Under the pieces are notes generated by a model. It saw only the letters and a program-made list of their open reading frames with translations, searched no databases and had not been told where the DNA came from. 64,000 bases of DNA from an uncultured Selenomonadaceae bacterium (GTDB lineage Bacteria; Bacillota; Negativicutes; Selenomonadales; Selenomonadaceae): assembly GCA_902778455.1 (NCBI GenBank), contig CACYXR010000002.1, forward strand, positions 186,001 through 250,000. Reading direction: 5' to 3'. Made by a program: the position numbers and the translations under genes. Position 1 is the first letter of the stretch. The number at the start of each line of letters is the position of its first letter. Positions 1-64,000 of this stretch are shown in pieces.

Positions 1-1
1 T

Positions 2-121
2 GCACGCGCTGTTTATCGCCTTTCAGCGGAAGGACAGAAGGGCGCAAAAACTGTCCTAGACATTCCGCCCGCGTATCTGTCCCCTAAGACAAATGAAGAA
101 TTGAGGGCATCGCTGTTGTGA
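2..121 (+). CDS. ddh: meso-diaminopimelate dehydrogenase, C-terminal end (partial)
   Basis: Only the last 39 codons are in the window; the reading frame starts at base 2 and ends with TGA at 119-121. The peptide contains AKTVLDIPPAYLSP followed by NEELRASLL. From memory this aligns well with the C-terminus of Corynebacterium Ddh (AFTVLEVAPYLLSP, then NLDDL). Ddh reductively aminates tetrahydrodipicolinate directly to meso-diaminopimelate with NADPH, which feeds peptidoglycan and lysine synthesis. The stop overlaps the GTG start of the next gene (GTGA), so the two are probably translationally coupled. The call rests on a short tail, so it is good but not certain. Confidence 0.72.
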   Translation, partial: ARAVYRLSAEGQKGAKTVLDIPPAYLSPKTNEELRASLL

Positions 122-765
122 CGCTTTCAATGACATGGGGAATCTTTGACGTGATTGGCACGATTGCCTTTGCGCTTTCCGGCGCACTTGTCGGTCTGTC
201 GAAAAAAATGGATATTTTCGGCATCAACGTTCTGTCCGTTTTGACGGCTGTTGGCGGAGGAATGCTTCGGGACGTCCTAATCAATGTCGTACCGCCGACG
301 GCACTGGTAAATACGACGAACCTGATTTTGGCAATCGCGACTGCAACGTTCGTCTCAATATTATACGGCGCGTACCATATCACACCTGTGCAAAAACGAA
401 GGCTCATTGTCCTGTTTCAAATTTCGGATACGCTTGGACTCGCCGCATTTACGGTCACCGGTGTTATTGCTGGACTGGCACAGAAAGACGCGCAGTATAC
501 GTTGCCGATTTTTCTTGGGCTCCTGACTGCTGTGGGGGGCGGTGTTCTACGGGATTTGATGGCGCAGCGAATTCCAACTGTCCTGCATGCAGACGTCTAC
601 GCAGTGGCTTCTGTCGTCGGTTCGTTTTTCGTGTGCTTGATGGCACGAATGCATGGAGATATGCAGGCGGCATCATGGTTTGGTTTTTTTATCGTTGTTA
701 TTCTCCGCATGCTTGCCATTCGATTCGGTTGGCAGATTTACCATCCAAGACCCAAATGGAAATGA
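118..765 (+). CDS. UPF0126 / glycine-transporter-domain (TRIC-like) membrane protein
   Basis: A 215-residue integral membrane protein with two homologous halves. Each half carries the same signature, AVGGGMLRD near residues 45-52 and AVGGGVLRD near 139-146, as expected for two PF03458 repeats (UPF0126, YadS/YicG type, related to trimeric intracellular cation channels). The predicted role is small-solute or cation passage across the inner membrane; the substrate cannot be read from the sequence. The GTG at 118 is chosen because GAGGG lies 10 bases upstream and the start overlaps the ddh stop. An ATG four codons later is the alternative. A bidirectional terminator follows. Confidence 0.85.
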   Translation: MTLSMTWGIFDVIGTIAFALSGALVGLSKKMDIFGINVLSVLTAVGGGMLRDVLINVVPPTALVNTTNLILAIATATFVSILYGAYHITPVQKRRLIVLFQISDTLGLAAFTVTGVIAGLAQKDAQYTLPIFLGLLTAVGGGVLRDLMAQRIPTVLHADVYAVASVVGSFFVCLMARMHGDMQAASWFGFFIVVILRMLAIRFGWQIYHPRPKWK

Positions 766-803
766 TAGATCCTCGCTAAAAATGTCTATTCCTTCCACAG
801 ATA

Positions 804-847
804 AAAACGGAGCCGTCGTGCTTTTTCACGTAACGGCTCCGTTTTTT
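804..847. terminator. Bidirectional intrinsic terminator between convergent genes
   Basis: A 13-bp perfect stem (804-816 with 833-845, core ACGGAGCCGT) is extended inward by CGTG/CACG. It is flanked by A on the left and a T run on the right, so it can stop transcription from both the UPF0126 gene and the convergent carboxyltransferase gene. Confidence 0.85.
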
Positions 848-862
848 ACCTATTATTATAGC

Positions 863-2233
863 CTAAATTCGTCCCTTGCTCTTGAAGAATTCCTCGGCGA
901 CCTGCGGGAATAGGGCGTAGGATAAAACGTCTTCTTCCGGCGCGTTGGCATAGCCCTTCTGCGACATTTCCTCACGGAACTGGGCGACAGTCATTTCCTT
1001 CGCATCTTCCTTCGCGCAGTCGTCGATGATCTCGTTTTCGGGGATGCCGAGCGTATTGATCAGAAAATCGCGGTCAATGGGCTTCGGCGTCCGTCCAAAC
1101 TTGCCGCGGGCAAGATCCTTGACTTCCTTAGGCACCATCTTGTAACGCTGGCCCATCATCACGTTCATCGTTGCCATCGTGCCGACGATTTGGCTGGACG
1201 GCGTGACGAGCGGCGGATAGCCGAGGTCAGCGCGGACACGAGGCATTTCGTCGAGCAGATCTTGATACTTGTCCTCCATGCCCATTTCCTTGAGCTGGTT
1301 TGTCAGATTCGACAGCATGCCACCCGGAATCTGGAAATCCAGCACGTTCGGGTTCACGTCAAAATAGCCTTTCAGGTCAAATTCTTTAATCAGTTCCTGT
1401 TTGACTTTCGTGAAATGCTTGGAAATCGGAATCAACTTCTGGCGGTCAAGGCCGGTGTCACGCTCTGTGCCGACCAGCGTTTCGACCATCGTCTCAGTGC
1501 AGGGCTGGGACGTGTCGCAGGAAAACGGAGCCAGCGCGCAGTCGATGATGTCGACGCCTGCCTCGACAGCCTTCAAATAGGCCATAGAACCGAAGCCGCT
1601 GGTGTAGTGCGTGTGTAGTTCGATGGGGACGGAGACAGCGGCCTTCAGCTTCTTTACGAGGTCTTCGGCAACGTAAGGTTTCAAAAGACCGGACATATCC
1701 TTAATACAAACGGAATGGCAGCCCATTTCCTGCAATTTTTTCGCGAGTTCCACGAACGTCTCGTTCGTGTGGTATGGACTGACCGTGTAAACTAGACAAC
1801 CTTGGACGTGCGGTTTCTCGGGGCATTTCAAAGCCTCGTCGATAGCCGTGGTCAGATTGCGGATATCATTCAGTGCATCGAAAATGCGGAACACCGCAAC
1901 GCCGTGCTTCGACGCTTGCCGCACAAAAGCCCGTACCACGTCGTCAGAATAATGGTTGTAGCCTAAAAGGTTCTGTCCGCGCAGCAACATTTGAATCGGC
2001 GTTTTTTTCAAATGCTTTTTCAGTGTATCGAGACGCTCCCACGGGTCTTCACCGAGGAAACGCAAGCACGAATCAAAGGTCGCACCGCCCCAAGCTTCCA
2101 GAGCGTTGAAACCGATGGCATCCAGCGCCTCAAGCTGGGGAATCATCTGTCCGATACGCATACGCGTCGCGCAAAGCGACTGATGCGCGTCACGCAAGAT
2201 TGTCTCCGTGATTTTTACGGGATTGTTTGCCAT
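863..2233 (-). CDS. Oxaloacetate decarboxylase alpha / pyruvate carboxylase subunit B-type carboxyltransferase
   Basis: A 456-residue carboxyltransferase with an N-terminal HMGL-like TIM barrel (about residues 6-270) and a conserved carboxylase domain (about 290-450). Visible catalytic features are RDAHQS (Asp15 metal ligand), CIKDMSG (Lys178, the position of the carboxylated lysine) and the metal pair ELHTH (His207, His209). The family moves CO2 between biotin and pyruvate or oxaloacetate. The biotinyl domain with its MKM motif is absent, so a separate biotin carrier must exist; no carrier or membrane beta subunit lies next to it. The ATG at 2233 is preferred over an upstream ATG seven codons earlier because AAGGAGAG sits just before it. 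It has its own promoter inside the end of the upstream gene. Confidence 0.9.
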   Translation of the reverse strand: MANNPVKITETILRDAHQSLCATRMRIGQMIPQLEALDAIGFNALEAWGGATFDSCLRFLGEDPWERLDTLKKHLKKTPIQMLLRGQNLLGYNHYSDDVVRAFVRQASKHGVAVFRIFDALNDIRNLTTAIDEALKCPEKPHVQGCLVYTVSPYHTNETFVELAKKLQEMGCHSVCIKDMSGLLKPYVAEDLVKKLKAAVSVPIELHTHYTSGFGSMAYLKAVEAGVDIIDCALAPFSCDTSQPCTETMVETLVGTERDTGLDRQKLIPISKHFTKVKQELIKEFDLKGYFDVNPNVLDFQIPGGMLSNLTNQLKEMGMEDKYQDLLDEMPRVRADLGYPPLVTPSSQIVGTMATMNVMMGQRYKMVPKEVKDLARGKFGRTPKPIDRDFLINTLGIPENEIIDDCAKEDAKEMTVAQFREEMSQKGYANAPEEDVLSYALFPQVAEEFFKSKGRI

Positions 2234-2334
2234 GTTTTTTCTCTCCTTCACCATTTGAAATCAGCTTGCGGAAGAAAAAGGCGGCGGACAAAAGCTGTGC
2301 GTCGTCCCCGCAGGCGTTTTTTATATTTCTTTAT

Positions 2335-2363
2335 AGTATAGGTAAATACGTCGCTATTGTCAA
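2335..2363 (-). promoter_or_regulatory. Sigma-A-type promoter for the carboxyltransferase gene
   Basis: Read on the minus strand: TTGACA (2358-2363), a 17-bp spacer, then TATACT (2335-2340). The -35 box abuts the stop codon of the upstream aminotransferase-like gene. It leaves a leader of about 100 nt before the ATG, which contains a GC-rich, partly self-complementary stretch. Confidence 0.75.
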
Positions 2364-3233
2364 TTATTCGACGGGCTTTGACAGCTCTTTCTTCACATAC
2401 TCTTTGTACGCGGCAAGCAATTTTTTTGTGATTTCGCCTGTTTTGCCGTCGGCAATCGCGTCGCGATCAATCATTGTTACCGGCACGATTTCGTTGGCAG
2501 TGTTCGTGAAGAATGCTTCCTCTGCGCCCTTAACGAAATCGGGTGTCAGTGTCTTTTCAACGACGGTGAGGCCGAGAGACGGAGCAAGCTTTTCATTGAC
2601 GATCGTGCGAGTGATACCGTTTAAAATCATCTCGTTTGCCGGATGCGTCCAAAGCACTTCGTCCTTGACGACGAAAAAATTTGCGTCTTCACCTTCGGTG
2701 ACAGTGTTCTTTTCTTTGCGGAAGAACAGCGCCTTCTTCGCATTTTTTTTCCTCGCTTCCTCGGCGGCTAGGACGCTGCCCAAGAGATTTAATGAAGCAA
2801 TATCGCAGCGCAACCAGCGAATGTCATCGACAAGTGCTGCTCGGATGCCGTTTTCCTGCCAATCCGTATGAATCGGTACATCGCGGATGACAACGCCGAG
2901 ATGAGGCAGATTGATTTTCGGCGGTAAATAGGAACGTGGCGATGTGCCGCGGGTGAGCTGGAAATAAATGATTCCGTCCTTGATTTTCGTTTTCTCGATT
3001 AGCTCGTAGAAGACACCGACCAGCTCTGCGTCAGCATCGGTAATCGGAATCGACAACTCCCGCATGGAACGGCGATAGCGCTCCAGGTGTTCCTCCAATG
3101 CAAAGCATTTTCCATCGTAAACGCGAATTGTCTCAAACACGCCATCGCCAAACTGGAAACCGCGATCTTCCAAATGGACGGCGTAGGTATCCAACGGCAA
3201 AAAGGCGCCATCATAATAAGCAAGCTCTTTCAA
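2364..3233 (-). CDS. D-amino-acid-transaminase-like class IV protein lacking the catalytic lysine
   Basis: A 289-residue protein that tracks Bacillus D-amino acid aminotransferase along its length: DRGFQFGDGVFE, TRGTSPR, DIRWLRCDI, SLNLLGSVLA, TEG, LNGITR. The residue that should form the PLP Schiff base (Lys145 in the Bacillus enzyme, motif CDIKSLNLL) is Ala146 here, codon GCT. The substrate-binding His of the RxH motif is Tyr102, the active-site Tyr is Phe33, and the phosphate-binding Ser cluster after TEG reads EDAN. The frame is open and full length, so this is not a decayed gene. TTG at 3233 is chosen for the AGGAGG nine bases upstream. It may be a pseudoenzyme or have a changed chemistry; D-Ala/D-Glu synthesis should not be assumed. 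Confidence 0.85.
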   Translation of the reverse strand: MKELAYYDGAFLPLDTYAVHLEDRGFQFGDGVFETIRVYDGKCFALEEHLERYRRSMRELSIPITDADAELVGVFYELIEKTKIKDGIIYFQLTRGTSPRSYLPPKINLPHLGVVIRDVPIHTDWQENGIRAALVDDIRWLRCDIASLNLLGSVLAAEEARKKNAKKALFFRKEKNTVTEGEDANFFVVKDEVLWTHPANEMILNGITRTIVNEKLAPSLGLTVVEKTLTPDFVKGAEEAFFTNTANEIVPVTMIDRDAIADGKTGEITKKLLAAYKEYVKKELSKPVE

Positions 3234-3264
3234 TGTGCAAGACCTCCTATTCGTTAATTCTTTT

Positions 3265-3293
3265 ATTATAGAAGAATTTTTTGTGAAGTTCAA
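3265..3293 (-). promoter_or_regulatory. Promoter for the D-amino-acid-transaminase-like gene
   Basis: Minus-strand TTGAAC (3288-3293), a 17-bp spacer and a perfect TATAAT (3265-3270), about 32 bases before the TTG start. Confidence 0.75.
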
Positions 3294-3301
3294 TTCTTTC
3301 T

Positions 3302-3331
3302 TTGACAAGCGGGGATTTTTAGAGATATAAT
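3302..3331 (+). promoter_or_regulatory. Promoter for RNase J
   Basis: TTGACA (3302-3307), an 18-bp spacer and TATAAT (3326-3331), both consensus. It lies back to back with the divergent minus-strand promoter. The predicted leader is about 105 nt. Confidence 0.75.
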
Positions 3332-3443
3332 GTGTGTTATCAGAAACAGAACGGTCAATTTTTTGTACACTCTTGGATATTGAACGGTTCGGATTTCATA
3401 AGGTATCTCTTGACAGTCAAATAATAATGGAGGTGTTGTTTTT

Positions 3444-5108
3444 TTGTCGAAGGGACAACAAAAGTTGCAGGTCATTCCTCTGGGCGGCTTGGGGGAGATC
3501 GGCAAAAATATGACGGTCATCCGCGTGGACGATGAGATTCTGCTGATTGACGCAGGGTTGATGTTCCCCGAGGACGACATGCTGGGCATTGATCTCGTGA
3601 TTCCTGATATCACGTATCTGATGGAAAATCGCGAGAAAATCAAGGCGATTGTCCTCACGCACGGGCATGAGGACCATATTGGTGCGCTTCCGTACGTGCT
3701 GAAACAAATAGACGTACCGGTTTACGGCACGCGGTTGACGCTGGGGATTTTGGCGGGAAGGCTGAAGGAGCACAGCGTGAGTTGTGAAAAACTGAAGCCT
3801 GTCACACCGGGCGATGTAATCAATATCGGCTGCTTCAGCGTCGGTTTCATCCGTGTCAACCACAGTATTCCAGACGCAGTGGGGCTTTCGATTCGCACGC
3901 CGGTAGGCATGATTGTCCACACGGGCGACTACAAGCTCGACTACACTCCTATTGACGGGGAAATGACGGATTTTCGCCGTTTTTCCGATTTGGGAAACCG
4001 GGGCGTGCTGCTCCTTCTGGCAGACAGCACAAATGCGGAGCGTGAAGGGCATACCCCAAGCGAGCGCACAGTTGGCGCGGCGTTCGATAAGGCTTTCCAT
4101 AACGCAAAACAGAGGATTATCGTTGCGACGTTTTCATCGAATGTCCATCGTATCCAGCAGGTTATCGATACAGCGGTGCGTTACAAGCGGAAAGTCGCCG
4201 TGCTTGGACGCAGCATGGTGAATGTAGTCTCAATTTCTCTGGAGCTTGGCTATATCAGCGCTCCGGAAGGCACGATTATCGATATTGACGAAATCAATTT
4301 TTACTCACCGAATCAGGTCGTCGTCATCACGACAGGCAGCCAGGGCGAGCCGATGTCGGCACTGACACGCATGGCAGTAGGTGAGCACCGCAAGGTTACC
4401 ATTGTTCCCGGCGATACAATCATCATTTCGGCGACGCCGATTCCAGGAAACGAGAAACTTGTCTCAAAAACGATTGACCATCTGTTGAAGCTTGGCGCAA
4501 ATGTAATTTACGGGCGTAGCGAGGGAATCCACGTTTCCGGCCACGCAAGCCAAGAGGAAATCAAACTGATGCACAATCTTGTGCGTCCGAAGTTTTTCAT
4601 TCCGGTACACGGCGAGTACCGCCATCTGATCAAGCATGCGAAGCTGGCGCAGGAACTCGGGATGCCGAAAGAAAATATTTTCATCAGCGAAAACGGGCAG
4701 GTGCTTGAGTTTACCCGGGATACGGGCACTGTGGCCGGAAAGGTGACAGCAGGCCGCGTGCTTGTGGACGGTCTCGGCGTTGGAGACGTCGGGAATATTG
4801 TACTCAGGGACCGCCGGCAGCTTTCGCAGGATGGAATTTTGATTATCGTGCTGACGATGAATAAGGAGACCGGCGAGGTTGTATCGGGACCGGATATCGT
4901 ATCTCGTGGATTTGTTTATGTGCGCGAGTCCGAGGAACTTATGGACGAAGCCCGGATGCGGGTTGAGCAAGCGCTTGACCGTTGCCAGGACGAAGGCGTC
5001 ATTGAGTGGGGAACCATCAAGTCAAATATCCGTGATGCCCTCGGGCGTTATCTGTTCGATAAGACTCGTCGTCGTCCGATGATTCTTCCAATCATAATGG
5101 AAATCTAG
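3444..5108 (+). CDS. rnj: Ribonuclease J
   Basis: A 554-residue metallo-beta-lactamase/beta-CASP ribonuclease, a normal length for RNase J. The zinc motif HGHEDH is at residues 73-78, later ligands are in NHS and HTGDYK, and the beta-CASP end is marked by VHGEYRH near residue 388; a C-terminal domain follows. RNase J has endonuclease and 5'-3' exonuclease activity and is a main mRNA-decay and rRNA-maturation enzyme in Firmicutes. The start is TTG, with GGAGG 10 bases upstream. It is transcribed alone and ends in a strong terminator. The J1/J2 paralogue cannot be told from this sequence. Confidence 0.95.
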   Translation: MSKGQQKLQVIPLGGLGEIGKNMTVIRVDDEILLIDAGLMFPEDDMLGIDLVIPDITYLMENREKIKAIVLTHGHEDHIGALPYVLKQIDVPVYGTRLTLGILAGRLKEHSVSCEKLKPVTPGDVINIGCFSVGFIRVNHSIPDAVGLSIRTPVGMIVHTGDYKLDYTPIDGEMTDFRRFSDLGNRGVLLLLADSTNAEREGHTPSERTVGAAFDKAFHNAKQRIIVATFSSNVHRIQQVIDTAVRYKRKVAVLGRSMVNVVSISLELGYISAPEGTIIDIDEINFYSPNQVVVITTGSQGEPMSALTRMAVGEHRKVTIVPGDTIIISATPIPGNEKLVSKTIDHLLKLGANVIYGRSEGIHVSGHASQEEIKLMHNLVRPKFFIPVHGEYRHLIKHAKLAQELGMPKENIFISENGQVLEFTRDTGTVAGKVTAGRVLVDGLGVGDVGNIVLRDRRQLSQDGILIIVLTMNKETGEVVSGPDIVSRGFVYVRESEELMDEARMRVEQALDRCQDEGVIEWGTIKSNIRDALGRYLFDKTRRRPMILPIIMEI

Positions 5109-5111
5109 AAA

Positions 5112-5162
5112 AATGCCGTATGGAATCTCCTGTTAATAGGATTTCGTACGGCGTTTTTTTAT
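5112..5162 (+). terminator. Intrinsic terminator of the RNase J gene
   Basis: Hairpin with arms starting GCCGTA (5115-5120) and ending TACGGC (5147-5152), with paired inner segments, followed by a run of T. Confidence 0.8.
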
Positions 5163-5304
5163 TTTGCCATCAAAATAAAAAATTTTCATCGGTGAATTTC
5201 TTTTGCGTCAAATCATAAAAAATGCGTTATACTATTACCGAGAATTTACGATGGCGATAGTATACATGTTTGTTTTTCGACATCGGGAAAGCGGAGTGCT
5301 TGCA

Positions 5305-6291
5305 ATGAAAAAGAAAATAGCAGGGATTATTACAGCTATGTTTTTGCTTGGCGCGGCGAATTTTGCCTGGGCAGAACCAACACAGGGATCCACAGGAGAA
5401 AAAATCACGATTAATTTGGCCAGCCGTATCTTGACATTTTGGAGGAACGGCAAAAAGGTCACTATGTATCCGATTGCCGCGGGCAAGCAGGAGACACAAA
5501 CGCCAATCGGCGATTTTTCGGTAATCGAGATGGAGATCAATCCTGTATGGGTCGACCCCAAAGATATGAAAAAGAAAGTGGAGTCAGGAGAGGACAATCC
5601 GCTGGGCTACCGATGGATGGGAATTGGCGGCCACTACGGCATACACGGTACGAATCGCCCCGAATCTATCGGCGGCTATGTGTCGAACGGCTGCATCCGT
5701 CTGTGGGAAGAAAATGCCGAGGAGCTTTACGAGATGACTGACATCGGGACGCCGGTGGAGATTGATTATGAACGAGTCGTGATTGAACGCCTGCCTGACG
5801 GACGGGTCGCTTATTACATTTATCCGGACGGGTATCATCGGCAATACCTGGATGTAGCGACAGTTAGAAAGGCATTGGCGGCATTCGGCGTCGCGGATTT
5901 TGTTTCGGATGCAGACATTGAAGAAAAAATAGATGCGTCAGATGGACAGCCGACATTCCTGTCCAGCTCATATCGTGTTGAGATTGATGATCTATGGGTT
6001 TCCGGAGTAGCATTGAAGCTGGCGAACGGGATTTATGTTCCTGTCGCTTCCGTTTCCGCTGTCACAAAACAACCTGTCATTTCCGATTGGGACGCGAAAA
6101 CGCTTTCTTCGCCGTTAGGAAAGGTTCCAGGGGAATGGTTGAACAACAAATGGTATGTCAAGTTGGAAGATGTGCAAAAGTTATATGGTCTTTCCGGTTC
6201 TTTGGAAGCTGACGGCGTGCTTCGCCTCCGCAAGATGGAGCAGCCTCCTGTACGACATCAGGATTTGTTGAATACGGCAGTGAAGGGATAA
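5305..6291 (+). CDS. Secreted L,D-transpeptidase (YkuD family)
   Basis: A 328-residue precursor: signal peptide (residues 1-23, ending NFAWA), YkuD domain (about 33-155) and a C-terminal region (about 225-325) resembling the copper-amine-oxidase-like repeats often fused to wall enzymes. The catalytic motif is HGT at 114-116 then SNGCIR with Cys130; the usual SHGC histidine is Asn here, a variant also found in Firmicutes. The enzyme forms 3-3 peptidoglycan crosslinks or attaches proteins outside the inner membrane. ATG at 5305 has GGAG eight bases upstream and opens directly into the signal peptide; upstream in-frame starts are less likely. A weak TATACT box lies at 5228. polA follows 12 bases after its stop. 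Confidence 0.9.
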   Translation: MKKKIAGIITAMFLLGAANFAWAEPTQGSTGEKITINLASRILTFWRNGKKVTMYPIAAGKQETQTPIGDFSVIEMEINPVWVDPKDMKKKVESGEDNPLGYRWMGIGGHYGIHGTNRPESIGGYVSNGCIRLWEENAEELYEMTDIGTPVEIDYERVVIERLPDGRVAYYIYPDGYHRQYLDVATVRKALAAFGVADFVSDADIEEKIDASDGQPTFLSSSYRVEIDDLWVSGVALKLANGIYVPVASVSAVTKQPVISDWDAKTLSSPLGKVPGEWLNNKWYVKLEDVQKLYGLSGSLEADGVLRLRKMEQPPVRHQDLLNTAVKG

Positions 6292-6303
6292 GCGGAGGAC
6301 AGA

Positions 6304-8925
6304 ATGAAAAAACGCCTGATGATACTCGACGGAAGCAGCTTGATGTTTCGGGCTTTTTACGCACTTCCATTGCTGACTTCGCCACAGGGCGAATATACGA
6401 ACGCCGTTCACGGTTTTTCCAATATGCTGTTCAAAATCCTGAAGGAGTACAAGCCGCATCGTATGGTGGTCGCATTTGACAAAAGCCGCCATACCTTTCG
6501 GACAGAGTTGTATGCGGATTATAAGGGGACGCGCGCGAAAACACCGGAAGAACTTTCCTCCCAAGTGCCGATTCTTCGCGATTTCCTAGACGCATGGGGG
6601 ATTCCGTTTATCGAAATTGATAATTACGAGGCTGACGATATTATCGGAACCATTTCTTCACGGGCAGCGGAAACCGGCGAATATGAAACATTGATTGTTA
6701 CGGGCGATAGGGATGCATTTCAGCTGATTCGCCCTGATGTGCAAGTGCTTTACACAAAAAAAGGTATTTCAGAAATTGGCGTTTTCGATGAATCGGCATT
6801 TCGTGCGACGTATGGATTCGAACCGATTCGCCTTGTCGATCTGAAGGGATTAATGGGGGACAGTTCGGACAATATCCCAGGAGTTCCTGGTATCGGGGAA
6901 AAAACTGCTAAGAAGCTTTTGATTGAATACGGAAGCCTGGAAGGTGTTTATACGCATCTTGAAGAGATTTCCGGGAAAAAAGTGAAAGAACGCTTGATGG
7001 AAAACAAAATTCAAGCGGAGCTTTCCAAACGTCTGGCGACAATCGATTGTCAGGCGCCTGTATCTTTTGAACCGGAATTATATGCAATAACGCCGGACAA
7101 GGAACAATTTTTCCGTTTTTGTGATCGCTATGGAATGACCAATGCACGAAAGATTTTTGACACCTTTTTTGCGGAGTCGGCAGGCAGTATTCCAACGGAA
7201 GCCGCTTCTTCGCTGCCAATAGAGGATTTGGACACAGCGAAGAAAGCAGAAGATTTTTGTTCGGTAGTGCGCGGAGCGGAAAAAAGAACTGTCAGTTTCG
7301 TAGGTATCTACGAAGGAAAACCGCCTCACCGGCGTATGGCTGGAACGGCTGTCGCTTCTGAAGGGCACGTCGCATTTTGTCCGGCGGATTCGTCGGGATG
7401 GAAAGCAGTGTGGGAACTTTTGAACGACCCGTCGATTTCCCGCACAACCTATGATCTTAAGAGTTTTTACCATGCGGGCGGTTCTTCCACCGAAGGGGAA
7501 GGATTATTCGACGTTGCCCTGGCAGGCTATTTGCTCAATGCGTCGATGGGACAGGCGTCTGTCGAGAAACTTAGGACAATCTGGTTGCCCGACGAGCCTC
7601 CCGTGAATGAAAAAGCAATGCCAAGAGAGCGGACAGCAGCAGAAGCGAAAATACTTGAAAAGCTTTCTGTTCGTCTTCGGGAGTGTCTGGAAGAGTTGAA
7701 CATTTTTTCCCTGTATTCTGATATGGAGCTTCCGTTGGTCGAAGTTCTTGTCTCGATGGAAAGAACAGGAGTGTTTTTGAATCGTGCGAAGCTTGAGTCA
7801 CAACGCGAGGCGGCGGGACGAAAACTGACGGTGCTGGAATCTGAAATTTACAAGCTTGCAGGCCATTCGTTCAATGTCAATTCGCCGAAACAGCTTGCGA
7901 CGGTGTTGTTTGAGGAGCTTGGACTTCCTGCGGTAAAAAAGACAAAAAGCGGATTCTCGACAAACGCAGAGGTCTTGGAAAGCTTACGGCAAGAACATTC
8001 AATTATAGAAAAGATTCTCGAATACAGGCGTTGGGCAAAGCTAAAATCCACTTATTTGGACGCCGTGGCCGAATTGATCGACGATGAAACCGGGCGCGTC
8101 CATACAAGCTTCAATCAGATGGTGACGGCAACTGGACGGCTTTCCAGCTCCGACCCCAATCTCCAGAATATCCCCGTACGAACAGAGGAAGGTAAAGCGA
8201 TTCGCAGTATTTTTGAACCGGGCGAAGGATATGACACCTTGATGTCCGCCGATTATTCGCAGATTGAGCTACGGATATTGGCGCATCTTTCTAAAGATGT
8301 GAATTTTGTCGGCTCGTTCACGCGGGGAGAAGACATCCATGCGCGGACGGCGGCAGAGGTTTTCGGCGTGCCAATGGATCAGGTGACTCCAATTTTGCGT
8401 CGCCATGCAAAGGCAGTCAATTTCGGCATTGTGTATGGAATCAGCGACTTCGGTCTGTCCAATGGGCTCGGTATTTCGCGGAAAGACGCGGCAAAATATA
8501 TCGGGGATTATTTTGGGAAATATGTCGGTGTTAAAGCGTTCATGGACGAAATGGTGCAGAAAGCACATAAGGACGGTTTCGTCACCACAATGTTTGGCCG
8601 TCGCCGGGAACTTCCGACGATTCGGAGCAAGAATTACGTCCAGCGTTCGTTGGCGGAGCGCATGGCAATGAATACGCCGATTCAAGGGACAGCGGCGGAC
8701 ATTATCAAGCTGGCGATGATAGAGGTCTATCGAAGGCTTCGAGACGGCGGCTTCAAAAGCCGGATGCTTTTGCAGGTACATGACGAGCTTGTGCTCGAAG
8801 TCAAGGAGAACGAATCGGAAGCCGTTTCCGCATTGCTCACGGATGCCATGGAAAATGCAGTAAAGCTTTCAGTACCGCTGACGATTGATATCCATTGTGG
8901 AAAGGACTGGGCCGAGGCAAAATAG
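6304..8925 (+). CDS. polA: DNA polymerase I
   Basis: An 873-residue family A polymerase. Residues 1-290 form the 5'-3' exonuclease (FDKSRHTFR, GDRD, DSSDNIPG). Residues about 300-465 correspond to the 3'-5' proofreading domain but lack the DTE metal motif, and the last DEDD Asp is not evident, so proofreading is probably inactive. The polymerase domain has motif A (DYSQIELR, near 648), motif B (RRHAKAVNFGIVYG, near 698) and motif C (HDELV, near 825). It works in repair and Okazaki fragment processing. It is followed after 12 bases by coaE, so it heads a polA-coaE-slt-polC run on one strand. Confidence 0.96.
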   Translation: MKKRLMILDGSSLMFRAFYALPLLTSPQGEYTNAVHGFSNMLFKILKEYKPHRMVVAFDKSRHTFRTELYADYKGTRAKTPEELSSQVPILRDFLDAWGIPFIEIDNYEADDIIGTISSRAAETGEYETLIVTGDRDAFQLIRPDVQVLYTKKGISEIGVFDESAFRATYGFEPIRLVDLKGLMGDSSDNIPGVPGIGEKTAKKLLIEYGSLEGVYTHLEEISGKKVKERLMENKIQAELSKRLATIDCQAPVSFEPELYAITPDKEQFFRFCDRYGMTNARKIFDTFFAESAGSIPTEAASSLPIEDLDTAKKAEDFCSVVRGAEKRTVSFVGIYEGKPPHRRMAGTAVASEGHVAFCPADSSGWKAVWELLNDPSISRTTYDLKSFYHAGGSSTEGEGLFDVALAGYLLNASMGQASVEKLRTIWLPDEPPVNEKAMPRERTAAEAKILEKLSVRLRECLEELNIFSLYSDMELPLVEVLVSMERTGVFLNRAKLESQREAAGRKLTVLESEIYKLAGHSFNVNSPKQLATVLFEELGLPAVKKTKSGFSTNAEVLESLRQEHSIIEKILEYRRWAKLKSTYLDAVAELIDDETGRVHTSFNQMVTATGRLSSSDPNLQNIPVRTEEGKAIRSIFEPGEGYDTLMSADYSQIELRILAHLSKDVNFVGSFTRGEDIHARTAAEVFGVPMDQVTPILRRHAKAVNFGIVYGISDFGLSNGLGISRKDAAKYIGDYFGKYVGVKAFMDEMVQKAHKDGFVTTMFGRRRELPTIRSKNYVQRSLAERMAMNTPIQGTAADIIKLAMIEVYRRLRDGGFKSRMLLQVHDELVLEVKENESEAVSALLTDAMENAVKLSVPLTIDIHCGKDWAEAK

Positions 8926-8937
8926 GAGGGCGGAAAC

Positions 8938-9543
8938 GTGAAAGTCATCGGACTGACCGGGGGCATAGCCAGTGGAAAGAGTACCGTGTCCGGTTTTCTT
9001 CGGGAAAAATTCGGGGCAGTCATTTTAGATGCGGACGAGGTGGCACGTGAAATCGCAGAACCGAATAAACCGCTGTGGAAGGCTTTTGTTTCGCGTTATG
9101 GCAAAGAAAAGGTTTTAGGACCGGATGGAACGCTAGCTCGCGAGGCAGTTGCAGAAATCGTTTTTCGAGATGCGTCAGAACGGGCATGGATGGACAGCGC
9201 AGCACATCCCTTGATCAAGCAACGCATACTGGATCGACTTGCCGAATGCAAGGAAACCGGAGAAAAGATTGTGGTGCTTGACGTGCCGCTTCTGTATGAA
9301 GCCGGATGGGAAAAAATACCGGACGAAGTTTGGGTGGTTTATGTCGAACCAAAGACGCAACTTCAGCGCCTAATGCACAGAAATAAGCTTTCTGAAGCTT
9401 TGGCGCGAAAGCGTATCGAATCGCAGATACCAATAGAAGAAAAAAAACGGAGGGCAGACGTCGTAATCGACAATAATGGAACGCGCGAGGAAACAATCGC
9501 ACAGGTCCAGGCAGCTTTCATCCGGCGAACGGAAAACGAATAG
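8938..9543 (+). CDS. coaE: Dephospho-CoA kinase
   Basis: A 201-residue P-loop kinase with Walker A GGIASGKST at residues 8-16, DADEVARE and a lid segment ending in RRADVVIDN, all typical of CoaE. It phosphorylates the 3'-OH of dephospho-CoA in the last step of CoA synthesis. The GTG start has AGGAGGG about 10 bases upstream. It sits between polA and a lytic transglycosylase gene with short gaps, suggesting co-transcription. Confidence 0.95.
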   Translation: MKVIGLTGGIASGKSTVSGFLREKFGAVILDADEVAREIAEPNKPLWKAFVSRYGKEKVLGPDGTLAREAVAEIVFRDASERAWMDSAAHPLIKQRILDRLAECKETGEKIVVLDVPLLYEAGWEKIPDEVWVVYVEPKTQLQRLMHRNKLSEALARKRIESQIPIEEKKRRADVVIDNNGTREETIAQVQAAFIRRTENE

Positions 9544-9558
9544 AAAGGAGTACGTCTA

Positions 9559-10179
9559 GTGCGGAGCAAAGAGGTTCGAAGTAAGCGGTACAGAAAACGA
9601 AAATATGCCTCGCTTCTCTTTGCACTTGCAATTATTTTGCTCGTTTTTACTGTATACTTTATTAGCCAAATTGAACCGGTCAAAAAAAAGTATATTTATC
9701 CGTACCCGTATCAAGAAATCGTAACACTGTACGCAGAGGCAAACGGCGTTTCACCCGCGCTTATTGCAAGCGTTATCATGCACGAAAGCAAATTTTCGGA
9801 AAATGTGCATTCGCCGCGTGGGGCGATCGGTCTTATGCAGCTGATGCCGGAGACTGCGGAATGGATTGCCGGGCAATTGGGGGAAAGAGATTTTTCTCTG
9901 CAAAAGCTCCATGAACCAGAAATGAATATCCGTTACGGCACTTGGTATTTGGCGCAGTTAGAACGCGAATTTGACAGCAATCTGGTTTTGACGCTTGCGG
10001 CCTATAATGCAGGACGCGGCATAGTTCATGAATGGATAGAAGAAAATGATTGGCCTCCGAATTTTAAGGATGTATCGTCAATCCCATACCCAGAAACACG
10101 TTTTTACGTGGAAAAGGTACTGAAAGACAAGAAACATTACGAAGCGTTGTATCATTCGGATGCGAATAACAAGAAATAA
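9559..10179 (+). CDS. Membrane-anchored lytic transglycosylase (SLT domain)
   Basis: A 206-residue protein with a basic N-terminus, one transmembrane segment (about residues 18-38) and an SLT/lysozyme-like domain (about 55-185). The catalytic Glu is in HESKFSE (Glu76), with GAIGLMQLMP and AAYNAGRG motifs of family 1 transglycosylases. It cleaves peptidoglycan glycan strands with 1,6-anhydro end formation, from the outer face of the inner membrane. The GTG start has AAAGGAG about nine bases upstream. Its gene lies 15 bases after coaE and only 12 bases before the polC ATG. Confidence 0.92.
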   Translation: MRSKEVRSKRYRKRKYASLLFALAIILLVFTVYFISQIEPVKKKYIYPYPYQEIVTLYAEANGVSPALIASVIMHESKFSENVHSPRGAIGLMQLMPETAEWIAGQLGERDFSLQKLHEPEMNIRYGTWYLAQLEREFDSNLVLTLAAYNAGRGIVHEWIEENDWPPNFKDVSSIPYPETRFYVEKVLKDKKHYEALYHSDANNKK

Positions 10180-10191
10180 TTGGAGTGCATG

Positions 10192-13100
10192 ATGCATAAA
10201 TATTGTATCGTACCGCAAAAAACAAATAAATTTTGGCTGCTTGTGAAGGGAATGGAATTGACACAGGAAGAAAGAACGTTGTTCCAGCGCTGTTTCATAA
10301 AGCACGTCGAAGTTTCCCCTGATACGCAGACATGGGAGATTGTCCTGACAACGCAGGAATTGATTGACGAGGCACTTTTGGCTGCTGCGTCCGTCTATAT
10401 TGAACAAAAATGCGGTTTACGCGAAGTGATTTTTTATCAGGATGTTTTGGATCTTGCGGCTTCGCTTTCGAAAAGTTGGATTCAGCTCGTCAAACGAGTG
10501 ACAGAGGATGCCCCCGCCATTCGAAAATTGCTGATGCAAGCGGAGCGAAATATTTCGGATGGTCGGTTGCGTGTGCGCGTTGGTAGCGCAATTGCCGGCG
10601 CTCTTTTAGAACGACATGATGTAGCGGGACGACTTTCACGTCTTGTCGGTGAGCTGACAGGATGCTATTGCGACGTCATTTGTGATGCCTACGACAGTGA
10701 ATCAGGGGATGCGGAATTAGATTCGGATCGCGCTATTTATCGGACCGAATCCTATAAAGAAGCTCAACGTATGGAACCGCAACATACGCAGACATCGTCT
10801 GCAGGAACGACGAACACTCCGCACGGAGAGAAGATGAAAAGGCGAGGTGGTAAAGGAAAAGAGAAAGAAGCAACCGCTCCCGGATGTATTTTTGGCGGCG
10901 GTGTAAGTGGTGAGACAACTCCCATCGAATCTATCGAGAATGAGATTAAATCGGTTGTCATTGTTGGGGCACTCACAAACGTGGACGGTCGCGAGCTTCG
11001 GGAAACAAACTTACTTTTCTTTGATATTGCTGACGAAACCCAAGGTATTTCGGCGAAAGCGTTTTTCCGTGACAAAGAGGATTACGCACGCGTCTTGGAA
11101 TCTATGAAAGCGACAAAAAAAGCCGGCAGCCGGGTTCGTGTAAAAGGATCGATCCGGTTTGATTCCTATCAGAACGATTTGGTCCTGTTTGCATCATGCG
11201 TGAAGGAAGAACCATGTTCCCAGCGCGAAGATAAGGCAGAAATCAAGCGTGTTGAGCTTCACGCACATACCAAGATGAGCGCGATGGACTCGGTAGTCTC
11301 GACAGAGACGCTGATTAATACAGCGGCGCGATGGGGATGGGACGCAATTGCCATCACCGATCATGGCGTCGTACAGGCATTCCCGGATGCAATGAAGGTT
11401 ATCGGGGAAAAGAAGCTGGATATCAAGATAATATATGGCATGGAAGGCTATCTGACGGGTGATGATTACAAGCAAAAGCATGCAAACCATATCATCATAT
11501 TGGCAAAGAATTACGAAGGTCTGCACAATCTGTATCGTCTTGTGTCGCTGTCACATTTGCGTTTTCTGCATCGGCAACCGCGTATCCCGAAAGAAATCCT
11601 GAAAGAATATCGCGAAGGGTTAATCCTGGGTTCTGCCTGTGAAGCGGGCGAGCTGATTCGCGCTATCGTTGCGCATGAAAGCGAAGAAAAGCTTATCGAG
11701 ATTGCAAATTTTTACGATTATTTGGAAATCCAGCCAATCGGGAACAATGCATTTCTTTTACGCAGCGAAGAATTTCCTGACGTCAACACAGAGAATGACC
11801 TTCGGGCTATCAATTGCAAAGTGGCGGAACTGGCAAAAAAACTTGGAAAACTGCTGGTTGCAACATGCGACGTTCATTTTCTGAATCCGGAGGATTCGAT
11901 TTATCGTGCTGTCATTATGGCAGGCAAAGGATTTGATGATGCGGAACTGCAACCGCCGCTCTATCTCCGCACGACAGAAGAGATGCTGAAGGAATTCGAT
12001 TATCTTGACGACGAAACAGCGTATGCCGCTGTTGTTACAAATCCGCGACGAATTGCCGACATGATTGAACGCATCAAGCCGATTCCGGACGAGGACAAGC
12101 TTTATTCCCCGTCAATCCAAGGGGCAGACGATGCAATCCGGAATATGTCGTATCGGCGGGCGCATGAAATGTATGGGGAGAATTTGCCCGACGTGGTGCA
12201 AGCGCGACTCGACCAAGAACTAACGCCGATCATCGGTCATGGTTTTTCTGTGCTGTATTTGATTGCGCATAAGCTCGTAAAAAAATCGAATGTGGACGGC
12301 TACCTTGTCGGTTCCCGTGGTTCGGTGGGTTCATCCTTTGTCGCAACGATGACCGATATTACGGAAGTCAATCCGCTCCCCCCCCATTGGCGTTGCCCCA
12401 AATGCAAATACAGCAAGTTTGTTACAGATGGATCATACGGTTCCGGGTTCGACCTCCCGGACAAAGACTGCCCGATTTGCGGAGAACCGCTGAAAAAAGA
12501 CGGGCATGATATCCCGTTTGCCGTATTTCTTGGCTTTGATGGAGACAAAGTTCCTGATATCGATCTCAATTTTTCGGGTGTATATCAGCCTGTCGCACAT
12601 AAATATACGGAGCAGCTTTTCGGACGCGACAATGTGTACCGAGCAGGATCGATTACAACCGTTAAAGACAAAACTGCGTATGGATATGCTAAAAAATTCT
12701 TTGAAGGGAAAGGGGAAAAGAAACGAGACGGTTTTATCCAGAATGTTGTAAACGGTTGTGTCGGTACTAAAAGGACGACTGGGCAACATCCTGCGGGTAT
12801 CATGGTCGTGCCAAGAAACATGGATATCCATTTTTTCACACCGATACAGAGACCTGCCGACAAAACGGACGTCGAAACGATAACGACACATTTCGACTAT
12901 CATTCCATTTCCAGTCGTCTTGTCAAGCTTGACATTCTCGGTCATGATGACCCGACAGTTATCAAAATGCTTGAGGATCTTACGCATCGAGATCCCAAAA
13001 CGATTCCCTTTGACGATCCAACAACACTTTCCTTGTTTAATTCCACGGAAGCTTTGGGGGTTACGCCGGAAGAATTGGGTGCGACTTCGGGCACGTTTGG

Positions 13101-13977
13101 CATTCCGGAATTTCGTACGAGTTTTACGCGGCAGATGATTGATGACACGAAACCTTCATGCTTCAGCGATCTTGTCCGCATTTCCGGATTTTCGCACGGC
13201 ACAAATGTATGGCTTGAAAACGCGCAAGATCTCATTCGTTCAGGGACATGTACCTTGCATGATGCTATATCGGCACGCGATGATATCATGATGTATCTGA
13301 TCCATAAAGGCATCGACCCTTTGCTCTCGTTCAAGACGATGGAGTCCGTGAGAAAGGGTAAGGGTATCAATTCGGACGTCGTAGAAAAGCTCAAGGCTGG
13401 CGGCGTGCCGGAGTGGTATATCGATTCTTGTCAAAAAATCAAATATTTATTCCCACGCGCCCACGCAACAGCTTACGTAATGATGGCGTATCGTATCGCA
13501 TATTGCAAAGTACATTATCCTCTAGCTTTTTATGCGGCGTATTTTTCCATCCGTGCCGAGGCATTTGATGTTAATATTGTCGCAGCGGGCAAAGAATCTG
13601 TGCGAAACAAACTGAAAGAATTGGAAACAATAGAAAAGCCGGATGAAAAGCAGAAGGAGCTAATTGTTGTATTGCAGCTTGCATGGGAAATGTATCTGCG
13701 GGGCTATTCAGTCGAACGCATCGATCTTTATCGTTCTGATGCAGAAAAGTTTATTATTATGGAAAAATCCTTGTTGCCGCCGTTTACTTCATTGAACGGG
13801 TTCGGTACGGTTGCCGCTCATTCTATTGTGGCGGCCAGAAAGAGTGGCCGCTTTACTTCCATAGCTGACATAAAAAAAAGGACATCATCTGCGGTCTCCA
13901 AGACGAACATCGAACTCTTACGGGCGCACGGATGTCTTAATGGCATGGAAGAAAGCGACCAAATGGCACTGTTTTGA
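10192..13977 (+). CDS. polC: DNA polymerase III alpha subunit, PolC type, without the exonuclease domain
   Basis: A 1261-residue PolC, shorter than the roughly 1440 of Bacillus. Order: N-terminal domain, OB fold (about residues 245-340), PHP domain starting at RVELHAHTKMS, polymerase core with the zinc-binding CPKCKYSKF and CPICGEPL pair, active site PDIDLNFSG and a long C-terminal region ending QMALF. In Bacillus PolC a DnaQ-like exonuclease of about 170 residues interrupts PHP just after IYGMEANLV. Here IIYGMEGYLTGDDYK (near residue 417) runs straight into HANHIIILAKN, so that exonuclease is absent. It is the likely main replicative polymerase. ATG at 10192 is six bases after GGAG; ATG at 10189 is also possible. 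Confidence 0.95.
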   Translation: MHKYCIVPQKTNKFWLLVKGMELTQEERTLFQRCFIKHVEVSPDTQTWEIVLTTQELIDEALLAAASVYIEQKCGLREVIFYQDVLDLAASLSKSWIQLVKRVTEDAPAIRKLLMQAERNISDGRLRVRVGSAIAGALLERHDVAGRLSRLVGELTGCYCDVICDAYDSESGDAELDSDRAIYRTESYKEAQRMEPQHTQTSSAGTTNTPHGEKMKRRGGKGKEKEATAPGCIFGGGVSGETTPIESIENEIKSVVIVGALTNVDGRELRETNLLFFDIADETQGISAKAFFRDKEDYARVLESMKATKKAGSRVRVKGSIRFDSYQNDLVLFASCVKEEPCSQREDKAEIKRVELHAHTKMSAMDSVVSTETLINTAARWGWDAIAITDHGVVQAFPDAMKVIGEKKLDIKIIYGMEGYLTGDDYKQKHANHIIILAKNYEGLHNLYRLVSLSHLRFLHRQPRIPKEILKEYREGLILGSACEAGELIRAIVAHESEEKLIEIANFYDYLEIQPIGNNAFLLRSEEFPDVNTENDLRAINCKVAELAKKLGKLLVATCDVHFLNPEDSIYRAVIMAGKGFDDAELQPPLYLRTTEEMLKEFDYLDDETAYAAVVTNPRRIADMIERIKPIPDEDKLYSPSIQGADDAIRNMSYRRAHEMYGENLPDVVQARLDQELTPIIGHGFSVLYLIAHKLVKKSNVDGYLVGSRGSVGSSFVATMTDITEVNPLPPHWRCPKCKYSKFVTDGSYGSGFDLPDKDCPICGEPLKKDGHDIPFAVFLGFDGDKVPDIDLNFSGVYQPVAHKYTEQLFGRDNVYRAGSITTVKDKTAYGYAKKFFEGKGEKKRDGFIQNVVNGCVGTKRTTGQHPAGIMVVPRNMDIHFFTPIQRPADKTDVETITTHFDYHSISSRLVKLDILGHDDPTVIKMLEDLTHRDPKTIPFDDPTTLSLFNSTEALGVTPEELGATSGTFGIPEFRTSFTRQMIDDTKPSCFSDLVRISGFSHGTNVWLENAQDLIRSGTCTLHDAISARDDIMMYLIHKGIDPLLSFKTMESVRKGKGINSDVVEKLKAGGVPEWYIDSCQKIKYLFPRAHATAYVMMAYRIAYCKVHYPLAFYAAYFSIRAEAFDVNIVAAGKESVRNKLKELETIEKPDEKQKELIVVLQLAWEMYLRGYSVERIDLYRSDAEKFIIMEKSLLPPFTSLNGFGTVAAHSIVAARKSGRFTSIADIKKRTSSAVSKTNIELLRAHGCLNGMEESDQMALF

Positions 13978-13994
13978 TGATTTCAAAAAAGGTT

Positions 13995-14024
13995 AAAAAA
14001 GCCGTCGACCTGGCGGCTTTTTTG
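13995..14024 (+). terminator. Intrinsic terminator after polC
   Basis: Ten-bp stem (13995-14004 with 14014-14023; core AAAGCCG/CGGCTTT) with a nine-base loop, ending in a T run. Confidence 0.85.
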
Positions 14025-14094
14025 TATACATATTTTCTTCGACACCGGAATGGTGTATGATACAGATGTATAAAAATTATAGGGGTGAAATGAA

Positions 14095-14568
14095 GTGAAA
14101 CTCATTGGGGCGGATAATTGCGCTTGTTTGTTTTGCGGGGGACGTGAAAAGGTGCAGACGGTGGCGCGAGATGACGGCGCGGCATCGATATCGCTTTGCG
14201 CAGCATGCCGGGAGGAACTGACGGAAGCATGGGCTTCGGGTGCAGTACTGACGGAAACACAGTCGACCATGCAGAAATACAGTGAAGAGGCGAAGCGTAT
14301 AATCGCAGAGGCCGCCGTTATGACCGAAGAACAATTTGAAGAAAAATATTTGTCGGATGAAGTAGATCGTGTGGTGTTCGAGTATATACGTGGTTACGGA
14401 CAAACGGATCTCTTAGGCAGTGGAATGGGGTTGCTGTCGATTATGACCGAACAAAATGCGGAAGTCATTAAGACACATATCGAAGGTCTTACTGCCGCGG
14501 GGCTTATTTATCCCGTTGCCGGAAAGACTGGGTGGTACGGTGCAGACTACCCGTTCGCGGACGACTAA
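14095..14568 (+). CDS. Unknown protein with CxxC pairs
   Basis: A 157-residue acidic soluble protein that I do not recognise. The first 40 residues hold Cys9, Cys11, Cys14, Cys35 and Cys38 (CLFCGG and LCAACRE), a likely zinc knuckle. The middle (about 50-85) is helical and Glu-rich. The last 60 residues include HIEGLTAAGLIYPV, which resembles a winged-helix-like segment, but this is weak. There is no signal peptide. The GTG start follows AGGGGTG. It stands alone between the polC terminator and the tolC operon. Confidence 0.75.
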   Translation: MKLIGADNCACLFCGGREKVQTVARDDGAASISLCAACREELTEAWASGAVLTETQSTMQKYSEEAKRIIAEAAVMTEEQFEEKYLSDEVDRVVFEYIRGYGQTDLLGSGMGLLSIMTEQNAEVIKTHIEGLTAAGLIYPVAGKTGWYGADYPFADD

Positions 14569-14682
14569 ATATGTTGTTTTTAATACAACTTTAATATTCT
14601 TTTTATATCCTTGTAACAGCCGGAACCTATGATACCCGCAGAGAAGAAATCCAGCAGTATCTACACGAGGAAGTGACTGACG

Positions 14683-16164
14683 ATGAAAAGACGGGGACGC
14701 GGGAAACTGACCGTGCTGGCGGCTGGACTCATGCTGCTGTATAGCTCTTTCAGTTCTATGTGCGACGCAGCGTCGCTTTCGATACAAGAAGCGGTGGATC
14801 TAGCGTTGATGCAGAACACGTCACTCCGCATCACGGAGATGGGCGAGGACACGGCAAAAGCGAACCTCAAGAGCGCACGCGGTGCGAACAGCTTTGATTT
14901 AGGCCTCAGCGGAAGTCTGACGGACGGTCGGACGAATAACGAGGCGCGACAGGATAACGGCTCCCTTTCGCTTCGGGCAAGTCTTCCGATTTACACCGGA
15001 GGCAAGAATCAGGCGAATATCGAGAGCGCTGAAATCGGTGTTGACGCGGCACGGCTAAAGACAGAGCGGGCGCGTGAAGATCTGCGCTTGGCTGTGATTG
15101 AAGCGTATTACAATGTACTCGAAGCACAGAAAAAAATAGAAATTTCTCAGGAAACAGTCGAGAAATATCAAGCGCATTTGACAAACGTCGAGCAGCTCTT
15201 TACTGCTGGCAGCAAGGCTCGCCTTGACGTATTGCGTTCCTCGGTAGAATTAACGAACGCGAAACAAGCGCTCTTGAAAGCAGAGAATGACCATGCAGTG
15301 AAATTGATGACACTGAAAAATCTACTACGAATTGATGCAAAAGAAGAATTGATTTTAACTGAAGATTTCAAGTTTGTGCCGTTCCATCCGGGTATGGACG
15401 CCTGCGTTGATTACGCTTATCTGCATCGGAAGGATCTGCTCATCGACCTTTACAATTTGAAGCAACGAGAACTGGATGTCAAGGCGGCAAAGGCGGGGTA
15501 TCTCCCATCGTTAAGCCTATCCGCGTCTACGGGAGCGTCAGAACGATTCAATCCAGGATCGGACAACAGCCATAATTACCAAGTCGGGCTGTCGGCGAGC
15601 TGGAACCTGTTTGACAGCGGTGTAACGGAAGCAGCCGTGGATAAGGCGATAACAGCCCGCGATCAGGCGGAACTAACGCTAGTCAAGGATAAAGAAGATA
15701 TCAGCTTTTCGGTACGGCAACTATACTACAGTATGAGAGAAGCGGAACGGCGATTTGCTGTGACACGGGCAGCGGTCAGCGAGGCCGAGGAAGATTATTA
15801 TATCGCAAGCGAGAAATACCGCGCAGGGCAGGGGATTCTGCTGGACATCATCGACTCGCAAGAGGCGTTGGCCACAGCGGAGCTGAATTTCAACAGCGCG
15901 CAGTACGATTACGCGCGGTACAAGGCGGCTGTTGAAAACGCAATGGGACTTGGGCTCGGCGAGAACCCTGGAATAGCTGACCCAGAGCGAACGGCAGAAC
16001 GAGAAGCATTCTTCCGGGAGCGTGGCATCGTCCCGAACGGCCCACGGGCATCGAGGGATTATCGTCATGCGAAAGAGATTATCGACGCAAACACGCCTGC
16101 GAAATGGGCAGAAGAAGCCGAGAGAGAAGCTGCTGAAACGCAAGAGGGGAAGGGTGACAGATGA
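14683..16164 (+). CDS. TolC-family outer membrane efflux protein
   Basis: A 493-residue precursor with a signal peptide (about residues 1-30, ending CDAAS) and two TolC-type repeats of long alpha-helices. Typical segments are SIQEAVDLAL at the mature N-terminus, REDLRLAVIEAYYNVLEA and SWNLFDSG in the second half. It forms the outer membrane exit duct of a tripartite pump. Its stop overlaps the start of the adaptor gene (ATGA), so translation is coupled. The tail (about 445-493) is charged and likely periplasmic. The presence of this gene is the best evidence in the window for an outer membrane. The 114 bases before it hold a small GTTGT/ACAAC hairpin followed by T-rich sequence. Confidence 0.93.
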   Translation: MKRRGRGKLTVLAAGLMLLYSSFSSMCDAASLSIQEAVDLALMQNTSLRITEMGEDTAKANLKSARGANSFDLGLSGSLTDGRTNNEARQDNGSLSLRASLPIYTGGKNQANIESAEIGVDAARLKTERAREDLRLAVIEAYYNVLEAQKKIEISQETVEKYQAHLTNVEQLFTAGSKARLDVLRSSVELTNAKQALLKAENDHAVKLMTLKNLLRIDAKEELILTEDFKFVPFHPGMDACVDYAYLHRKDLLIDLYNLKQRELDVKAAKAGYLPSLSLSASTGASERFNPGSDNSHNYQVGLSASWNLFDSGVTEAAVDKAITARDQAELTLVKDKEDISFSVRQLYYSMREAERRFAVTRAAVSEAEEDYYIASEKYRAGQGILLDIIDSQEALATAELNFNSAQYDYARYKAAVENAMGLGLGENPGIADPERTAEREAFFRERGIVPNGPRASRDYRHAKEIIDANTPAKWAEEAEREAAETQEGKGDR

Positions 16165-17288
16165 AAGGCATGAAAAAGGCGGCTGTCGCCGTCCTTGTGG
16201 TCGCAGTGGCGGCGTTTGGCGGTTGGCAGTGGTATCAAGGAAAGCAGCAGACAACTGAGCAGGCAAAAGTAGAGACGGTTAAGGTGGGGCGTATGGACCT
16301 GAAGTCGACAGTGTCGGCTACAGGTACGTTGCGCCCAGTGGATTCCGTCGAGGTTAGCTCGAAAATCACTGCGCGCATCAGCTCGGTGCTTGTCAAGGAA
16401 AATGACCGGGTCACAGCGGGACAAACCGTTGCGACTTTGGACGGCAAGGATTTCGAGGCGAAGCACGAGCAAGCTCAGTACAAGGTCGTCAACGCGAAAG
16501 CGAAATACGACCGTGTTTCGTACCTGTACAGCATTGGAGCGGACACGCAAGACGAGTATGAAGACGCCGTATATAACTACGAAACGGCGCTCAGCGCACT
16601 TGAGGTCACCGAGTCCGACCTTGCCGAAACAGTTATCACCGCCCCGATGGACGGCGTTGTTGTCGGCGAGCCGCTGACGCCGGGCACGATGGCCGTACAG
16701 GGTAATTCGAACCCAACGGTCATTATGCGCATTGCGGATCTATCACGCAAACAGATTCGCGCGAAAGTCGACGAAACAGACATTGGCAGCGTGCGCGTCG
16801 GCCAGAAGGCCACGTTCAACGTCGACGCATTCCCGAAGTCAACCTTCACGGCCACGGTTTCTAAAATTTCTCAGACGGACGTTACGAACAGCTGGGAGAC
16901 CAGCACTTCCTCGTCATCCTCGTCTTCGGTCAGCGTCGTCTATTATTATGTGACGTTGGACGTAGAGGACCCGGACGGACTGCTGCTGCCGGGCATGACC
17001 GCGCAAGTCGAGATTACGACATCGGACCGCCCGGGGGTCATTGCACTGCCGATTGCCGCGCTGAAGACGAACGCGAAAGGTGCCTATGTGCTATTAGCTC
17101 AGCCAGATGGAACGACGATCGAGCAATCGGTTATGACGGGCATCTACAGCGACGAGTATGTAGAAATTCTTGAAGGCCTGTCCGAGGGCGACGAGGTCGT
17201 TAATAGTTACAAGGCGACGAATAAAAAGCCGACCTCCGGCGGCCAGCCGCGGATAGGAGGCGGCGCTGGAAGGCCGCCGCGGATGTGA
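16161..17288 (+). CDS. Periplasmic adaptor subunit (MacA/HlyD-like)
   Basis: A 375-residue membrane fusion protein: N-terminal membrane anchor (about residues 5-22), then a split lipoyl domain flanking a short alpha-hairpin, beta-barrel and membrane-proximal domains. Typical segments are VSATGTLRPVDSVEVSSKI and TVITAPMDGVVVGE. A Ser-rich stretch (near 248-260) lies in the barrel region. It links the inner membrane ABC transporter to the TolC-like duct. It starts in the last codon of the tolC gene (ATGA) and its own stop overlaps the next GTG (GTGA). Confidence 0.92.
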   Translation: MKGMKKAAVAVLVVAVAAFGGWQWYQGKQQTTEQAKVETVKVGRMDLKSTVSATGTLRPVDSVEVSSKITARISSVLVKENDRVTAGQTVATLDGKDFEAKHEQAQYKVVNAKAKYDRVSYLYSIGADTQDEYEDAVYNYETALSALEVTESDLAETVITAPMDGVVVGEPLTPGTMAVQGNSNPTVIMRIADLSRKQIRAKVDETDIGSVRVGQKATFNVDAFPKSTFTATVSKISQTDVTNSWETSTSSSSSSSVSVVYYYVTLDVEDPDGLLLPGMTAQVEITTSDRPGVIALPIAALKTNAKGAYVLLAQPDGTTIEQSVMTGIYSDEYVEILEGLSEGDEVVNSYKATNKKPTSGGQPRIGGGAGRPPRM

Positions 17289-18013
17289 CGGAAGCGGGTG
17301 ACGATATGGCGAAATGGGTCATCGAGCTATCCGGCATCAAGAAAATCTATCAGGTTGGCGGTCAGGAGGTCGCGGCGCTGGCGGGCATCAACCTGAACAT
17401 TGCGAAAGGTGAGTTCGCTGCGCTGATGGGCCCTTCCGGTTCGGGAAAGTCGACACTAATGAACATCCTTGGCTGTCTCGACCGTCCGACCGTTGGTTCG
17501 TATAAGCTGGACGGTCAGGAGGTTGCAACGTTATCCGACGACGAGCTGGCCGTCACGCGAAACCGTCGCATTGGTTTTGTGTTCCAGAATTTCAACTTGC
17601 TTTCGCGCATCAGCGCTGCGGACAACGTTGCGCTACCGCTGGTCTACGCAGGGGTCGGGCGCAAGGAGCGCGAAGAAAAGGCGAAGAAAATCCTCGACGC
17701 AGTAGGTCTCGGCGACAGGGCCGAGCACCAGCCAAATGAGCTTTCCGGCGGTCAGCGCCAGCGTGTCGCAATCGCCCGGGCGCTGGTCAACGACCCGCAT
17801 ATCATCATGGCGGACGAGCCGACGGGAAACCTCGACACAAAGTCGACAAAGGAAATCATGGAGATCTTCGAGGGGCTGCATCAGGAAGGCAGGACGATCA
17901 TCCTCGTGACGCACGAGCCCGACATCGCCGCCTGTGCCAGCCGCCAGCTGCTCGTCCGGGACGGGCTGATTACCCGCGACGCGGGTAAGGGCGAAATTAT
18001 GGACGTCGTATAA
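17285..18013 (+). CDS. MacB/LolD-type ABC transporter ATPase
   Basis: A 242-residue ATPase with Walker A GPSGSGKST (residues 49-57), signature LSGGQRQRVAIARAL and Walker B IIMADEPTGNLD, the set typical of MacB/LolD-type exporters. It energises the permease encoded next. The GTG at 17285 overlaps the adaptor stop; an ATG at 17306 (MAKWVIELSG) is an alternative start closer to the usual family N-terminus. Gene order adaptor-ATPase-permease, with the TolC gene first, indicates one tripartite exporter of peptides, lipids or drugs; the substrate is unknown. Confidence 0.95.
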   Translation: MTEAGDDMAKWVIELSGIKKIYQVGGQEVAALAGINLNIAKGEFAALMGPSGSGKSTLMNILGCLDRPTVGSYKLDGQEVATLSDDELAVTRNRRIGFVFQNFNLLSRISAADNVALPLVYAGVGRKEREEKAKKILDAVGLGDRAEHQPNELSGGQRQRVAIARALVNDPHIIMADEPTGNLDTKSTKEIMEIFEGLHQEGRTIILVTHEPDIAACASRQLLVRDGLITRDAGKGEIMDVV

Positions 18014-18028
18014 GAGGAGGGAGCAACC

Positions 18029-19246
18029 TTGTTATTCACAGAAAGCGTTCGCATCGCCGTCAACGCGCTTTTTGCCAATAAGATGCGCTCCCTTTTGACG
18101 ATGCTCGGCATCATCATCGGCGTAGGCGCGGTAATCGCTATGGTCGCTGTAGGCATGGGCGTAACACAGCGCGTGACAGATTCTATCGCGAGCCTCGGCA
18201 GCAATATGCTGATTATTCGTCCGGGTGCGTCGATGTCCGGCGGACTTCGCGGCGCGGCAGGCTCGCGCACCACACTGAAATATGAGGACGCCACGGCAAT
18301 CAAGAAGAAAATCAAAGATATCGACTATGTTTCCCCGACGGTGCAGAAAAACTACCAAGTCGTCTACGGCAACCAAAACTGGAACACATCGGTCACCGGT
18401 GTGACACAAGAATATATGTCAATTCGCGACCTCAGGGTCATGACCGGCTCGTTCATCACTGAAGACGACATGAACACCCGAAACCGAGTCGCTGTCATCG
18501 GCATGACCGTCGCGTCGAACCTCTTCGGCGAGGCGAACCCAGTAGGCAAGACCATCCGCGTCAACAACCAGCCCTACCGCGTGATTGGCGTACTCGAAAG
18601 CAAAGGGCAGTCCTCGGTCGGACAGGATCAGGATGACGTCGTGATCGTGCCGCTGACGACTGCTATGGACCGCTTGCTCGCCGTTACCTATGTGCAGACC
18701 ATCAACGTGCAGGTCTCAAGCCCTTCGAAGATGGACGAAGTGCAGGCGAATATCGAGACGCTGCTCCGGCAGCGCCATCATCTGACGGGGGCAAAAGACG
18801 ACGACTTCCAAGTGCAGAATCTGACGAGTCTGATGTCTACGATGAATGAGACCACAACGATGCTGACCTTGTTCCTCGGTAGTATCGCGGCGATTTCATT
18901 GATTGTCGGCGGCATCGGTATCATGAACATCATGATGGTCTCAGTCACTGAACGCACCAGGGAAATCGGTATCCGTAAGGCTCTCGGCGCGACCTTCAAA
19001 GACATCATGACACAGTTCCTGATTGAGTCGGTGGTCATCGGCGTTATCGGCGGGGTGCTGGGCATCGTTTTTGGAATCGTTGCAGCGCAGGCAATTTCAA
19101 AATTCGGCGACTTTCAGACGGTCATCACCGTTGCGCCAATTCTTTTGTCCTTTGCTTTCTCCGTAGGCATCGGTCTCTTCTTCGGCATCTACCCTGCAAG
19201 AAAAGCCGCGCTGCTTGACCCAATCGAGGCGCTAAGATACGAATAA
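18029..19246 (+). CDS. MacB-like ABC transporter permease
   Basis: A 405-residue permease with one N-terminal transmembrane helix (about residues 20-45), a large periplasmic MacB_PCD domain (about 46-250) and three C-terminal helices in the FtsX-like domain (about 280-395). ERTREIGIRKALGA is the diagnostic coupling segment. It is the inner membrane part of the exporter and is likely mechanotransmissive rather than a classic channel. The TTG start follows GAGGAGGGAG. This operon looks richer in G and C than the ispE or mfd regions by eye. It ends in a strong terminator. Confidence 0.94.
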   Translation: MLFTESVRIAVNALFANKMRSLLTMLGIIIGVGAVIAMVAVGMGVTQRVTDSIASLGSNMLIIRPGASMSGGLRGAAGSRTTLKYEDATAIKKKIKDIDYVSPTVQKNYQVVYGNQNWNTSVTGVTQEYMSIRDLRVMTGSFITEDDMNTRNRVAVIGMTVASNLFGEANPVGKTIRVNNQPYRVIGVLESKGQSSVGQDQDDVVIVPLTTAMDRLLAVTYVQTINVQVSSPSKMDEVQANIETLLRQRHHLTGAKDDDFQVQNLTSLMSTMNETTTMLTLFLGSIAAISLIVGGIGIMNIMMVSVTERTREIGIRKALGATFKDIMTQFLIESVVIGVIGGVLGIVFGIVAAQAISKFGDFQTVITVAPILLSFAFSVGIGLFFGIYPARKAALLDPIEALRYE

Positions 19247-19248
19247 AG

Positions 19249-19298
19249 AAAAAAGATGCCGCATGACGGGAGAAAATCCCGCTATGCGGCATCTTTTT
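19249..19298 (+). terminator. Terminator of the tolC-macAB-like operon
   Basis: A long hairpin: AAAGATGCCGCAT (19252-19264) pairs with ATGCGGCATCTTT (19284-19296), with an inner CGGGA/TCCCG. A and T runs on the two sides make it usable by the convergent gene as well. Confidence 0.88.
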
Positions 19299-19323
19299 GT
19301 TATACAGCGAAAAAATAAAACGA

Positions 19324-19836
19324 TTACAAAATTTCAATATGGCACATTTTCATTGCTTCCAATGCGCGGTTATGGCTTTCCGGCGTGACGCCTGCACAGC
19401 ATTTGCTATCTACGCAGATCCTCGTTTCCGGAAGAAACGCTTTCAGCAACATCGCATTCGAGATCACGCAAATGTCTGTGCAAAGACCGATGACGGTGAT
19501 TTCGTCGCAGTCCGAGACCTGTTGCGGCAATCCTGTCGAGCCGAAGGTCGGTTTTTCCATCACGACAGCGTCTTTCGCATATAGAATGAGTGAGGATGCT
19601 AACGCCCAGCCGTGAGAAGGCTTTACGCAATGCTCAATAGGCAGCTTTTTTCCTTCGGAGGTTTTGAGATAATTCTTATGGTGTGTATCCTGTGTAAAAA
19701 TGACTTTTTCCCCATTTTCCACAGCAGTCCTGACGCGTTCGGTGACGGCAAAAACGATTGCCTGCGCTTCCGGCGTTCCGAGAGCGCCGTCGATGAAATC
19801 GTTTTGCATATCAATGACAATCAAAGCTTTTTTCAT
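19324..19836 (-). CDS. Cysteine hydrolase (isochorismatase/nicotinamidase family)
   Basis: A 170-residue single-domain hydrolase. The likely catalytic triad is Asp9 (VIDMQNDF), Lys95 (MEKPTFGS) and Cys123 (GLCTDICV); TQDTHHKNY provides the metal-ligand segment seen in nicotinamidase-like members. A plausible reaction is nicotinamide to nicotinate in NAD salvage, but the family also includes other amidases. ATG at 19836 is chosen for AAGGAAG upstream and because it starts directly at the first strand; the longer upstream frame has no family similarity. It is divergent from glmS. Confidence 0.88.
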   Translation of the reverse strand: MKKALIVIDMQNDFIDGALGTPEAQAIVFAVTERVRTAVENGEKVIFTQDTHHKNYLKTSEGKKLPIEHCVKPSHGWALASSLILYAKDAVVMEKPTFGSTGLPQQVSDCDEITVIGLCTDICVISNAMLLKAFLPETRICVDSKCCAGVTPESHNRALEAMKMCHIEIL

Positions 19837-19895
19837 GAATTCGTGTCTTCCTTTCAGTCTTTTTCGGGTACAAAATGTCCACCCTATTTTTCTAT

Positions 19896-19923
19896 ATTGT
19901 ACGCGACGGGTTGAAAAAGTCAA
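19896..19923 (-). promoter_or_regulatory. Promoter for the cysteine hydrolase gene
   Basis: Minus-strand TTGACT (19918-19923), 16-bp spacer, TACAAT (19896-19901). Confidence 0.6.
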
Positions 19924-19939
19924 TCCTTTTGGAAAATGC

Positions 19940-19968
19940 TTGACTATCGCACTCTCTTCCATTAGAAT
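19940..19968 (+). promoter_or_regulatory. Promoter for glmS
   Basis: TTGACT (19940-19945), 17-bp spacer, TAGAAT (19963-19968). The leader of roughly 72 nt is too short for a glmS ribozyme, but contains competing short repeats (GCAAAGA/TCTTTGC and CGGCA/TGCCG). Confidence 0.65.
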
Positions 19969-20047
19969 AAGGGCGGCAAAGAGGCAAAGCTTCTTTGCTG
20001 TGTTTATATGTAATTGTTCTGCCGTAATGGTATGGAGGGTTATTGGT

Positions 20048-21877
20048 ATGTGCGGTATTGTTGGATATGTCGGTGACGGTGAGGCGGCACGTTTCCTTTT
20101 GGAAGGACTGACAAAGCTTGAATATCGAGGCTACGACTCTGCGGGTATCGCAGTTTTTGACGGAGAAAAAATCCGTGTGGAAAAAAGCGTCGGCAGACTT
20201 GCTGAATTGAAAGAAAAGTTAGGGGACAATATTCCTGTCGGAACGATGGGAATCGGGCATACACGCTGGGCAACGCACGGACGTCCGTCTGATCTTAATT
20301 CGCATCCGCATACGGATTGCGCCGGGAATTTTGTTGTCGTACACAACGGCATTATTGAAAATTATCTCGCCCTTAAGGAAGAGTTAATTAAAAAAGGTCA
20401 TAAGTTCCTGTCAGAAACGGATACAGAGGTACTTCCGCATCTTTTGGAGGAGTTCTACGACGGAGACTTCGAAGCTGCTGTCCGTGAAGTGTTGCGCCGT
20501 ATCGAGGGCTCCTATTCAATCGTTTTCATGTCGCGAAACGATCCTGGCAAGCTGATTTGTTCAAAGCAGGACAATCCACTTGTCATCGGGCTTGGCAAGG
20601 GAGAGAATTTCATCGCTTCGGATATTCCGGCGATTATCGCGCATACGCGTCGTACATATATCTTGAGCGACGGCGAGATGGCGGTAGTGACCAAAGTCGG
20701 TGTCGCCATTATGAACTACGCAGGTGTGCCCGTTCGTAAAAAAGTTTTTGAAGTTAACTGGAATGCGGAGGCAGCTGAAAAGGGCGGATTTGAGCATTTC
20801 ATGCTGAAGGAAATCCATGAGCAGCCAAAAGCAGTCCGTGCGACACTTTCCGGACGTATAGAAAAAGATGGAAGTGCAGTAGTCCTGGAGGAACTTTCTT
20901 GGGACAAGACATTCCTGAATGATGTGCACAAAATTTTTATCGTCGCTTGCGGTACAGCATATCATGCCGGACTTGTAGGAAAATATTATATTGAAAATAT
21001 GGCACGGATTTCGGTGGAGTGCGATATCGCATCGGAGTTCCGCTATCGTTCACCAATTATTGACGAACATACGCTGACAATTGTTGTCAGCCAGTCCGGC
21101 GAGACCATCGACACTCTCGCAGCGCTGAAGGAGGCGAAGCGTCTCGGCTCTAAAACGCTGGCGGTTACAAATGTCGTCGGTTCCTCTATTGCCCGTGAGG
21201 CGGATCAAGTTGTTTACACCTGGGCGGGGCCGGAAATTGCCGTCGCTTCGACCAAAGCATACACGACTCAGCTTATTGTAATGCTTCTCCTTGGTCTCTA
21301 TATGGCACAGATTCGAGACTCGTTGCCAAAAGGGCGCATAGAGGAGCTTGTAAGAGGTTTGAAAGAAATACCGACTCAAATCAGCCGAACGCTGGAAGAT
21401 GTAGATCCGATCAAGACCTTTGCACGGCGATACGGCTTCAATGAACACGTGTTTTTTATTGGGCGTTCGTTGGATTACGACGTAGCGCTGGAGGGCTCGC
21501 TGAAACTGAAAGAAATCAGCTATATCCATGCGGAAGCATATGCTGCCGGCGAACTAAAGCATGGGACGCTGGCGCTGATTGTGGACAGCTTGCCTGTAAT
21601 CGCTATAGCAACACAAAAGAGCGTATATGAAAAAACTTTGTCGAATATTAAGGAGGTCAAGGCGCGTGACGCTGTCGTCATCGGCATTGCTTCCGATACA
21701 GACACGGAACTTGAAAAATACGTTGATCACGTCATCAAAGTACCGGAAACAGACGAAATGCTGATACCACTCCTAGCTGTGGTACCACTTCAGCTTCTCG
21801 CATACTACGCTGCCATCACTCGCGGATGCGATGTGGACAAGCCTAGAAATCTTGCAAAGTCTGTGACAGTGGAATAA
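20048..21877 (+). CDS. glmS: Glutamine--fructose-6-phosphate aminotransferase (isomerizing)
   Basis: A 609-residue enzyme with the class II amidotransferase domain starting MCGIVGYVG (Cys2 is the N-terminal nucleophile once Met is removed) and two SIS isomerase domains (about residues 285-425 and 455-600), ending in the standard LAKSVTVE. It makes glucosamine-6-phosphate, the entry to UDP-GlcNAc for wall and LPS; GlmU is encoded 21 kb away in the same window. ATG at 20048 is fixed by Cys2 and by GGAGGG eight bases upstream, so the upstream part of the open frame is not coding. It is monocistronic, with its own promoter and a terminator. Confidence 0.97.
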   Translation: MCGIVGYVGDGEAARFLLEGLTKLEYRGYDSAGIAVFDGEKIRVEKSVGRLAELKEKLGDNIPVGTMGIGHTRWATHGRPSDLNSHPHTDCAGNFVVVHNGIIENYLALKEELIKKGHKFLSETDTEVLPHLLEEFYDGDFEAAVREVLRRIEGSYSIVFMSRNDPGKLICSKQDNPLVIGLGKGENFIASDIPAIIAHTRRTYILSDGEMAVVTKVGVAIMNYAGVPVRKKVFEVNWNAEAAEKGGFEHFMLKEIHEQPKAVRATLSGRIEKDGSAVVLEELSWDKTFLNDVHKIFIVACGTAYHAGLVGKYYIENMARISVECDIASEFRYRSPIIDEHTLTIVVSQSGETIDTLAALKEAKRLGSKTLAVTNVVGSSIAREADQVVYTWAGPEIAVASTKAYTTQLIVMLLLGLYMAQIRDSLPKGRIEELVRGLKEIPTQISRTLEDVDPIKTFARRYGFNEHVFFIGRSLDYDVALEGSLKLKEISYIHAEAYAAGELKHGTLALIVDSLPVIAIATQKSVYEKTLSNIKEVKARDAVVIGIASDTDTELEKYVDHVIKVPETDEMLIPLLAVVPLQLLAYYAAITRGCDVDKPRNLAKSVTVE

Positions 21878-21894
21878 AATCGTATTTAGGACAT

Positions 21895-21928
21895 AAAAGA
21901 GGGAGGATTTCTGTTCTCCCTCTATTTT
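21895..21928. terminator. Terminator shared by glmS and the convergent hydrolase gene
   Basis: Stem AGAGGGAG (21898-21905) with CTCCCTCT (21916-21923), 10-base loop, A run before and T run after. It overlaps the last codons of the minus-strand gene. Confidence 0.8.
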
Positions 21929-22887
21929 TCTGTCCATTTGTCCGTAAATGTGAATACATTGGGAAAATAGTTTTTTGCTTGGTAAAGCGCACCATGACCG
22001 ATTTTTTCGATGACGAGGGTTTCCTTCATGGGAGATGGAGATGCATTGTAAAGCGTTTGCATCATGGTGAAGGGAACGAGGCGGTCGGCGAGACCATGAA
22101 TGAACAGGATTGGCAGCCGTGAGCGGCGAATCGCTTCGACGGGACTAGCTTTTCGGAATGAGAAGCCCGCGCGATATTCGCAGACAAGGTCAGCAGCATC
22201 AAGCAACGGATAGGCGGGCAGGGAAAGAATCTTGTCAAGCTCGATGGCAAAAAGGTCATATATATTTGCGTAACCGCTGTCCTCGACTACGGCGACAACA
22301 TTTGTGGGAAGATTTTCGCCTGTGGAGAGCATGACCGCCGATGCGCCCATAGAGACGCCATGCATTACGATACGCGCATTAGGATCGACGGAAACGATGC
22401 GACGTGCCCAGTCCGCAACATCTCGGGCTTCCAGTGCGCCCATCGTAACATAGACGCCGTCGCTGGTCCCTGATGCGCGAAGGTCTGGCGTCACGACATG
22501 GTAGCCGTGCTGCAAATAAGCGTTTGCGTAACTCCAGATATGCGCCTGTGTCAGACCGTATCCGTGAAGAATCAGTACCCATCGATGACTGTCCTGTTCA
22601 GGCTCAAAGTGTGTTGCCCGAAGCGTAAGCTTGTCAAAAGAATGAAGCTTCCAATTTTCCGCGTCAAAGTTCGGCTTCGGCGCGGGTCGGATGGTTCTGC
22701 CGTTACCTTCGATAGCGCTGCGGAAGATGGCGGGAGGTGCATCGGGATTATCGGCTGTCCCGCGTTTCAGCGCAAGATCGATAAAAAAGCAACCAACGAC
22801 ATATACTGCACCCGTACAAAGTACTACTGTCGTGAGCAACGCGGAAAAAATTGCCGTCAACAAGACGGCGAACCAAGTATTTTTCAA
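21922..22887 (-). CDS. Membrane-anchored alpha/beta hydrolase
   Basis: A 321-residue protein with an N-terminal transmembrane anchor (about residues 5-35) and an alpha/beta hydrolase domain (about 85-315). The nucleophile elbow is GVSMGAS (Ser179). The likely acid is the Asp in HGLADRLVPF and the base is the His in EKIGHGALY. It resembles BEM46/YqkD-type hydrolases with unknown substrate. The TTG start at 22887 is chosen for AGGAG nine bases upstream; that site lies right behind the terminator of the TRAP operon, so expression depends on read-through or an unseen promoter. Confidence 0.85.
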   Translation of the reverse strand: MKNTWFAVLLTAIFSALLTTVVLCTGAVYVVGCFFIDLALKRGTADNPDAPPAIFRSAIEGNGRTIRPAPKPNFDAENWKLHSFDKLTLRATHFEPEQDSHRWVLILHGYGLTQAHIWSYANAYLQHGYHVVTPDLRASGTSDGVYVTMGALEARDVADWARRIVSVDPNARIVMHGVSMGASAVMLSTGENLPTNVVAVVEDSGYANIYDLFAIELDKILSLPAYPLLDAADLVCEYRAGFSFRKASPVEAIRRSRLPILFIHGLADRLVPFTMMQTLYNASPSPMKETLVIEKIGHGALYQAKNYFPNVFTFTDKWTEK

Positions 22888-22900
22888 AAAAATCGCTCCT

Positions 22901-22938
22901 AAAAAAACCGCGCCCCGTGTCCAAAGCGAGGCGCGGTT
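22901..22938 (-). terminator. Terminator of the TAXI-TRAP operon
   Basis: Minus-strand hairpin CCGCGCC/GGCGCGG (22908-22914 with 22930-22936) followed by seven T on that strand. Confidence 0.8.
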
Positions 22939-22942
22939 GTGC

Positions 22943-24865
22943 TTATTGGTTTTTCTGATGTCGTTTTTGCAGGATAATGGAAAGCAAGAAAATGGCAAGA
23001 CCACTGAGGTCCGTGACCGCGCCGGGGATAATCATCAAAAGGCCGCCGCCGAAAAGCACAATGCGTTCCAGCATGTTCATATCCGTTACGAGATGCCCAA
23101 TCAATGACGAGGACAACGCAATCATGCCGACCATCGCAGTGACAAGCGTCTGGACAAGCGCGAAAGGCGTCGCGTCAATCATCAGGATAACCGGAGAAAG
23201 CACGAAGATGTACGGGATAATAAATGCGGCAATCGCGAGTTTTGAGGCATTGACACCGGTTTTCAGCGCATTACCGCCACTTATAGCTGCGCCCGCATAT
23301 GCGGCGAGGGCAACGGGAGGCGTGACGTCGGCGATAATGCCGAAATAAAAGACGAACATGTGCGCCGCCAGCACGGGAATTCCCATTTGCACAAGTGCGG
23401 GGGCAGCAATCGTAGAGGTAATGACGTAATTTGCCGTGGTCGGGACACCCATGCCTAGGAGCAGAGCGGTAATCATTGTAAAGAACATGGTTGGGAGCAT
23501 CATGCCGCCCGCAAAAGACAGCAAAGCTGATGCAAGCTTCAATCCGACGCCTGTTTTTGTAACGACGCCAATGATGATGCCTGCCGAAGCGCAGGCAACC
23601 AGTACGCCAAGAACATTTTTTGCGCCAGCTTCCAGGCCTTTTACGATATCGACGGGCTTCATGCGCGTCGAGGCACGCAGGCAAGAAGCGAGGATGGACA
23701 GTACGATGGCGAACAAGGCGGCCCGCATCGGCGTGTAGCCGGACACCAGAAGATAAATAATCACAACCAGCGGCAACGCCAAGTGACCGCGTTCACGAAA
23801 AATATCCCATGCTTTTGGCAGTTCCTCGCGAGGCAAGCCTTTGAGGTTTTTGCGCTTCGCCTCGAAATGGACACCGAGCCAAACACCAGTGAAATAAAGG
23901 ACGGCAGGAATGATGGCTGCTTTTACAATGTTCACATAAGGAACGCCGACAAATTCCGCCATCAAGAACGCCGCCGCCCCCATGACCGGCGGCATCAACT
24001 GCCCCCCGGTGGAGGCCGCCGCTTCCACGGCGCCCGCAAATTCTTTGTCATAGCCGAGTTTTTTCATCATCGGGATTGTGAAGCTGCCCGTGCCTGCAAC
24101 GTTTGCGACGGAGCTGCCGGATACAGTACCCATCAATCCGCTTGAAAGCACTGCGACCTTTGCCGGACCGCCGCTGGCCCAGCCTGCAAGAGCGTTTGCC
24201 AAGTCGATGAAGAATTTTCCGAGACCTGTGGATTCAAGATATGCACCAAACAAAATAAATAAGAAAATAAAGGTCGAAGACACACCAAGCGGGATACCGA
24301 AAATACCTTCTGTCGTAAAGAAAAGATGGCCGACGAGCTGTTGCGAAGTCAGTCCACGGTGTGCGAGTACGCCGGGCATTTCCGGTCCTAGAAATGCGTA
24401 TGCGAGGAACAGCAGTACGACGCAGACCATCGGGATGCCGACGATGCGCCGCGTGGCTTCAATGACAAGCAACACACCGACGAGACCAACTAAAAAATCC
24501 ATTTCGGTAACGGTTCCGGCACGAAGCACCAATTCATTATACTCAATGACGAGATAGGCGGGCGCAGCAGCGCCGAGGATTGCCAGCACAAGGTCAATCG
24601 GATGTACGCCGTCCTCCGACCATGCGCGACGCGTCGGATACAAGAGATAGACAAGTGCGAGCCCAAAGCCGAGGTGTATAGCACGCTGAAGTTGAGCATC
24701 AAGCACTCCAAACACCGCCGTATAGAGCTGGAACATTGAAAATGCGATCGCCAGCGCAGAGACAAATTTTGCCATGAAGCCTTTATGCTCCAATACGTTT
24801 GATTCCTTATCGTATTTTTTCAGCACGTCCTCAGCAAGCTGTTTGTGCTTGTCGTCATTATTCAT
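22943..24865 (-). CDS. TRAP transporter permease, fused 4TM/12TM (TAXI type)
   Basis: A 640-residue fused small-plus-large membrane subunit of a tripartite ATP-independent transporter. It is hydrophobic almost throughout; GSSVANVAGTGSFTIPMMKK and the GGQLMPPVMGAAAF segment are hallmarks of the fused permease (DctM-like). It moves an organic acid or amino acid with Na+ or H+, using the extracytoplasmic binding protein encoded two genes upstream. It starts six bases after the DUF1850 gene. The substrate is not predictable from sequence. Confidence 0.95.
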   Translation of the reverse strand: MNNDDKHKQLAEDVLKKYDKESNVLEHKGFMAKFVSALAIAFSMFQLYTAVFGVLDAQLQRAIHLGFGLALVYLLYPTRRAWSEDGVHPIDLVLAILGAAAPAYLVIEYNELVLRAGTVTEMDFLVGLVGVLLVIEATRRIVGIPMVCVVLLFLAYAFLGPEMPGVLAHRGLTSQQLVGHLFFTTEGIFGIPLGVSSTFIFLFILFGAYLESTGLGKFFIDLANALAGWASGGPAKVAVLSSGLMGTVSGSSVANVAGTGSFTIPMMKKLGYDKEFAGAVEAAASTGGQLMPPVMGAAAFLMAEFVGVPYVNIVKAAIIPAVLYFTGVWLGVHFEAKRKNLKGLPREELPKAWDIFRERGHLALPLVVIIYLLVSGYTPMRAALFAIVLSILASCLRASTRMKPVDIVKGLEAGAKNVLGVLVACASAGIIIGVVTKTGVGLKLASALLSFAGGMMLPTMFFTMITALLLGMGVPTTANYVITSTIAAPALVQMGIPVLAAHMFVFYFGIIADVTPPVALAAYAGAAISGGNALKTGVNASKLAIAAFIIPYIFVLSPVILMIDATPFALVQTLVTAMVGMIALSSSLIGHLVTDMNMLERIVLFGGGLLMIIPGAVTDLSGLAIFLLSIILQKRHQKNQ

Positions 24866-24871
24866 ATCGTT

Positions 24872-25393
24872 TCAACCTTTCAAAAAATGGATTCTGTCTA
24901 TCCAAAGCTGCCAACGCGGCACGATGGCGATACGAACTAGGCTTCCAATCGGGACATGTTCGTAAAGCGGGATTGTCCCGTTCGGCAAAAATAGTGTCAA
25001 TTCCGTTGATACGCCGGGGCGAAAATTGATTTCTCGCATCGAGCGATTCATGTTGTCCATGATGAAGGCATTGCCTTCATGCCGAAACGCCCCGTCTGTT
25101 GTGAGGAACGGAAGGCCAACACCGAAGGACTGATAACGTGTTTTTTGCAAAATGAATCCGTCCAGTACGTCATTGACTATAAAAAATTCCTCTACCGGCG
25201 TCTTTTGCACAGAGTGGATAAAGCGTGTCGAAAACTCCGTTCCCGCATCGGCAGGGCAGGAAGTGATGATACCGCTTTCCCAATATACAGCGATGCAGGG
25301 ACGTGTTGTAATCCACAGGAGCACAAAAGCCGCCGCCATAAGAAGGAATAAGAAACGGGCGCCGCAAAGCGCCCGCCCTTCGCTTTTCATCAT
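24872..25393 (-). CDS. DUF1850 protein of a TAXI-TRAP operon
   Basis: A 173-residue protein with one N-terminal transmembrane segment (about residues 12-30) and a beta-rich extracytoplasmic part containing FIHSVQKTPVEE and the short GVGLPF motif, as in DUF1850. Genes of this family commonly sit between the TAXI binding protein and the fused permease, as here, and may help the transporter; the biochemical role is unknown. The start is ATG at 25393 or the next codon; the ribosome site is weak. Confidence 0.85.
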   Translation of the reverse strand: MMKSEGRALCGARFLFLLMAAAFVLLWITTRPCIAVYWESGIITSCPADAGTEFSTRFIHSVQKTPVEEFFIVNDVLDGFILQKTRYQSFGVGLPFLTTDGAFRHEGNAFIMDNMNRSMREINFRPGVSTELTLFLPNGTIPLYEHVPIGSLVRIAIVPRWQLWIDRIHFLKG

Positions 25394-25412
25394 ATCATCG
25401 TTGCCTGTCCAA

Positions 25413-26390
25413 TTATTTTTTGAAGAACTTTTCTGCGCCGCCGTTCATCTTGATGGACATACCGTTCATCGCGCCTTCCTTTGTGATCAGCTTGCCGACG
25501 GAATGTGCGGACTGCAGGCGCTCAAGGTTCGTGAAGATTGCCTTTGCGACTTCGCCACCCAGCGCGTCGTCCATCTTGTCCGTCGCGACGAGCATTGCCA
25601 TGATGGATACGGCGGATGTATCCTGATCAAAGCCTGCATAAGTCCCTGCAGGAATTTTTGCTTTTGTGTAGAACGGATACTTCGCAATCATCAAATCGGC
25701 CTTATCCGGTTCGACGGGAATCAGACGTACCTTACGCTGGGAAGCGATATCCTGGATAGCCGCTGTCGGGTAACCTGCCGTAACGAAAGCCACGTCTACG
25801 TTTCCGTCCTTCAGAGCATTTGCCGCCTCGCCAAAAGAGAGGTACTGCACGGTGATGTCGGAATAGGTTATGCCATAGGTTTCCATAATCTGACGGGCGT
25901 TTGCTTCAGTGCCGCTGCCCGCTGCGCCGACTGCGATACGCCGACCACGGAAATCAGCAATCGTCTCAATGCCGCTATCGGCAAGCGTTACAATTTGGCA
26001 GGTTTCCGGATACAGCGTCGCGATGCCACGTAGATTGTCTACCTTTTTGTCTTTGAACATTTCCGCGCCGTTCGACGCATAATAGGTGATATCGTTCTGT
26101 ACGATAGCGAGATCAACAGAGCCGTCTTTCAACATATTGATGTTCGCAACGGACGCTCCCGTGGATTGTGCACTGGCGTTCATGCCGGGAATGGCTTTAT
26201 TCAGAATTTCGGCCATCGCGCCGCCGATTGGGTAGTAGGTGCCCGCTGTGCCGCCTGTGGCAATGTTGATAAATTTCTTGCTGTCGCTTTTCTTTTCGCC
26301 GCCTCCTCCGCCGCACCCGACCAGAGCCAGCGTTGCGATCATCAGAAGCGCACAGAGCGCCGCGAGTTTTTTGAAGCCGGTTTTTTTCAT
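25413..26390 (-). CDS. TAXI-family TRAP transporter solute-binding lipoprotein
   Basis: A 325-residue lipoprotein precursor: signal peptide with lipobox LVGC (Cys26), a Gly-rich linker, then a TAXI solute-binding domain with the signature ATGGTAGTYYPIGGAMAE near residues 45-62. It is anchored in a membrane and delivers solute to the fused permease. ATG at 26390 follows AGGAGG by seven bases. It heads the three-gene operon, with a promoter upstream. Confidence 0.95.
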   Translation of the reverse strand: MKKTGFKKLAALCALLMIATLALVGCGGGGGEKKSDSKKFINIATGGTAGTYYPIGGAMAEILNKAIPGMNASAQSTGASVANINMLKDGSVDLAIVQNDITYYASNGAEMFKDKKVDNLRGIATLYPETCQIVTLADSGIETIADFRGRRIAVGAAGSGTEANARQIMETYGITYSDITVQYLSFGEAANALKDGNVDVAFVTAGYPTAAIQDIASQRKVRLIPVEPDKADLMIAKYPFYTKAKIPAGTYAGFDQDTSAVSIMAMLVATDKMDDALGGEVAKAIFTNLERLQSAHSVGKLITKEGAMNGMSIKMNGGAEKFFKK

Positions 26391-26433
26391 AATGATTCCT
26401 CCTTGCAAACCATTTAAAATAAATTACAAAAAT

Positions 26434-26462
26434 ATTATAGCATAGCAATATAAAAAAGTGAA
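26434..26462 (-). promoter_or_regulatory. Promoter of the TAXI-TRAP operon
   Basis: Minus-strand TTCACT (26457-26462), 17-bp spacer, perfect TATAAT (26434-26439). Confidence 0.6.
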
Positions 26463-26475
26463 TAGGAAGTATATC

Positions 26476-26516
26476 AAAAAAGCTATGGAAGAAAAGTTTT
26501 TCCATAGCTTTTTTTA
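26476..26516 (-). terminator. Terminator of the lemA-TPM operon
   Basis: Strong hairpin AAAGCTATGGAA/TTCCATAGCTTT with A and T runs on the two sides, just after the stop of the TPM gene. On the minus strand it also insulates the TAXI operon promoter. Confidence 0.85.
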
Positions 26517-26528
26517 ATCCCAATTATT

Positions 26529-27401
26529 TTACCAACCGCTGGACGAACCGCCGCCGCCGGAACTTCCGCCGCCGAAACCGCCGCCGCCGCTCCATCCGCC
26601 ACCGGAGAATCCACCGCCGCCGGAGCCACCACCGCCGCCTTTGAAAAAGTCCGTCAAGTCGATAAAACCGGAAGTCAAAAGGAACAGCAAAAGTGAAAGA
26701 AGCATTCCGACCATGTACAGCATTTGCCAGAGACACCATAGAAGCGCGCCAATCAGAACGAGGCCAATGGGGATCCCAAGCAGAATTTCCGGCCAAGTCC
26801 ACTCTTCATCGTCATCTTCTGCGGAAGGAGAAGATGAGTTTGTTGCGGCGGTTGCCGTGCCGACATTTTCCGGCGGCGCCATGTTCTCTGCCTCGTATGC
26901 TTTTTGCACGAGCTTGCCGTAAGCGGCAAGGATGGCGGGAGAATAGTCCTCTTTGCGGAATCCCGCTTTCATACCGTCCAGCACCGCGCCGGAATAGCCG
27001 TCGGTAATCGCGCCTTCAAGGCCGTAGCCTACCTCGATGCGGAATTTCCGGTCTTCCTTCGCGATTAGGAGTAGCACACCGTTGTTTTTCTTCCTGTCGC
27101 CAATGCCCCACTTTCGGAACAACTTATTCGCGTAGTCTTCGATGGATTCCGATCCGAGGGTGCTCATCGTCACTACGACGACCTGCGCTTTCGTCTTTTG
27201 GTCAAGCTCCCGCCCCATAGCGAGGATTTGCGCTCTGTCCTCGGCGTTTACCATGTTCGCGTCGTCTACGAGGTAAATATCTTGCGTCGGCGGGGGCAAA
27301 ACTGCCATCTCTGCGAAACACGAAGGCAAAAGCGTCAGCCACGCAAAAAGAACAGTAAAAACGGATAGGATTCGCTTAACTTCACTATTCACGCTCCACA
27401 C
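26529..27401 (-). CDS. TPM-domain (YgcG-like) secreted/membrane protein with Gly-rich tail
   Basis: About 290 residues: signal peptide (about residues 9-30), TPM domain (PF04536, about 38-165, with VGYGLEGAITDGY), an acidic/Ser-rich linker, two hydrophobic segments (about 205-250) and a Gly/Ser-rich tail ending SSSGW. TPM proteins are often paired with LemA, and this gene lies in a lemA operon; function is unclear, with envelope maintenance or phosphatase-like roles proposed for relatives. A GTG at 27401 is 12 bases after the upstream stop; another GTG at 27392 is possible, so the exact start is uncertain. Confidence 0.87.
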   Translation of the reverse strand: MWSVNSEVKRILSVFTVLFAWLTLLPSCFAEMAVLPPPTQDIYLVDDANMVNAEDRAQILAMGRELDQKTKAQVVVVTMSTLGSESIEDYANKLFRKWGIGDRKKNNGVLLLIAKEDRKFRIEVGYGLEGAITDGYSGAVLDGMKAGFRKEDYSPAILAAYGKLVQKAYEAENMAPPENVGTATAATNSSSPSAEDDDEEWTWPEILLGIPIGLVLIGALLWCLWQMLYMVGMLLSLLLFLLTSGFIDLTDFFKGGGGGSGGGGFSGGGWSGGGGFGGGSSGGGGSSSGW

Positions 27402-27413
27402 CCCACTCTTTGT

Positions 27414-27749
27414 CTACCAGCCGCCCGATGAGCCGCCTCCGCCGGAACTCCCTCCTCCTGAACTGCCGCTGTTTGACGAGCTGCCGCTGCGTCCGCCGTA
27501 AACTAATCCTTTCAACAGGCCTCTCCAACCGTTGGAAAAGGTATCTATCCAAGGACCGAAGAAACTTCCTCCGACCAGATCATCCCGCCAATCGACCATG
27601 CCGGAGGTCAGGAGATACAAGCTCCACCAAGCTACAAGAAGGATCAGGTTGGCGATCGTGCAGGCAATCAGGCGGAACAGAAGTAAGAGAGTGACAAATC
27701 CGGCGATACAGAAAATGTACGTCAAAATTTCCAGTAATGTGTCTTTCAT
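27414..27749 (-). CDS. Small membrane protein with Gly-rich tail, partial paralogue of the TPM protein
   Basis: A 111-residue protein with two hydrophobic segments (about residues 8-28 and 34-52) and a Gly/Ser-rich tail ending SSGGW. LYLLTSGMVDW and the GGGSSGGGGSS tail match LLFLLTSGFIDL and the tail of the neighbouring TPM protein, but the TPM domain itself is missing. It looks like a separate copy of the membrane and tail part of its neighbour. The start is ATG at 27749 or GTG at 27758; both have poor ribosome sites, so coupling to lemA just upstream is likely. Confidence 0.78.
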   Translation of the reverse strand: MKDTLLEILTYIFCIAGFVTLLLLFRLIACTIANLILLVAWWSLYLLTSGMVDWRDDLVGGSFFGPWIDTFSNGWRGLLKGLVYGGRSGSSSNSGSSGGGSSGGGGSSGGW

Positions 27750-27764
27750 AGCGCCCACGATATG

Positions 27765-28316
27765 CTAGAATTCCACTTTCAGCACGGCGTGAGCCGATTC
27801 TTCCGCCGCGAAGGGCTTCATCGGTGAGTACCCCAGCATACCCGCAAACAGGTTGCCGGGGAAGGTTTCGATTTTAACGTTATATCGCTTGATGGCTTCA
27901 TTGTAATCCCGCCTTGCCACGGCAATCCGGTTTTCCGTTCCCGCGATCTCCCGCATTAACTCCGTAAAGTGCGCATCCGCTTTCAAATTCGGGTAGTTCT
28001 CTGACACCGCAATAAGTCGTCCGAGAGCGCCGGAAAGTTCCGAGTTTGCTGCCGCCAATTCTTCCGGAGAGCCGGCGTTCATGACCCGTGTGCGTGCCTC
28101 GGTGACTTCCTTCAAGACTTTTTCTTCATACTGCATATAGCCTTTGACGGTGTTGACGAGGTTCGGGATCAAATCGGCCCGCCGCTGGATTTGGTTTTCC
28201 ACCTGTCCATACTGCGCGCCTACTTCGATGTACGCGGTTTTCAGTCCGTTGTACGTGCTGATGCAGCCGCCGCCAATCAATAGCAGTACGCCGAGAATAA
28301 CGCCGAGAATATGCAT
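27765..28316 (-). CDS. LemA family protein
   Basis: A 183-residue protein with an N-terminal transmembrane helix (residues 2-22) and a long helical domain with QIQRRADLIPNLVNTVKGY, the LemA signature. It is anchored in the membrane; the role is unknown, but association with TPM-type proteins is frequent. ATG at 28316 follows GGAGG by eight bases. It is the first gene of a three-gene operon with the small membrane protein and the TPM gene. Confidence 0.92.
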   Translation of the reverse strand: MHILGVILGVLLLIGGGCISTYNGLKTAYIEVGAQYGQVENQIQRRADLIPNLVNTVKGYMQYEEKVLKEVTEARTRVMNAGSPEELAAANSELSGALGRLIAVSENYPNLKADAHFTELMREIAGTENRIAVARRDYNEAIKRYNVKIETFPGNLFAGMLGYSPMKPFAAEESAHAVLKVEF

Positions 28317-28352
28317 GATGTTTTCCTCCGTTTCAATAATATTTCCATCTAT

Positions 28353-28381
28353 ACTATATCGAAAAGAGCTGTCGTGCGCAA
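28353..28381 (-). promoter_or_regulatory. Promoter of the lemA operon
   Basis: Minus-strand TTGCGC (28376-28381), 17-bp spacer, TATAGT (28353-28358). Confidence 0.55.
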
Positions 28382-28403
28382 GACATCGGAGCAATATTAC
28401 CCA

Positions 28404-28438
28404 TCAAAAAAAGCCCCGCGAATTTACGGAGCTTTCTT
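28404..28438 (-). terminator. Terminator of lysA
   Basis: Minus-strand hairpin AAGCTCCG and CGGGGCTT around a short loop, followed by seven T, located 14 bases after the lysA stop. Confidence 0.7.
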
Positions 28439-28451
28439 GATGAGTACTGTC

Positions 28452-29717
28452 TTATTCCTTCTCAAAGGCCGAGCCGTCAAAATGCAGCGTCGCGAAATAA
28501 TCGTCCAAGGTTTCGGCACGGCGAATCATTTGCACGTAGCCGTTTTCCTTCAATAAAAGCTCGGCGCTTCGGAGTTTGCCGTTGTAATTGAAGCCCATCG
28601 CGTGACCGTGGGCGCCGGCGTCGAAAATCACAAGGCGGTCGCCGATTTCAATCTCTGGGAGCTTCCGGTTGATGGCGAATTTGTCGTTGTTTTCGCAGAG
28701 CGATCCGGTGACGTCATAGACGTGGTCGCAGAAGGCGTCTTCCTTGCCGATGACGACGATATGGTGATACGCTCCGTACATAGCGGGGCGCATCAGGTTC
28801 GCCATGCAAGCGTCGAGGCCGATGTAATCCTTGTATGTCTTTTTTTCGTGAATGGCAGTCGCGACGAGCCAGCCGTACGGTCCGGTTATGGCGCGGCCGA
28901 GCTCCATGGCGATGGCGAGACCGTCGAGGCCGGCTGGTACGATGATTTCCTGATAGGCTTTTTTGACGCCTTCACCGACGAATTCGAGATTGACCGGCTC
29001 TTCCTCGGGACGGTAAGGGATTCCGACGCCGCCGCCGAGGTTGACGAATTCCAGGCTGAGGCCGAGCTTTTCCTTGATTTCAACAGCGGTGTGGAACATC
29101 AGCTTCGCTGTCTCAATAAACGAATTGGCATTCAGTTCGTTGGAAATAATCATGCAGTGCAGGCCGAAGCGCGTGACGCCACGTTCCTTGGCGATACGGT
29201 ACGCCTCTATGAGCTGGTCGTGGGTCAGGCCGTATTTCGCTTCCTCCGGTTGGCCGATGATGTCGTTGCCTGTGACAAGGGAGCCGGGATTGTAGCGGAA
29301 AGAAAGACAATCGGGAAATCCGGCGCATTTTTCAAGGTAGTCGATATGGGAAATGTCGTCGAGATTGATGATAGCGCCAAGCTCCCGTGCCTTCTGGAAT
29401 TCGTCTGCAGGAGTGTCATTGGAGGTCAGCATGATTTTTTCGCCGCGGATGCCGGCCATTTCTGCCAGCAGAAGCTCCGCCAGCGAACTGCAGTCCGCGC
29501 CCGCGCCTTCTTCTGCGAGAATCTGCAGGATGTAAGGATTCGGCGTCGCCTTTACCGCGAAATGCTCGCGGAACGACGGCGCCCATGAAAACGCCTTGAA
29601 AAGACGACGGAGGTTTTTGCGGATTGCAGCCTCATCGTAAATATGGAATGGCGTAGGAAAACGCCGTATGATTTCTTCCAGCTTGTCTTGGGAGACGGGG
29701 AAAACTTTCTCTGCCAT
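28452..29717 (-). CDS. lysA: Diaminopimelate decarboxylase
   Basis: A 421-residue fold-type III PLP enzyme. Lys56 in HFAVKATPNP is the PLP lysine, FVNLGGGVGIPY is the phosphate-binding glycine loop, and CENND supplies the active-site Cys from the partner subunit of the dimer. It converts meso-diaminopimelate to L-lysine. Related decarboxylases (for example lysine/ornithine decarboxylases of Selenomonas) share the fold, but the C-terminal CEN and the AHGHAMGFNYNG segment fit LysA. ATG at 29717 follows AGGAGG. Together with ddh and lysC it places three lysine/DAP pathway genes in the window, not as one operon. Confidence 0.88.
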   Translation of the reverse strand: MAEKVFPVSQDKLEEIIRRFPTPFHIYDEAAIRKNLRRLFKAFSWAPSFREHFAVKATPNPYILQILAEEGAGADCSSLAELLLAEMAGIRGEKIMLTSNDTPADEFQKARELGAIINLDDISHIDYLEKCAGFPDCLSFRYNPGSLVTGNDIIGQPEEAKYGLTHDQLIEAYRIAKERGVTRFGLHCMIISNELNANSFIETAKLMFHTAVEIKEKLGLSLEFVNLGGGVGIPYRPEEEPVNLEFVGEGVKKAYQEIIVPAGLDGLAIAMELGRAITGPYGWLVATAIHEKKTYKDYIGLDACMANLMRPAMYGAYHHIVVIGKEDAFCDHVYDVTGSLCENNDKFAINRKLPEIEIGDRLVIFDAGAHGHAMGFNYNGKLRSAELLLKENGYVQMIRRAETLDDYFATLHFDGSAFEKE

Positions 29718-29762
29718 GATGTGCCTCCTATTGCGATTTGGTATATGTACTAAAATAAAGTT

Positions 29763-29792
29763 ATTATAATGCCTTCGTTCCGAGTTTGTCAA
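29763..29792 (-). promoter_or_regulatory. Promoter of lysA
   Basis: Minus-strand TTGACA (29787-29792), 18-bp spacer, TATAAT (29763-29768), both perfect. The leader is under 50 nt, too short for a lysine riboswitch. Confidence 0.75.
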
Positions 29793-29813
29793 AGACAATC
29801 TTTCTTCTATGGC

Positions 29814-29849
29814 ATGATAACTCGGCGGAAATGTCCGTCGAGTTATCAT
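29814..29849. repeat. 36-base inverted repeat between divergent genes
   Basis: Two 16-base arms (29814-29829 and 29834-29849) pair fully, with one G-T wobble, around a four-base AATG loop; the arm core is GATAACTCG/CGAGTTATC. It lies just upstream of the lysA -35 box and about 55 bases before the promoter of the opposite gene. No T run follows, so it is more likely an operator or folded DNA element than a terminator. Confidence 0.7.
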
Positions 29850-29900
29850 CTGTTTCCTTTGTATACACAAGCATTTTTTCTGGGAAAAGGGGAAAATACG

Positions 29901-29909
29901 TGGTATACT
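29901..29909 (+). promoter_or_regulatory. Extended -10 element for the orphan Ala/Gly-rich gene
   Basis: TGG followed by TATACT (29904-29909), an extended -10 box without a clear -35, 63 bases before the ATG. Confidence 0.5.
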
Positions 29910-29971
29910 ATAGTCGAGGAAGAGCTATGGATAGATGATTTTTGGAATCAGGGGGACAAGGAGGTTTTAGC

Positions 29972-31024
29972 ATGTTTGAGACGATAGGGACTTTGCATTC
30001 GTATGTGCAGCAGTTTCAGCTCAAGAAGTCCGCGAAACAGAAGGTCAAGACGGGGCAGTCCTTCGATTGGAAGGATGCGAAAAGCACCTTTGTGAAGGCG
30101 AAGGAGGAACCGAAGGAAACGAAGTCTGTCTTTGAGATGTACGCGGGCAAGACGGAAAAGAACGACGACAAGTTAAAGTCGGCGCGCAAGAGCAGCATCA
30201 GGCAGAAACTCCGGCGCGGCAAGAAGCTCTCGCCGCAGGATATGGAATATTTGCGGCAGAACGACGAGAAGCTGTACGAAAAAGCCAAAACGACGATGGA
30301 GGAACGCGAGAAACTGGAGCGCGCGCTGAAATCGGCGAGGACAAAAGCGGAGGCTCAGCGCGCGGTGGCGATTGCTTACGCGAACGCGGCGGCGTTGATG
30401 TCGGGAAACATCGGCGGTGGCGCGGTTTCGGGGGGTTCTGTCGGCGGAGGCGAAACTTTCGGCGGAGACATGGGCGCTGCGGCAAGCACTGAAGGAGCTT
30501 CTTCGTTTGACGCGGCGGCTCCGATGGGCGCTGAGAGCGTGTCGGGCGCCGACGCCAACGTGATAAGCGCGGAAAATGGTTCGGTCAGTCCGGAGGTTGC
30601 CGCCGCAGCCGAAGGCTTTTCGATGGAAGGAGCGGCGGAGACGTCCGGTGCGGGAGCCGCGGAAGCCGCAAGCGATGAGAAAGGCACGGGAACGAATGGG
30701 GAGGTCGCACAGGAAAATAAAGATGCGGTATCTTCACTGCAGCAACTGAGCGAAGACGCGGAATTTGACGATCCGTTGATTTTGCTGGTTTTGCGTCATT
30801 TAAAGGCGGAGTGGAACGATTTTATGCGTTCCAGGACATATAGAGATTTGCCCGAGGACGAAATTCAGGAAGCGCGCCGTCACGGTTCGGAAAAAATACG
30901 TCAACATCGGCGCGCGGCGGAAGGCGTCAAGGCGGTGAGCCTGACGACGGTGGCAAGCGCGTATCAGACGGCACAGCTTGACGGCGAGACTTCGCATCTG
31001 CTGGAATCGGTTGGCTCGTCATAA
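29972..31024 (+). CDS. Unknown protein with helical ends and an Ala/Gly/Ser-rich linker
   Basis: A 350-residue protein that I do not recognise. Residues 1-60 are basic; 75-140 form a charged helical, coiled-coil-like region (SIRQKLRRGKKLSPQDMEYL); 143-245 are low-complexity Ala/Gly/Ser/Glu; 252-320 are again charged and helical (DPLILLVLRHLKAEWNDF). There is no signal peptide or transmembrane segment, so it is likely cytoplasmic. ATG at 29972 is preceded by AGGAGG. It has its own promoter and terminator. A scaffold or structural role is possible but nothing in the sequence proves it. Confidence 0.75.
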   Translation: MFETIGTLHSYVQQFQLKKSAKQKVKTGQSFDWKDAKSTFVKAKEEPKETKSVFEMYAGKTEKNDDKLKSARKSSIRQKLRRGKKLSPQDMEYLRQNDEKLYEKAKTTMEEREKLERALKSARTKAEAQRAVAIAYANAAALMSGNIGGGAVSGGSVGGGETFGGDMGAAASTEGASSFDAAAPMGAESVSGADANVISAENGSVSPEVAAAAEGFSMEGAAETSGAGAAEAASDEKGTGTNGEVAQENKDAVSSLQQLSEDAEFDDPLILLVLRHLKAEWNDFMRSRTYRDLPEDEIQEARRHGSEKIRQHRRAAEGVKAVSLTTVASAYQTAQLDGETSHLLESVGSS

Positions 31025-31036
31025 TAAAAGCATATC

Positions 31037-31086
31037 GGGGCTGACGTGAAGGTTTTCTTTCGGCGTCAGCCTCTTTTCTTTTTTTG
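31037..31086 (+). terminator. Terminator of the orphan gene
   Basis: GGCTGACG (31039-31046) pairs with CGTCAGCC (31064-31071), followed by T-rich sequence. Confidence 0.75.
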
Positions 31087-31134
31087 CGGCTATGGTAGAA
31101 TAAAAAGACAATCAAGAAAAAGGACGGTAAAAGA

Positions 31135-33561
31135 ATGCGTTTATATATTGCGGAGAAGCCGAGCATGGGGCGGGAAATCGCGAAATGTCTGAAAGGACCG
31201 GCGCGGAACGGCAACGGCTTTATCGAAACGGCGGAAGGCGTCGTAACCTGGTGTTACGGTCATATTTTGCGGCAGGCAGAGCCGGAGGAATATGACGCCG
31301 CATATAAAAAATGGACGGAAGCCGCGCTCCCGATTGTGCCGGTGACCTGGAAGCTGATCATTTCTGAATCCAGCGCGCAGCAGTTTTCCATTGTAAAAGG
31401 ACTGATCGCGAAAGCCGACGAGATTGTTCATGCGGGCGATCCCGACAGGGAAGGGCAGCTTCTTGTGGACGAAGTTTTGGATTTTGTCGGCAACAAGAAA
31501 CCGGTGAAACGTCTGCTTCTGAACGCCCTCGACGAAAAAAGCGTCAAAGAAGCATTGGCCGACCTTCGGGATAATCGTGACTTTGAGCCGCTGAAAATGT
31601 CGGCGTTGGCGCGCGCAAGAGCCGATTGGCTGATCGGCATGAACCTTTCCCGCGCTTATACGCTGGCGGCGCGGCGCGCTGGGCGAAAGACGGTGCTGCC
31701 CATCGGGCGCGTCAAGACGCCGACGCTTGCTCTCGTCGTGCGGCGGGAACGGGAAATCGCCAATTTCCATCCCGTCAAACATTACGCAATCAAGGCGGAA
31801 TTCGCGCACAAAAACGGGAATTTTGCGGCGACATGGAAACCGTCGGAGGAACAGCACGGCCTCGACAGCGAGGGGAGACTTGTCGACAAAGGCGCGGCGG
31901 AGGAAAAACTGGCATCTTTTTTTGCGGCGAAAGACTCGGGCGAACAGGGCATCGTTGTCGATTACAAAAAAGCGAAGAAAGAAGAACCGCAGCGGCTCCC
32001 GTTTGCGCTTTCGACACTCCAGGTTCTGGCGGGCAAACGGTTTGGTTATGAGCCGCAGCAGGTTCTCGATACGGCGCAGCAGCTCTACGAGCGAAAGCTA
32101 ACCACATATCCGCGTTCGGACTGCGAATATCTGCCGACAAATCAGTTCCGCGCAGCGGGGACGATTCTCGCGAATCTCACCCAGACGGGCGATGAGCAGC
32201 TTGCGGTATGGGCGGGCGGAGCGGACGCGAAAATCAAGAGCCGTGCGTGGGATGACAAGAAAATTACCGCGCATCACGCAATCATCCCGACGACGGTGCG
32301 GGTGAAGCTTGATGCGCTTACGCCGATGCAGCGGAACATTTATTTCCTTATTGCGCAGGCATATCTTGCGCAGTTTTATCCTGTTCATGTTTACGATCAG
32401 ACGAAACTGGAATTGAACTATGCGGGCGAGAGGTTCACGGCCAGCGGGCGCGTGGTTCGCGAGGCGGGCTGGAAAACGCTTTATGCAGGCAGGAACGCCG
32501 AGAAAAACGAAGGCGAGGAGAACGAAGAGAGCGGGGAACTGCCGGCCATGAATAAAAAAGACGCCGTATCATGGCAATCGGGAAAACTCGCCGAAAAGGA
32601 AACAAAGCCGCCCCAGCGTTTTACGCCGTCGACGCTTCTGGCGGCGATGAAGGACATCCATAAATTTGTGCGGGACGAAACGGCAAAAAAGACGCTTCGC
32701 GCTGTGTCAGGCATTGGAACAGAAGCGACACGGGCGACGATAATCGACGATCTGATCCGGCGGCATTTTTTGCAGGCGGCAGGAAAGAAAAAAGTCCTGA
32801 CGCCGACTTCGTCCGCTGAGTTTCTGGTGGACGCTTTACCGGAGGATATGACGTACCCAGACAAGACGGCGGTGTGGGAAGATGCGCTGCACGCGATGTC
32901 AGACGGCGAAGGAAATATCGACGATTTTCTAGCCGAACAGATTTCGTTTACGCGCAGCTTGTGCAGCGCGGCGTCCAATGCATCACTTCCCCCCGCCGGG
33001 GAAGAAACGAAATGCCCGCGCTGCGGCAGGGGCGTTCTGACACTAAAGCAGGGAAAAAACGGCGCTTTTTGGGGCTGTACGAATTTTCCGCGCTGTCGGA
33101 TGACCGCGCCCGACAAGGACGGCAAGCCTGACTTGTCCCGTGTTTCGGCGCGAAGAGAAAATACGCCGCTTTTCATGTCGTCGGCAGATTTCCGAGCCTC
33201 GTTCCGTCCATCTAATTCCACGGCAACAAAGACATTCTGGCAGAATGACGCGCCGGCTATGAGCGAAGAAGAAATGGCTGCATTCCTCGCCGAGTATCAG
33301 CCAAATCTTTCCGACAGTTCCTATGCGGGGTCATTAATGCCAAAAGCGGAAAAACGATGGGGAGACAAACCGAAATACTCCGCCGCGCCGATGGAACGTA
33401 TGGAAAGAAGCAGTATTACGGGAAAATTTCTCTGTCCGCACTGCAAGGAAGGCTATCTTAGATTTGTGCGCGGCAAAAACGGCTGCTTTTGGGGTTGCTC
33501 CAATTATCCGTCCTGCACAGCGACCTTCGACGATACGAACGGAAAGCCCGTCTTGCCGTAA
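31135..33561 (+). CDS. topB: DNA topoisomerase III (type IA)
   Basis: An 808-residue type IA topoisomerase: Toprim domain (about residues 1-135, with HAGDPDREGQ), core with the catalytic Tyr in LTTYPRSDCEYL near residue 325, and a C-terminal part with two zinc-ribbon-like repeats (CPRCGRG and CPHCKEG, each followed by FWGC and a further Cys). It decatenates DNA by single-strand passage. The C-terminal ribbons and the Ser/Ala-rich connector between them extend it beyond the E. coli TopB length. ATG at 31135 follows AAGGACGG. Confidence 0.94.
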   Translation: MRLYIAEKPSMGREIAKCLKGPARNGNGFIETAEGVVTWCYGHILRQAEPEEYDAAYKKWTEAALPIVPVTWKLIISESSAQQFSIVKGLIAKADEIVHAGDPDREGQLLVDEVLDFVGNKKPVKRLLLNALDEKSVKEALADLRDNRDFEPLKMSALARARADWLIGMNLSRAYTLAARRAGRKTVLPIGRVKTPTLALVVRREREIANFHPVKHYAIKAEFAHKNGNFAATWKPSEEQHGLDSEGRLVDKGAAEEKLASFFAAKDSGEQGIVVDYKKAKKEEPQRLPFALSTLQVLAGKRFGYEPQQVLDTAQQLYERKLTTYPRSDCEYLPTNQFRAAGTILANLTQTGDEQLAVWAGGADAKIKSRAWDDKKITAHHAIIPTTVRVKLDALTPMQRNIYFLIAQAYLAQFYPVHVYDQTKLELNYAGERFTASGRVVREAGWKTLYAGRNAEKNEGEENEESGELPAMNKKDAVSWQSGKLAEKETKPPQRFTPSTLLAAMKDIHKFVRDETAKKTLRAVSGIGTEATRATIIDDLIRRHFLQAAGKKKVLTPTSSAEFLVDALPEDMTYPDKTAVWEDALHAMSDGEGNIDDFLAEQISFTRSLCSAASNASLPPAGEETKCPRCGRGVLTLKQGKNGAFWGCTNFPRCRMTAPDKDGKPDLSRVSARRENTPLFMSSADFRASFRPSNSTATKTFWQNDAPAMSEEEMAAFLAEYQPNLSDSSYAGSLMPKAEKRWGDKPKYSAAPMERMERSSITGKFLCPHCKEGYLRFVRGKNGCFWGCSNYPSCTATFDDTNGKPVLP

Positions 33562-33606
33562 ACGCAACTTCGGTATAAAATATAACAATAAAGAGGTACT
33601 ACTATT

Positions 33607-33641
33607 CTTCGACCAAAAAAATATATAAATTTTGACCGAAG
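33607..33641. repeat. Imperfect inverted repeat in the topB-corC gap
   Basis: CTTCGACCAAAA (33607-33618) pairs with TTTTGACCGAAG (33630-33641) at 10 of 12 positions around an AT-rich loop. A third CTTCGGT copy is at 33568-33574. The 190-base gap also holds TATAAT at 33713 and 33734 without convincing -35 boxes. It may be a weak terminator for topB or a regulator site. Confidence 0.4.
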
Positions 33642-33755
33642 ATACACTTGCTTTTCGGGTTACGGCTGCGCATAAGGCACGTCTGACGTCTCATAAATCG
33701 CAGCAAAGATTTTATAATCTTAACTGGGATTCGTATAATTCGGAGGTTTTTGTTT

Positions 33756-35129
33756 TTGGACAGCGTTACGGTTGCCATTAATTTTTTGCTGATTGTCATT
33801 TTCATTGCACTGAACGGTTTCTTCGTCTCGGCGGAGTTCACCATTGTCAAAGTGCGCTTGTCTCAGCTTGATGAGCTGATTGCTAAGGGAGACAATCGCG
33901 CCAAGTATGCAAAGCATCTCGTCGATCAAATGGACGTCTCGCTTTCAGTAACGCAGCTTGGCATCACACTTGCCTCGCTGGCTCTCGGCTGGATTGGTGA
34001 GCCGTTTCTTGCGGAACTTTTGCGCGCACCGATGGCCGCAGTGGGTATCACAGGTGCAGGCGTCGATACGGCTGCGTTTGCCGTGGCGTTTTCCGTGATT
34101 ACTGCAGCACATATCATCCTCGGCGAGTTGGTGCCGAAAAACATTTCCATTGTTCGACCACTCGATATGTTACTGGTAGCGGCATTGCCGCTTCTGCTTT
34201 TTCAGCGGTTGACCTATCCCTTTGTTTGGTTTTTGAATCACTTTGCAAACTGGATCATTCATCGTTTTATGGGCATCGACGTCACCGACGGGGAAAGCGA
34301 CGCTCATTCCGAAGCGGAAATCCGCCTTTTGATGGAAGAGAGTCGGAAAAAGGGCTACATTGACAAAACGGAATACGATTTCGTGGATAATGTCTTCGAC
34401 TTCTCGGACAAAGAAGTGCGCGATATCATGATTCCGCGTGCGGATATGGTATGTCTGTATTTAGAGCAGAGCGTTTCGGAAAATGTAGAAATTGCCATTC
34501 GGGAGCAATTGACGCGATATCCAATTTGCCGCGAGGACAAGGATCATATTATCGGCTTTCTTCATATAAAAGACATGATGGAGCCACTTCGTCGCGGCAA
34601 GACGCCGAATCTCAGGGTGCTGGCACGTCAGGTGATTGTCGTACCGGAAACGATGGCTGTTGCGCGACTTTTGAAGACGCTTCAGAAAAATCGCGCACAG
34701 CTCGCGATTGTCGTTGATGAATACGGCGGCACAGCGGGGATGGTGACTGTAGAGGATATTGTCGAGGAAATCGTTGGCGACATTCAAGATGAGTTCGATG
34801 AGGAGCGTCCGGTGGTTGAGCGGCGCGCGCCATTGATTTATTCTGTTGACGCAAAATTACCAATTGATGAAATCAACGATATTTTGGAGCTTTCTCTCGA
34901 TGTAGACAATGTTGATACCATTGGCGGCTGGGTCTATGCGCAAGGCGAAACACCGCCGAAGATTGGACAATTTGCATGGTTGGACGGCAATGCTTTTTTT
35001 GTCGAGGAAGTGGACAACGTACGAATTACCCGCGTTCTTGTGCGGCTAAAAAAGGAACTAGCCGAGGAACACGAAGAAATCAAGGGAGATTCCGAAAACG
35101 ATGAGCAGAACGCGGAGAGCGAAATTTGA
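33756..35129 (+). CDS. CorC/HlyC-type membrane protein (DUF21, CBS pair, transporter-associated domain)
   Basis: A 457-residue protein: DUF21/CNNM transmembrane domain (about residues 1-195, with LNGFFVSAEF), two CBS domains (about 210-335, with VVDEYGGTAGMVTVEDI) and a CorC_HlyC domain (about 345-430). The family is often called hemolysin, but relatives act in Mg2+/Na+ transport, so divalent ion efflux is the better guess. The TTG at 33756 is chosen because CGGAGG lies nine bases upstream; a TTG two codons earlier is too close to it. Confidence 0.92.
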   Translation: MDSVTVAINFLLIVIFIALNGFFVSAEFTIVKVRLSQLDELIAKGDNRAKYAKHLVDQMDVSLSVTQLGITLASLALGWIGEPFLAELLRAPMAAVGITGAGVDTAAFAVAFSVITAAHIILGELVPKNISIVRPLDMLLVAALPLLLFQRLTYPFVWFLNHFANWIIHRFMGIDVTDGESDAHSEAEIRLLMEESRKKGYIDKTEYDFVDNVFDFSDKEVRDIMIPRADMVCLYLEQSVSENVEIAIREQLTRYPICREDKDHIIGFLHIKDMMEPLRRGKTPNLRVLARQVIVVPETMAVARLLKTLQKNRAQLAIVVDEYGGTAGMVTVEDIVEEIVGDIQDEFDEERPVVERRAPLIYSVDAKLPIDEINDILELSLDVDNVDTIGGWVYAQGETPPKIGQFAWLDGNAFFVEEVDNVRITRVLVRLKKELAEEHEEIKGDSENDEQNAESEI

Positions 35130-35161
35130 GATTTGTATAGATTGAGACGGGAGATGAGAAT

Positions 35162-36424
35162 ATGGAATGGAACGGACAAAAAGCACGGGAAGCGATTGAG
35201 TCCTTTGCCTTCGGTCCGGAGGAATTGGTTGCCGCTGTCGAGGTATTTCGTAGCGAGATGGAAAAAGGGCTGCAAGGCAGTGCCGACTCGACACTGAAAC
35301 CGTTGCCGTCCTATCTGGGATTGCCGACGGGCGACGAACAGGGCGAATTCATCACCTTGGACTTTGGCGGAACGAATGTGAGAGCGGAGCATGTCCGCCT
35401 GTTTGGCGGCGGACAATATGAGTTGGCGGCGCGTGTAGCGAAACCGTTGATTGTACCGGGACGCTATAACCACGCGGGACATGGTTCTTCAGCGGAAGGG
35501 CTGTTTAATTTTCTCGCCGAGATTATAGACGCGGTGCTTGGCGGTAATCATCAGACGTCATACCGGCTCGGCCATACTTTTTCCTTCCCGTCGACGCAGG
35601 ACTCACCACGGGATGCTAAGCTGATTTCATGGACGAAGGAACTCGCAGTGCCGGATGTTGAAGGACGTTGGGTAAATGAGCGTCTGAACGACGCGCTTTT
35701 ACGGCGTGGACTTTCTAATGTTCGCCCTACTGCCATTTTGAATGATACTGTTGCCGTGCTTTTGGCAGCAGCTTATCAATGGGATGGAGTTGCTATTGGA
35801 TCAATCTACGCAACAGGTTTCAATGCGTGCTATTTGGAAAACTTCGGCGGCAAAAAAACACCGATGATCATGAATCTCGAAGCGGGCAATTTCGGATGGC
35901 TTGACCAAAACAAATATGACATGGCATTGGACGCTACGTCGGAAAAAGAAGGCGCGCAGACGCTGGAAAAAATGGTATCGGGACGATACCTCGGAGCACT
36001 TTTTTCACAGGCTTTTGGCGATATTCTTGGTGAAACATTTCCGGCCGTAACCGGCGAGGATCTATGCCGTATTATTCAAGGAGATGGGGCGACGTTTCTT
36101 CGTCGCATGGCTGGCAATTCCCTAACAGACAAACAAATTGAGGAAAGCGCTGCGTTGGCGGAGGCCATCGTTCGACGCTCGGCACGAATTGCCGCCGCTG
36201 TTTATGTGGGAATGCTCCGTCATATCTTGGGTGAGGGTATAATTGGCGTACAAAACATAGCCGTTGAGGGGTCGTTCTTCACACATATGGCAATCGCTCG
36301 AGTTGCACTTCGTGATGCCTTGCGAGAGATATTAAAGGACGAGGGGGAAAACGTCCAACTTCTCCACGTTACAGGAGGTGCTTCACTAGGCGCAGCAATC
36401 GCTGCGGCAATGATTGGTGACTGA
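35162..36424 (+). CDS. Eukaryotic-type hexokinase
   Basis: A 420-residue sugar kinase with the eukaryotic hexokinase layout, not the bacterial ROK or glucokinase one. LDFGGTNVRAEHVRL (residues 66-80) is phosphate loop 1, FSFPSTQDSPRDAKLISWTK is the sugar-binding stretch, AILNDTVAVLL holds the catalytic Asp near residue 195, and a second phosphate loop lies at YATGFNACYLE. It phosphorylates glucose or another hexose in the cytoplasm. It starts 32 bases after the corC stop, preceded by GAGACGGGAGATG, so co-transcription is possible. A strong terminator follows. Confidence 0.88.
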   Translation: MEWNGQKAREAIESFAFGPEELVAAVEVFRSEMEKGLQGSADSTLKPLPSYLGLPTGDEQGEFITLDFGGTNVRAEHVRLFGGGQYELAARVAKPLIVPGRYNHAGHGSSAEGLFNFLAEIIDAVLGGNHQTSYRLGHTFSFPSTQDSPRDAKLISWTKELAVPDVEGRWVNERLNDALLRRGLSNVRPTAILNDTVAVLLAAAYQWDGVAIGSIYATGFNACYLENFGGKKTPMIMNLEAGNFGWLDQNKYDMALDATSEKEGAQTLEKMVSGRYLGALFSQAFGDILGETFPAVTGEDLCRIIQGDGATFLRRMAGNSLTDKQIEESAALAEAIVRRSARIAAAVYVGMLRHILGEGIIGVQNIAVEGSFFTHMAIARVALRDALREILKDEGENVQLLHVTGGASLGAAIAAAMIGD

Positions 36425-36449
36425 AAATAGAGGATTTCTAAAAGACAAG

Positions 36450-36503
36450 AAAGACGGCTCGCTGTGGAATAGTTCTCTATCCGCAGTGAGCCATCTTTTT
36501 TTG
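36450..36503 (+). terminator. Terminator of the hexokinase gene
   Basis: GACGGCTCGCTGTGG (36453-36467) pairs with CCGCAGTGAGCCATC (36481-36495) with a few wobbles, then seven T. Confidence 0.85.
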
Positions 36504-36539
36504 GGAAACACGTTTTTTGCAGCCTTCCTTTGTCGATGC

Positions 36540-36567
36540 TTGCTTTTTTTAGGGCATATGATATAAT
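36540..36567 (+). promoter_or_regulatory. Promoter of the NDH-2-type dehydrogenase gene
   Basis: TTGCTT (36540-36545), 16-bp spacer, TATAAT (36562-36567) with the extended -10 TGA in front. Confidence 0.65.
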
Positions 36568-36612
36568 AGCAGATATTTTTTTGATAGGTATTGGAAAGGA
36601 CAATGAATCTTC

Positions 36613-37884
36613 ATGGCAGATAAAAAAAGGCCGCATATAGTCGTCGTCGGTGCCGGTTTCGGCGGCGTCAAAGTGGCGAAAGGATTGGCGAATCTTCCCG
36701 TCGATATTACAATTATCGACAGGAATAATTTTCATGTATTTCAGCCGTTGCTCTATCAACTTTCTACGTCGGAACTGGACGAAAACGAAATTGCGTATCC
36801 AATTCGCGCATTTTTCCGCAATACGAAGAATGTCCGCTTTTTCATGGCGCACGCAGAGGATTTTGATACGGACAACAAAATCTTGATTACCGATCATGGC
36901 GAGGTTCCTTATGATTATCTCGTTCTGGCTGCAGGGGCAACGACAAACTTTTTCGGCATGGAAAATGTTGCACGTAATTCTTTCGGTATGAAGACGTTGC
37001 AGCAGGCCGTCGCAATTCGCAATCATGTCCTTCGTATGTTTGAGAATGCCACAAAGTGTGAAGATGCCGAGGAACGCCGTCGGATGTTGACATTCGTTTG
37101 CGTCGGCGGCGGCCCGACGGGCGTTGAGTGCGCGGGGGCGTTGTCCGAATTGATCTACGGCGTGATGGCGCACGAGTATCATGATCTTGATTTTTCCGAA
37201 GCAAAAGTTGTGCTTGTCGAGGCCATGGATCATGTGCTGGCGATGATGCCTGATTCGCTTCAGGAAGAAACAATCCGTGTTTTGCATGATATCCGCAAGG
37301 TCGATGTTCGTATCTCGACGCAGGTCATGGACTACGACGGAGAGGATTTGAAGCTGAAGGACGGTAATTCGATTCCGACGAAGACTGTTATTTGGGCAGC
37401 GGGTGTCAAAGCCGTTTCTTTTGTAAAGAATCTTGGTGCGGAGACTGACCGTGCTGGGCGCGTGGTCGTGGACAAAACATTGCAGGTCAAGGGATATCCT
37501 GAGATTTTCGCCATCGGCGACTGTGCAAACTTTATGCAGGACGGTCGTCCTTTGGCAACAGTGGCACCAGTCGCGACACAAGAAGCTGAAGTTTGCGTTG
37601 GGAATATCAAGAAACTGTTGCGCGACCCGGACGCAAAACTCTCAGAATTCACTTATAAGGATGTTGGAGCAATGGCAACGATTTGCCGTGGTCATGCCGT
37701 TGTTGCGATGGGCAGCATGAAAATGCGGGGCTTTTTCGCTTGGGTAGCATGGATGGTAGTGCACTTGATGCGCCTAGCTGGTACATATACCAACTTGACA
37801 GTGGCTTACAAATGGTTCTGGAATTTCCTGTTCGGGTTGAGACTGGGCCGCGTCATCAGCGACACGGAAATGCGAGACGGTTGA
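36613..37884 (+). CDS. ndh: Type II NADH dehydrogenase-like flavoprotein
   Basis: A 423-residue two-dinucleotide-fold flavoprotein. The FAD site is VVVGAGFGGVKVA (about residues 11-23), the NADH site VCVGGGPTGVECAG (about 163-176), and the second FAD motif FAIGDCANF lies near 300. The C-terminus (about 375-410) has amphipathic aromatic-rich helices for membrane attachment. The family passes electrons from NADH to quinone without pumping. The start ATG has a modest AAAGGA 12 bases upstream. A hairpin shared with the convergent rqcH follows. Confidence 0.88.
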   Translation: MADKKRPHIVVVGAGFGGVKVAKGLANLPVDITIIDRNNFHVFQPLLYQLSTSELDENEIAYPIRAFFRNTKNVRFFMAHAEDFDTDNKILITDHGEVPYDYLVLAAGATTNFFGMENVARNSFGMKTLQQAVAIRNHVLRMFENATKCEDAEERRRMLTFVCVGGGPTGVECAGALSELIYGVMAHEYHDLDFSEAKVVLVEAMDHVLAMMPDSLQEETIRVLHDIRKVDVRISTQVMDYDGEDLKLKDGNSIPTKTVIWAAGVKAVSFVKNLGAETDRAGRVVVDKTLQVKGYPEIFAIGDCANFMQDGRPLATVAPVATQEAEVCVGNIKKLLRDPDAKLSEFTYKDVGAMATICRGHAVVAMGSMKMRGFFAWVAWMVVHLMRLAGTYTNLTVAYKWFWNFLFGLRLGRVISDTEMRDG

Positions 37885-37927
37885 TTATAGGATTTTCCTA
37901 AAAACGGCAAAAAAGTTATACAGAAGA

Positions 37928-37971
37928 AAATATCCCCCATGCGCTTTTTCAGAACGTATGGGGATTTTCTT
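37928..37971. terminator. Terminator shared by the NDH-2 gene and rqcH
   Basis: ATCCCCCAT/ATGGGGAT arms (about 37932-37940 and 37958-37965) with A-rich and T-rich flanks. The rqcH stop codon is in the loop. Confidence 0.65.
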
Positions 37972-39715
37972 GCGCCAGAATTTTTTTCAGCCGTTCTTCG
38001 TCCGGTGTAACCGCGAAGGTTTTTTGGTGGGTGAAGATGACGAATCCCGGCTTTGCACCTGATGGCTTTTTTACAAAGCGACAAGGCGTACAGTCCACAG
38101 GGATATTGGATGAGCCGGAAGCTTGACTGAAATGTGCGGCGAGAGAAGCTGCAAGCAGTAACGTATCATCACTCGGCTTGATTCCGCCAGTCCGTAAGAT
38201 TACATGGGAGCCGGGAATGTCCTTGGTGTGCAGCCAAAGATCATCGCGGTCTGCAAAATGAAAGGTCAGGCGGTCGTTTTGGCTGTTATTTTTCCCGACA
38301 AAGATCTCTGTACCATCTTCGGCACGAAAATGTAATGGCTTGGAGACTTTTTCTCCAGGCTTTTTCTTTTTGTTTTCATGCAAAATCCCGGAAACAATCA
38401 ATTCTGTGCGGATATCGGCAATCTCGGAAAGCTCGGTACATGATGCAAGAGAAAACTCAATACTTTCAAGATAACATATGTTATCCTCACAAGCGGTGAT
38501 TTGCTCTGCGAGGAGCTTCTCGGCACGACGAAGCTTGCCATATTTTTTGTAATAGGCATTGATATTTTGTCGTATGGTAAGTTTACGATCAAGGGGAATA
38601 GACACGTTCTTTCCATCCTCGGCGTAGATGTTTGGAAGGGCAACCTCATCATCCTGATGATCGGAAAGTTGATGCTGATAGGTGGATAGGATATCTGCTT
38701 TTTGGCGGAATTCGTCAGCGTTTTTTGCTTCGCTGGCTTCTTCATGAAGTTTTTCCCGCTTGTTTTGCGCACGGCGAAGTTCATTTCGGATGAGTTTTTG
38801 AAACCGCTCCTTGTCAGGAGGCGAATAGCTTCCAATCAGTGAATCGGCACGAATAAGCAGCTTGCTCATGTCCGGGAAATGCTCTGCTTCAACATTGGTG
38901 AACGCGTGAAGAGGGAATGCTGCCATCGCCGTAAGTTTTCCTTTCCCGTCGCGCAATAGCACAGCTGGAAATGCCTCATTCCGTAAAGCAGCAACAGTTT
39001 CGGCAAAGGCGTTGGCAAGAGAATCAAAGTCTGCATTGTCGAGTGCTTCGACTTGAACATCGGGGGAAAGACCGGCGGAAAAAATAATCTCTTTCGCAGT
39101 AACAGGACCGAAGCCAAGGCAGACATCTGTGATGGCTTTGACGAGTTTCATTTCCTGTTTTTGGCGAAGACGTGATACAAATTCTCCCTCTGTTGATGCA
39201 AGTGCGTTCAACTTTCCACCGTCATCAGGAGGCTGATATTCGCCACCTGGCAATACGAAACGGATGCGACTTTCTGCAGCGCCGACACGGCGCAGAGCGT
39301 CGATAATTTTTCCTTCCTCTGTCAGGATGAGATTCGAATGTTTTCCCATCAGTTCAATGGCAACGGTTTTTGTGACGATGCGTCCCCCTGCGGCCAGTGT
39401 GTCCACATCAAGGAATAATACACGATCTAATCCATGTTGGCGAATAGCGGCGATTCGTCCTGCTTCCAAGTGTTTGCGAAGGAACATGCAAAAGGCGGGA
39501 GGTTCGGAAGGATTTTCAAATGGAGTGTCTGAAAGGAAGAGTGCGGGATTTTGCGGCCGCACGGACAAACACAGGCAGAGTGTTTGCCCCGGTCGTCGGA
39601 CGGAAAATTGTATTGTTGTTCGGTTAGGTTGGGTGATTTTGTCTATGCGGCTTCCCGACAATGCGGCATCCAATTCACGCGTGAGGCGATACATGGAAAA
39701 ACCGTCGAGGCTCAT
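37949..39715 (-). CDS. rqcH: Rqc2 homologue RqcH (NFACT protein)
   Basis: A 588-residue protein with NFACT-N, helix-hairpin-helix and coiled-coil middle parts and a C-terminal NFACT-R domain (DDLWLHTKDIPGSHVILRT). The DR pair needed for tRNA binding in Bacillus RqcH is at the same place (Asp97, Arg98 in GLDRVLF). RqcH binds stalled 50S-peptidyl-tRNA and adds C-terminal Ala tails for degradation. Its ATG overlaps the stop of the upstream P-type-ATPase-like gene (ATGA), and no clear ribosome site precedes it, so it depends on coupled translation. Confidence 0.94.
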   Translation of the reverse strand: MSLDGFSMYRLTRELDAALSGSRIDKITQPNRTTIQFSVRRPGQTLCLCLSVRPQNPALFLSDTPFENPSEPPAFCMFLRKHLEAGRIAAIRQHGLDRVLFLDVDTLAAGGRIVTKTVAIELMGKHSNLILTEEGKIIDALRRVGAAESRIRFVLPGGEYQPPDDGGKLNALASTEGEFVSRLRQKQEMKLVKAITDVCLGFGPVTAKEIIFSAGLSPDVQVEALDNADFDSLANAFAETVAALRNEAFPAVLLRDGKGKLTAMAAFPLHAFTNVEAEHFPDMSKLLIRADSLIGSYSPPDKERFQKLIRNELRRAQNKREKLHEEASEAKNADEFRQKADILSTYQHQLSDHQDDEVALPNIYAEDGKNVSIPLDRKLTIRQNINAYYKKYGKLRRAEKLLAEQITACEDNICYLESIEFSLASCTELSEIADIRTELIVSGILHENKKKKPGEKVSKPLHFRAEDGTEIFVGKNNSQNDRLTFHFADRDDLWLHTKDIPGSHVILRTGGIKPSDDTLLLAASLAAHFSQASGSSNIPVDCTPCRFVKKPSGAKPGFVIFTHQKTFAVTPDEERLKKILAQENPHTF

Positions 39716-41610
39716 GGGGTATCATCTCTTTTCTTTATTACTGTGTTCTCCGACTGTGTGGAATAATATTCTCGTCCAACACGGACGGCGTTCAGTATAG
39801 CGACAAGAAGACCGGGGAAGGAAGCGAGCGCGACGAGCCAAGGAGCGGGGAAGAGTGGACTTCCCAGTGTGACAAAGAGACCGGAGGAAACAGGTAAAGC
39901 CAGCAGTGGACCAAAAAACGACGCCACAGTGTTTTGGCGGGCTGTGGAATGGATTTTTTTCAGAAGTGAATGAGCTGAGGGCAAAACCACGAGGCTTTTG
40001 ACAACCAGTGCCGGAAGAACCGAAATTGATTTTGGCTCGGCGTCTTGATCTGTGGTCGGCTCGGCTTCAATAAGAATTTCTGGGACATTTGATACTTCTT
40101 TTTGCCTAGGATCCTCTTTTTCAATCATAGGCAGAATGGGACAGTCTGCTTGTTTTAGGGCGAGATTGTCCTCGGAAAGGTTCGCGAAAAGTGCAACGTT
40201 TTTCCCGTGCGCTTGCAAAAGCTGGATTTCTCGGACGAGATCAGATGCACGGATACTGTGGCGATAATTCGGAATTCCGAGACGCTTGGCAACGGTTTTC
40301 GCTGTACGTGTACCTTCACCAATCATCAGAATTGTCTCGATGCCTTGTTTTTCAAGTTCACGAACCGTTTCTGCCGTCTCAGTGTTCAATTCATATTCAT
40401 AAGCGATAATACCTTTTGCGTTTTTTCCATTGCTGACATAAAGGATAGTTTTTCCTTTTTCTGCAAGCTGATCGTCCTTCGTCAACAAGTTTGCACTAAT
40501 GCGGACACCTTGGGATTCAATCCATTCCTTCCGGCCAACGCGAATAGGCGCGCCATTCATCAAGACTTCCGCCCCCTCACCGGGAGATTCGTTGAAGGCG
40601 GCAATACGTCCGTATTTTGCGCGAAGCCGGATTGCATGTTCAGAAATTACTTTTGCAATTGGATGACGTGACCCGGATTCAGCGGCGGCAGCGAGAGACA
40701 TGAAGGCAGTCATCGTTATGCCCTCAGGTACAAGATCAGTAATCTGCGGTTCACCTTCCGTCAGGATGTCTGACTTGCCAAGTACGAGCGTATCAGACAA
40801 GGCGACGGTCTCCACCGCACGAAAACTGCGAAGGGATACACATTGTTCCACAAGAAATACAGATCCAATCCATAGAGGAACGGCTTCTGCTAAGGGAAGA
40901 ATACAGGGCGTCGCGGAAAGCAATACAAACAGAGAAAAAGAAATCGTGAAGGGCAGAGAAACACCGAGCAATAGCCAAACAAGACCGCACAGAAAGGCGA
41001 ACACTAGAAAGAAGTTTGCCGCATAGCCGGAAAAGGGAACGAGGGATTGATAAATTTCTTCCTCACGCATCTGTTTTCTGGAATTTTCGACACGAGATAA
41101 CATAATAGCAGCATGAGCACGGAGAAAATCCCCTAAAGCGAAAAAGAGTGTCCAGAAACCGATGAGATGAAAGTAGGAGGGGAAAATTGGTTCCAAAGGA
41201 GCGTGAGAAAAGGCGTCGAAAGTGAATAGTGCACTCATTGCGCTCGCATACAACGGACTTTGAGCGAACCATGTCGCTGATTGATTTAAAATGAGCGGAA
41301 GAACGCCGAACATGAATGCGATTCCTATGGAAACGGCAATCATTGAATCTGAGCCGGGGCGACGATTACGAATTTGTGCAAAGCCGCGCAGGAAAATCGG
41401 ATAATGGACAATGACCAGCAAAATAGCAAAAACAAACTCCAAAAACGAGGCGTGATTTTCGAGAAACGCAAATGTTTCTGTCCAGTTCGGCGCATAGAGC
41501 CGCGACCAATTGAACAGGAATGGCAACGCAGCACTGGAGAACAGCGCTGCAAGCAACGGGATGGAAATCAAGAGGCGTATCAACGATTTCATATATGCAG
41601 AATGCTTCAT
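39712..41610 (-). CDS. Degenerate P1B-type-ATPase-like membrane protein (probable pseudoenzyme)
   Basis: A 632-residue protein built like a heavy-metal P-type ATPase but without its catalytic parts. Membrane helices cover about residues 10-110, 145-165 and 198-250; ATPCILPL (233-240) replaces the CPC metal motif. The phosphorylation segment reads SDTLVLGKSDILTEGEP (272-288), so the Asp of DKTGTLTEG is Gly278. HPIAK (316-320) is kept. TGD is MIGEGTRTA (429-437), and GDGxNDAPAL is FANLSEDNLALKQAD. The actuator domain with TGES is missing: LSRVENSRKQ runs into the next helix after about 20 residues. Two C-terminal helices remain (about 560-615). ATG at 41610 follows AAGGAG. A signalling, binding or scaffold role is more likely than transport. 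Confidence 0.85.
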   Translation of the reverse strand: MKHSAYMKSLIRLLISIPLLAALFSSAALPFLFNWSRLYAPNWTETFAFLENHASFLEFVFAILLVIVHYPIFLRGFAQIRNRRPGSDSMIAVSIGIAFMFGVLPLILNQSATWFAQSPLYASAMSALFTFDAFSHAPLEPIFPSYFHLIGFWTLFFALGDFLRAHAAIMLSRVENSRKQMREEEIYQSLVPFSGYAANFFLVFAFLCGLVWLLLGVSLPFTISFSLFVLLSATPCILPLAEAVPLWIGSVFLVEQCVSLRSFRAVETVALSDTLVLGKSDILTEGEPQITDLVPEGITMTAFMSLAAAAESGSRHPIAKVISEHAIRLRAKYGRIAAFNESPGEGAEVLMNGAPIRVGRKEWIESQGVRISANLLTKDDQLAEKGKTILYVSNGKNAKGIIAYEYELNTETAETVRELEKQGIETILMIGEGTRTAKTVAKRLGIPNYRHSIRASDLVREIQLLQAHGKNVALFANLSEDNLALKQADCPILPMIEKEDPRQKEVSNVPEILIEAEPTTDQDAEPKSISVLPALVVKSLVVLPSAHSLLKKIHSTARQNTVASFFGPLLALPVSSGLFVTLGSPLFPAPWLVALASFPGLLVAILNAVRVGREYYSTQSENTVIKKRDDTP

Positions 41611-41655
41611 AAACGGGATTCTCCTTCGGAGTTCGTCTATAACTACTAATATTAT

Positions 41656-41685
41656 ATTATGTACTTTAAAAGCAACGCTTGTCAA
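41656..41685 (-). promoter_or_regulatory. Promoter of the P-type-ATPase-like/rqcH operon
   Basis: Minus-strand TTGACA (41680-41685), 18-bp spacer, CATAAT (41656-41661). Confidence 0.6.
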
Positions 41686-41694
41686 ATTATTCGT

Positions 41695-41714
41695 GACAGG
41701 AAATTTCCCTGTTC
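41695..41714. promoter_or_regulatory. Near-palindrome between divergent promoters (possible operator)
   Basis: GACAGGAAATTTCCCTGTTC is a dyad centred on AAATTT (GGAAA/TTTCC perfect, outer arms shifted by one base). It lies between the -35 boxes of the two divergent operons. Confidence 0.35.
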
Positions 41715-41718
41715 GATA

Positions 41719-41747
41719 TTTTCATGAGAATATAAAGATGATATAAT
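41719..41747 (+). promoter_or_regulatory. Promoter of the ispE-gntR-glmU operon
   Basis: TTTTCA (41719-41724), 17-bp spacer, TATAAT (41742-41747) with an extended -10 TGA. Confidence 0.6.
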
Positions 41748-41794
41748 ATTATAGTTTTTGTGACTAAGTGGAAAAACAATGTTGGAGTGTTTCG

Positions 41795-42664
41795 ATGGTT
41801 ACGGTAGAAGCGAATGCCAAGATTAATCTGACGCTGGATATTTTGGGCACGCGCCCGGACGGTTACCATGACGTTGAAATGGTAATGCAATCAGTGGGTC
41901 TTTCCGATATTATTTATCTGGAACGACGAGAAAAAGGCATCTCTCTTCAAATAGATGTGCCGGAATTGCCCACAGATAAAACAAATCTTGCGTGGAATGC
42001 TGCTCATTTGTTTTTGGATGTATATAAAATACAATCCGGGGTTTCCATTAAAATCAAAAAGAAAATTCCTATCGCCGCTGGATTGGCAGGAGGCTCCGCA
42101 GATGCGGCGGGGACGCTGATTGGAATGAATTCTCTTTTCGAGACAAGACTTTCGAAAAAGGAGCTTTGCAAGCTTGGCGAAAAAATCGGATCAGATGTGC
42201 CTTTTTGCATCGAAGGTGGTACGATGCTGGCGACGGGACGCGGAGAAGTCTTACGTCGCCTTCCCGATTTGCCACAATTGTTTGTTGTATTGGCAAAGCC
42301 GCCTGTTTCTGTTTCAACGGCGTGGGCATACAAAAATTATGACAAAATGGGATCTACTCGTCATCCCGATACAAACGCGATATTGTCGGCAATTACGACA
42401 GGACATGTCGAAGGAATCGAAAAAGCACTTGCAAATGTTCTTGAAGAAGCGACTATGAAAGCGTACCCGATTGTTGAAGAATATAAGCGCATATTGACAG
42501 AAAACGGCGCAACAGAAGCCTTGATGTCTGGCAGTGGTCCGACGGTTTTTGCCATTGCGAGGGAAAAAAAGGATATGGAGCATGCGGCGGCGATGCTGTC
42601 CCACGCCTATCCTGATGCGGCAATTTTTGTCGTTCCGACAGTGAAACAAAATACTATATCCTAA
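41795..42664 (+). CDS. ispE: 4-diphosphocytidyl-2-C-methyl-D-erythritol kinase
   Basis: A 289-residue GHMP kinase. AKINLTLDI at the N-terminus, the ATP loop IPIAAGLAGGSADAAG (about residues 90-105) and LMSGSGPTVFA near the C-terminus are standard for IspE. It phosphorylates CDP-methylerythritol in the MEP route to isoprenoids such as undecaprenol. ATG at 41795 has GGAG seven bases upstream; the longer frame has no family similarity. It begins a three-gene operon with a GntR regulator and glmU. Confidence 0.95.
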   Translation: MVTVEANAKINLTLDILGTRPDGYHDVEMVMQSVGLSDIIYLERREKGISLQIDVPELPTDKTNLAWNAAHLFLDVYKIQSGVSIKIKKKIPIAAGLAGGSADAAGTLIGMNSLFETRLSKKELCKLGEKIGSDVPFCIEGGTMLATGRGEVLRRLPDLPQLFVVLAKPPVSVSTAWAYKNYDKMGSTRHPDTNAILSAITTGHVEGIEKALANVLEEATMKAYPIVEEYKRILTENGATEALMSGSGPTVFAIAREKKDMEHAAAMLSHAYPDAAIFVVPTVKQNTIS

Positions 42665-42695
42665 AAGTATAAACAATAGAAGGAATGATGGAAGT

Positions 42696-43397
42696 ATGGA
42701 AAAAAGAAAATTAGGGCCTATTCAACTGGACAGTTATCAACCGCTCCGAGAAGTTGTCTGCGAGACTCTTCGTGACGCAGTGCGACGGGGCGTATTGCAA
42801 CCGGGTGAACGCCTGATGGAAATCCAGTTGGCGGAAGATTTAGGTGTTAGCCGGACACCAGTACGTGAGGCGATACGAAAGCTTGAGATGGAAGGTTACG
42901 TCATCATGATGCCAAGGCGTGGCACTTACGTCGCCGATCTTTCCATTCGCGACATCAATGAAGTTTTTGAGATTCGTACATCATTGGAGTCTTTGGCAAG
43001 CGGACTGGCATCGGAACGAATTACCGAGGATGAATTGGAAAAACTCCAACGACTTCTCGTGGAAATCGGGGCCTATATCAAAAACGGGGATATGGATAGT
43101 ATTGTCCGTACGGATACGGAATTTCATGATCTTCTGTATCAAGCGAGCCGCAATACACGACTTGTTGGTATCATCTCTAATCTCCGGGAACAGCTCACGC
43201 GTTTCCGAACGAAGTCAATGTCTTTCCCGGGGCGTCTCAAAGCAACGTTGGAAGAACATCGAAAGATTGTCGAGGCCATCGCGCAAGGCGATGAGAAAGC
43301 TGCACGCAAGGCGGCAGAGCATCATATGGAAAAATCTGAGCAAACACTTTTGGCAAGCATGAAAGCAAATGATAAAAGGGAAAATTCAAAGGAGTAA
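42696..43397 (+). CDS. GntR-family transcriptional regulator (FadR/FCD type)
   Basis: A 233-residue regulator with an N-terminal winged helix (about residues 12-80, with LAEDLGVSRTPVREAIRKL) and a C-terminal FCD effector domain (about 85-220, with the DTEFHDLL metal-binding motif). The FCD domain usually binds a carboxylic acid and often a metal ion. Its place between ispE and glmU, 31 bases after the first and 13 before the second, means it is made with isoprenoid and UDP-GlcNAc enzymes; its targets cannot be read here. Confidence 0.92.
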   Translation: MEKRKLGPIQLDSYQPLREVVCETLRDAVRRGVLQPGERLMEIQLAEDLGVSRTPVREAIRKLEMEGYVIMMPRRGTYVADLSIRDINEVFEIRTSLESLASGLASERITEDELEKLQRLLVEIGAYIKNGDMDSIVRTDTEFHDLLYQASRNTRLVGIISNLREQLTRFRTKSMSFPGRLKATLEEHRKIVEAIAQGDEKAARKAAEHHMEKSEQTLLASMKANDKRENSKE

Positions 43398-43410
43398 GGG
43401 AGAACGAAAC

Positions 43411-44775
43411 ATGGCAGATTTGGTCACGGTTATTTTAGCGGCGGGCAAGGGAACGCGGATGAAGTCGGCGCATCCTAAGGTGTTGCATAAAGTGTGCGGC
43501 AAAGAGATGGTTCGTCATGTATTAGATGCAGCGGTGGAGGTTGGTTCGAAGCGAAACATTGTCGTCGTGGGCTTCGGTGCAGATGAAGTGCGAAAGGCAT
43601 TGGACGGAAACGCAGAAGTCGTAGTCCAAGAAGAACAGCTTGGCACTGGGCATGCAGTGCTTCAGACGGAGCCGCTCCTTCAGGAAACCAAAGGCACAGT
43701 CATGGTGCTTTGCGGAGATACACCTCTTTTGACTTCCAATCTCCTCCGAAAACTCTACGAGGAACACGAAAAAGTGGGCGCGAAGGCCACCGTGCTGACG
43801 GCGATTGTGCCCGACGCGACGGGATACGGGCGTGTGATTCGAACGGCGGCTGGAGACGTGGAGAAAATCGTCGAGCACAAGGATGCTACGGAAGACGAGC
43901 GAAAAGTACGTGAGGTCAATGCCGGAATTTACTGTTTTGAAAAAAAAGCACTGTTTTCCGCTTTGGCAAATGTGGGGTGCGAAAACGCGCAAGGCGAATA
44001 TTATTTGCCGGACGTGCTTTCCATTCTTCGTAATCAAGGCGAAAAGATTTGGGCCGTGGCAGCGGACGATTTCGAGGAGACGTTGGGAGTCAATTCACGT
44101 ATCCATCTTGCGCAAGCGGAAAAAATACTTCGCCGCAGGAAAAATCTTGAATTAATGGAGAATGGCGTCACGCTGATGGATCCAAAATCCACATTTATTG
44201 ATACGGACGTCGTTGTCGGACGAGATACGGTCATTTATCCTTTTACTTGGCTGGAAGGAAAGACGAGCGCAGGTGAAGGCTGTATCCTCGGTCCGTCAAG
44301 TCGTTTTACAGACGTCAAAATCGGTAATGGAGTAACCGCTCATTTTGTTTATGCGCATGAATGTGAGATTGAGGCCGGTGCGACGATGGGGCCGTTCGTC
44401 CATATTCGTCCAAACTCTCAAATAGGAAAGAATGTAAAAATCGGGAATTTTGTCGAAGTTAAAAACTCAAATATCGGTGAGGGCTCAAAGTTGCCGCATT
44501 TGCAGTACATCGGCGATTGCGACATGGGCACGAACGTCAATATGGGATGCGGTACAATTACTGTCAATTATGACGGCAAAACAAAATTCCGAACAAAGAT
44601 TGGAAATGGCGCCTTTGTCGGCTGTAACTCGAATCTTGTCGCACCGGTATCCGTCGGTGACGATGCGTATATTGCGGCAGGATCCACAATTACAAAGGAT
44701 GTTCCAGCGAAAGAACTGGCAGTCGCGCGTGCGCGGCAAAAAAATATCCCTAATTGGCCGGACAAAAGAAATTAA
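43411..44775 (+). CDS. glmU: Bifunctional GlcNAc-1-P uridyltransferase / GlcN-1-P acetyltransferase
   Basis: A 454-residue enzyme. The N-terminal nucleotidyltransferase starts ILAAGKGTRMKS and has LCGDTPLL; the C-terminal half is a left-handed beta-helix of hexapeptide repeats with VNYDGKTKFRT. It makes UDP-GlcNAc for peptidoglycan and lipid A. ATG at 43411 is chosen because MADLVTVILAAG is the normal N-terminus. No clear terminator separates it from prs; only a palindrome lies there. Confidence 0.97.
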   Translation: MADLVTVILAAGKGTRMKSAHPKVLHKVCGKEMVRHVLDAAVEVGSKRNIVVVGFGADEVRKALDGNAEVVVQEEQLGTGHAVLQTEPLLQETKGTVMVLCGDTPLLTSNLLRKLYEEHEKVGAKATVLTAIVPDATGYGRVIRTAAGDVEKIVEHKDATEDERKVREVNAGIYCFEKKALFSALANVGCENAQGEYYLPDVLSILRNQGEKIWAVAADDFEETLGVNSRIHLAQAEKILRRRKNLELMENGVTLMDPKSTFIDTDVVVGRDTVIYPFTWLEGKTSAGEGCILGPSSRFTDVKIGNGVTAHFVYAHECEIEAGATMGPFVHIRPNSQIGKNVKIGNFVEVKNSNIGEGSKLPHLQYIGDCDMGTNVNMGCGTITVNYDGKTKFRTKIGNGAFVGCNSNLVAPVSVGDDAYIAAGSTITKDVPAKELAVARARQKNIPNWPDKRN

Positions 44776-44832
44776 ATTAGGACCGTTTTTCAATGAAGAT
44801 GAAAATCTCTTCGTTGAAACGCTCAATAAGGA

Positions 44833-44856
44833 AGAATTTGTCTATCGACAAATTCT
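44833..44856. repeat. Perfect inverted repeat over the prs promoter (possible operator)
   Basis: Ten-base perfect arms (44833-44842 and 44847-44856; AGAATTTGTC/GACAAATTCT) around TATC. The right arm overlaps the -35 box of the prs promoter. No T run follows, so it does not look like an intrinsic terminator. Confidence 0.6.
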
Positions 44857-44874
44857 GGACAATAGCGTTATAAT
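44845..44874 (+). promoter_or_regulatory. Promoter of prs
   Basis: TCGACA (44845-44850), 18-bp spacer, TATAAT (44869-44874), 48 bases before the ATG. Confidence 0.65.
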
Positions 44875-44921
44875 TAATTGAAAGTCTTCAGTATCAACAA
44901 TGATCCAATGGGAGGCAGATC

Positions 44922-45872
44922 ATGGCATCACAATATGGAAATCTTTGCATTCTGTCGGGAACGGCAAACCCTAAGCTTGCACAGGATATTGCTAAGCATC
45001 TGGGAGTACCGCTTTGCGATGCACTGGTGAGCCGGTTTAACAACGGCGAGACGCAGGTCATGATTAACGAAAGTGTGCGAGGACGCGATGTCTATATCAT
45101 CCAGCCAACTTCGCAGCCGGTCAATGACAGCTTGATCGAGCTTTTAATTATGATTGATGCGTGTAAACGCGCATCTGTTCACAGTGTTACGGCGGTCGTC
45201 CCATATTACGCGTATGCGCGGCAGGATCGTAAAACGCGCGGACGCGAGCCAATTTCGGCGAAACTCGTCGCGAACCTGATTGAGACGGCGGGAGCAAACC
45301 GTGTTGTCACTGTCGATTTGCATGCAGGGCAAATCCAGGGCTTTTTCGATATCCCCGTAGACCACTTGGCGGCAGCTCCGGTGTTGGCCGAATATTTCCA
45401 ACAAAATCATGCATTTGACAATGCCGTTGTTGTTTCACCTGATCTTGGCGGCGTGACGCGGGCGCGAGTGCTGGCCGACCGTCTGCAAACGCCCATTGCG
45501 ATTATCGAAAAGCGGCGGCCTGAACCGGGCAAAGCCGAAGTCATGAATTTGATTGGCGAAGTCAAGGGCAAGACCGCAATCATGATTGACGATATTGTGG
45601 ATACTGCCGGCTCTCTCTGTGAAGGTGCGAAGGCACTCAAAAAGCTTGGCGCTTCAGAGGTCTACGCCTGTTGTTCTCACGCCATTCTGAGCGACCCGGC
45701 AGTACAGCGTATCAACGAATCTGATTTGAAAAAACTGATTATCACTGATACGATTCCTTTGCCGCCGGAAAAGCAATCAAATAAGATTGTCGTGCTTTCC
45801 CTCGCAGACGCCATTGGTGACGTCATCAAGAGTATACATACCCATAGTTCTGTCAGTGAGCTCTTTAAATAA
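44922..45872 (+). CDS. prs: Ribose-phosphate pyrophosphokinase
   Basis: A 316-residue class I PRPP synthase with YYAYARQDRKTRGREPISAK (ATP/catalytic loop), VDLHAGQIQGFFDIPVDHL and the PRPP loop MIDDIVDTAGS. It makes PRPP for purines, pyrimidines, NAD, His and Trp. ATG follows GGGAGG. It is likely controlled by the palindrome on its promoter. The 69 bases after its stop contain an AT-rich palindrome inside AGACG/CGTCT that may act as a weak terminator. Confidence 0.97.
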   Translation: MASQYGNLCILSGTANPKLAQDIAKHLGVPLCDALVSRFNNGETQVMINESVRGRDVYIIQPTSQPVNDSLIELLIMIDACKRASVHSVTAVVPYYAYARQDRKTRGREPISAKLVANLIETAGANRVVTVDLHAGQIQGFFDIPVDHLAAAPVLAEYFQQNHAFDNAVVVSPDLGGVTRARVLADRLQTPIAIIEKRRPEPGKAEVMNLIGEVKGKTAIMIDDIVDTAGSLCEGAKALKKLGASEVYACCSHAILSDPAVQRINESDLKKLIITDTIPLPPEKQSNKIVVLSLADAIGDVIKSIHTHSSVSELFK

Positions 45873-45941
45873 TGCGAGACGGAAAAAATATATTTTTTGC
45901 GGCGTCTTTGTACGTCGCCTTTTCTTTTTGGGAGGGGCAAT

Positions 45942-46649
45942 ATGCGTCTTGACAATCGGCTTGCAGCTGTAGCTGCGTTTGTGCCGCACGGCGCGAAAGT
46001 CGCTGATGTTGGCACCGATCATGCGTATCTTGCAATAGAGCTTATCAAGGCACGAGGAGCTGAAAAGGTTGTTGCAACGGACAAAAACGAGGGCCCATGT
46101 GCGGCTGCGCGACGTACACTTTCAGCGGCGGGGCTTTTGGAATGTGTACCGGTACGGTGTGGCGATGGTCTTATACCGCTTTTGCCGGGAGAGGTTGACA
46201 CAATTTGTATTGCGGGCATGGGCGGTGGTCTGATTGCATCAATTCTCACATCGGGCGTGAATATACTGAAGAATGTTTCGCGGCTCGTACTCCAACCGAT
46301 GAACGACGCAGTGACGCTTCGACGATGGCTGTATGAAAATGACTGGCATATTGCAGATGAGAGTCTTGCTGCGGCAGACGGGCGACTTTATGAAATAATC
46401 GTGGCGGAGCCGGGAACGGAAAAAACGCCGGAATCTTGGCTTTTGATGCTTGGCCCTGTGATTTGGCGGGAAAGGCCGCCACTTTTTTTGCGTCACGCCG
46501 AGGAAAAAATGGAGCGACTTCGTCGCATCTTGTATGGCATGGCAAAAAGTGCAGACGCACAGAAAAGTGAAGCATACCGAAATATCGCAGATGATCTTCG
46601 GAACATAGAGCGTCATTGCAAAGACGGGGAGGAAAACTGTCATGGTTAA
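45942..46649 (+). CDS. trmK: tRNA (adenine(22)-N(1))-methyltransferase
   Basis: A 235-residue Rossmann-fold methyltransferase with the SAM motif VADVGTDHAYLAIEL (about residues 20-34), IAGMGGGLIASIL and LVLQPMND, the set seen in Firmicute TrmK/YqfN. It methylates A22 of tRNAs. ATG at 45942 follows GGGAGGGG; the longer frame is not supported. It overlaps the next gene by eight bases, the same trmK-nif3 pairing as in Bacillus (yqfN-yqfO). Confidence 0.92.
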   Translation: MRLDNRLAAVAAFVPHGAKVADVGTDHAYLAIELIKARGAEKVVATDKNEGPCAAARRTLSAAGLLECVPVRCGDGLIPLLPGEVDTICIAGMGGGLIASILTSGVNILKNVSRLVLQPMNDAVTLRRWLYENDWHIADESLAAADGRLYEIIVAEPGTEKTPESWLLMLGPVIWRERPPLFLRHAEEKMERLRRILYGMAKSADAQKSEAYRNIADDLRNIERHCKDGEENCHG

Positions 46650-47436
46650 ATGTAGGGACGTTATGGATGTCATGGAGCGTATTGCGCCAAAGCGGTTAGC
46701 AGAGGATTGGGACAATCCAGGGTTGCTCGTCGGCAGCCCCAGCGATGAGGTGAGACGCATTCTCGTCTGTCTCGATGTGCATGAGAAGATAGTAGCACGT
46801 GCGCAGGAGGAAGATTTCCAAATGATTGTTGCACATCATCCGATTATTTTTCGTGGATTGAAAAAATTACGCACCGACTTGCCGGATGGGCGACTGCTTG
46901 GTGCGTTGCTTCGAGCAGGTGTCGCAGTGTTTGCTGCCCATACAAATCTCGACTCCGCGGAAGGTGGCGTCAATGACGTACTGGCCGCGCGCATCGGTCT
47001 TGACATGGCGTCCATCGCGCCGTTTGGAAAAGTGGATTCTCTTTCGGAAAGTCTGGGCCGCATTGGAAAGCTGCCAATGCCGATGAAGGCGAAAGCATTC
47101 GCGGAACAGGTCAAAAATAAATTGGGAGTAGCAAATGTACGCTTCGTTAGCGGCGGTAATCGCCTTGTGAAAAAAGTCGGACTTTGCAGCGGCAGCGGCG
47201 CGGAATTCATCGAGCGTGCAGCGATGTTGGGCTGCGACGCCTATGTTACCGGAGACGTCCGATACCATGACGCCCAGCGTGCGGCTGCCCTCGGCCTTCA
47301 CGTTATTGACGCCGGGCATTTTGCTACGGAACAGCCTGTAGTTGGAATATTGGCGACTCGTTTAACGAAAGAATTGGCAGGCGAGGTCGAGATTGCAGCG
47401 GACAACAACTCGAAAGATTATTTCGAGACGGTTTGA
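46642..47436 (+). CDS. Nif3-like dinuclear metal centre protein
   Basis: A 264-residue Nif3/DUF34 protein, the short form without the inserted domain of Bacillus YqfO. Metal-binding positions are visible in IVAHHPIIF, AAHTNLDSA and near the C-terminus in DAGHFATE. It forms a toroidal hexamer in relatives; a GTP cyclohydrolase-like or metal-chaperone function has been suggested. The start overlaps the trmK end by eight bases, so translation is coupled. rnpB follows directly. Confidence 0.92.
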   Translation: MVKCRDVMDVMERIAPKRLAEDWDNPGLLVGSPSDEVRRILVCLDVHEKIVARAQEEDFQMIVAHHPIIFRGLKKLRTDLPDGRLLGALLRAGVAVFAAHTNLDSAEGGVNDVLAARIGLDMASIAPFGKVDSLSESLGRIGKLPMPMKAKAFAEQVKNKLGVANVRFVSGGNRLVKKVGLCSGSGAEFIERAAMLGCDAYVTGDVRYHDAQRAAALGLHVIDAGHFATEQPVVGILATRLTKELAGEVEIAADNNSKDYFETV

Positions 47437-47439
47437 GCC

Positions 47440-47468
47440 TTGACGCTTTATTTGGGAGCCGCTATAAT
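47440..47468 (+). promoter_or_regulatory. Promoter of rnpB
   Basis: TTGACG (47440-47445), 17-bp spacer, TATAAT (47463-47468). Predicted transcription start near 47475, right at the P1 helix of the RNA. Confidence 0.8.
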
Positions 47469-47475
47469 CTTCATT

Positions 47476-47833
47476 GCAAGCATGAAAGGCAATCGCTGGC
47501 GGGCGTATGAACCGCAAGAGGAAAGTCCGGGCTCCACAGGGCAGTGTGCCGGATAACGTCCGGCGAGGGCAACCTCCGGGAAAGTGCCATAGAAACGTAA
47601 ACCGCCCATATCGTTTGATATGGGTAAGGGTGGAAAGGTGCGGCAAGAGCGCACCAGCGTCCGGGTAACCGGGCGGCTTGGTAAACCCCACACGGAGCAA
47701 GACCAAATAGGGAAGGGATGATGCGGCCCGCGGAACCTTCCGGGTTGAGTCGCTGGAGCCGCTCGGCAACGGGCAGCCTAGATAAATGATTGTCACCTTT
47801 TTAGGAACAGAACCCGGCTTATTGAGTGCTTGC
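47476..47833 (+). ncRNA. rnpB: RNase P RNA (bacterial class A)
   Basis: The conserved core is plain: GAGGAAAGTCCGGGCTCC near the 5' side, GGAACCTTCCGGGTT-like and AGAACCCGGCTTAT near the 3' end. GCAAGCA (47476-47482) pairs with TGCTTGC (47827-47833) as helix P1, which sets the ends. It is the catalytic subunit that trims 5' leaders from pre-tRNA. The RNA is about 358 nt, and the short open frames crossing it are not genes. The whole gap 47437-47893 is occupied by this gene with its promoter and terminator. Confidence 0.96.
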
Positions 47834-47844
47834 AAAAATGCAAA

Positions 47845-47878
47845 CAAAAAAGAGACGCATTGTTGCGCCTCTTTTTTG
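47845..47878. terminator. Terminator of rnpB, usable in both directions
   Basis: AAAAAAGAG-CGCA/TGCG-CTCTTTTTT hairpin; its mirror T run also serves the convergent minus-strand gene ending at 47894. Confidence 0.85.
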
Positions 47879-47893
47879 TTTGCATGATGATTG

Positions 47894-49591
47894 TTAATTG
47901 AAATTGTATGCAGTTACAATCTTTTCCCTGTTTTCGAGAACGTCTTGCGCATATTCATACAGACAAATGCCGAGATACGAACCTGCAATGTTGACCACAT
48001 TGTCGAAGCCGTATTGTTGCAGTGCCATAATTGCATTATAGCTTCTTTGGCTTGAACGGCAATGGAGGAATACCGGACGATTTCTCGGAATTTCGTCTAT
48101 ACGTCTGCGAAGCTCGCTCAAAGGAATATTGACCGCATTTTTCAGGTGGCTTGCCGCATATTCGCCTTTTTCCCGCACGTCCACGATATAGGCGCCACTT
48201 TCCACAAGACTTCGCACTGCCGAGACCGGAACTTGCCGAAAGCGGCCGTCCAAAATATTTAATCCGACCAGCGCCGCCATGTGAATGGCATCCTTTGCCG
48301 TGCCAATCACTGGTGCATAGCAAAGCTCTGTTTCTTTTAGATCGTCTAGGGTACCACCCATCGAAATCAACGCAGCAATTACGTCAATACGGCGATCCGC
48401 TGCATCCTTTCCGATGGCCTGCGCGCCGAGGATTCGTCCCGTTGGCGTTTCGAAGACGAGTTTTAAGTGAATCGGTGCGCTTCCCGGCATCAGGCCGACC
48501 TTGTCTGATGGGATGACATAGGCTGATTCACATGGAATTTCCGCTTCCCGTGCCGCACGTTCTGAAATTCCGGTACAGGCGGCGTACAAATCGAAAATGC
48601 GGAGCACCGACGAACCAATTATACCTTTCGAACGATGGGAAAGCCCGGCGATGTGGTCGGCGGCAGCGCGCCCTTGCATCTGGGCAGGCCACGCCAAAGC
48701 AAGCCTTGTCCATTTCCGAGTCAGTCGATGAAAAACCTCAATGGCGTCGCCCACCGCATAGATGGAATAATCGTTCGTCTGGTAATTGTGGTTGACTCGA
48801 ATCCCGCCTGCCGCGCCGATTTCGATTCCTGCGTTCTTTGCAATCTCCGTTTCCGGGCGGCCACCGATAGCGAGAACCACAGCGCCCGCTTTGACCTTGC
48901 GGCCACTGGTAAGTTCAACTTCGTTTTCACCAATACGTTTGACGCCATCCTTTAAAATAAGTGTAATGCCGTGGTCGAGCATTTCCTTGTGCAAAATCTG
49001 CGCCATGTCGAAATCAAAGGGAGTCATAATCTGTGGCATGGCTTCAATCAGCGCGACGTTTCGCTTGCTCTCGCGAAGGTTCTCCGCGACTTCGCAACCG
49101 ATGAAGCCGCCGCCAACTACTGCCACATTTGTGACATCATGGGCGGAGAGCCATGCGTCAAGCTTTTCAATATCGACAACACTTCGGACGGTGAACACAT
49201 TTTCCCGACTGACGTCCCCGATGCTTTTGGGACAAATCGGCTCCGCGCCAGGCGAGAGAATCAGCACGTCGTAGCGTTCCTCGTATTCTGTACCATCTGC
49301 ATGCCGTTTTACGTGAATTGTCTTAGCTGTACGGTCGATGGACAGGACTTCATTTTCTGTTCGAACTTCGATATTATACTGTCGTTTGAACCGCTCCGGC
49401 GTAACCATCAAAAGGCTGCCGCTGTCTGGTACGACGCGGCTCAAAAAATAAGGCAGACTACAATTCGAGTATGAAACATGCGGTCCGCGCTCAAAAATGA
49501 TAATTTCCGCGCTTTCGTCGAGCCGCCGAAGACGCGCGGCGGCGGATGCCCCCCCTGTCACACCGCCGACGATTAAAACTCTTTTTCCCAT
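47894..49591 (-). CDS. CoA-disulfide reductase-like flavoprotein with rhodanese domain
   Basis: A 565-residue fusion. The N-terminal two-fold flavoprotein has the FAD motif VLIVGGVTGGASAAARLR and the CoADR active-site segment YSNCSLPYFLS (Cys43 region). The NAD(P)H fold begins VAVVGGGFIGCEVAENL. The C-terminal rhodanese domain (about residues 465-560) carries the active Cys in FLHCRSSQRSY. Members reduce CoA disulfides, persulfides or polysulfides. It lies nine bases after a C_GCAxxG_C_C gene, suggesting joint work on sulfur or thiol redox. Confidence 0.92.
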   Translation of the reverse strand: MGKRVLIVGGVTGGASAAARLRRLDESAEIIIFERGPHVSYSNCSLPYFLSRVVPDSGSLLMVTPERFKRQYNIEVRTENEVLSIDRTAKTIHVKRHADGTEYEERYDVLILSPGAEPICPKSIGDVSRENVFTVRSVVDIEKLDAWLSAHDVTNVAVVGGGFIGCEVAENLRESKRNVALIEAMPQIMTPFDFDMAQILHKEMLDHGITLILKDGVKRIGENEVELTSGRKVKAGAVVLAIGGRPETEIAKNAGIEIGAAGGIRVNHNYQTNDYSIYAVGDAIEVFHRLTRKWTRLALAWPAQMQGRAAADHIAGLSHRSKGIIGSSVLRIFDLYAACTGISERAAREAEIPCESAYVIPSDKVGLMPGSAPIHLKLVFETPTGRILGAQAIGKDAADRRIDVIAALISMGGTLDDLKETELCYAPVIGTAKDAIHMAALVGLNILDGRFRQVPVSAVRSLVESGAYIVDVREKGEYAASHLKNAVNIPLSELRRRIDEIPRNRPVFLHCRSSQRSYNAIMALQQYGFDNVVNIAGSYLGICLYEYAQDVLENREKIVTAYNFN

Positions 49592-49600
49592 AGCATCACC

Positions 49601-50113
49601 TTATTCCGACAATGCGGCTTTTGTCGCTACTTTTGCGCACCAGCCGATAATTTTCTTGCAATTGCGCGCACGGTTTTTTTTGCCCTCCGGTGTCGATTCG
49701 TCAAATGGGAAACAAAGGTCACGGCATTCGATAGTACCGAACTCTTCGATGCACTTTCGGATATATTCGCCGTGACGTGGATATACACCAGTGCCCTCAT
49801 GATGCAGCTCGTCCACGCGCTCTTCAAACGTGGCTTTCGCGAACGGATGTTTTCGTCCGTGACGGCTGCCGATTACGCACATCCCTGCATTCACCGCGCC
49901 GCATGTATGCTTTGTAAACCCCATACCGCCGCCCATACCTGAGACAAGTGCGACGACTTCCGGCGGGAAGTCCGTCGTCTTCTGTTCCAGATAGGCTTGG
50001 AACACGCACTCTCCACAGTTCAACCCATGCTTGAAATGCTCCATTGCCGCTTGCGACGCATTTTCAGAAATTTCCTCGATTTCCTCCATGCTGTACACTT
50101 TGTCCTTTGCCAT
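49601..50113 (-). CDS. C_GCAxxG_C_C family redox protein
   Basis: A 170-residue protein with the spaced cysteine pattern of this family: HGLNCGECVFQAY, GGGMGFTKHTCGAVNAG, then CRDLC and later NCKKIIGWC. It has no signal peptide. The conserved cysteines suggest a metal or redox centre, but no function is established for most members. ATG at 50113 follows AAGGAGGAG. It is the first gene of a pair with the CoA-disulfide reductase-like flavoprotein, from which electrons might be received (inference). Confidence 0.9.
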   Translation of the reverse strand: MAKDKVYSMEEIEEISENASQAAMEHFKHGLNCGECVFQAYLEQKTTDFPPEVVALVSGMGGGMGFTKHTCGAVNAGMCVIGSRHGRKHPFAKATFEERVDELHHEGTGVYPRHGEYIRKCIEEFGTIECRDLCFPFDESTPEGKKNRARNCKKIIGWCAKVATKAALSE

Positions 50114-50189
50114 TTTGTCTCCTCCTTTGATTAAAAAAACTTCTCTAATTTATTTAATTCTTTTTTTCCTGTCCAATTCCTTCCGCATC

Positions 50190-50198
50190 TGCTATAAT
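50190..50198 (+). promoter_or_regulatory. Extended -10 promoter element of the SIMPL-domain gene
   Basis: TGC followed by TATAAT (50193-50198), 38 bases before the ATG; no good -35 box. Confidence 0.55.
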
Positions 50199-50235
50199 AT
50201 GCAAGATATTTTTTCGGAAAAAGGGGACGATAGAT

Positions 50236-50949
50236 ATGAAGACTAAATTATTTCCTGTAGCGCTTTTTTGCTGCTTTGCATTTTTAATGCCTTTGACAAC
50301 ATGTGCCGCAGCGGAAGAACTGCCAATTCTTTCTGTCAGCGGTAACGGCATGGTACAAAGCGCCCCCGACCAAGCGGCAGTCACAATGGGTTTAGTCACC
50401 CGCGCCGAGACAGCAGGAGACGCTCAACAGGAGAACGCAATCAAGGCTACAGCAATCCGTAATGCGCTGATTGAGATTGGGATTGAGGAAAAGGATATCA
50501 AGACCGACGAATATAGCTTTAAGCCGGAATACAGTCGTGAAAGAAACGAACGGAACATCATTGTCGGCTATACTGCGTCGAACACGATTCGAGTTTACAT
50601 GCGGAACGTAGCATTGGTGAGCGAGGTAATTGACACGGCGCTTGCAAACGGCGCGAATACAGTTTACTCGCTGGACTTTTCAATTCGCGACACTGATGCA
50701 TTGCGTAAAAAAGCGTTGGAAAACGCGGTGAAAGATGCGCGGAGCAAGGCAGACGCCATCGCACACGCCCTTGGCAAGTCCATCGTTGGTGTGCATCATG
50801 TGTCGGAGAACACAGGGGTGTTTCAGCCACGTCAAAGCAACACCATGATGATGAAGAGTATGGATGCTGTACCGGAATCTACACCGATTGACGCGGGCAC
50901 ATTGTCACTGACTGCTGACGTGCATATCGACTTTATCCTCTCGCGGTGA
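50236..50949 (+). CDS. SIMPL-domain (DUF541) exported protein
   Basis: A 237-residue precursor with a signal peptide (about residues 1-25, ending CAAAEE) and a SIMPL domain (about 30-235) beginning LSVSGNGMVQSAPDQA. SIMPL proteins (E. coli YggE, BP26) are periplasmic or surface oligomers linked to stress tolerance, with unknown chemistry. ATG at 50236 is used. The acyltransferase gene starts 10 bases after its stop. Confidence 0.92.
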   Translation: MKTKLFPVALFCCFAFLMPLTTCAAAEELPILSVSGNGMVQSAPDQAAVTMGLVTRAETAGDAQQENAIKATAIRNALIEIGIEEKDIKTDEYSFKPEYSRERNERNIIVGYTASNTIRVYMRNVALVSEVIDTALANGANTVYSLDFSIRDTDALRKKALENAVKDARSKADAIAHALGKSIVGVHHVSENTGVFQPRQSNTMMMKSMDAVPESTPIDAGTLSLTADVHIDFILSR

Positions 50950-50959
50950 GGCGAAAATA

Positions 50960-52069
50960 ATGGCAAAGATTCGTATTCCTGCGATTGAATATATACGCGG
51001 CGTTTCGATGCTTGGCGTCGTCGGAATCCACGTCGGTTCTCAGTATCTTTCGAACTCATCGCCAAATCTCGCACTCGTCGCATTATTTGAGATAGTAACT
51101 CGTTTTTCTGTGCCGATTTTTTTCTTCATTTCGGCATTTGGACTATTTTACCATCTCGATAAAAAAATACCTTTTGATTATCCTTCATTCCTTTTGCGTC
51201 GTGCGCGGACGGTGCTCATTCCTTATGTTGTTTGGTCTATTTTCTATATGCTGCATTACACGGTGCTATATCGCGACACTATGCTTTTGCATTTGAAAGT
51301 TTTCGCGAAATACTTATTCTTTGGCTTCGGCAGCTATCAGCTTTACTTCATGGTAATACTACTTTGGTTTTACCTGTTGATGCCGTTTTGGATTTGGATT
51401 GTGCAACGCATGACGCCGAAGCGGCTCGTTGTGTTGCTCCTTTTGCAAATCGCTTTTGACTATTGGTCGAGTTACCTTTTCAACGCTTATGCAATAGAAA
51501 ACACGTATCTTCGCACGTTGGCTGTCAATCGGCTCAATTATTGGGTTATGCATTACGTTTTCATCTTTGTACTGGGAGGATGGCTCGCCGTACATCTTGA
51601 TGCGTTCCGTATGTTTATGGAGCGTCATTACAGGGGACTGATGGCTTTTTTTGCCGCTTCTCTCGTTTCGATACTCAGCTACTATTATTATTTGATTTTT
51701 GCGCGCGGTTACGATGCTATTGGCGCCATCAATACCGCGCACCAACTTTGTCCGCTAGGCGTGATTTACACATTGGCGGCCACATTATTCCTCTTCGCGT
51801 TATTCACGCCGGATGCGTCGCCCATCGTACTTAGACCAGTACTGTCGCTGTTGGGCCGACATTCATACTTTGTATATTTAGCGCATCCGTTGGCGATTAC
51901 CTATCTTGGGTTCCTGTTGGAATATTCGGGGCATGTTATGACAGGTCCACTGGCGTTGACGTTTTATGTTACTGTCGTCTTGCTGACGCTTTTCGCGGCA
52001 ATTGTCATGCGCAGGATAGGGGATAGATTTCCGATTATCAATGGTCTAACCATAGGCGTGTGGAACTAA
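50960..52069 (+). CDS. Acyltransferase 3 family membrane protein
   Basis: A 369-residue protein with about ten transmembrane segments and the acyltransferase 3 start pattern RIPAIEYIRGVSMLGVVGIH, in which the RG and the following His are the conserved positions. It likely transfers an acetyl or other acyl group to a surface polysaccharide or LPS sugar; the acceptor is not predictable. It is probably co-transcribed with the SIMPL gene and ends in a strong bidirectional terminator. Confidence 0.9.
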   Translation: MAKIRIPAIEYIRGVSMLGVVGIHVGSQYLSNSSPNLALVALFEIVTRFSVPIFFFISAFGLFYHLDKKIPFDYPSFLLRRARTVLIPYVVWSIFYMLHYTVLYRDTMLLHLKVFAKYLFFGFGSYQLYFMVILLWFYLLMPFWIWIVQRMTPKRLVVLLLLQIAFDYWSSYLFNAYAIENTYLRTLAVNRLNYWVMHYVFIFVLGGWLAVHLDAFRMFMERHYRGLMAFFAASLVSILSYYYYLIFARGYDAIGAINTAHQLCPLGVIYTLAATLFLFALFTPDASPIVLRPVLSLLGRHSYFVYLAHPLAITYLGFLLEYSGHVMTGPLALTFYVTVVLLTLFAAIVMRRIGDRFPIINGLTIGVWN

Positions 52070-52081
52070 TGAAGACAAACT

Positions 52082-52118
52082 AAAATCCCCTGCAAACAAA
52101 ACCGCAGGGGATTTTAGT
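52082..52118. terminator. Bidirectional terminator between acyltransferase gene and guaB
   Basis: A 12-bp stem AAAATCCCCTGC/GCAGGGGATTTT (52082-52093 with 52104-52115) and a 10-base loop. Confidence 0.88.
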
Positions 52119-52128
52119 TTGTCATTTT

Positions 52129-53631
52129 TTACCGCGCCGAGAATTTGTCGCGCAAGATTACATCGTGGGAGCCGCCCTCGACGATGCTGACTGAAGAGAC
52201 GAGGGTGAGCTTTGCTTTTTCCTGCAATTCCTTGATACTAAGAGCGCCACAGTTGCACATCGTGGAGCGCACCTTTGACAGCGTAATCTCAATGTTGTCA
52301 TGCAACGGGCCGGCATAAGGGACATAGGAATCAACGCCTTCCTCGAAGGAGAGCTTTCGGTCACCGCCGAGGTCGTAGCGTTGCCAATTGCGCGCACGGT
52401 TCGAGCCTTCGCCCCAATATTCCTTGTAAAACGTACCGTTGATTTTGACCTTGTCCGTCGGGCTTTCGTCGAAGCGGGAGAAGTAACGCCCGAGCATCAG
52501 GAAGTCCGCGCCCATTGCCAGAGCCAACGTAATATGGTAGTCATGGACGATGCCGCCGTCAGAGCAGACGGGGACATAGACGCCAGTTTCCTTAAAGAAG
52601 TCGTCCCTTGCTTTGCAGACATCAATCAATGCGGTGGCCTGCCCGCGTCCGATGCCTTTCGTTTCACGGGTGATGCAGATCGAGCCTCCGCCGATACCAA
52701 CTTTTACGAAGTCAGCTCCCGCCTCGGCAAGGAAGCGGAAACCTTCGGCATCTACGACATTGCCGGCGCCTACCTTGATCTCCGGCCCGTATTTTTTATG
52801 GATATAATCGAGCGTAATGCGCTGCCATTCGGAGTAGCCTTCTGACGAGTCAATGCAAAGCGCGTCCGCGCCCGCATCGATAAGCAACGGCACACGTTCA
52901 GCGTAATCGCGAGTATTGATACCTGCACCGACCCGGTAACGTTTATGCGCATCCGTGATTTCCAATGCATGTTCCTTGTTATCCGTGTAATCCTTACGGA
53001 AAACCATGTAGCGCAGACGCTGATTCTTGTCGACAAGCGGCAGCATATTTAGTTTGGATTCCCAAATGATATCGTTGGCTTCGGAAAGAGTCAAATCGGC
53101 ATCTGCATATACGAGACGGTCGAAAGGCGTCATAAATTCCGATACCGGAGTGTCCATCGTCATGCGTGTGATACGGTAATCGCGGCTGGTGACGATGCCG
53201 AGCAACTTGCCTGTCGGCTCTCCGTCTTCAGTGACAGCCATGGTTGAGTGTCCCGTCTGAGCTTTGAGCTTCAGCACTTCGCCGAGGGTCGTCGTCGGCT
53301 TTATATTCGAATCACTGGAAACGAAACCGGACTTATAGCTTTTGACGCGGCGTACCATCTGCGCTTCCTGTTCCGGTGTCTGCGAGCCATAAATGAATGA
53401 CATGCCGCCTTCCTGCGCGAGAGCGATGGCCATACGATCGTTGGAAACAGCCTGCATGATGGCGGAAACCATCGGAATATTGAGGCTGAGTGCCGGTTCT
53501 TCTCCCTTTTTATACTTCACCAAAGGCGTCCGAAGCGAAACGTTAGCTGGAACGCAATGTTCAGAAGAATATCCCGGAACGAGAAGATACTCGCCAAATG
53601 TATGGGATGGTTCGTCATAATAAAATGCCAC
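52129..53631 (-). CDS. guaB: IMP dehydrogenase of the trichomonad-like type
   Basis: A 500-residue enzyme with a TIM barrel interrupted by two CBS domains (about residues 110-225). The catalytic Cys319 is in [19 protein letters not shown], and the flap Arg418-Tyr419 in NWQRYDLGG. It oxidises IMP to XMP with NAD+, the committed step to GMP. The sequence and numbering match Tritrichomonas foetus IMPDH closely (from memory), more than the GuaB of E. coli. GTG at 53631 is chosen for AAGGA seven bases upstream. Confidence 0.95.
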
Positions 53632-53674
53632 GCTAATTCCTTCTTTCTCTCGTGTAATCATAAATATTTTAACT

Positions 53675-53703
53675 ATCATAATACTTTCCGCGTTGTTTGA
53701 CAA
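53675..53703 (-). promoter_or_regulatory. Promoter of guaB
   Basis: Minus-strand TTGTCA (53698-53703), 17-bp spacer, TATGAT (53675-53680). Confidence 0.65.
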
Positions 53704-53754
53704 CTGTTTTCCATGGGTTTTTATCTTCTTTTTCTATGCAACCTGTGCAAAGTT

Positions 53755-53763
53755 TGCTATAAT
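53755..53763 (+). promoter_or_regulatory. Extended -10 promoter element of mfd
   Basis: TGC followed by TATAAT (53758-53763); the -35 region is weak. The leader is about 80 nt. Confidence 0.55.
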
Positions 53764-53791
53764 GAACCGGTAATCATAAAAGGGAACGGAA

Positions 53792-53821
53792 GGGCTGTCG
53801 GTGCGCCGACGGTCCTCTTTT
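53792..53821 (+). promoter_or_regulatory. Terminator-like hairpin in the mfd leader
   Basis: GGGCTGTCGG (53792-53801) pairs with CCGACGGTCC (53806-53815), including two wobbles, around TGCG; TCTTTT follows. It lies between the promoter and the mfd start, so it could act as an attenuator. Confidence 0.45.
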
Positions 53822-53849
53822 GGCGTGAAACGATAGGACTGGATTAAAA

Positions 53850-56800
53850 ATGAAAGCGTTATTTGAAGCAATCCAAAAAGACGAGGCGATTCGCCGGGCG
53901 GTGGAATGTTACGGGCAGACACATGGACAAAGTCTCGTTTATGGGGCGTCAGGCGCGCAAAAGCACGCTATTTTTGCGGCAGCATATACAAAAACACCGC
54001 GTCCGTCCGTGATTCTTGTCCATGACCGGGAATCTTTGGATGCATGGCGTCAGGATTTGGAGTTTCTTTTGCCAGGACGGATGATTGTTGAGCTTCCGAC
54101 TGTCGACATCGTAACGTTTCAGACAGCAGCGAAAAGCATGGAATTAACAGCGCGGCGGATGGATGTACTTGGTCGGCTATTCAGAAAAGAATCGGTAATC
54201 ATACTGGCGCTTCCGTCGGCAGCAGCGCAAAAGGATATGTCGCGAAAAAACTTTGAAAGATTAAGTCTTCATATTGCCCCTAAGGACGATATTGGACGTG
54301 ACGCGTTGCTTCGTCGGCTGTCCACACTAGGGTATGAACACACGCCTGAGGTCGAAAAGGTCGGGGAGTTCAGCGTACGGGGCGGAATTGTCGATGTATT
54401 CCCAATCAATGCATCGTTTCCAATTCGCATTGAATTATTCGGGGATGAAATAGACTCCCTGCGGGATTTTGATATTATGACGAAGCGCTCAATCAAGAAC
54501 ATAAATGAAGCCAGTATACTTCCACTGGTAGGTACAAGCGCATCGGACAAACAGGAACCATTTCTTTCCTATCTTGACAGCAATGGAACAGTGCTCTTTG
54601 ATGAACCGATGCGTTTTCGCGAAACCATGCTTCAGGTGGTAAAAGAAGACCCGACCACAAAGAAAAACAAATATACATGGGAAGAACTTTTGGAAGCCGC
54701 ACAGCCTTTAAATGTAATTTATACGACACTGATCCTGCAAAAAGTGCATGGAGCGGATCCAACGAAAATCGTCGGCGTCATGACAAAATCAGTAGCTGCT
54801 TATCAAAGGCAAATGGACTTGTTCGCCTCGGATGTCCGAGATTGGCTGAATGACAATCAACGCGTGTTAATTCTTTTGGGCAACGCAAAAAAGACAGGTT
54901 CGATGCGGGAACTTTTAGTGTATCATCACATACCATCGGTAGTGTTGCCCAATCCCGATATTCTTTCCGAGCGGTCGGTGACAGTAGCGGAAGGTTCACT
55001 GACAGGCGGCTTTGAGATTCCGGGAGCCAATCTTATCGTATTGGCGGAACGGGATATTTTCGGACGACAAAAGAAAAAGCTGCGACAATCAAAAACAGGG
55101 GGCAATGCGCGGATTTCTCATTTCCGTGATATTCGTGCCGGGGACTATGTTGTTCATGTTGTACATGGTATTGGAAAATATCTTGGCGTCGAGACGATAA
55201 ATTCGGGAGGAGTCAAGCGCGATTACCTCCATATTAAATTCGGTGGGAACGACAAGCTGTTCGTCCCGACGGATCAAGTCCAGTTCTTGCAGAAATACAT
55301 TGGGGTGGAAGGGGAGACACCTCGATTATCACGAATGGGTGGTGCGGAATGGAAGCGATCGAAGGCAAAAGCAAAGGCTTCAGTGGAGAGTATTGCCAAA
55401 GATTTGCTCCAACTATATGCAAAAAGGCGCAGCACATCCGGGGTTGCTTTCGCGGAAGACACGCCTTGGCAACGGGAATTTGAAGAGGCGTTTCCTTATG
55501 AGGAAACACCGGATCAACTCTCCGCCGTAAGCGAAATCAAGGCAGACATGGAAAAACCGGTGCCGATGGACCGTCTGCTTTGCGGCGACGTAGGCTTCGG
55601 CAAGACCGAGGTTGCCATTCGTGCTGCGTTCAAGGCGGTCATGGGCGGAAAACAGGTTGCTGTACTTGTGCCGACGACAGTACTGGCGCAACAACATTAC
55701 CAGACTTTTTCTGAACGGTTCCTTAATTTCGGGCCGACGGTGGACGTCATTTGCAGATTTCGAACACAAAAGGAACAAAAAGCTTCATTGGAACGTGTAC
55801 GGGACGGACGTACCGATATCCTGATCGGCACCCATGCAATCCTGAATCAAAAACGTGTGGAATTCAAGGATCTCGGCCTTTTGATCGTAGATGAGGAGCA
55901 ACGATTTGGCGTAAAACAAAAAGAAAAAATAAAAGAGCTTTCCGCCGGTGTCGACGTGCTGACGCTATCGGCTACCCCGATTCCAAGGACACTCCATATG
56001 TCACTCGTCGGCGCCCGGGACATGAGCGTAATCGAGACACCTCCCGCTGAACGCTATCCAATCCAAACTTACGTCATTGAAGCAAACGACGCAGTAATTG
56101 CAGGGGCAATCCGTCGAGAGATGAAGCGGGGCGGGCAAATTTATTTCATTTATAACCGCATTGAAACGATTGAACGGATGCGTCTCCGTTTGGAAACACT
56201 TGTGCCGGAGGCACGGATACGGACGGCGCACGGACGCATGACAGAAGCAGTCTTGGAACGCGTGATGATGGAGTTTTACGAAGGAGAGTATGATATCCTG
56301 CTCTCAACGAGCATCGTGGAAAACGGCCTGGACGTGGCGAACGCGAACACAATCATCGTATACAACGCCGATCATTTCGGCCTTTCCCAGCTTTACCAAA
56401 TGCGGGGGCGTGTCGGACGATCACATCGGATGGCGTATGCTTTTTTCGTCTACCAAGCGGACAAAATTCTTACCGAGGCGGCGGAAAAAAGATTGCATGC
56501 GATGAAGGAATTCGCCGAACTTGGCGCGGGTTTCAAGATCGCTATGCGCGACTTGGAGATTCGCGGCGCAGGAGATCTTTTGGGAGCCCAGCAACACGGC
56601 CATATTTCCAGCGTAGGATTCGAGATGTACTGCCGTATGCTCGATGAAGCAGTGCGCTCATTGGAAACGGGAAAACCAATAGAGGAAAAAGAGGAACCGG
56701 TAATCGAAATCGCGGTGGAAGCGTATCTCGATGGACAATATATCGACGATGCAATGCACAAGATTGAAATTTATCAACGTGTTGCCGCCGTACGGAATGA

Positions 56801-57146
56801 GGAACATCTTACATCCTTACTCGACGAGTTGATTGACCGGTTCGGCGAGCCGACAAAGCCGGTACTTCGACTCCTGGATGTAGCGCGCATCAAAAATTAC
56901 GCACGCGACCTCGGCGTAAAGAGCATTGTCGAAAAAGAAAAGATAGTCGAGTTTACGCTGACAGAACAGCATCTACTGGAGCCCGAGCGTGTTATTGTAT
57001 TGAAAAAAAAGTTGGGAACATCGCTGATACTTTTGCCGACGCAAAGAATCATGCGTTTTCGATTCAAAACAAAACCCGACCAAGATAAATTATTGAAATT
57101 CTTGTTAGAGACCCTTCAGGATTTGTCGGACGAAACAAGACATTGA
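53850..57146 (+). CDS. mfd: Transcription-repair coupling factor
   Basis: A 1098-residue Mfd with the UvrB-homology N-terminal part (about residues 1-330, with [14 protein letters not shown]), the RNA polymerase-binding CarD-like domain (about 425-490, with [14 protein letters not shown]), a RecG-type translocase (Walker [15 protein letters not shown] box, DRGVGRS-like RGRVGRS) and the C-terminal TRCF domain (about 945-1060). It removes stalled RNA polymerase and recruits UvrA. ATG at 53850 lies behind AGGACTGGA. mazG follows 25 bases after the stop. Confidence 0.96.
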
Positions 57147-57171
57147 ATCAATTCATGAAAGGAGCCGATTA

Positions 57172-58629
57172 ATGATGGGAAGTATCAAGGTAGTCGGCAT
57201 GGGGCCAGGAGATTTTGGCAGTATGACCGTCGAATCATGGGAAACAATACAAAAGGCATCGCGGTTAATATTGCGAACGGCGATTCATCCAACAGCGGAA
57301 GAAATGACACGCCGGGGTATTTCATTTTCCTCCTATGACGAGAAATATGAAAAAGCGGTAAATTTTGAAGCGCTTTATACATTCATTGCCAACGACCTTA
57401 TTGCAAAAGCGAAGGCGGGCGAGGACATCGTCTATGTGGTTCCGGGCAGTCCGTTGGTGGCGGAACGAACCGTCGTGCTGCTTCGGGAACAGGCAGAAAA
57501 GGAAAATATACCTCTCACAATCTTTCCATGCATGAGCTTTACAGAGCCTCTTTGTGCGCGTCTCGGTATCGACCCTGTGGAGGGGCTGTTGATCATGGAT
57601 GCCGCAGACCTTGACCGGCTGCCAATGGATTGGCCTACGGGTTTGGTTGTAACTCAGGTATACAGCCCGGCTGTCGCCTCGGAAACAAAATTAGCATTAA
57701 TGGAATTTTTGCCTGATGATTACGGGATTATTATCGCGCAACATATCGGTCTTCCGGAGGAAAGTATACAGCATATTCCTTTGTATATGCTGGATCGTCA
57801 AGCCAATATCGATCATCTGACAAGCCTTTTTGTACCGCCGCTTCCACGCGCTTCATGTTTTGATTTTACACCGTTGGTGGACATCATGAAACAACTTCGT
57901 GCGCCGGGAGGCTGCCCGTGGGACCGCGTGCAGACGCCGGAAAGTCTCAGAAAGCATATCCTTGAAGAAGCGTATGAAGTCGTTGAAGCGATTGATTTGA
58001 AAGATAAACAACTTTTGTTGGAAGAGCTTGGCGATCTCCTGTTACAGATTGTGTTTCAGGCACGTATTGCAGAAGAAGCTGGCGTTTTTTCCATGCAAGA
58101 CGTTGTGGATGGAATTACGGACAAACTAATCCGCCGCCACCCGCATATTTTCGGCGACGTTCAGGTTTCCGATGCGGCAGCGGTGCTCGTGAACTGGGAA
58201 GCCATAAAACGAAAGGAAAAACCAGAGCGAAAATCGCAGCTTGACGGAGTGCCGAAGGATTTACCCGCCCTGATGGCAGCCGCAAAATTACAGGGAAAAG
58301 CGGCAGATGTCGGCTTTGACTGGCAGGACATCTCTCCCGTATTAGATACATGCCGAGAGGAATGGCACGAGCTTTTGGCCGCAATTGAAGAAAACGATGC
58401 GGTGCATATAGAGGAAGAGCTAGGGGATCTGCTTTTTGCAGTCGTCAATCTCTCGCGTTTCCTGCAGGTCAATAGCGAACTGTCGCTCTTGGCGGCGAAC
58501 CGTAAATTCAAACGACGTTTTCACTTTGTTGAGAAAAAAGTGAAATCTTTGGGCGGTGATTGGAGAAAATTTCCCTTGGATAAATTGGATGAGTTTTGGA
58601 ACGAAGCAAAGAGCAAAGAACAACCATGA
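57172..58629 (+). CDS. mazG: YabN-type fusion: tetrapyrrole-methylase domain plus MazG NTP pyrophosphohydrolase
   Basis: A 485-residue fusion. The N-terminal domain (about residues 4-215) is SAM-dependent tetrapyrrole methylase-like (VVGMGPGDFGSMT, VVPGSPLVAERT); the C-terminal MazG region (about 235-480) has two copies of the catalytic pattern, EEAYEVVEAID with EELGDLLLQIVF and a second EELGDLLFAVV. It hydrolyses (d)NTPs to monophosphates and may clean damaged nucleotides; the target of the methylase half is unknown. ATG at 57172 follows AAAGGAG, and the next codon is also ATG. Confidence 0.93.
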   Translation: MMGSIKVVGMGPGDFGSMTVESWETIQKASRLILRTAIHPTAEEMTRRGISFSSYDEKYEKAVNFEALYTFIANDLIAKAKAGEDIVYVVPGSPLVAERTVVLLREQAEKENIPLTIFPCMSFTEPLCARLGIDPVEGLLIMDAADLDRLPMDWPTGLVVTQVYSPAVASETKLALMEFLPDDYGIIIAQHIGLPEESIQHIPLYMLDRQANIDHLTSLFVPPLPRASCFDFTPLVDIMKQLRAPGGCPWDRVQTPESLRKHILEEAYEVVEAIDLKDKQLLLEELGDLLLQIVFQARIAEEAGVFSMQDVVDGITDKLIRRHPHIFGDVQVSDAAAVLVNWEAIKRKEKPERKSQLDGVPKDLPALMAAAKLQGKAADVGFDWQDISPVLDTCREEWHELLAAIEENDAVHIEEELGDLLFAVVNLSRFLQVNSELSLLAANRKFKRRFHFVEKKVKSLGGDWRKFPLDKLDEFWNEAKSKEQP

Positions 58630-58752
58630 CGTTTTACCTAATTACAAAATATTTTTTATCTTTTTTCCCGAAAAAGAAGGATTTTCCAAAGGGACGGCGA
58701 AATATCTTCGTCGGTAAACTACTAGATTCATACATTTAAGGAGGCTGTTTTG

Positions 58753-59040
58753 ATGAATAAAGCAGATTTGGTCGCAAAAGTCGCAGAAAAATCGGGATTG
58801 ACGAAGAAGGATGCGGAGAAGGCTATCAACGCCCTTGTTGCCAGCGTTCAGGAAGCGCTTGTCAAGAAAGACAAGGTTCAGTTGATTGGCTTTGGTACGT
58901 TTGAGGTGAAGGAGCGTGCTGCTCGCACGGGCCGCAATCCGCAGACGGGTGAGGCAATCAAGATCGCAGCTTCGAAAGCTCCAGTATTCAAGGTCGGCAA
59001 GGCTTTGAAGGACGCTGTCAACAAGAGCAAGAAGAAATAA
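58753..59040 (+). CDS. hup: HU-family DNA-binding protein
   Basis: A 95-residue histone-like protein. [37 protein letters not shown] and the basic C-terminus KSKKK are standard HU. It compacts and bends DNA as a dimer. ATG at 58753 follows AAGGAGG; the TTG just before is not needed. The 120-base gap before it has a CGGCGAA/TTCGTCG hairpin in the leader but no clear consensus promoter; it is separate from mazG and ends in a strong terminator. Confidence 0.97.
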
Positions 59041-59056
59041 GATTCCATTCAAGTAA

Positions 59057-59098
59057 GAAAGCTGCCGACGATTATTCGTGCGGCAGCTTCTTTTTTTG
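59057..59098 (+). terminator. Terminator of the HU gene
   Basis: AAGCTGCCG (59059-59067) pairs with CGGCAGCTT (59081-59089), followed by CTTTTTTT. Confidence 0.88.
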
Positions 59099-59117
59099 AT
59101 AACCGGAGGACAATGTC

Positions 59118-59873
59118 ATGAAAGAGATGCAGGATTGTGGTGTGCTGATTTGTGGGGGAACGTCCGGAATCGGCCTTGCGGCAGCGAGGATGTTTCTCGT
59201 ATCAGGTGCAAAAGTGGCTCTCGCAGGCCGGAATGCAGACCGGGGTGCAGCCGCGCTGCAATCCCTCAAAGCTTCGGAACGAACTTTTTTCTTTCCTGCG
59301 GACATACGGTATCCCACAGATTGTGATAAACTGGCGCTGAATGCAAAAGAAGCGTTGGGAAAAATCGACGTTCTGGTGAATTCGGCGGGAGTCTATTTGG
59401 AAGAATCAGCGGACTCCCTTTCCGAGGCATCTTATGCGGAAATTATGGATACAAACATTAAGGGAACTATGTTCATGGTGCGGGCAGCGTTACCGTTCTT
59501 GCGCGAAACAAAGGGAAACATCGTCAACGTAGCCTCGGATGCAGGCCTTCATGGAAATTACTTATGCAGCCTCTATTGCGCATCTAAAGGAGCCGTGGTG
59601 CTTTACACCCGGGCGCTTGCTCTTGAAACTGCACCCCATGGGATACGAGTGAATGCTGTCGCACCGGGTGATATATTGACGCCATTGACAGAGACACAGC
59701 TCCAAAAAGCGACGTCACATGAAGAAGGCCTTGCAGCAATGGCCTCCGTCTATCCGATGGGACGGATTGGTACAGCTGAGGAAGCAGCAGCTGTCATTTA
59801 TTTCCTCGCATCACCTCGTTCATCTTTTGTGACGGGCGCATGCTGGAGCGTGGATGGAGGAATTACGGCATAA
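59118..59873 (+). CDS. Short-chain dehydrogenase/reductase
   Basis: A 251-residue classical SDR: cofactor motif CGGTSGIGLAAA (about residues 12-23), NSAG, catalytic Ser and the YCASK motif (Tyr/Lys), then RVNAVAPGDI. The C-terminal FLASPRSSFVTGACWSVDGG is typical of FabG-like members. It is an NAD(P)-dependent oxidoreductase with unknown substrate. The fused first residues MKEMQDCGVLI are normal. ATG follows GGAGG by eight bases. It stands alone between the HU terminator and tsaD. Confidence 0.92.
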   Translation: MKEMQDCGVLICGGTSGIGLAAARMFLVSGAKVALAGRNADRGAAALQSLKASERTFFFPADIRYPTDCDKLALNAKEALGKIDVLVNSAGVYLEESADSLSEASYAEIMDTNIKGTMFMVRAALPFLRETKGNIVNVASDAGLHGNYLCSLYCASKGAVVLYTRALALETAPHGIRVNAVAPGDILTPLTETQLQKATSHEEGLAAMASVYPMGRIGTAEEAAAVIYFLASPRSSFVTGACWSVDGGITA

Positions 59874-59910
59874 GTATTATGAATACCTTATCAAATATGC
59901 CCGAAAAATA

Positions 59911-59939
59911 TTGCCCCAAAAATATTCCTTTGATATGAT
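59911..59939 (+). promoter_or_regulatory. Promoter of the tsaD-sirtuin operon
   Basis: TTGCCC (59911-59916), 17-bp spacer, TATGAT (59934-59939) with extended -10 TGA. Confidence 0.6.
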
Positions 59940-59970
59940 AAAATAAGACTTTAAAAAGGTGTGTTGAATT

Positions 59971-61008
59971 TTGCCGGAACCAGAAGAAAATATATTAACA
60001 TTGGGAATCGAGTCAAGTTGTGATGAAACGGCAGCGGCAGTACTGCGCGGCGGACGGGTTCTGCTGTCGAATATAATCTCTACACAGATTCCCGTGCATC
60101 GAAAATATGGCGGCGTCGTACCGGAAATCGCATCACGTCGTCACATCGTGAATGTGATTCCAGTGATTGAAGAGGCGCTGCAACAAGCGGACATCGAACT
60201 GAATGATATAAAACAGATTGCCGTGACCTACGGACCGGGACTTGTAGGAGCTTTATTGGTTGGTATTTCAGCGGCAAAAGCATTAGCTTTCGCTTTGGAT
60301 GTGCCGCTCATCGGCGTCAATCATTTGGAAGGGCATATTTTTGCGAACTTTCTGAGCCATACGGAACTTGTGCCGCCATTTATGGCGCTGGTAGTCTCAG
60401 GTGGACACACCGCATTGATTCACGTCAAAGACTACAATCATTTTACATTAATGGGGCAGACACGAGACGACGCAGCGGGCGAAGCGTTCGACAAGGTGGC
60501 ACGTGTGATGGCATTACCTTATCCGGGCGGACCGGAAATCGATCGTTTGGCTGCAAAAGGCGACGAAAACGCAATCGATTTTCCTCAGGCGCTTAGAGAA
60601 AAAAGAAATTACGAGTTCAGCTTCAGCGGGTTGAAATCAGCGGTATTGAACTATTTGAATGAAATGAAAATGAAACGCGTGACAGTAAATCCAGCGAATG
60701 TGGCAGCTTCATTCCAAAAAGCGGTGATTGAAGTGCTCACGCAAAAAGCATTGGAGGCGCTTAGCGAGGCGAAACTTGACAAATTGGTTCTGGCGGGAGG
60801 CGTCGCCGCAAACAGCGCTTTGGAACAGCGGCTTCGCGAGGCGGCTGAAACACACGGCTTTCATTTTTATTATCCAAACAAAGTCCTTTGCACAGACAAT
60901 GCGGCGATGATTGCTTGCCGAGGCTACTATCAGTCACGAATAGGCATGTTTTCCGATTTGCGGCTTAACGCTGTACCAGGACTTTCTTTGATGGATGTGA
61001 AGGCGTAA
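59971..61008 (+). CDS. tsaD: tRNA threonylcarbamoyladenosine synthase subunit TsaD
   Basis: A 345-residue ASKHA-fold protein. LGIESSCDETAAAV at the N-terminus, the metal-binding NHLEGHI, VSGGHT, and the late CTDNAAMIA are all TsaD hallmarks. With TsaB and TsaE it installs t6A at position 37 of ANN-decoding tRNAs. The TTG start has AAAGGTG about 10 bases upstream. The sirtuin gene follows 23 bases after the stop. Confidence 0.96.
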   Translation: MPEPEENILTLGIESSCDETAAAVLRGGRVLLSNIISTQIPVHRKYGGVVPEIASRRHIVNVIPVIEEALQQADIELNDIKQIAVTYGPGLVGALLVGISAAKALAFALDVPLIGVNHLEGHIFANFLSHTELVPPFMALVVSGGHTALIHVKDYNHFTLMGQTRDDAAGEAFDKVARVMALPYPGGPEIDRLAAKGDENAIDFPQALREKRNYEFSFSGLKSAVLNYLNEMKMKRVTVNPANVAASFQKAVIEVLTQKALEALSEAKLDKLVLAGGVAANSALEQRLREAAETHGFHFYYPNKVLCTDNAAMIACRGYYQSRIGMFSDLRLNAVPGLSLMDVKA

Positions 61009-61031
61009 AAACGAAATGGGAGGGCAAATAC

Positions 61032-61772
61032 GTGACGAAGGAAATAATCCGATTGACGGAAATTCTGCGAGAAAGCAAACGCATTGTTTTTTTCGGTGGC
61101 GCCGGAGTTTCGACGGAATCAGGAATCCCAGACTTTCGCAGTGCGAACGGTCTTTGGAACGAAAAGCTCAAGATGGAACTGTCGCCGGAACAGCTCGTAT
61201 CACATACATATTTTGAGCGATTTCCAAAGGAATTTTTCGATTTTTACCGCGAAAAGCTCGTTTATCCCGATGCGAAACCGAACGGATGCCATAATGCGTT
61301 GGCGCGACTGGAGAAAATGGGAAAACTTCTGGCGATTGTCACGCAAAACATTGATGGCCTCCATCAGGCTGCAGGCTCGAAAACGGTTTATGAATTGCAC
61401 GGCTCGGTACTCCGCAACTACTGCATGAAATGCCACACCTTTTACGATGCAGATTTCGTGATGCAGGCTACGCCGGAACCGCCGCACTGTGATGTTTGCG
61501 GCGGATTAGTAAAGCCCGATGTAGTGCTTTATGAGGAACCGTTGGACGGAAATATTATGCAAAAAGCGACAGACGCCATCGGACGTGCCGATACATTGAT
61601 TATCGGCGGCACTTCACTGGTAGTTTATCCGGCAGCCGGGTTTATCCGTTATTTCAATGGAGATCACCTCGTAGTCATCAACAAGACCGAAACACGTGCA
61701 GACCGCTCAGCAGAACTTGTAATCAGAACTCCAATTGGAGAGACGATGGAATCTGCTGTTGCGGTTCTCTAA
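61032..61772 (+). CDS. NAD-dependent protein deacylase (sirtuin)
   Basis: A 246-residue class III sirtuin: GAGVSTESGIPDFRS (NAD site), TQNIDGLHQ, catalytic His in YELHGSV and a four-Cys zinc site (CMKC and CDVC). It removes acyl groups from lysines, using NAD+, in the cytoplasm. The Arg-Tyr pair that marks desuccinylases was not evident to me, so deacetylase activity is more likely. The GTG start follows GGGAGGG. It is probably co-transcribed with tsaD. Confidence 0.94.
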   Translation: MTKEIIRLTEILRESKRIVFFGGAGVSTESGIPDFRSANGLWNEKLKMELSPEQLVSHTYFERFPKEFFDFYREKLVYPDAKPNGCHNALARLEKMGKLLAIVTQNIDGLHQAAGSKTVYELHGSVLRNYCMKCHTFYDADFVMQATPEPPHCDVCGGLVKPDVVLYEEPLDGNIMQKATDAIGRADTLIIGGTSLVVYPAAGFIRYFNGDHLVVINKTETRADRSAELVIRTPIGETMESAVAVL

Positions 61773-61811
61773 ATGGATATTCTATACAACAATGAATACA
61801 TTTTCATTGAG

Positions 61812-61840
61812 TGGACAATCAAAAAAAATCATTGTATAAT
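61812..61840 (+). promoter_or_regulatory. Promoter of lysC
   Basis: TGGACA (61812-61817), 17-bp spacer, TATAAT (61835-61840). The leader of about 88 nt is too short for a lysine riboswitch. Confidence 0.65.
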
Positions 61841-61934
61841 GGAGCGAAATTTGCACAAATCAAAAGCATTTTTAAATAAATGTCTTTTGTAGAAGGTATT
61901 TCTTTTCCATCTTTTATGATTTAGGGGGATAGTA

Positions 61935-63170
61935 ATGGGACTAATTGTTAAAAAATTCGGCGGCAGTTCGGTCGGCACCACGGAAAAGATAATGAACGTG
62001 GCAAAGAGAATTCTGACCGAAAAGCAGCCGGAAGACCAAATCGTCATGGTCGTTTCCGCGATGGGGGACACTACAGACGATTTGATTGCGTTGGCCAAAA
62101 AGATTGATGATGAACCGTATCGCTATGAGCGGGAAATGGATATGTTGCTCACCACCGGCGAACAGGTATCAATCGCTTTACTGGCAATGGCTTTTCGGAG
62201 CTTAGGACAGAAAGCGATTTCCCTGACTGGCGCACAGGCGGGTATGCATACAAATTCCGTCCATACAAAAGGGAAAATTGTCGACATTCAGCCGCAACGC
62301 GTTTTGGACGAACTCAAAGCCGGAAACATCGTCATAGTGGCAGGCTTCCAAGGCGCGGATGAGCTCGGCGATCCCGTCACGCTTGGACGCGGTGGTTCGG
62401 ATACTTCAGCCGTTGCGCTTGCCGGAGCACTCAAAGCCGATAGCTGCGAGATATACACGGACGTGGACGGCGTTTATTCAGCCGACCCGCGCGTAGAGCC
62501 GGACGCGCGCCGCATGAAGGAAATTACCTATGACGAAATGCTTGAAATGGCTCGGCTCGGCGCTGGAGTTATGCAACCACGTTCGGTCGAAATGGGCAAG
62601 CATTTTAATATCCCCATTCATGTACGTTCAACATTTACCAACAAACCGGGGACTATGATTAGGGAGGCATATACGATGGAAGAAAAAGACTTTGTAATTC
62701 GTGGCGTAGCACATGACGAAAAGGTCGTCAAAATCGCAATCCTCGGCATTCCGAACAATCCGGGCATTGCGCACCAGATCTTCTCCACGCTGGCGAACGC
62801 GCATATTGTCGTGGACATGATTGTCCAGAGTATCCGCAATATCGAAAAGAATATTACGGACATGGTGTTCACGATTGCGGAGGACGACCTTGTAAAAGCG
62901 CGGCCCATCGTCGATCAAGTCGCGAATAATTTGAACGCCATCGCCGTGCTTGTCGAAGACAATGTGGCCAAGGTCTCCATCGTGGGCGTCGGCATGCTCG
63001 GAAATCCCGGCATTGCGGCGCGTATGTTCGGCGCATTGGCTTCGGCGGATATCAATATTGACGTCATCAGCACCTCGGAAATCAGCATATCGTGTCTTGT
63101 GAAATCGTCCAGCATCAAGCAGGCGGTCAATGCGATTCACAGCGAATTCTTCCCGGTGAAGGAGAAATAA
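61935..63170 (+). CDS. lysC: Aspartate kinase
   Basis: A 411-residue monofunctional aspartokinase: kinase domain (about residues 1-250) with KFGGSSV, TTGEQVSIALL and GRGGSDTSAVAL, then two ACT domains (about 265-405) for end-product control, the first starting VVKIAILGIPNNPG. It phosphorylates aspartate at the head of lysine/DAP, threonine and methionine synthesis. ATG at 61935 follows TAGGGGGA. Being the single-chain alpha/beta type, an internal start may also give the ACT-only beta subunit, but that is not proven. Confidence 0.96.
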   Translation: MGLIVKKFGGSSVGTTEKIMNVAKRILTEKQPEDQIVMVVSAMGDTTDDLIALAKKIDDEPYRYEREMDMLLTTGEQVSIALLAMAFRSLGQKAISLTGAQAGMHTNSVHTKGKIVDIQPQRVLDELKAGNIVIVAGFQGADELGDPVTLGRGGSDTSAVALAGALKADSCEIYTDVDGVYSADPRVEPDARRMKEITYDEMLEMARLGAGVMQPRSVEMGKHFNIPIHVRSTFTNKPGTMIREAYTMEEKDFVIRGVAHDEKVVKIAILGIPNNPGIAHQIFSTLANAHIVVDMIVQSIRNIEKNITDMVFTIAEDDLVKARPIVDQVANNLNAIAVLVEDNVAKVSIVGVGMLGNPGIAARMFGALASADINIDVISTSEISISCLVKSSSIKQAVNAIHSEFFPVKEK

Positions 63171-63269
63171 TTACAATAATACTGTATACATTGAAAATTT
63201 CGCAGGAAAAAACAAGGTTCAATCGAATAGATAAATGTTTCAAATTTTTGATGCAAAGGAGAATTCACA

Positions 63270-64000
63270 ATGGAAATGAGCATGGCAGCGTCTCATGCGA
63301 TAGGAAAGAACCTGAGCGACGCAATATTTGGGGCGAGCGCGGCAGCGAAGGCGGCGAACGCCAAATTCGGCGCGGAGAAAGTCATTAACGCAACAATTGG
63401 TGCTATAATCGACGAGCAAGAAAAGCTCGCGTGCATTCCGACGATGGAAAAGGTATTTCGTTCTTTGCCAATGACAGATGTCATTGATTACGCGCCGATT
63501 GCGGGTTTGCCGGATTACCTGAACGCGGTGCAGGGCCTGACGTTTGCCGACCAGAAGCCAGACGGATATGTAGCTGCCGTGGCCACGGCAGGCGGAACTG
63601 GCGCTGTACATCACGCAATAGCGAATTATTCCGAGGTTGGAGATGAGGTTCTAACCTCCGATTGGTATTGGGGACCATACAATGCGTTGTGCCGCGAAGG
63701 CGGCCGTAAACTCACCACGTATAATTTGTTCGACGAGCAGCAAAATTTCAATATCGGTGCTTTTAAGGAAAAAGTCGCAACGCTCCTCGGAAAGCAGAAT
63801 TCGCTTTTAATTATCATCAATACGCCGGCGCACAATCCGACGGGATACAGCCTCTCGGAAGAAGATTGGGCGCAAGTGCTTGACGTCTGCAAGGCGGAAG
63901 CTAAGAAAGGCGCCAAGAAGGTCAGTATTCTTGTGGACGTAGCTTATATCGACTATGCAGGCGAAAAAAATGAAGCCCGCAAATTCATGAAGCAGTTTGG
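63270..64000 (+). CDS. PLP-dependent class I/II aminotransferase (partial, 3' end outside window)
   Basis: The first 243 codons of a fold-type I aminotransferase, open to the window end. Seen so far: ATAGGTGAVHHAIANY (cofactor phosphate region), INTPAHNPTGY and LVDVAYIDYAG, where the Asp and Tyr bind the PLP ring. The PLP lysine lies beyond the window. It resembles tyrosine/aromatic or aspartate aminotransferases; substrate is open. Following lysC by 99 bases on the same strand, it may have its own promoter. ATG at 63270 follows AAAGGAG by about eight bases. Confidence 0.88.
   Translation, partial: MEMSMAASHAIGKNLSDAIFGASAAAKAANAKFGAEKVINATIGAIIDEQEKLACIPTMEKVFRSLPMTDVIDYAPIAGLPDYLNAVQGLTFADQKPDGYVAAVATAGGTGAVHHAIANYSEVGDEVLTSDWYWGPYNALCREGGRKLTTYNLFDEQQNFNIGAFKEKVATLLGKQNSLLIIINTPAHNPTGYSLSEEDWAQVLDVCKAEAKKGAKKVSILVDVAYIDYAGEKNEARKFMKQF

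Follow-up and report, generated by a model that had tools for sequence, protein, structure and literature searches.

A putative P-type pseudo-ATPase descended from a copper pump and retained across Selenomonadaceae

P-type ATPases are usually regarded as pumps defined by a phosphorylated aspartate. What may a protein of this fold do once that residue has gone? The question is raised by psi, a gene found in a 64,000-nucleotide stretch of DNA from an uncultured Selenomonadaceae bacterium (the whole of this stretch is referred to here as the window). A preliminary description of the window proposed that psi is maintained for a non-pumping role, such as a metal or lipid sensor or a membrane scaffold. 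Pseudoenzymes such as pseudokinases have lost their catalytic residues, maintain a ligand-binding fold under selection and probably play regulatory or scaffolding roles; psi resembles the pseudokinases in that its catalytic residues are gone and a ligand-binding fold is kept under selection.

A P1B-type ATPase gene without catalytic parts

The intact 632-codon frame of the preliminary description was recovered as an open reading frame at 41610..39712 on the minus strand. The gene, its parts and its neighbours are as follows, in window coordinates.

39712..41610, minus strand: psi, pseudo-P1B-ATPase gene, 632 aa plus stop, frame uninterrupted
41086..41610, minus strand: psi aa 1–175, N-terminal membrane part (MA, MB, M1 and M2 equivalents)
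41026..41085, minus strand: psi aa 176–195, variable junction in place of the missing actuator domain and its TGES
40825..41025, minus strand: psi aa 196–262, M3–M4; TPC (aa 234–236, 40903..40911) replaces CPC
40720..40824, minus strand: psi aa 263–297, first part of the P domain; DKTGTLTEG reads GKSDILTEG, Gly278 codon at 40777..40779
40387..40719, minus strand: psi aa 298–408, N domain, the most strongly constrained part; E311, H316, G344, G346 and G359, equivalent to ATP-pocket residues, kept
40132..40386, minus strand: psi aa 409–493, second part of the P domain; TGD reads IGE, GDGxND replaced
39976..40131, minus strand: psi aa 494–545, fast-evolving loop from the P domain to M5
39775..39975, minus strand: psi aa 546–612, M5–M6 equivalents
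41656..41685, minus strand: psi promoter, TTGACA-N18-CATAAT
37949..39715, minus strand: NFACT/RqcH-like gene, downstream of psi
41768..42664, plus strand: ispE, divergent neighbour of psi and synteny anchor family-wide

The promoter and ribosome site attributed to the gene are both in place: the promoter is kept in 9/9 congeneric genomes, and AAGGAGAA lies immediately 5' of the ATG. The psi stop codon and the ATG of the NFACT/RqcH-like gene overlap by 4 bases (ATGA, 39712..39715), as they do in some congeneric genomes, which suggests translational coupling. One congeneric genome (G009, L055 7268–8241) carries ~800 additional bases, including a 196-aa frame, between psi and ispE.

The homology of the psi protein to P1B ATPases is certain: its best match is the P1B profile TIGR01525 (E 4.6e-41), and the Legionella CopA structure (LpCopA, 3rfu) aligns with it at E 1e-35, in agreement with the P1B-like order of membrane, P and N segments previously noted. 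Its NCBIfam scores are nonetheless far under the curated cut-offs (141 vs 346 bits for TIGR01525 and 91 vs 397 bits for TIGR01511).

Alignment to LpCopA and to four other P-type ATPases of the same genome (L002–L005), which have intact DKTGT and GDGxND motifs, bore out each of the catalytic losses listed in the preliminary description. The catalytic Asp of DKTGT is Gly278 (GKSDI), the CPx metal-binding motif in M4 has changed from CPC to TPC, TGD and GDGxND in the P domain read IGE and NLSED, and ~80 residues are gone at the position of the actuator domain and its TGES loop. Pfam PF00122 falls below its cut-off (17.1 vs 28.1 bits); PF00702 exceeds its own (48 vs 26.4 bits), with Gly278 at the end of strand 1, where the HAD nucleophilic Asp would be expected. 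The statement that only the HP motif survives well proved too narrow, as E311, H316-P317, G344-E-G346 and G359, that is, the HP and GxG nucleotide pocket of P1B N domains, are all present and the whole N domain is the best-preserved part of the protein. AlphaFold models computed from 4-sequence alignments reached a pLDDT of 40 for the whole protein and 41.5 for the P and N region.

With neither an aspartyl-phosphate site, nor a TGES dephosphorylation loop, nor Cu+ ligands, psi is, judging by its sequence, not a pump. It differs from P1B-1 Cu+-ATPases (CopA; TIGR01511, TIGR01525) in each of these parts, in GDGxND, in its sub-cut-off scores and in an inverted pattern of constraint, and is like them in the order of its membrane, P and N segments and in its N-domain ATP-pocket residues.

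Distribution of psi in Selenomonadaceae

Orthologues of psi with identical losses are carried by eight congeneric genomes at 62–96% identity, and a search for intact orthologues in close relatives returned none within the genus. Since the losses are common to several species and genera, both an assembly or sequencing error and recent decay were ruled out. Intact orthologues occur solely in other genera, where they mark the ancestor of psi.

At least 188 of 189 Selenomonadaceae genomes gave matches in a profile search, most of them a full-length CopA plus a single additional match. In the set of sequences fetched, 23 of 30 genera are represented by degenerate copies of ~360–756 aa, with the frame open in nearly all of these copies, and four genera (g9, g15, g23 and g24) have instead a canonical relative in which TGES, CPC and DKTGT are intact. 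Three more (g7, g10 and g22) have neither a degenerate nor a close canonical copy among the matches listed, so psi is dispensable in some relatives. The catalytic Asp persists in 1 of 65 dereplicated psi-family sequences (2%) and is missing from the other 64. Beyond the family, we searched the class (380 genomes, 191 from other families) and a phylum sample (398 genomes); at the thresholds used, every match there falls within a full-length frame of 744–849 aa, as judged by frame length.

Selection on the N domain

Estimates of dN/dS reveal purifying selection on psi, with Fisher p down to 1e-54 and a whole-gene omega of 0.14 (G000–G001), 0.13 (G006–G008) and 0.19–0.22 in wider pairs, on a par with or a little higher than that of ispE in comparable pairs (0.14–0.18). 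Omega drops to 0.04–0.08 in the N domain, which is 88–96% identical within the window genus, compared with 52–57% for the first four helices, the closest tested relative excepted. As dS in the N domain is close to that of the remaining gene, a constraint at the nucleotide level is ruled out and the constraint acts on the protein. The loop at aa 494–545 has an omega of ~0.2–0.95 (at least 0.46 in divergent pairs); it has no counterpart in canonical pumps.

This pattern is the inverse of that in real pumps. The N domain of the canonical CopA from the window genus ranks first or near first among its segments in evolutionary rate (omega 0.14–0.21), and mean pairwise identity in canonical pumps decreases from membrane (0.66–0.79) through P to N (0.39–0.50), whereas in the psi family it decreases from N (0.44) through P (0.33–0.36) to membrane (0.23–0.25). 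Residues invariant in canonical pumps are likewise retained more often in the N domain of psi than elsewhere (66% vs 36%, Mann-Whitney p 2e-5). Psi is thus kept by selection, chiefly via its N domain. The part of the preliminary description that saw a gene maintained for a non-pumping role is upheld by losses common to orthologues of 23 genera, by purifying selection and by the conserved promoter; its sensor part fared otherwise, as detailed below, and a membrane scaffold is possible.

A putative nucleotide-binding pseudo-ATPase

Loss of all pumping parts, retention by most of the family and selection on the N domain together suggest that this copper-pump descendant is a pseudoenzyme conserved for a new function other than pumping. 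The reading that we favour, by a modest measure of confidence, is that psi is a membrane-anchored pseudo-ATPase whose N domain would still bind adenine nucleotide and serve as a regulator or scaffold.

Five pocket residues support this reading: E311 is retained in 94%, H316 in 86%, G344 in 82%, G346 in 100% and G359 in 98% of the psi family, and their combined retention far exceeds that of other canonical-invariant N-domain residues (0.92 vs 0.59). They are the counterparts of E1064, H1069, G1099, G1101 and G1149 in the N domain of ATP7A/ATP7B, of which the three glycines (G344, G346 and G359 in psi) lie near ATP by NMR in ATP7B (PMC3203118). The isolated ATP7A/ATP7B N domain binds ATP in the absence of a functional P domain, with a Kd of ~50–75 uM for ATP7B (PMC3203118). 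Psi differs from it in being a membrane pseudoenzyme of bacteria that is not joined to a pump and in that the equivalents of N1150 and R1151 vary; counting against nucleotide binding, N1150 of ATP7B is Arg360 in psi and Arg315 replaces the Glu of SEHP.

These two arginines in place of canonical residues also agree with another reading, in which the N domain is a protein-interaction or scaffold module that no longer uses nucleotide binding and the pocket glycines, which may be structural rather than nucleotide-binding, are kept for folding. W363, T377, D380, Q381 and E461, conserved in 58–63 of 65 sequences and so among the best-conserved residues, are not known to be nucleotide contacts, and H316 and G344 are lost in 9/65 and 12/65 sequences, respectively. 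E461, along with D489, belongs to the second part of the P domain, where both are near-invariant across the pseudo family. The excess retention of the five pocket residues speaks against this scaffold-module alternative, which we consider possible but doubtful.

For the nucleotide-binding pseudo-ATPase, the mechanism would run as follows. The leftover transport helices would anchor psi in the membrane with the P and N domains facing the cytoplasm, and the N domain would hold ATP or ADP in its conserved pocket, which appears to us the most likely mechanism. With less confidence, we propose that the occupied or empty state of the pocket, or the N-domain surface, might then regulate or scaffold a membrane partner. 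A consistent partner was sought in the largest genus (g12) and none was found there, the flanking genes varying among its members.

Origin of the locus and decay series

A tree from which the motif columns were left out places the 65 dereplicated degenerate sequences together in a single clade (SH-aLRT 99), nested among canonical Cu+-ATPases with those of G032, G018 and G033 as successive outgroups; multiple independent origins were considered and set aside. Canonical members occupy the psi locus in two other genera: the Cu+-ATPases of G033 (L060) and G024 (L058) have all motifs, score as copper-translocating (TIGR01511, 605 and 607 bits, respectively) and are divergent from ispE, the former also being directly upstream of cydABDC. 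In many genera the degenerate copy is still flanked by ispE-gntR-glmU-prs, by cydABDC on the opposite side, or by both. One clade among canonical pumps, two of which lie at the same locus, points to one ancestral CopA-like pump that died and was kept. The simplest history would be a single ancestral locus in the Selenomonadaceae ancestor, with a CopA-like Cu+-ATPase divergent from ispE and probably upstream of cydABDC, in which phosphorylation and transport would have been lost once and the protein retained.

The neighbourhood raises the alternative that psi is a regulatory or accessory subunit for cytochrome bd biogenesis or for the remaining canonical CopA. By the listed coordinates, psi immediately precedes cydA, heading cydABDC, in 37 or more genomes spread over 8 genera, and a canonical CopA accompanies psi in most genomes among the matches listed. 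The canonical ancestor takes the same position in a ninth genus (G033, G099); the linkage over these nine genera is seen at L042, L043, L046–L049 and L060, among others. However, such linkage can descend from an ancestral copA-cyd operon, two genomes (G019 and G031) have cydA directly beside ispE with no ATPase between them, and several genera have psi without cydA. The window genus (g1) is among them: cydA (PF01654) was found in 0/11 of its genomes (G000–G010) vs 155/189 family genomes, so the partner is not exclusively cytochrome bd. A role specific to cytochrome bd, suggested by the linkage, is weakened accordingly; cytochrome bd is a historical neighbour of psi, not an obligatory partner, and we hold the accessory-subunit alternative to be unlikely.

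The extant copies form a series. In genus g6 the actuator domain is still recognisable (Pfam E 1e-27 to 1e-33), with TGES already TGKK, TGSF, TGDS or TGIK and the Asp also lost; in the window genus and several others the actuator domain is lost and the N-terminal helices are kept; in many other genera psi is a compact core of ~380–450 aa, the membrane part corresponding to aa 1–175 being missing. The data allow for a single loss of the actuator domain (AU p 0.65). This stepwise loss of segments across genera, the disappearance of the gene from three of them among the matches listed, and the split frame of one genome (G166, L148), in which a stop separates frames of 415 and 166 aa, might be taken to mean that psi is a relic pseudogene, open by chance and slowly vanishing. 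That account is very improbable and already contradicted: neither relaxed selection nor, in nearly all copies fetched, a broken frame is seen, the omega values and Fisher p given above signify purifying selection that is strongest in the N domain, the promoter is conserved, and the gene persists in 23 genera.

An ATP-independent metal channel or metal sensor, for which the homology to copper pumps and the retention of P235 in 94% of sequences could be cited, is hardly credible, as the first and second CPC cysteines (15% and 11%) and the canonical M5/M6 signature residues (0–8%) are among the least retained and the membrane part is the least conserved. With the constraint sitting on the N domain, the metal or lipid sensor of the preliminary description is not supported.

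A search of a limited, open-access body of literature turned up no P-type ATPase pseudoenzyme. We judge the chances to be about even that psi represents a previously undescribed family of P-type pseudo-ATPases, in which a Cu+ pump would have become a membrane-anchored, nucleotide-responsive regulator within a single bacterial family, with living intermediates at or near the ancestral locus. If so, the P-type fold would have been exapted as a regulator, pumping having been discarded and the N domain placed under stronger selection than in a real pump. The Selenomonadaceae series (intact, dead with the actuator domain, dead without it, compact) makes the steps of loss traceable and testable. It also calls for caution in annotation: psi-type genes score as heavy-metal ATPases or HAD hydrolases and can be neither.

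Within the window genus, the canonical copA genes (L095, L096, L099 and L100) have an interspecies dS of 0.4–0.8, with neighbouring genes at saturation in several of these pairs; canonical copA may have moved horizontally within this genus.
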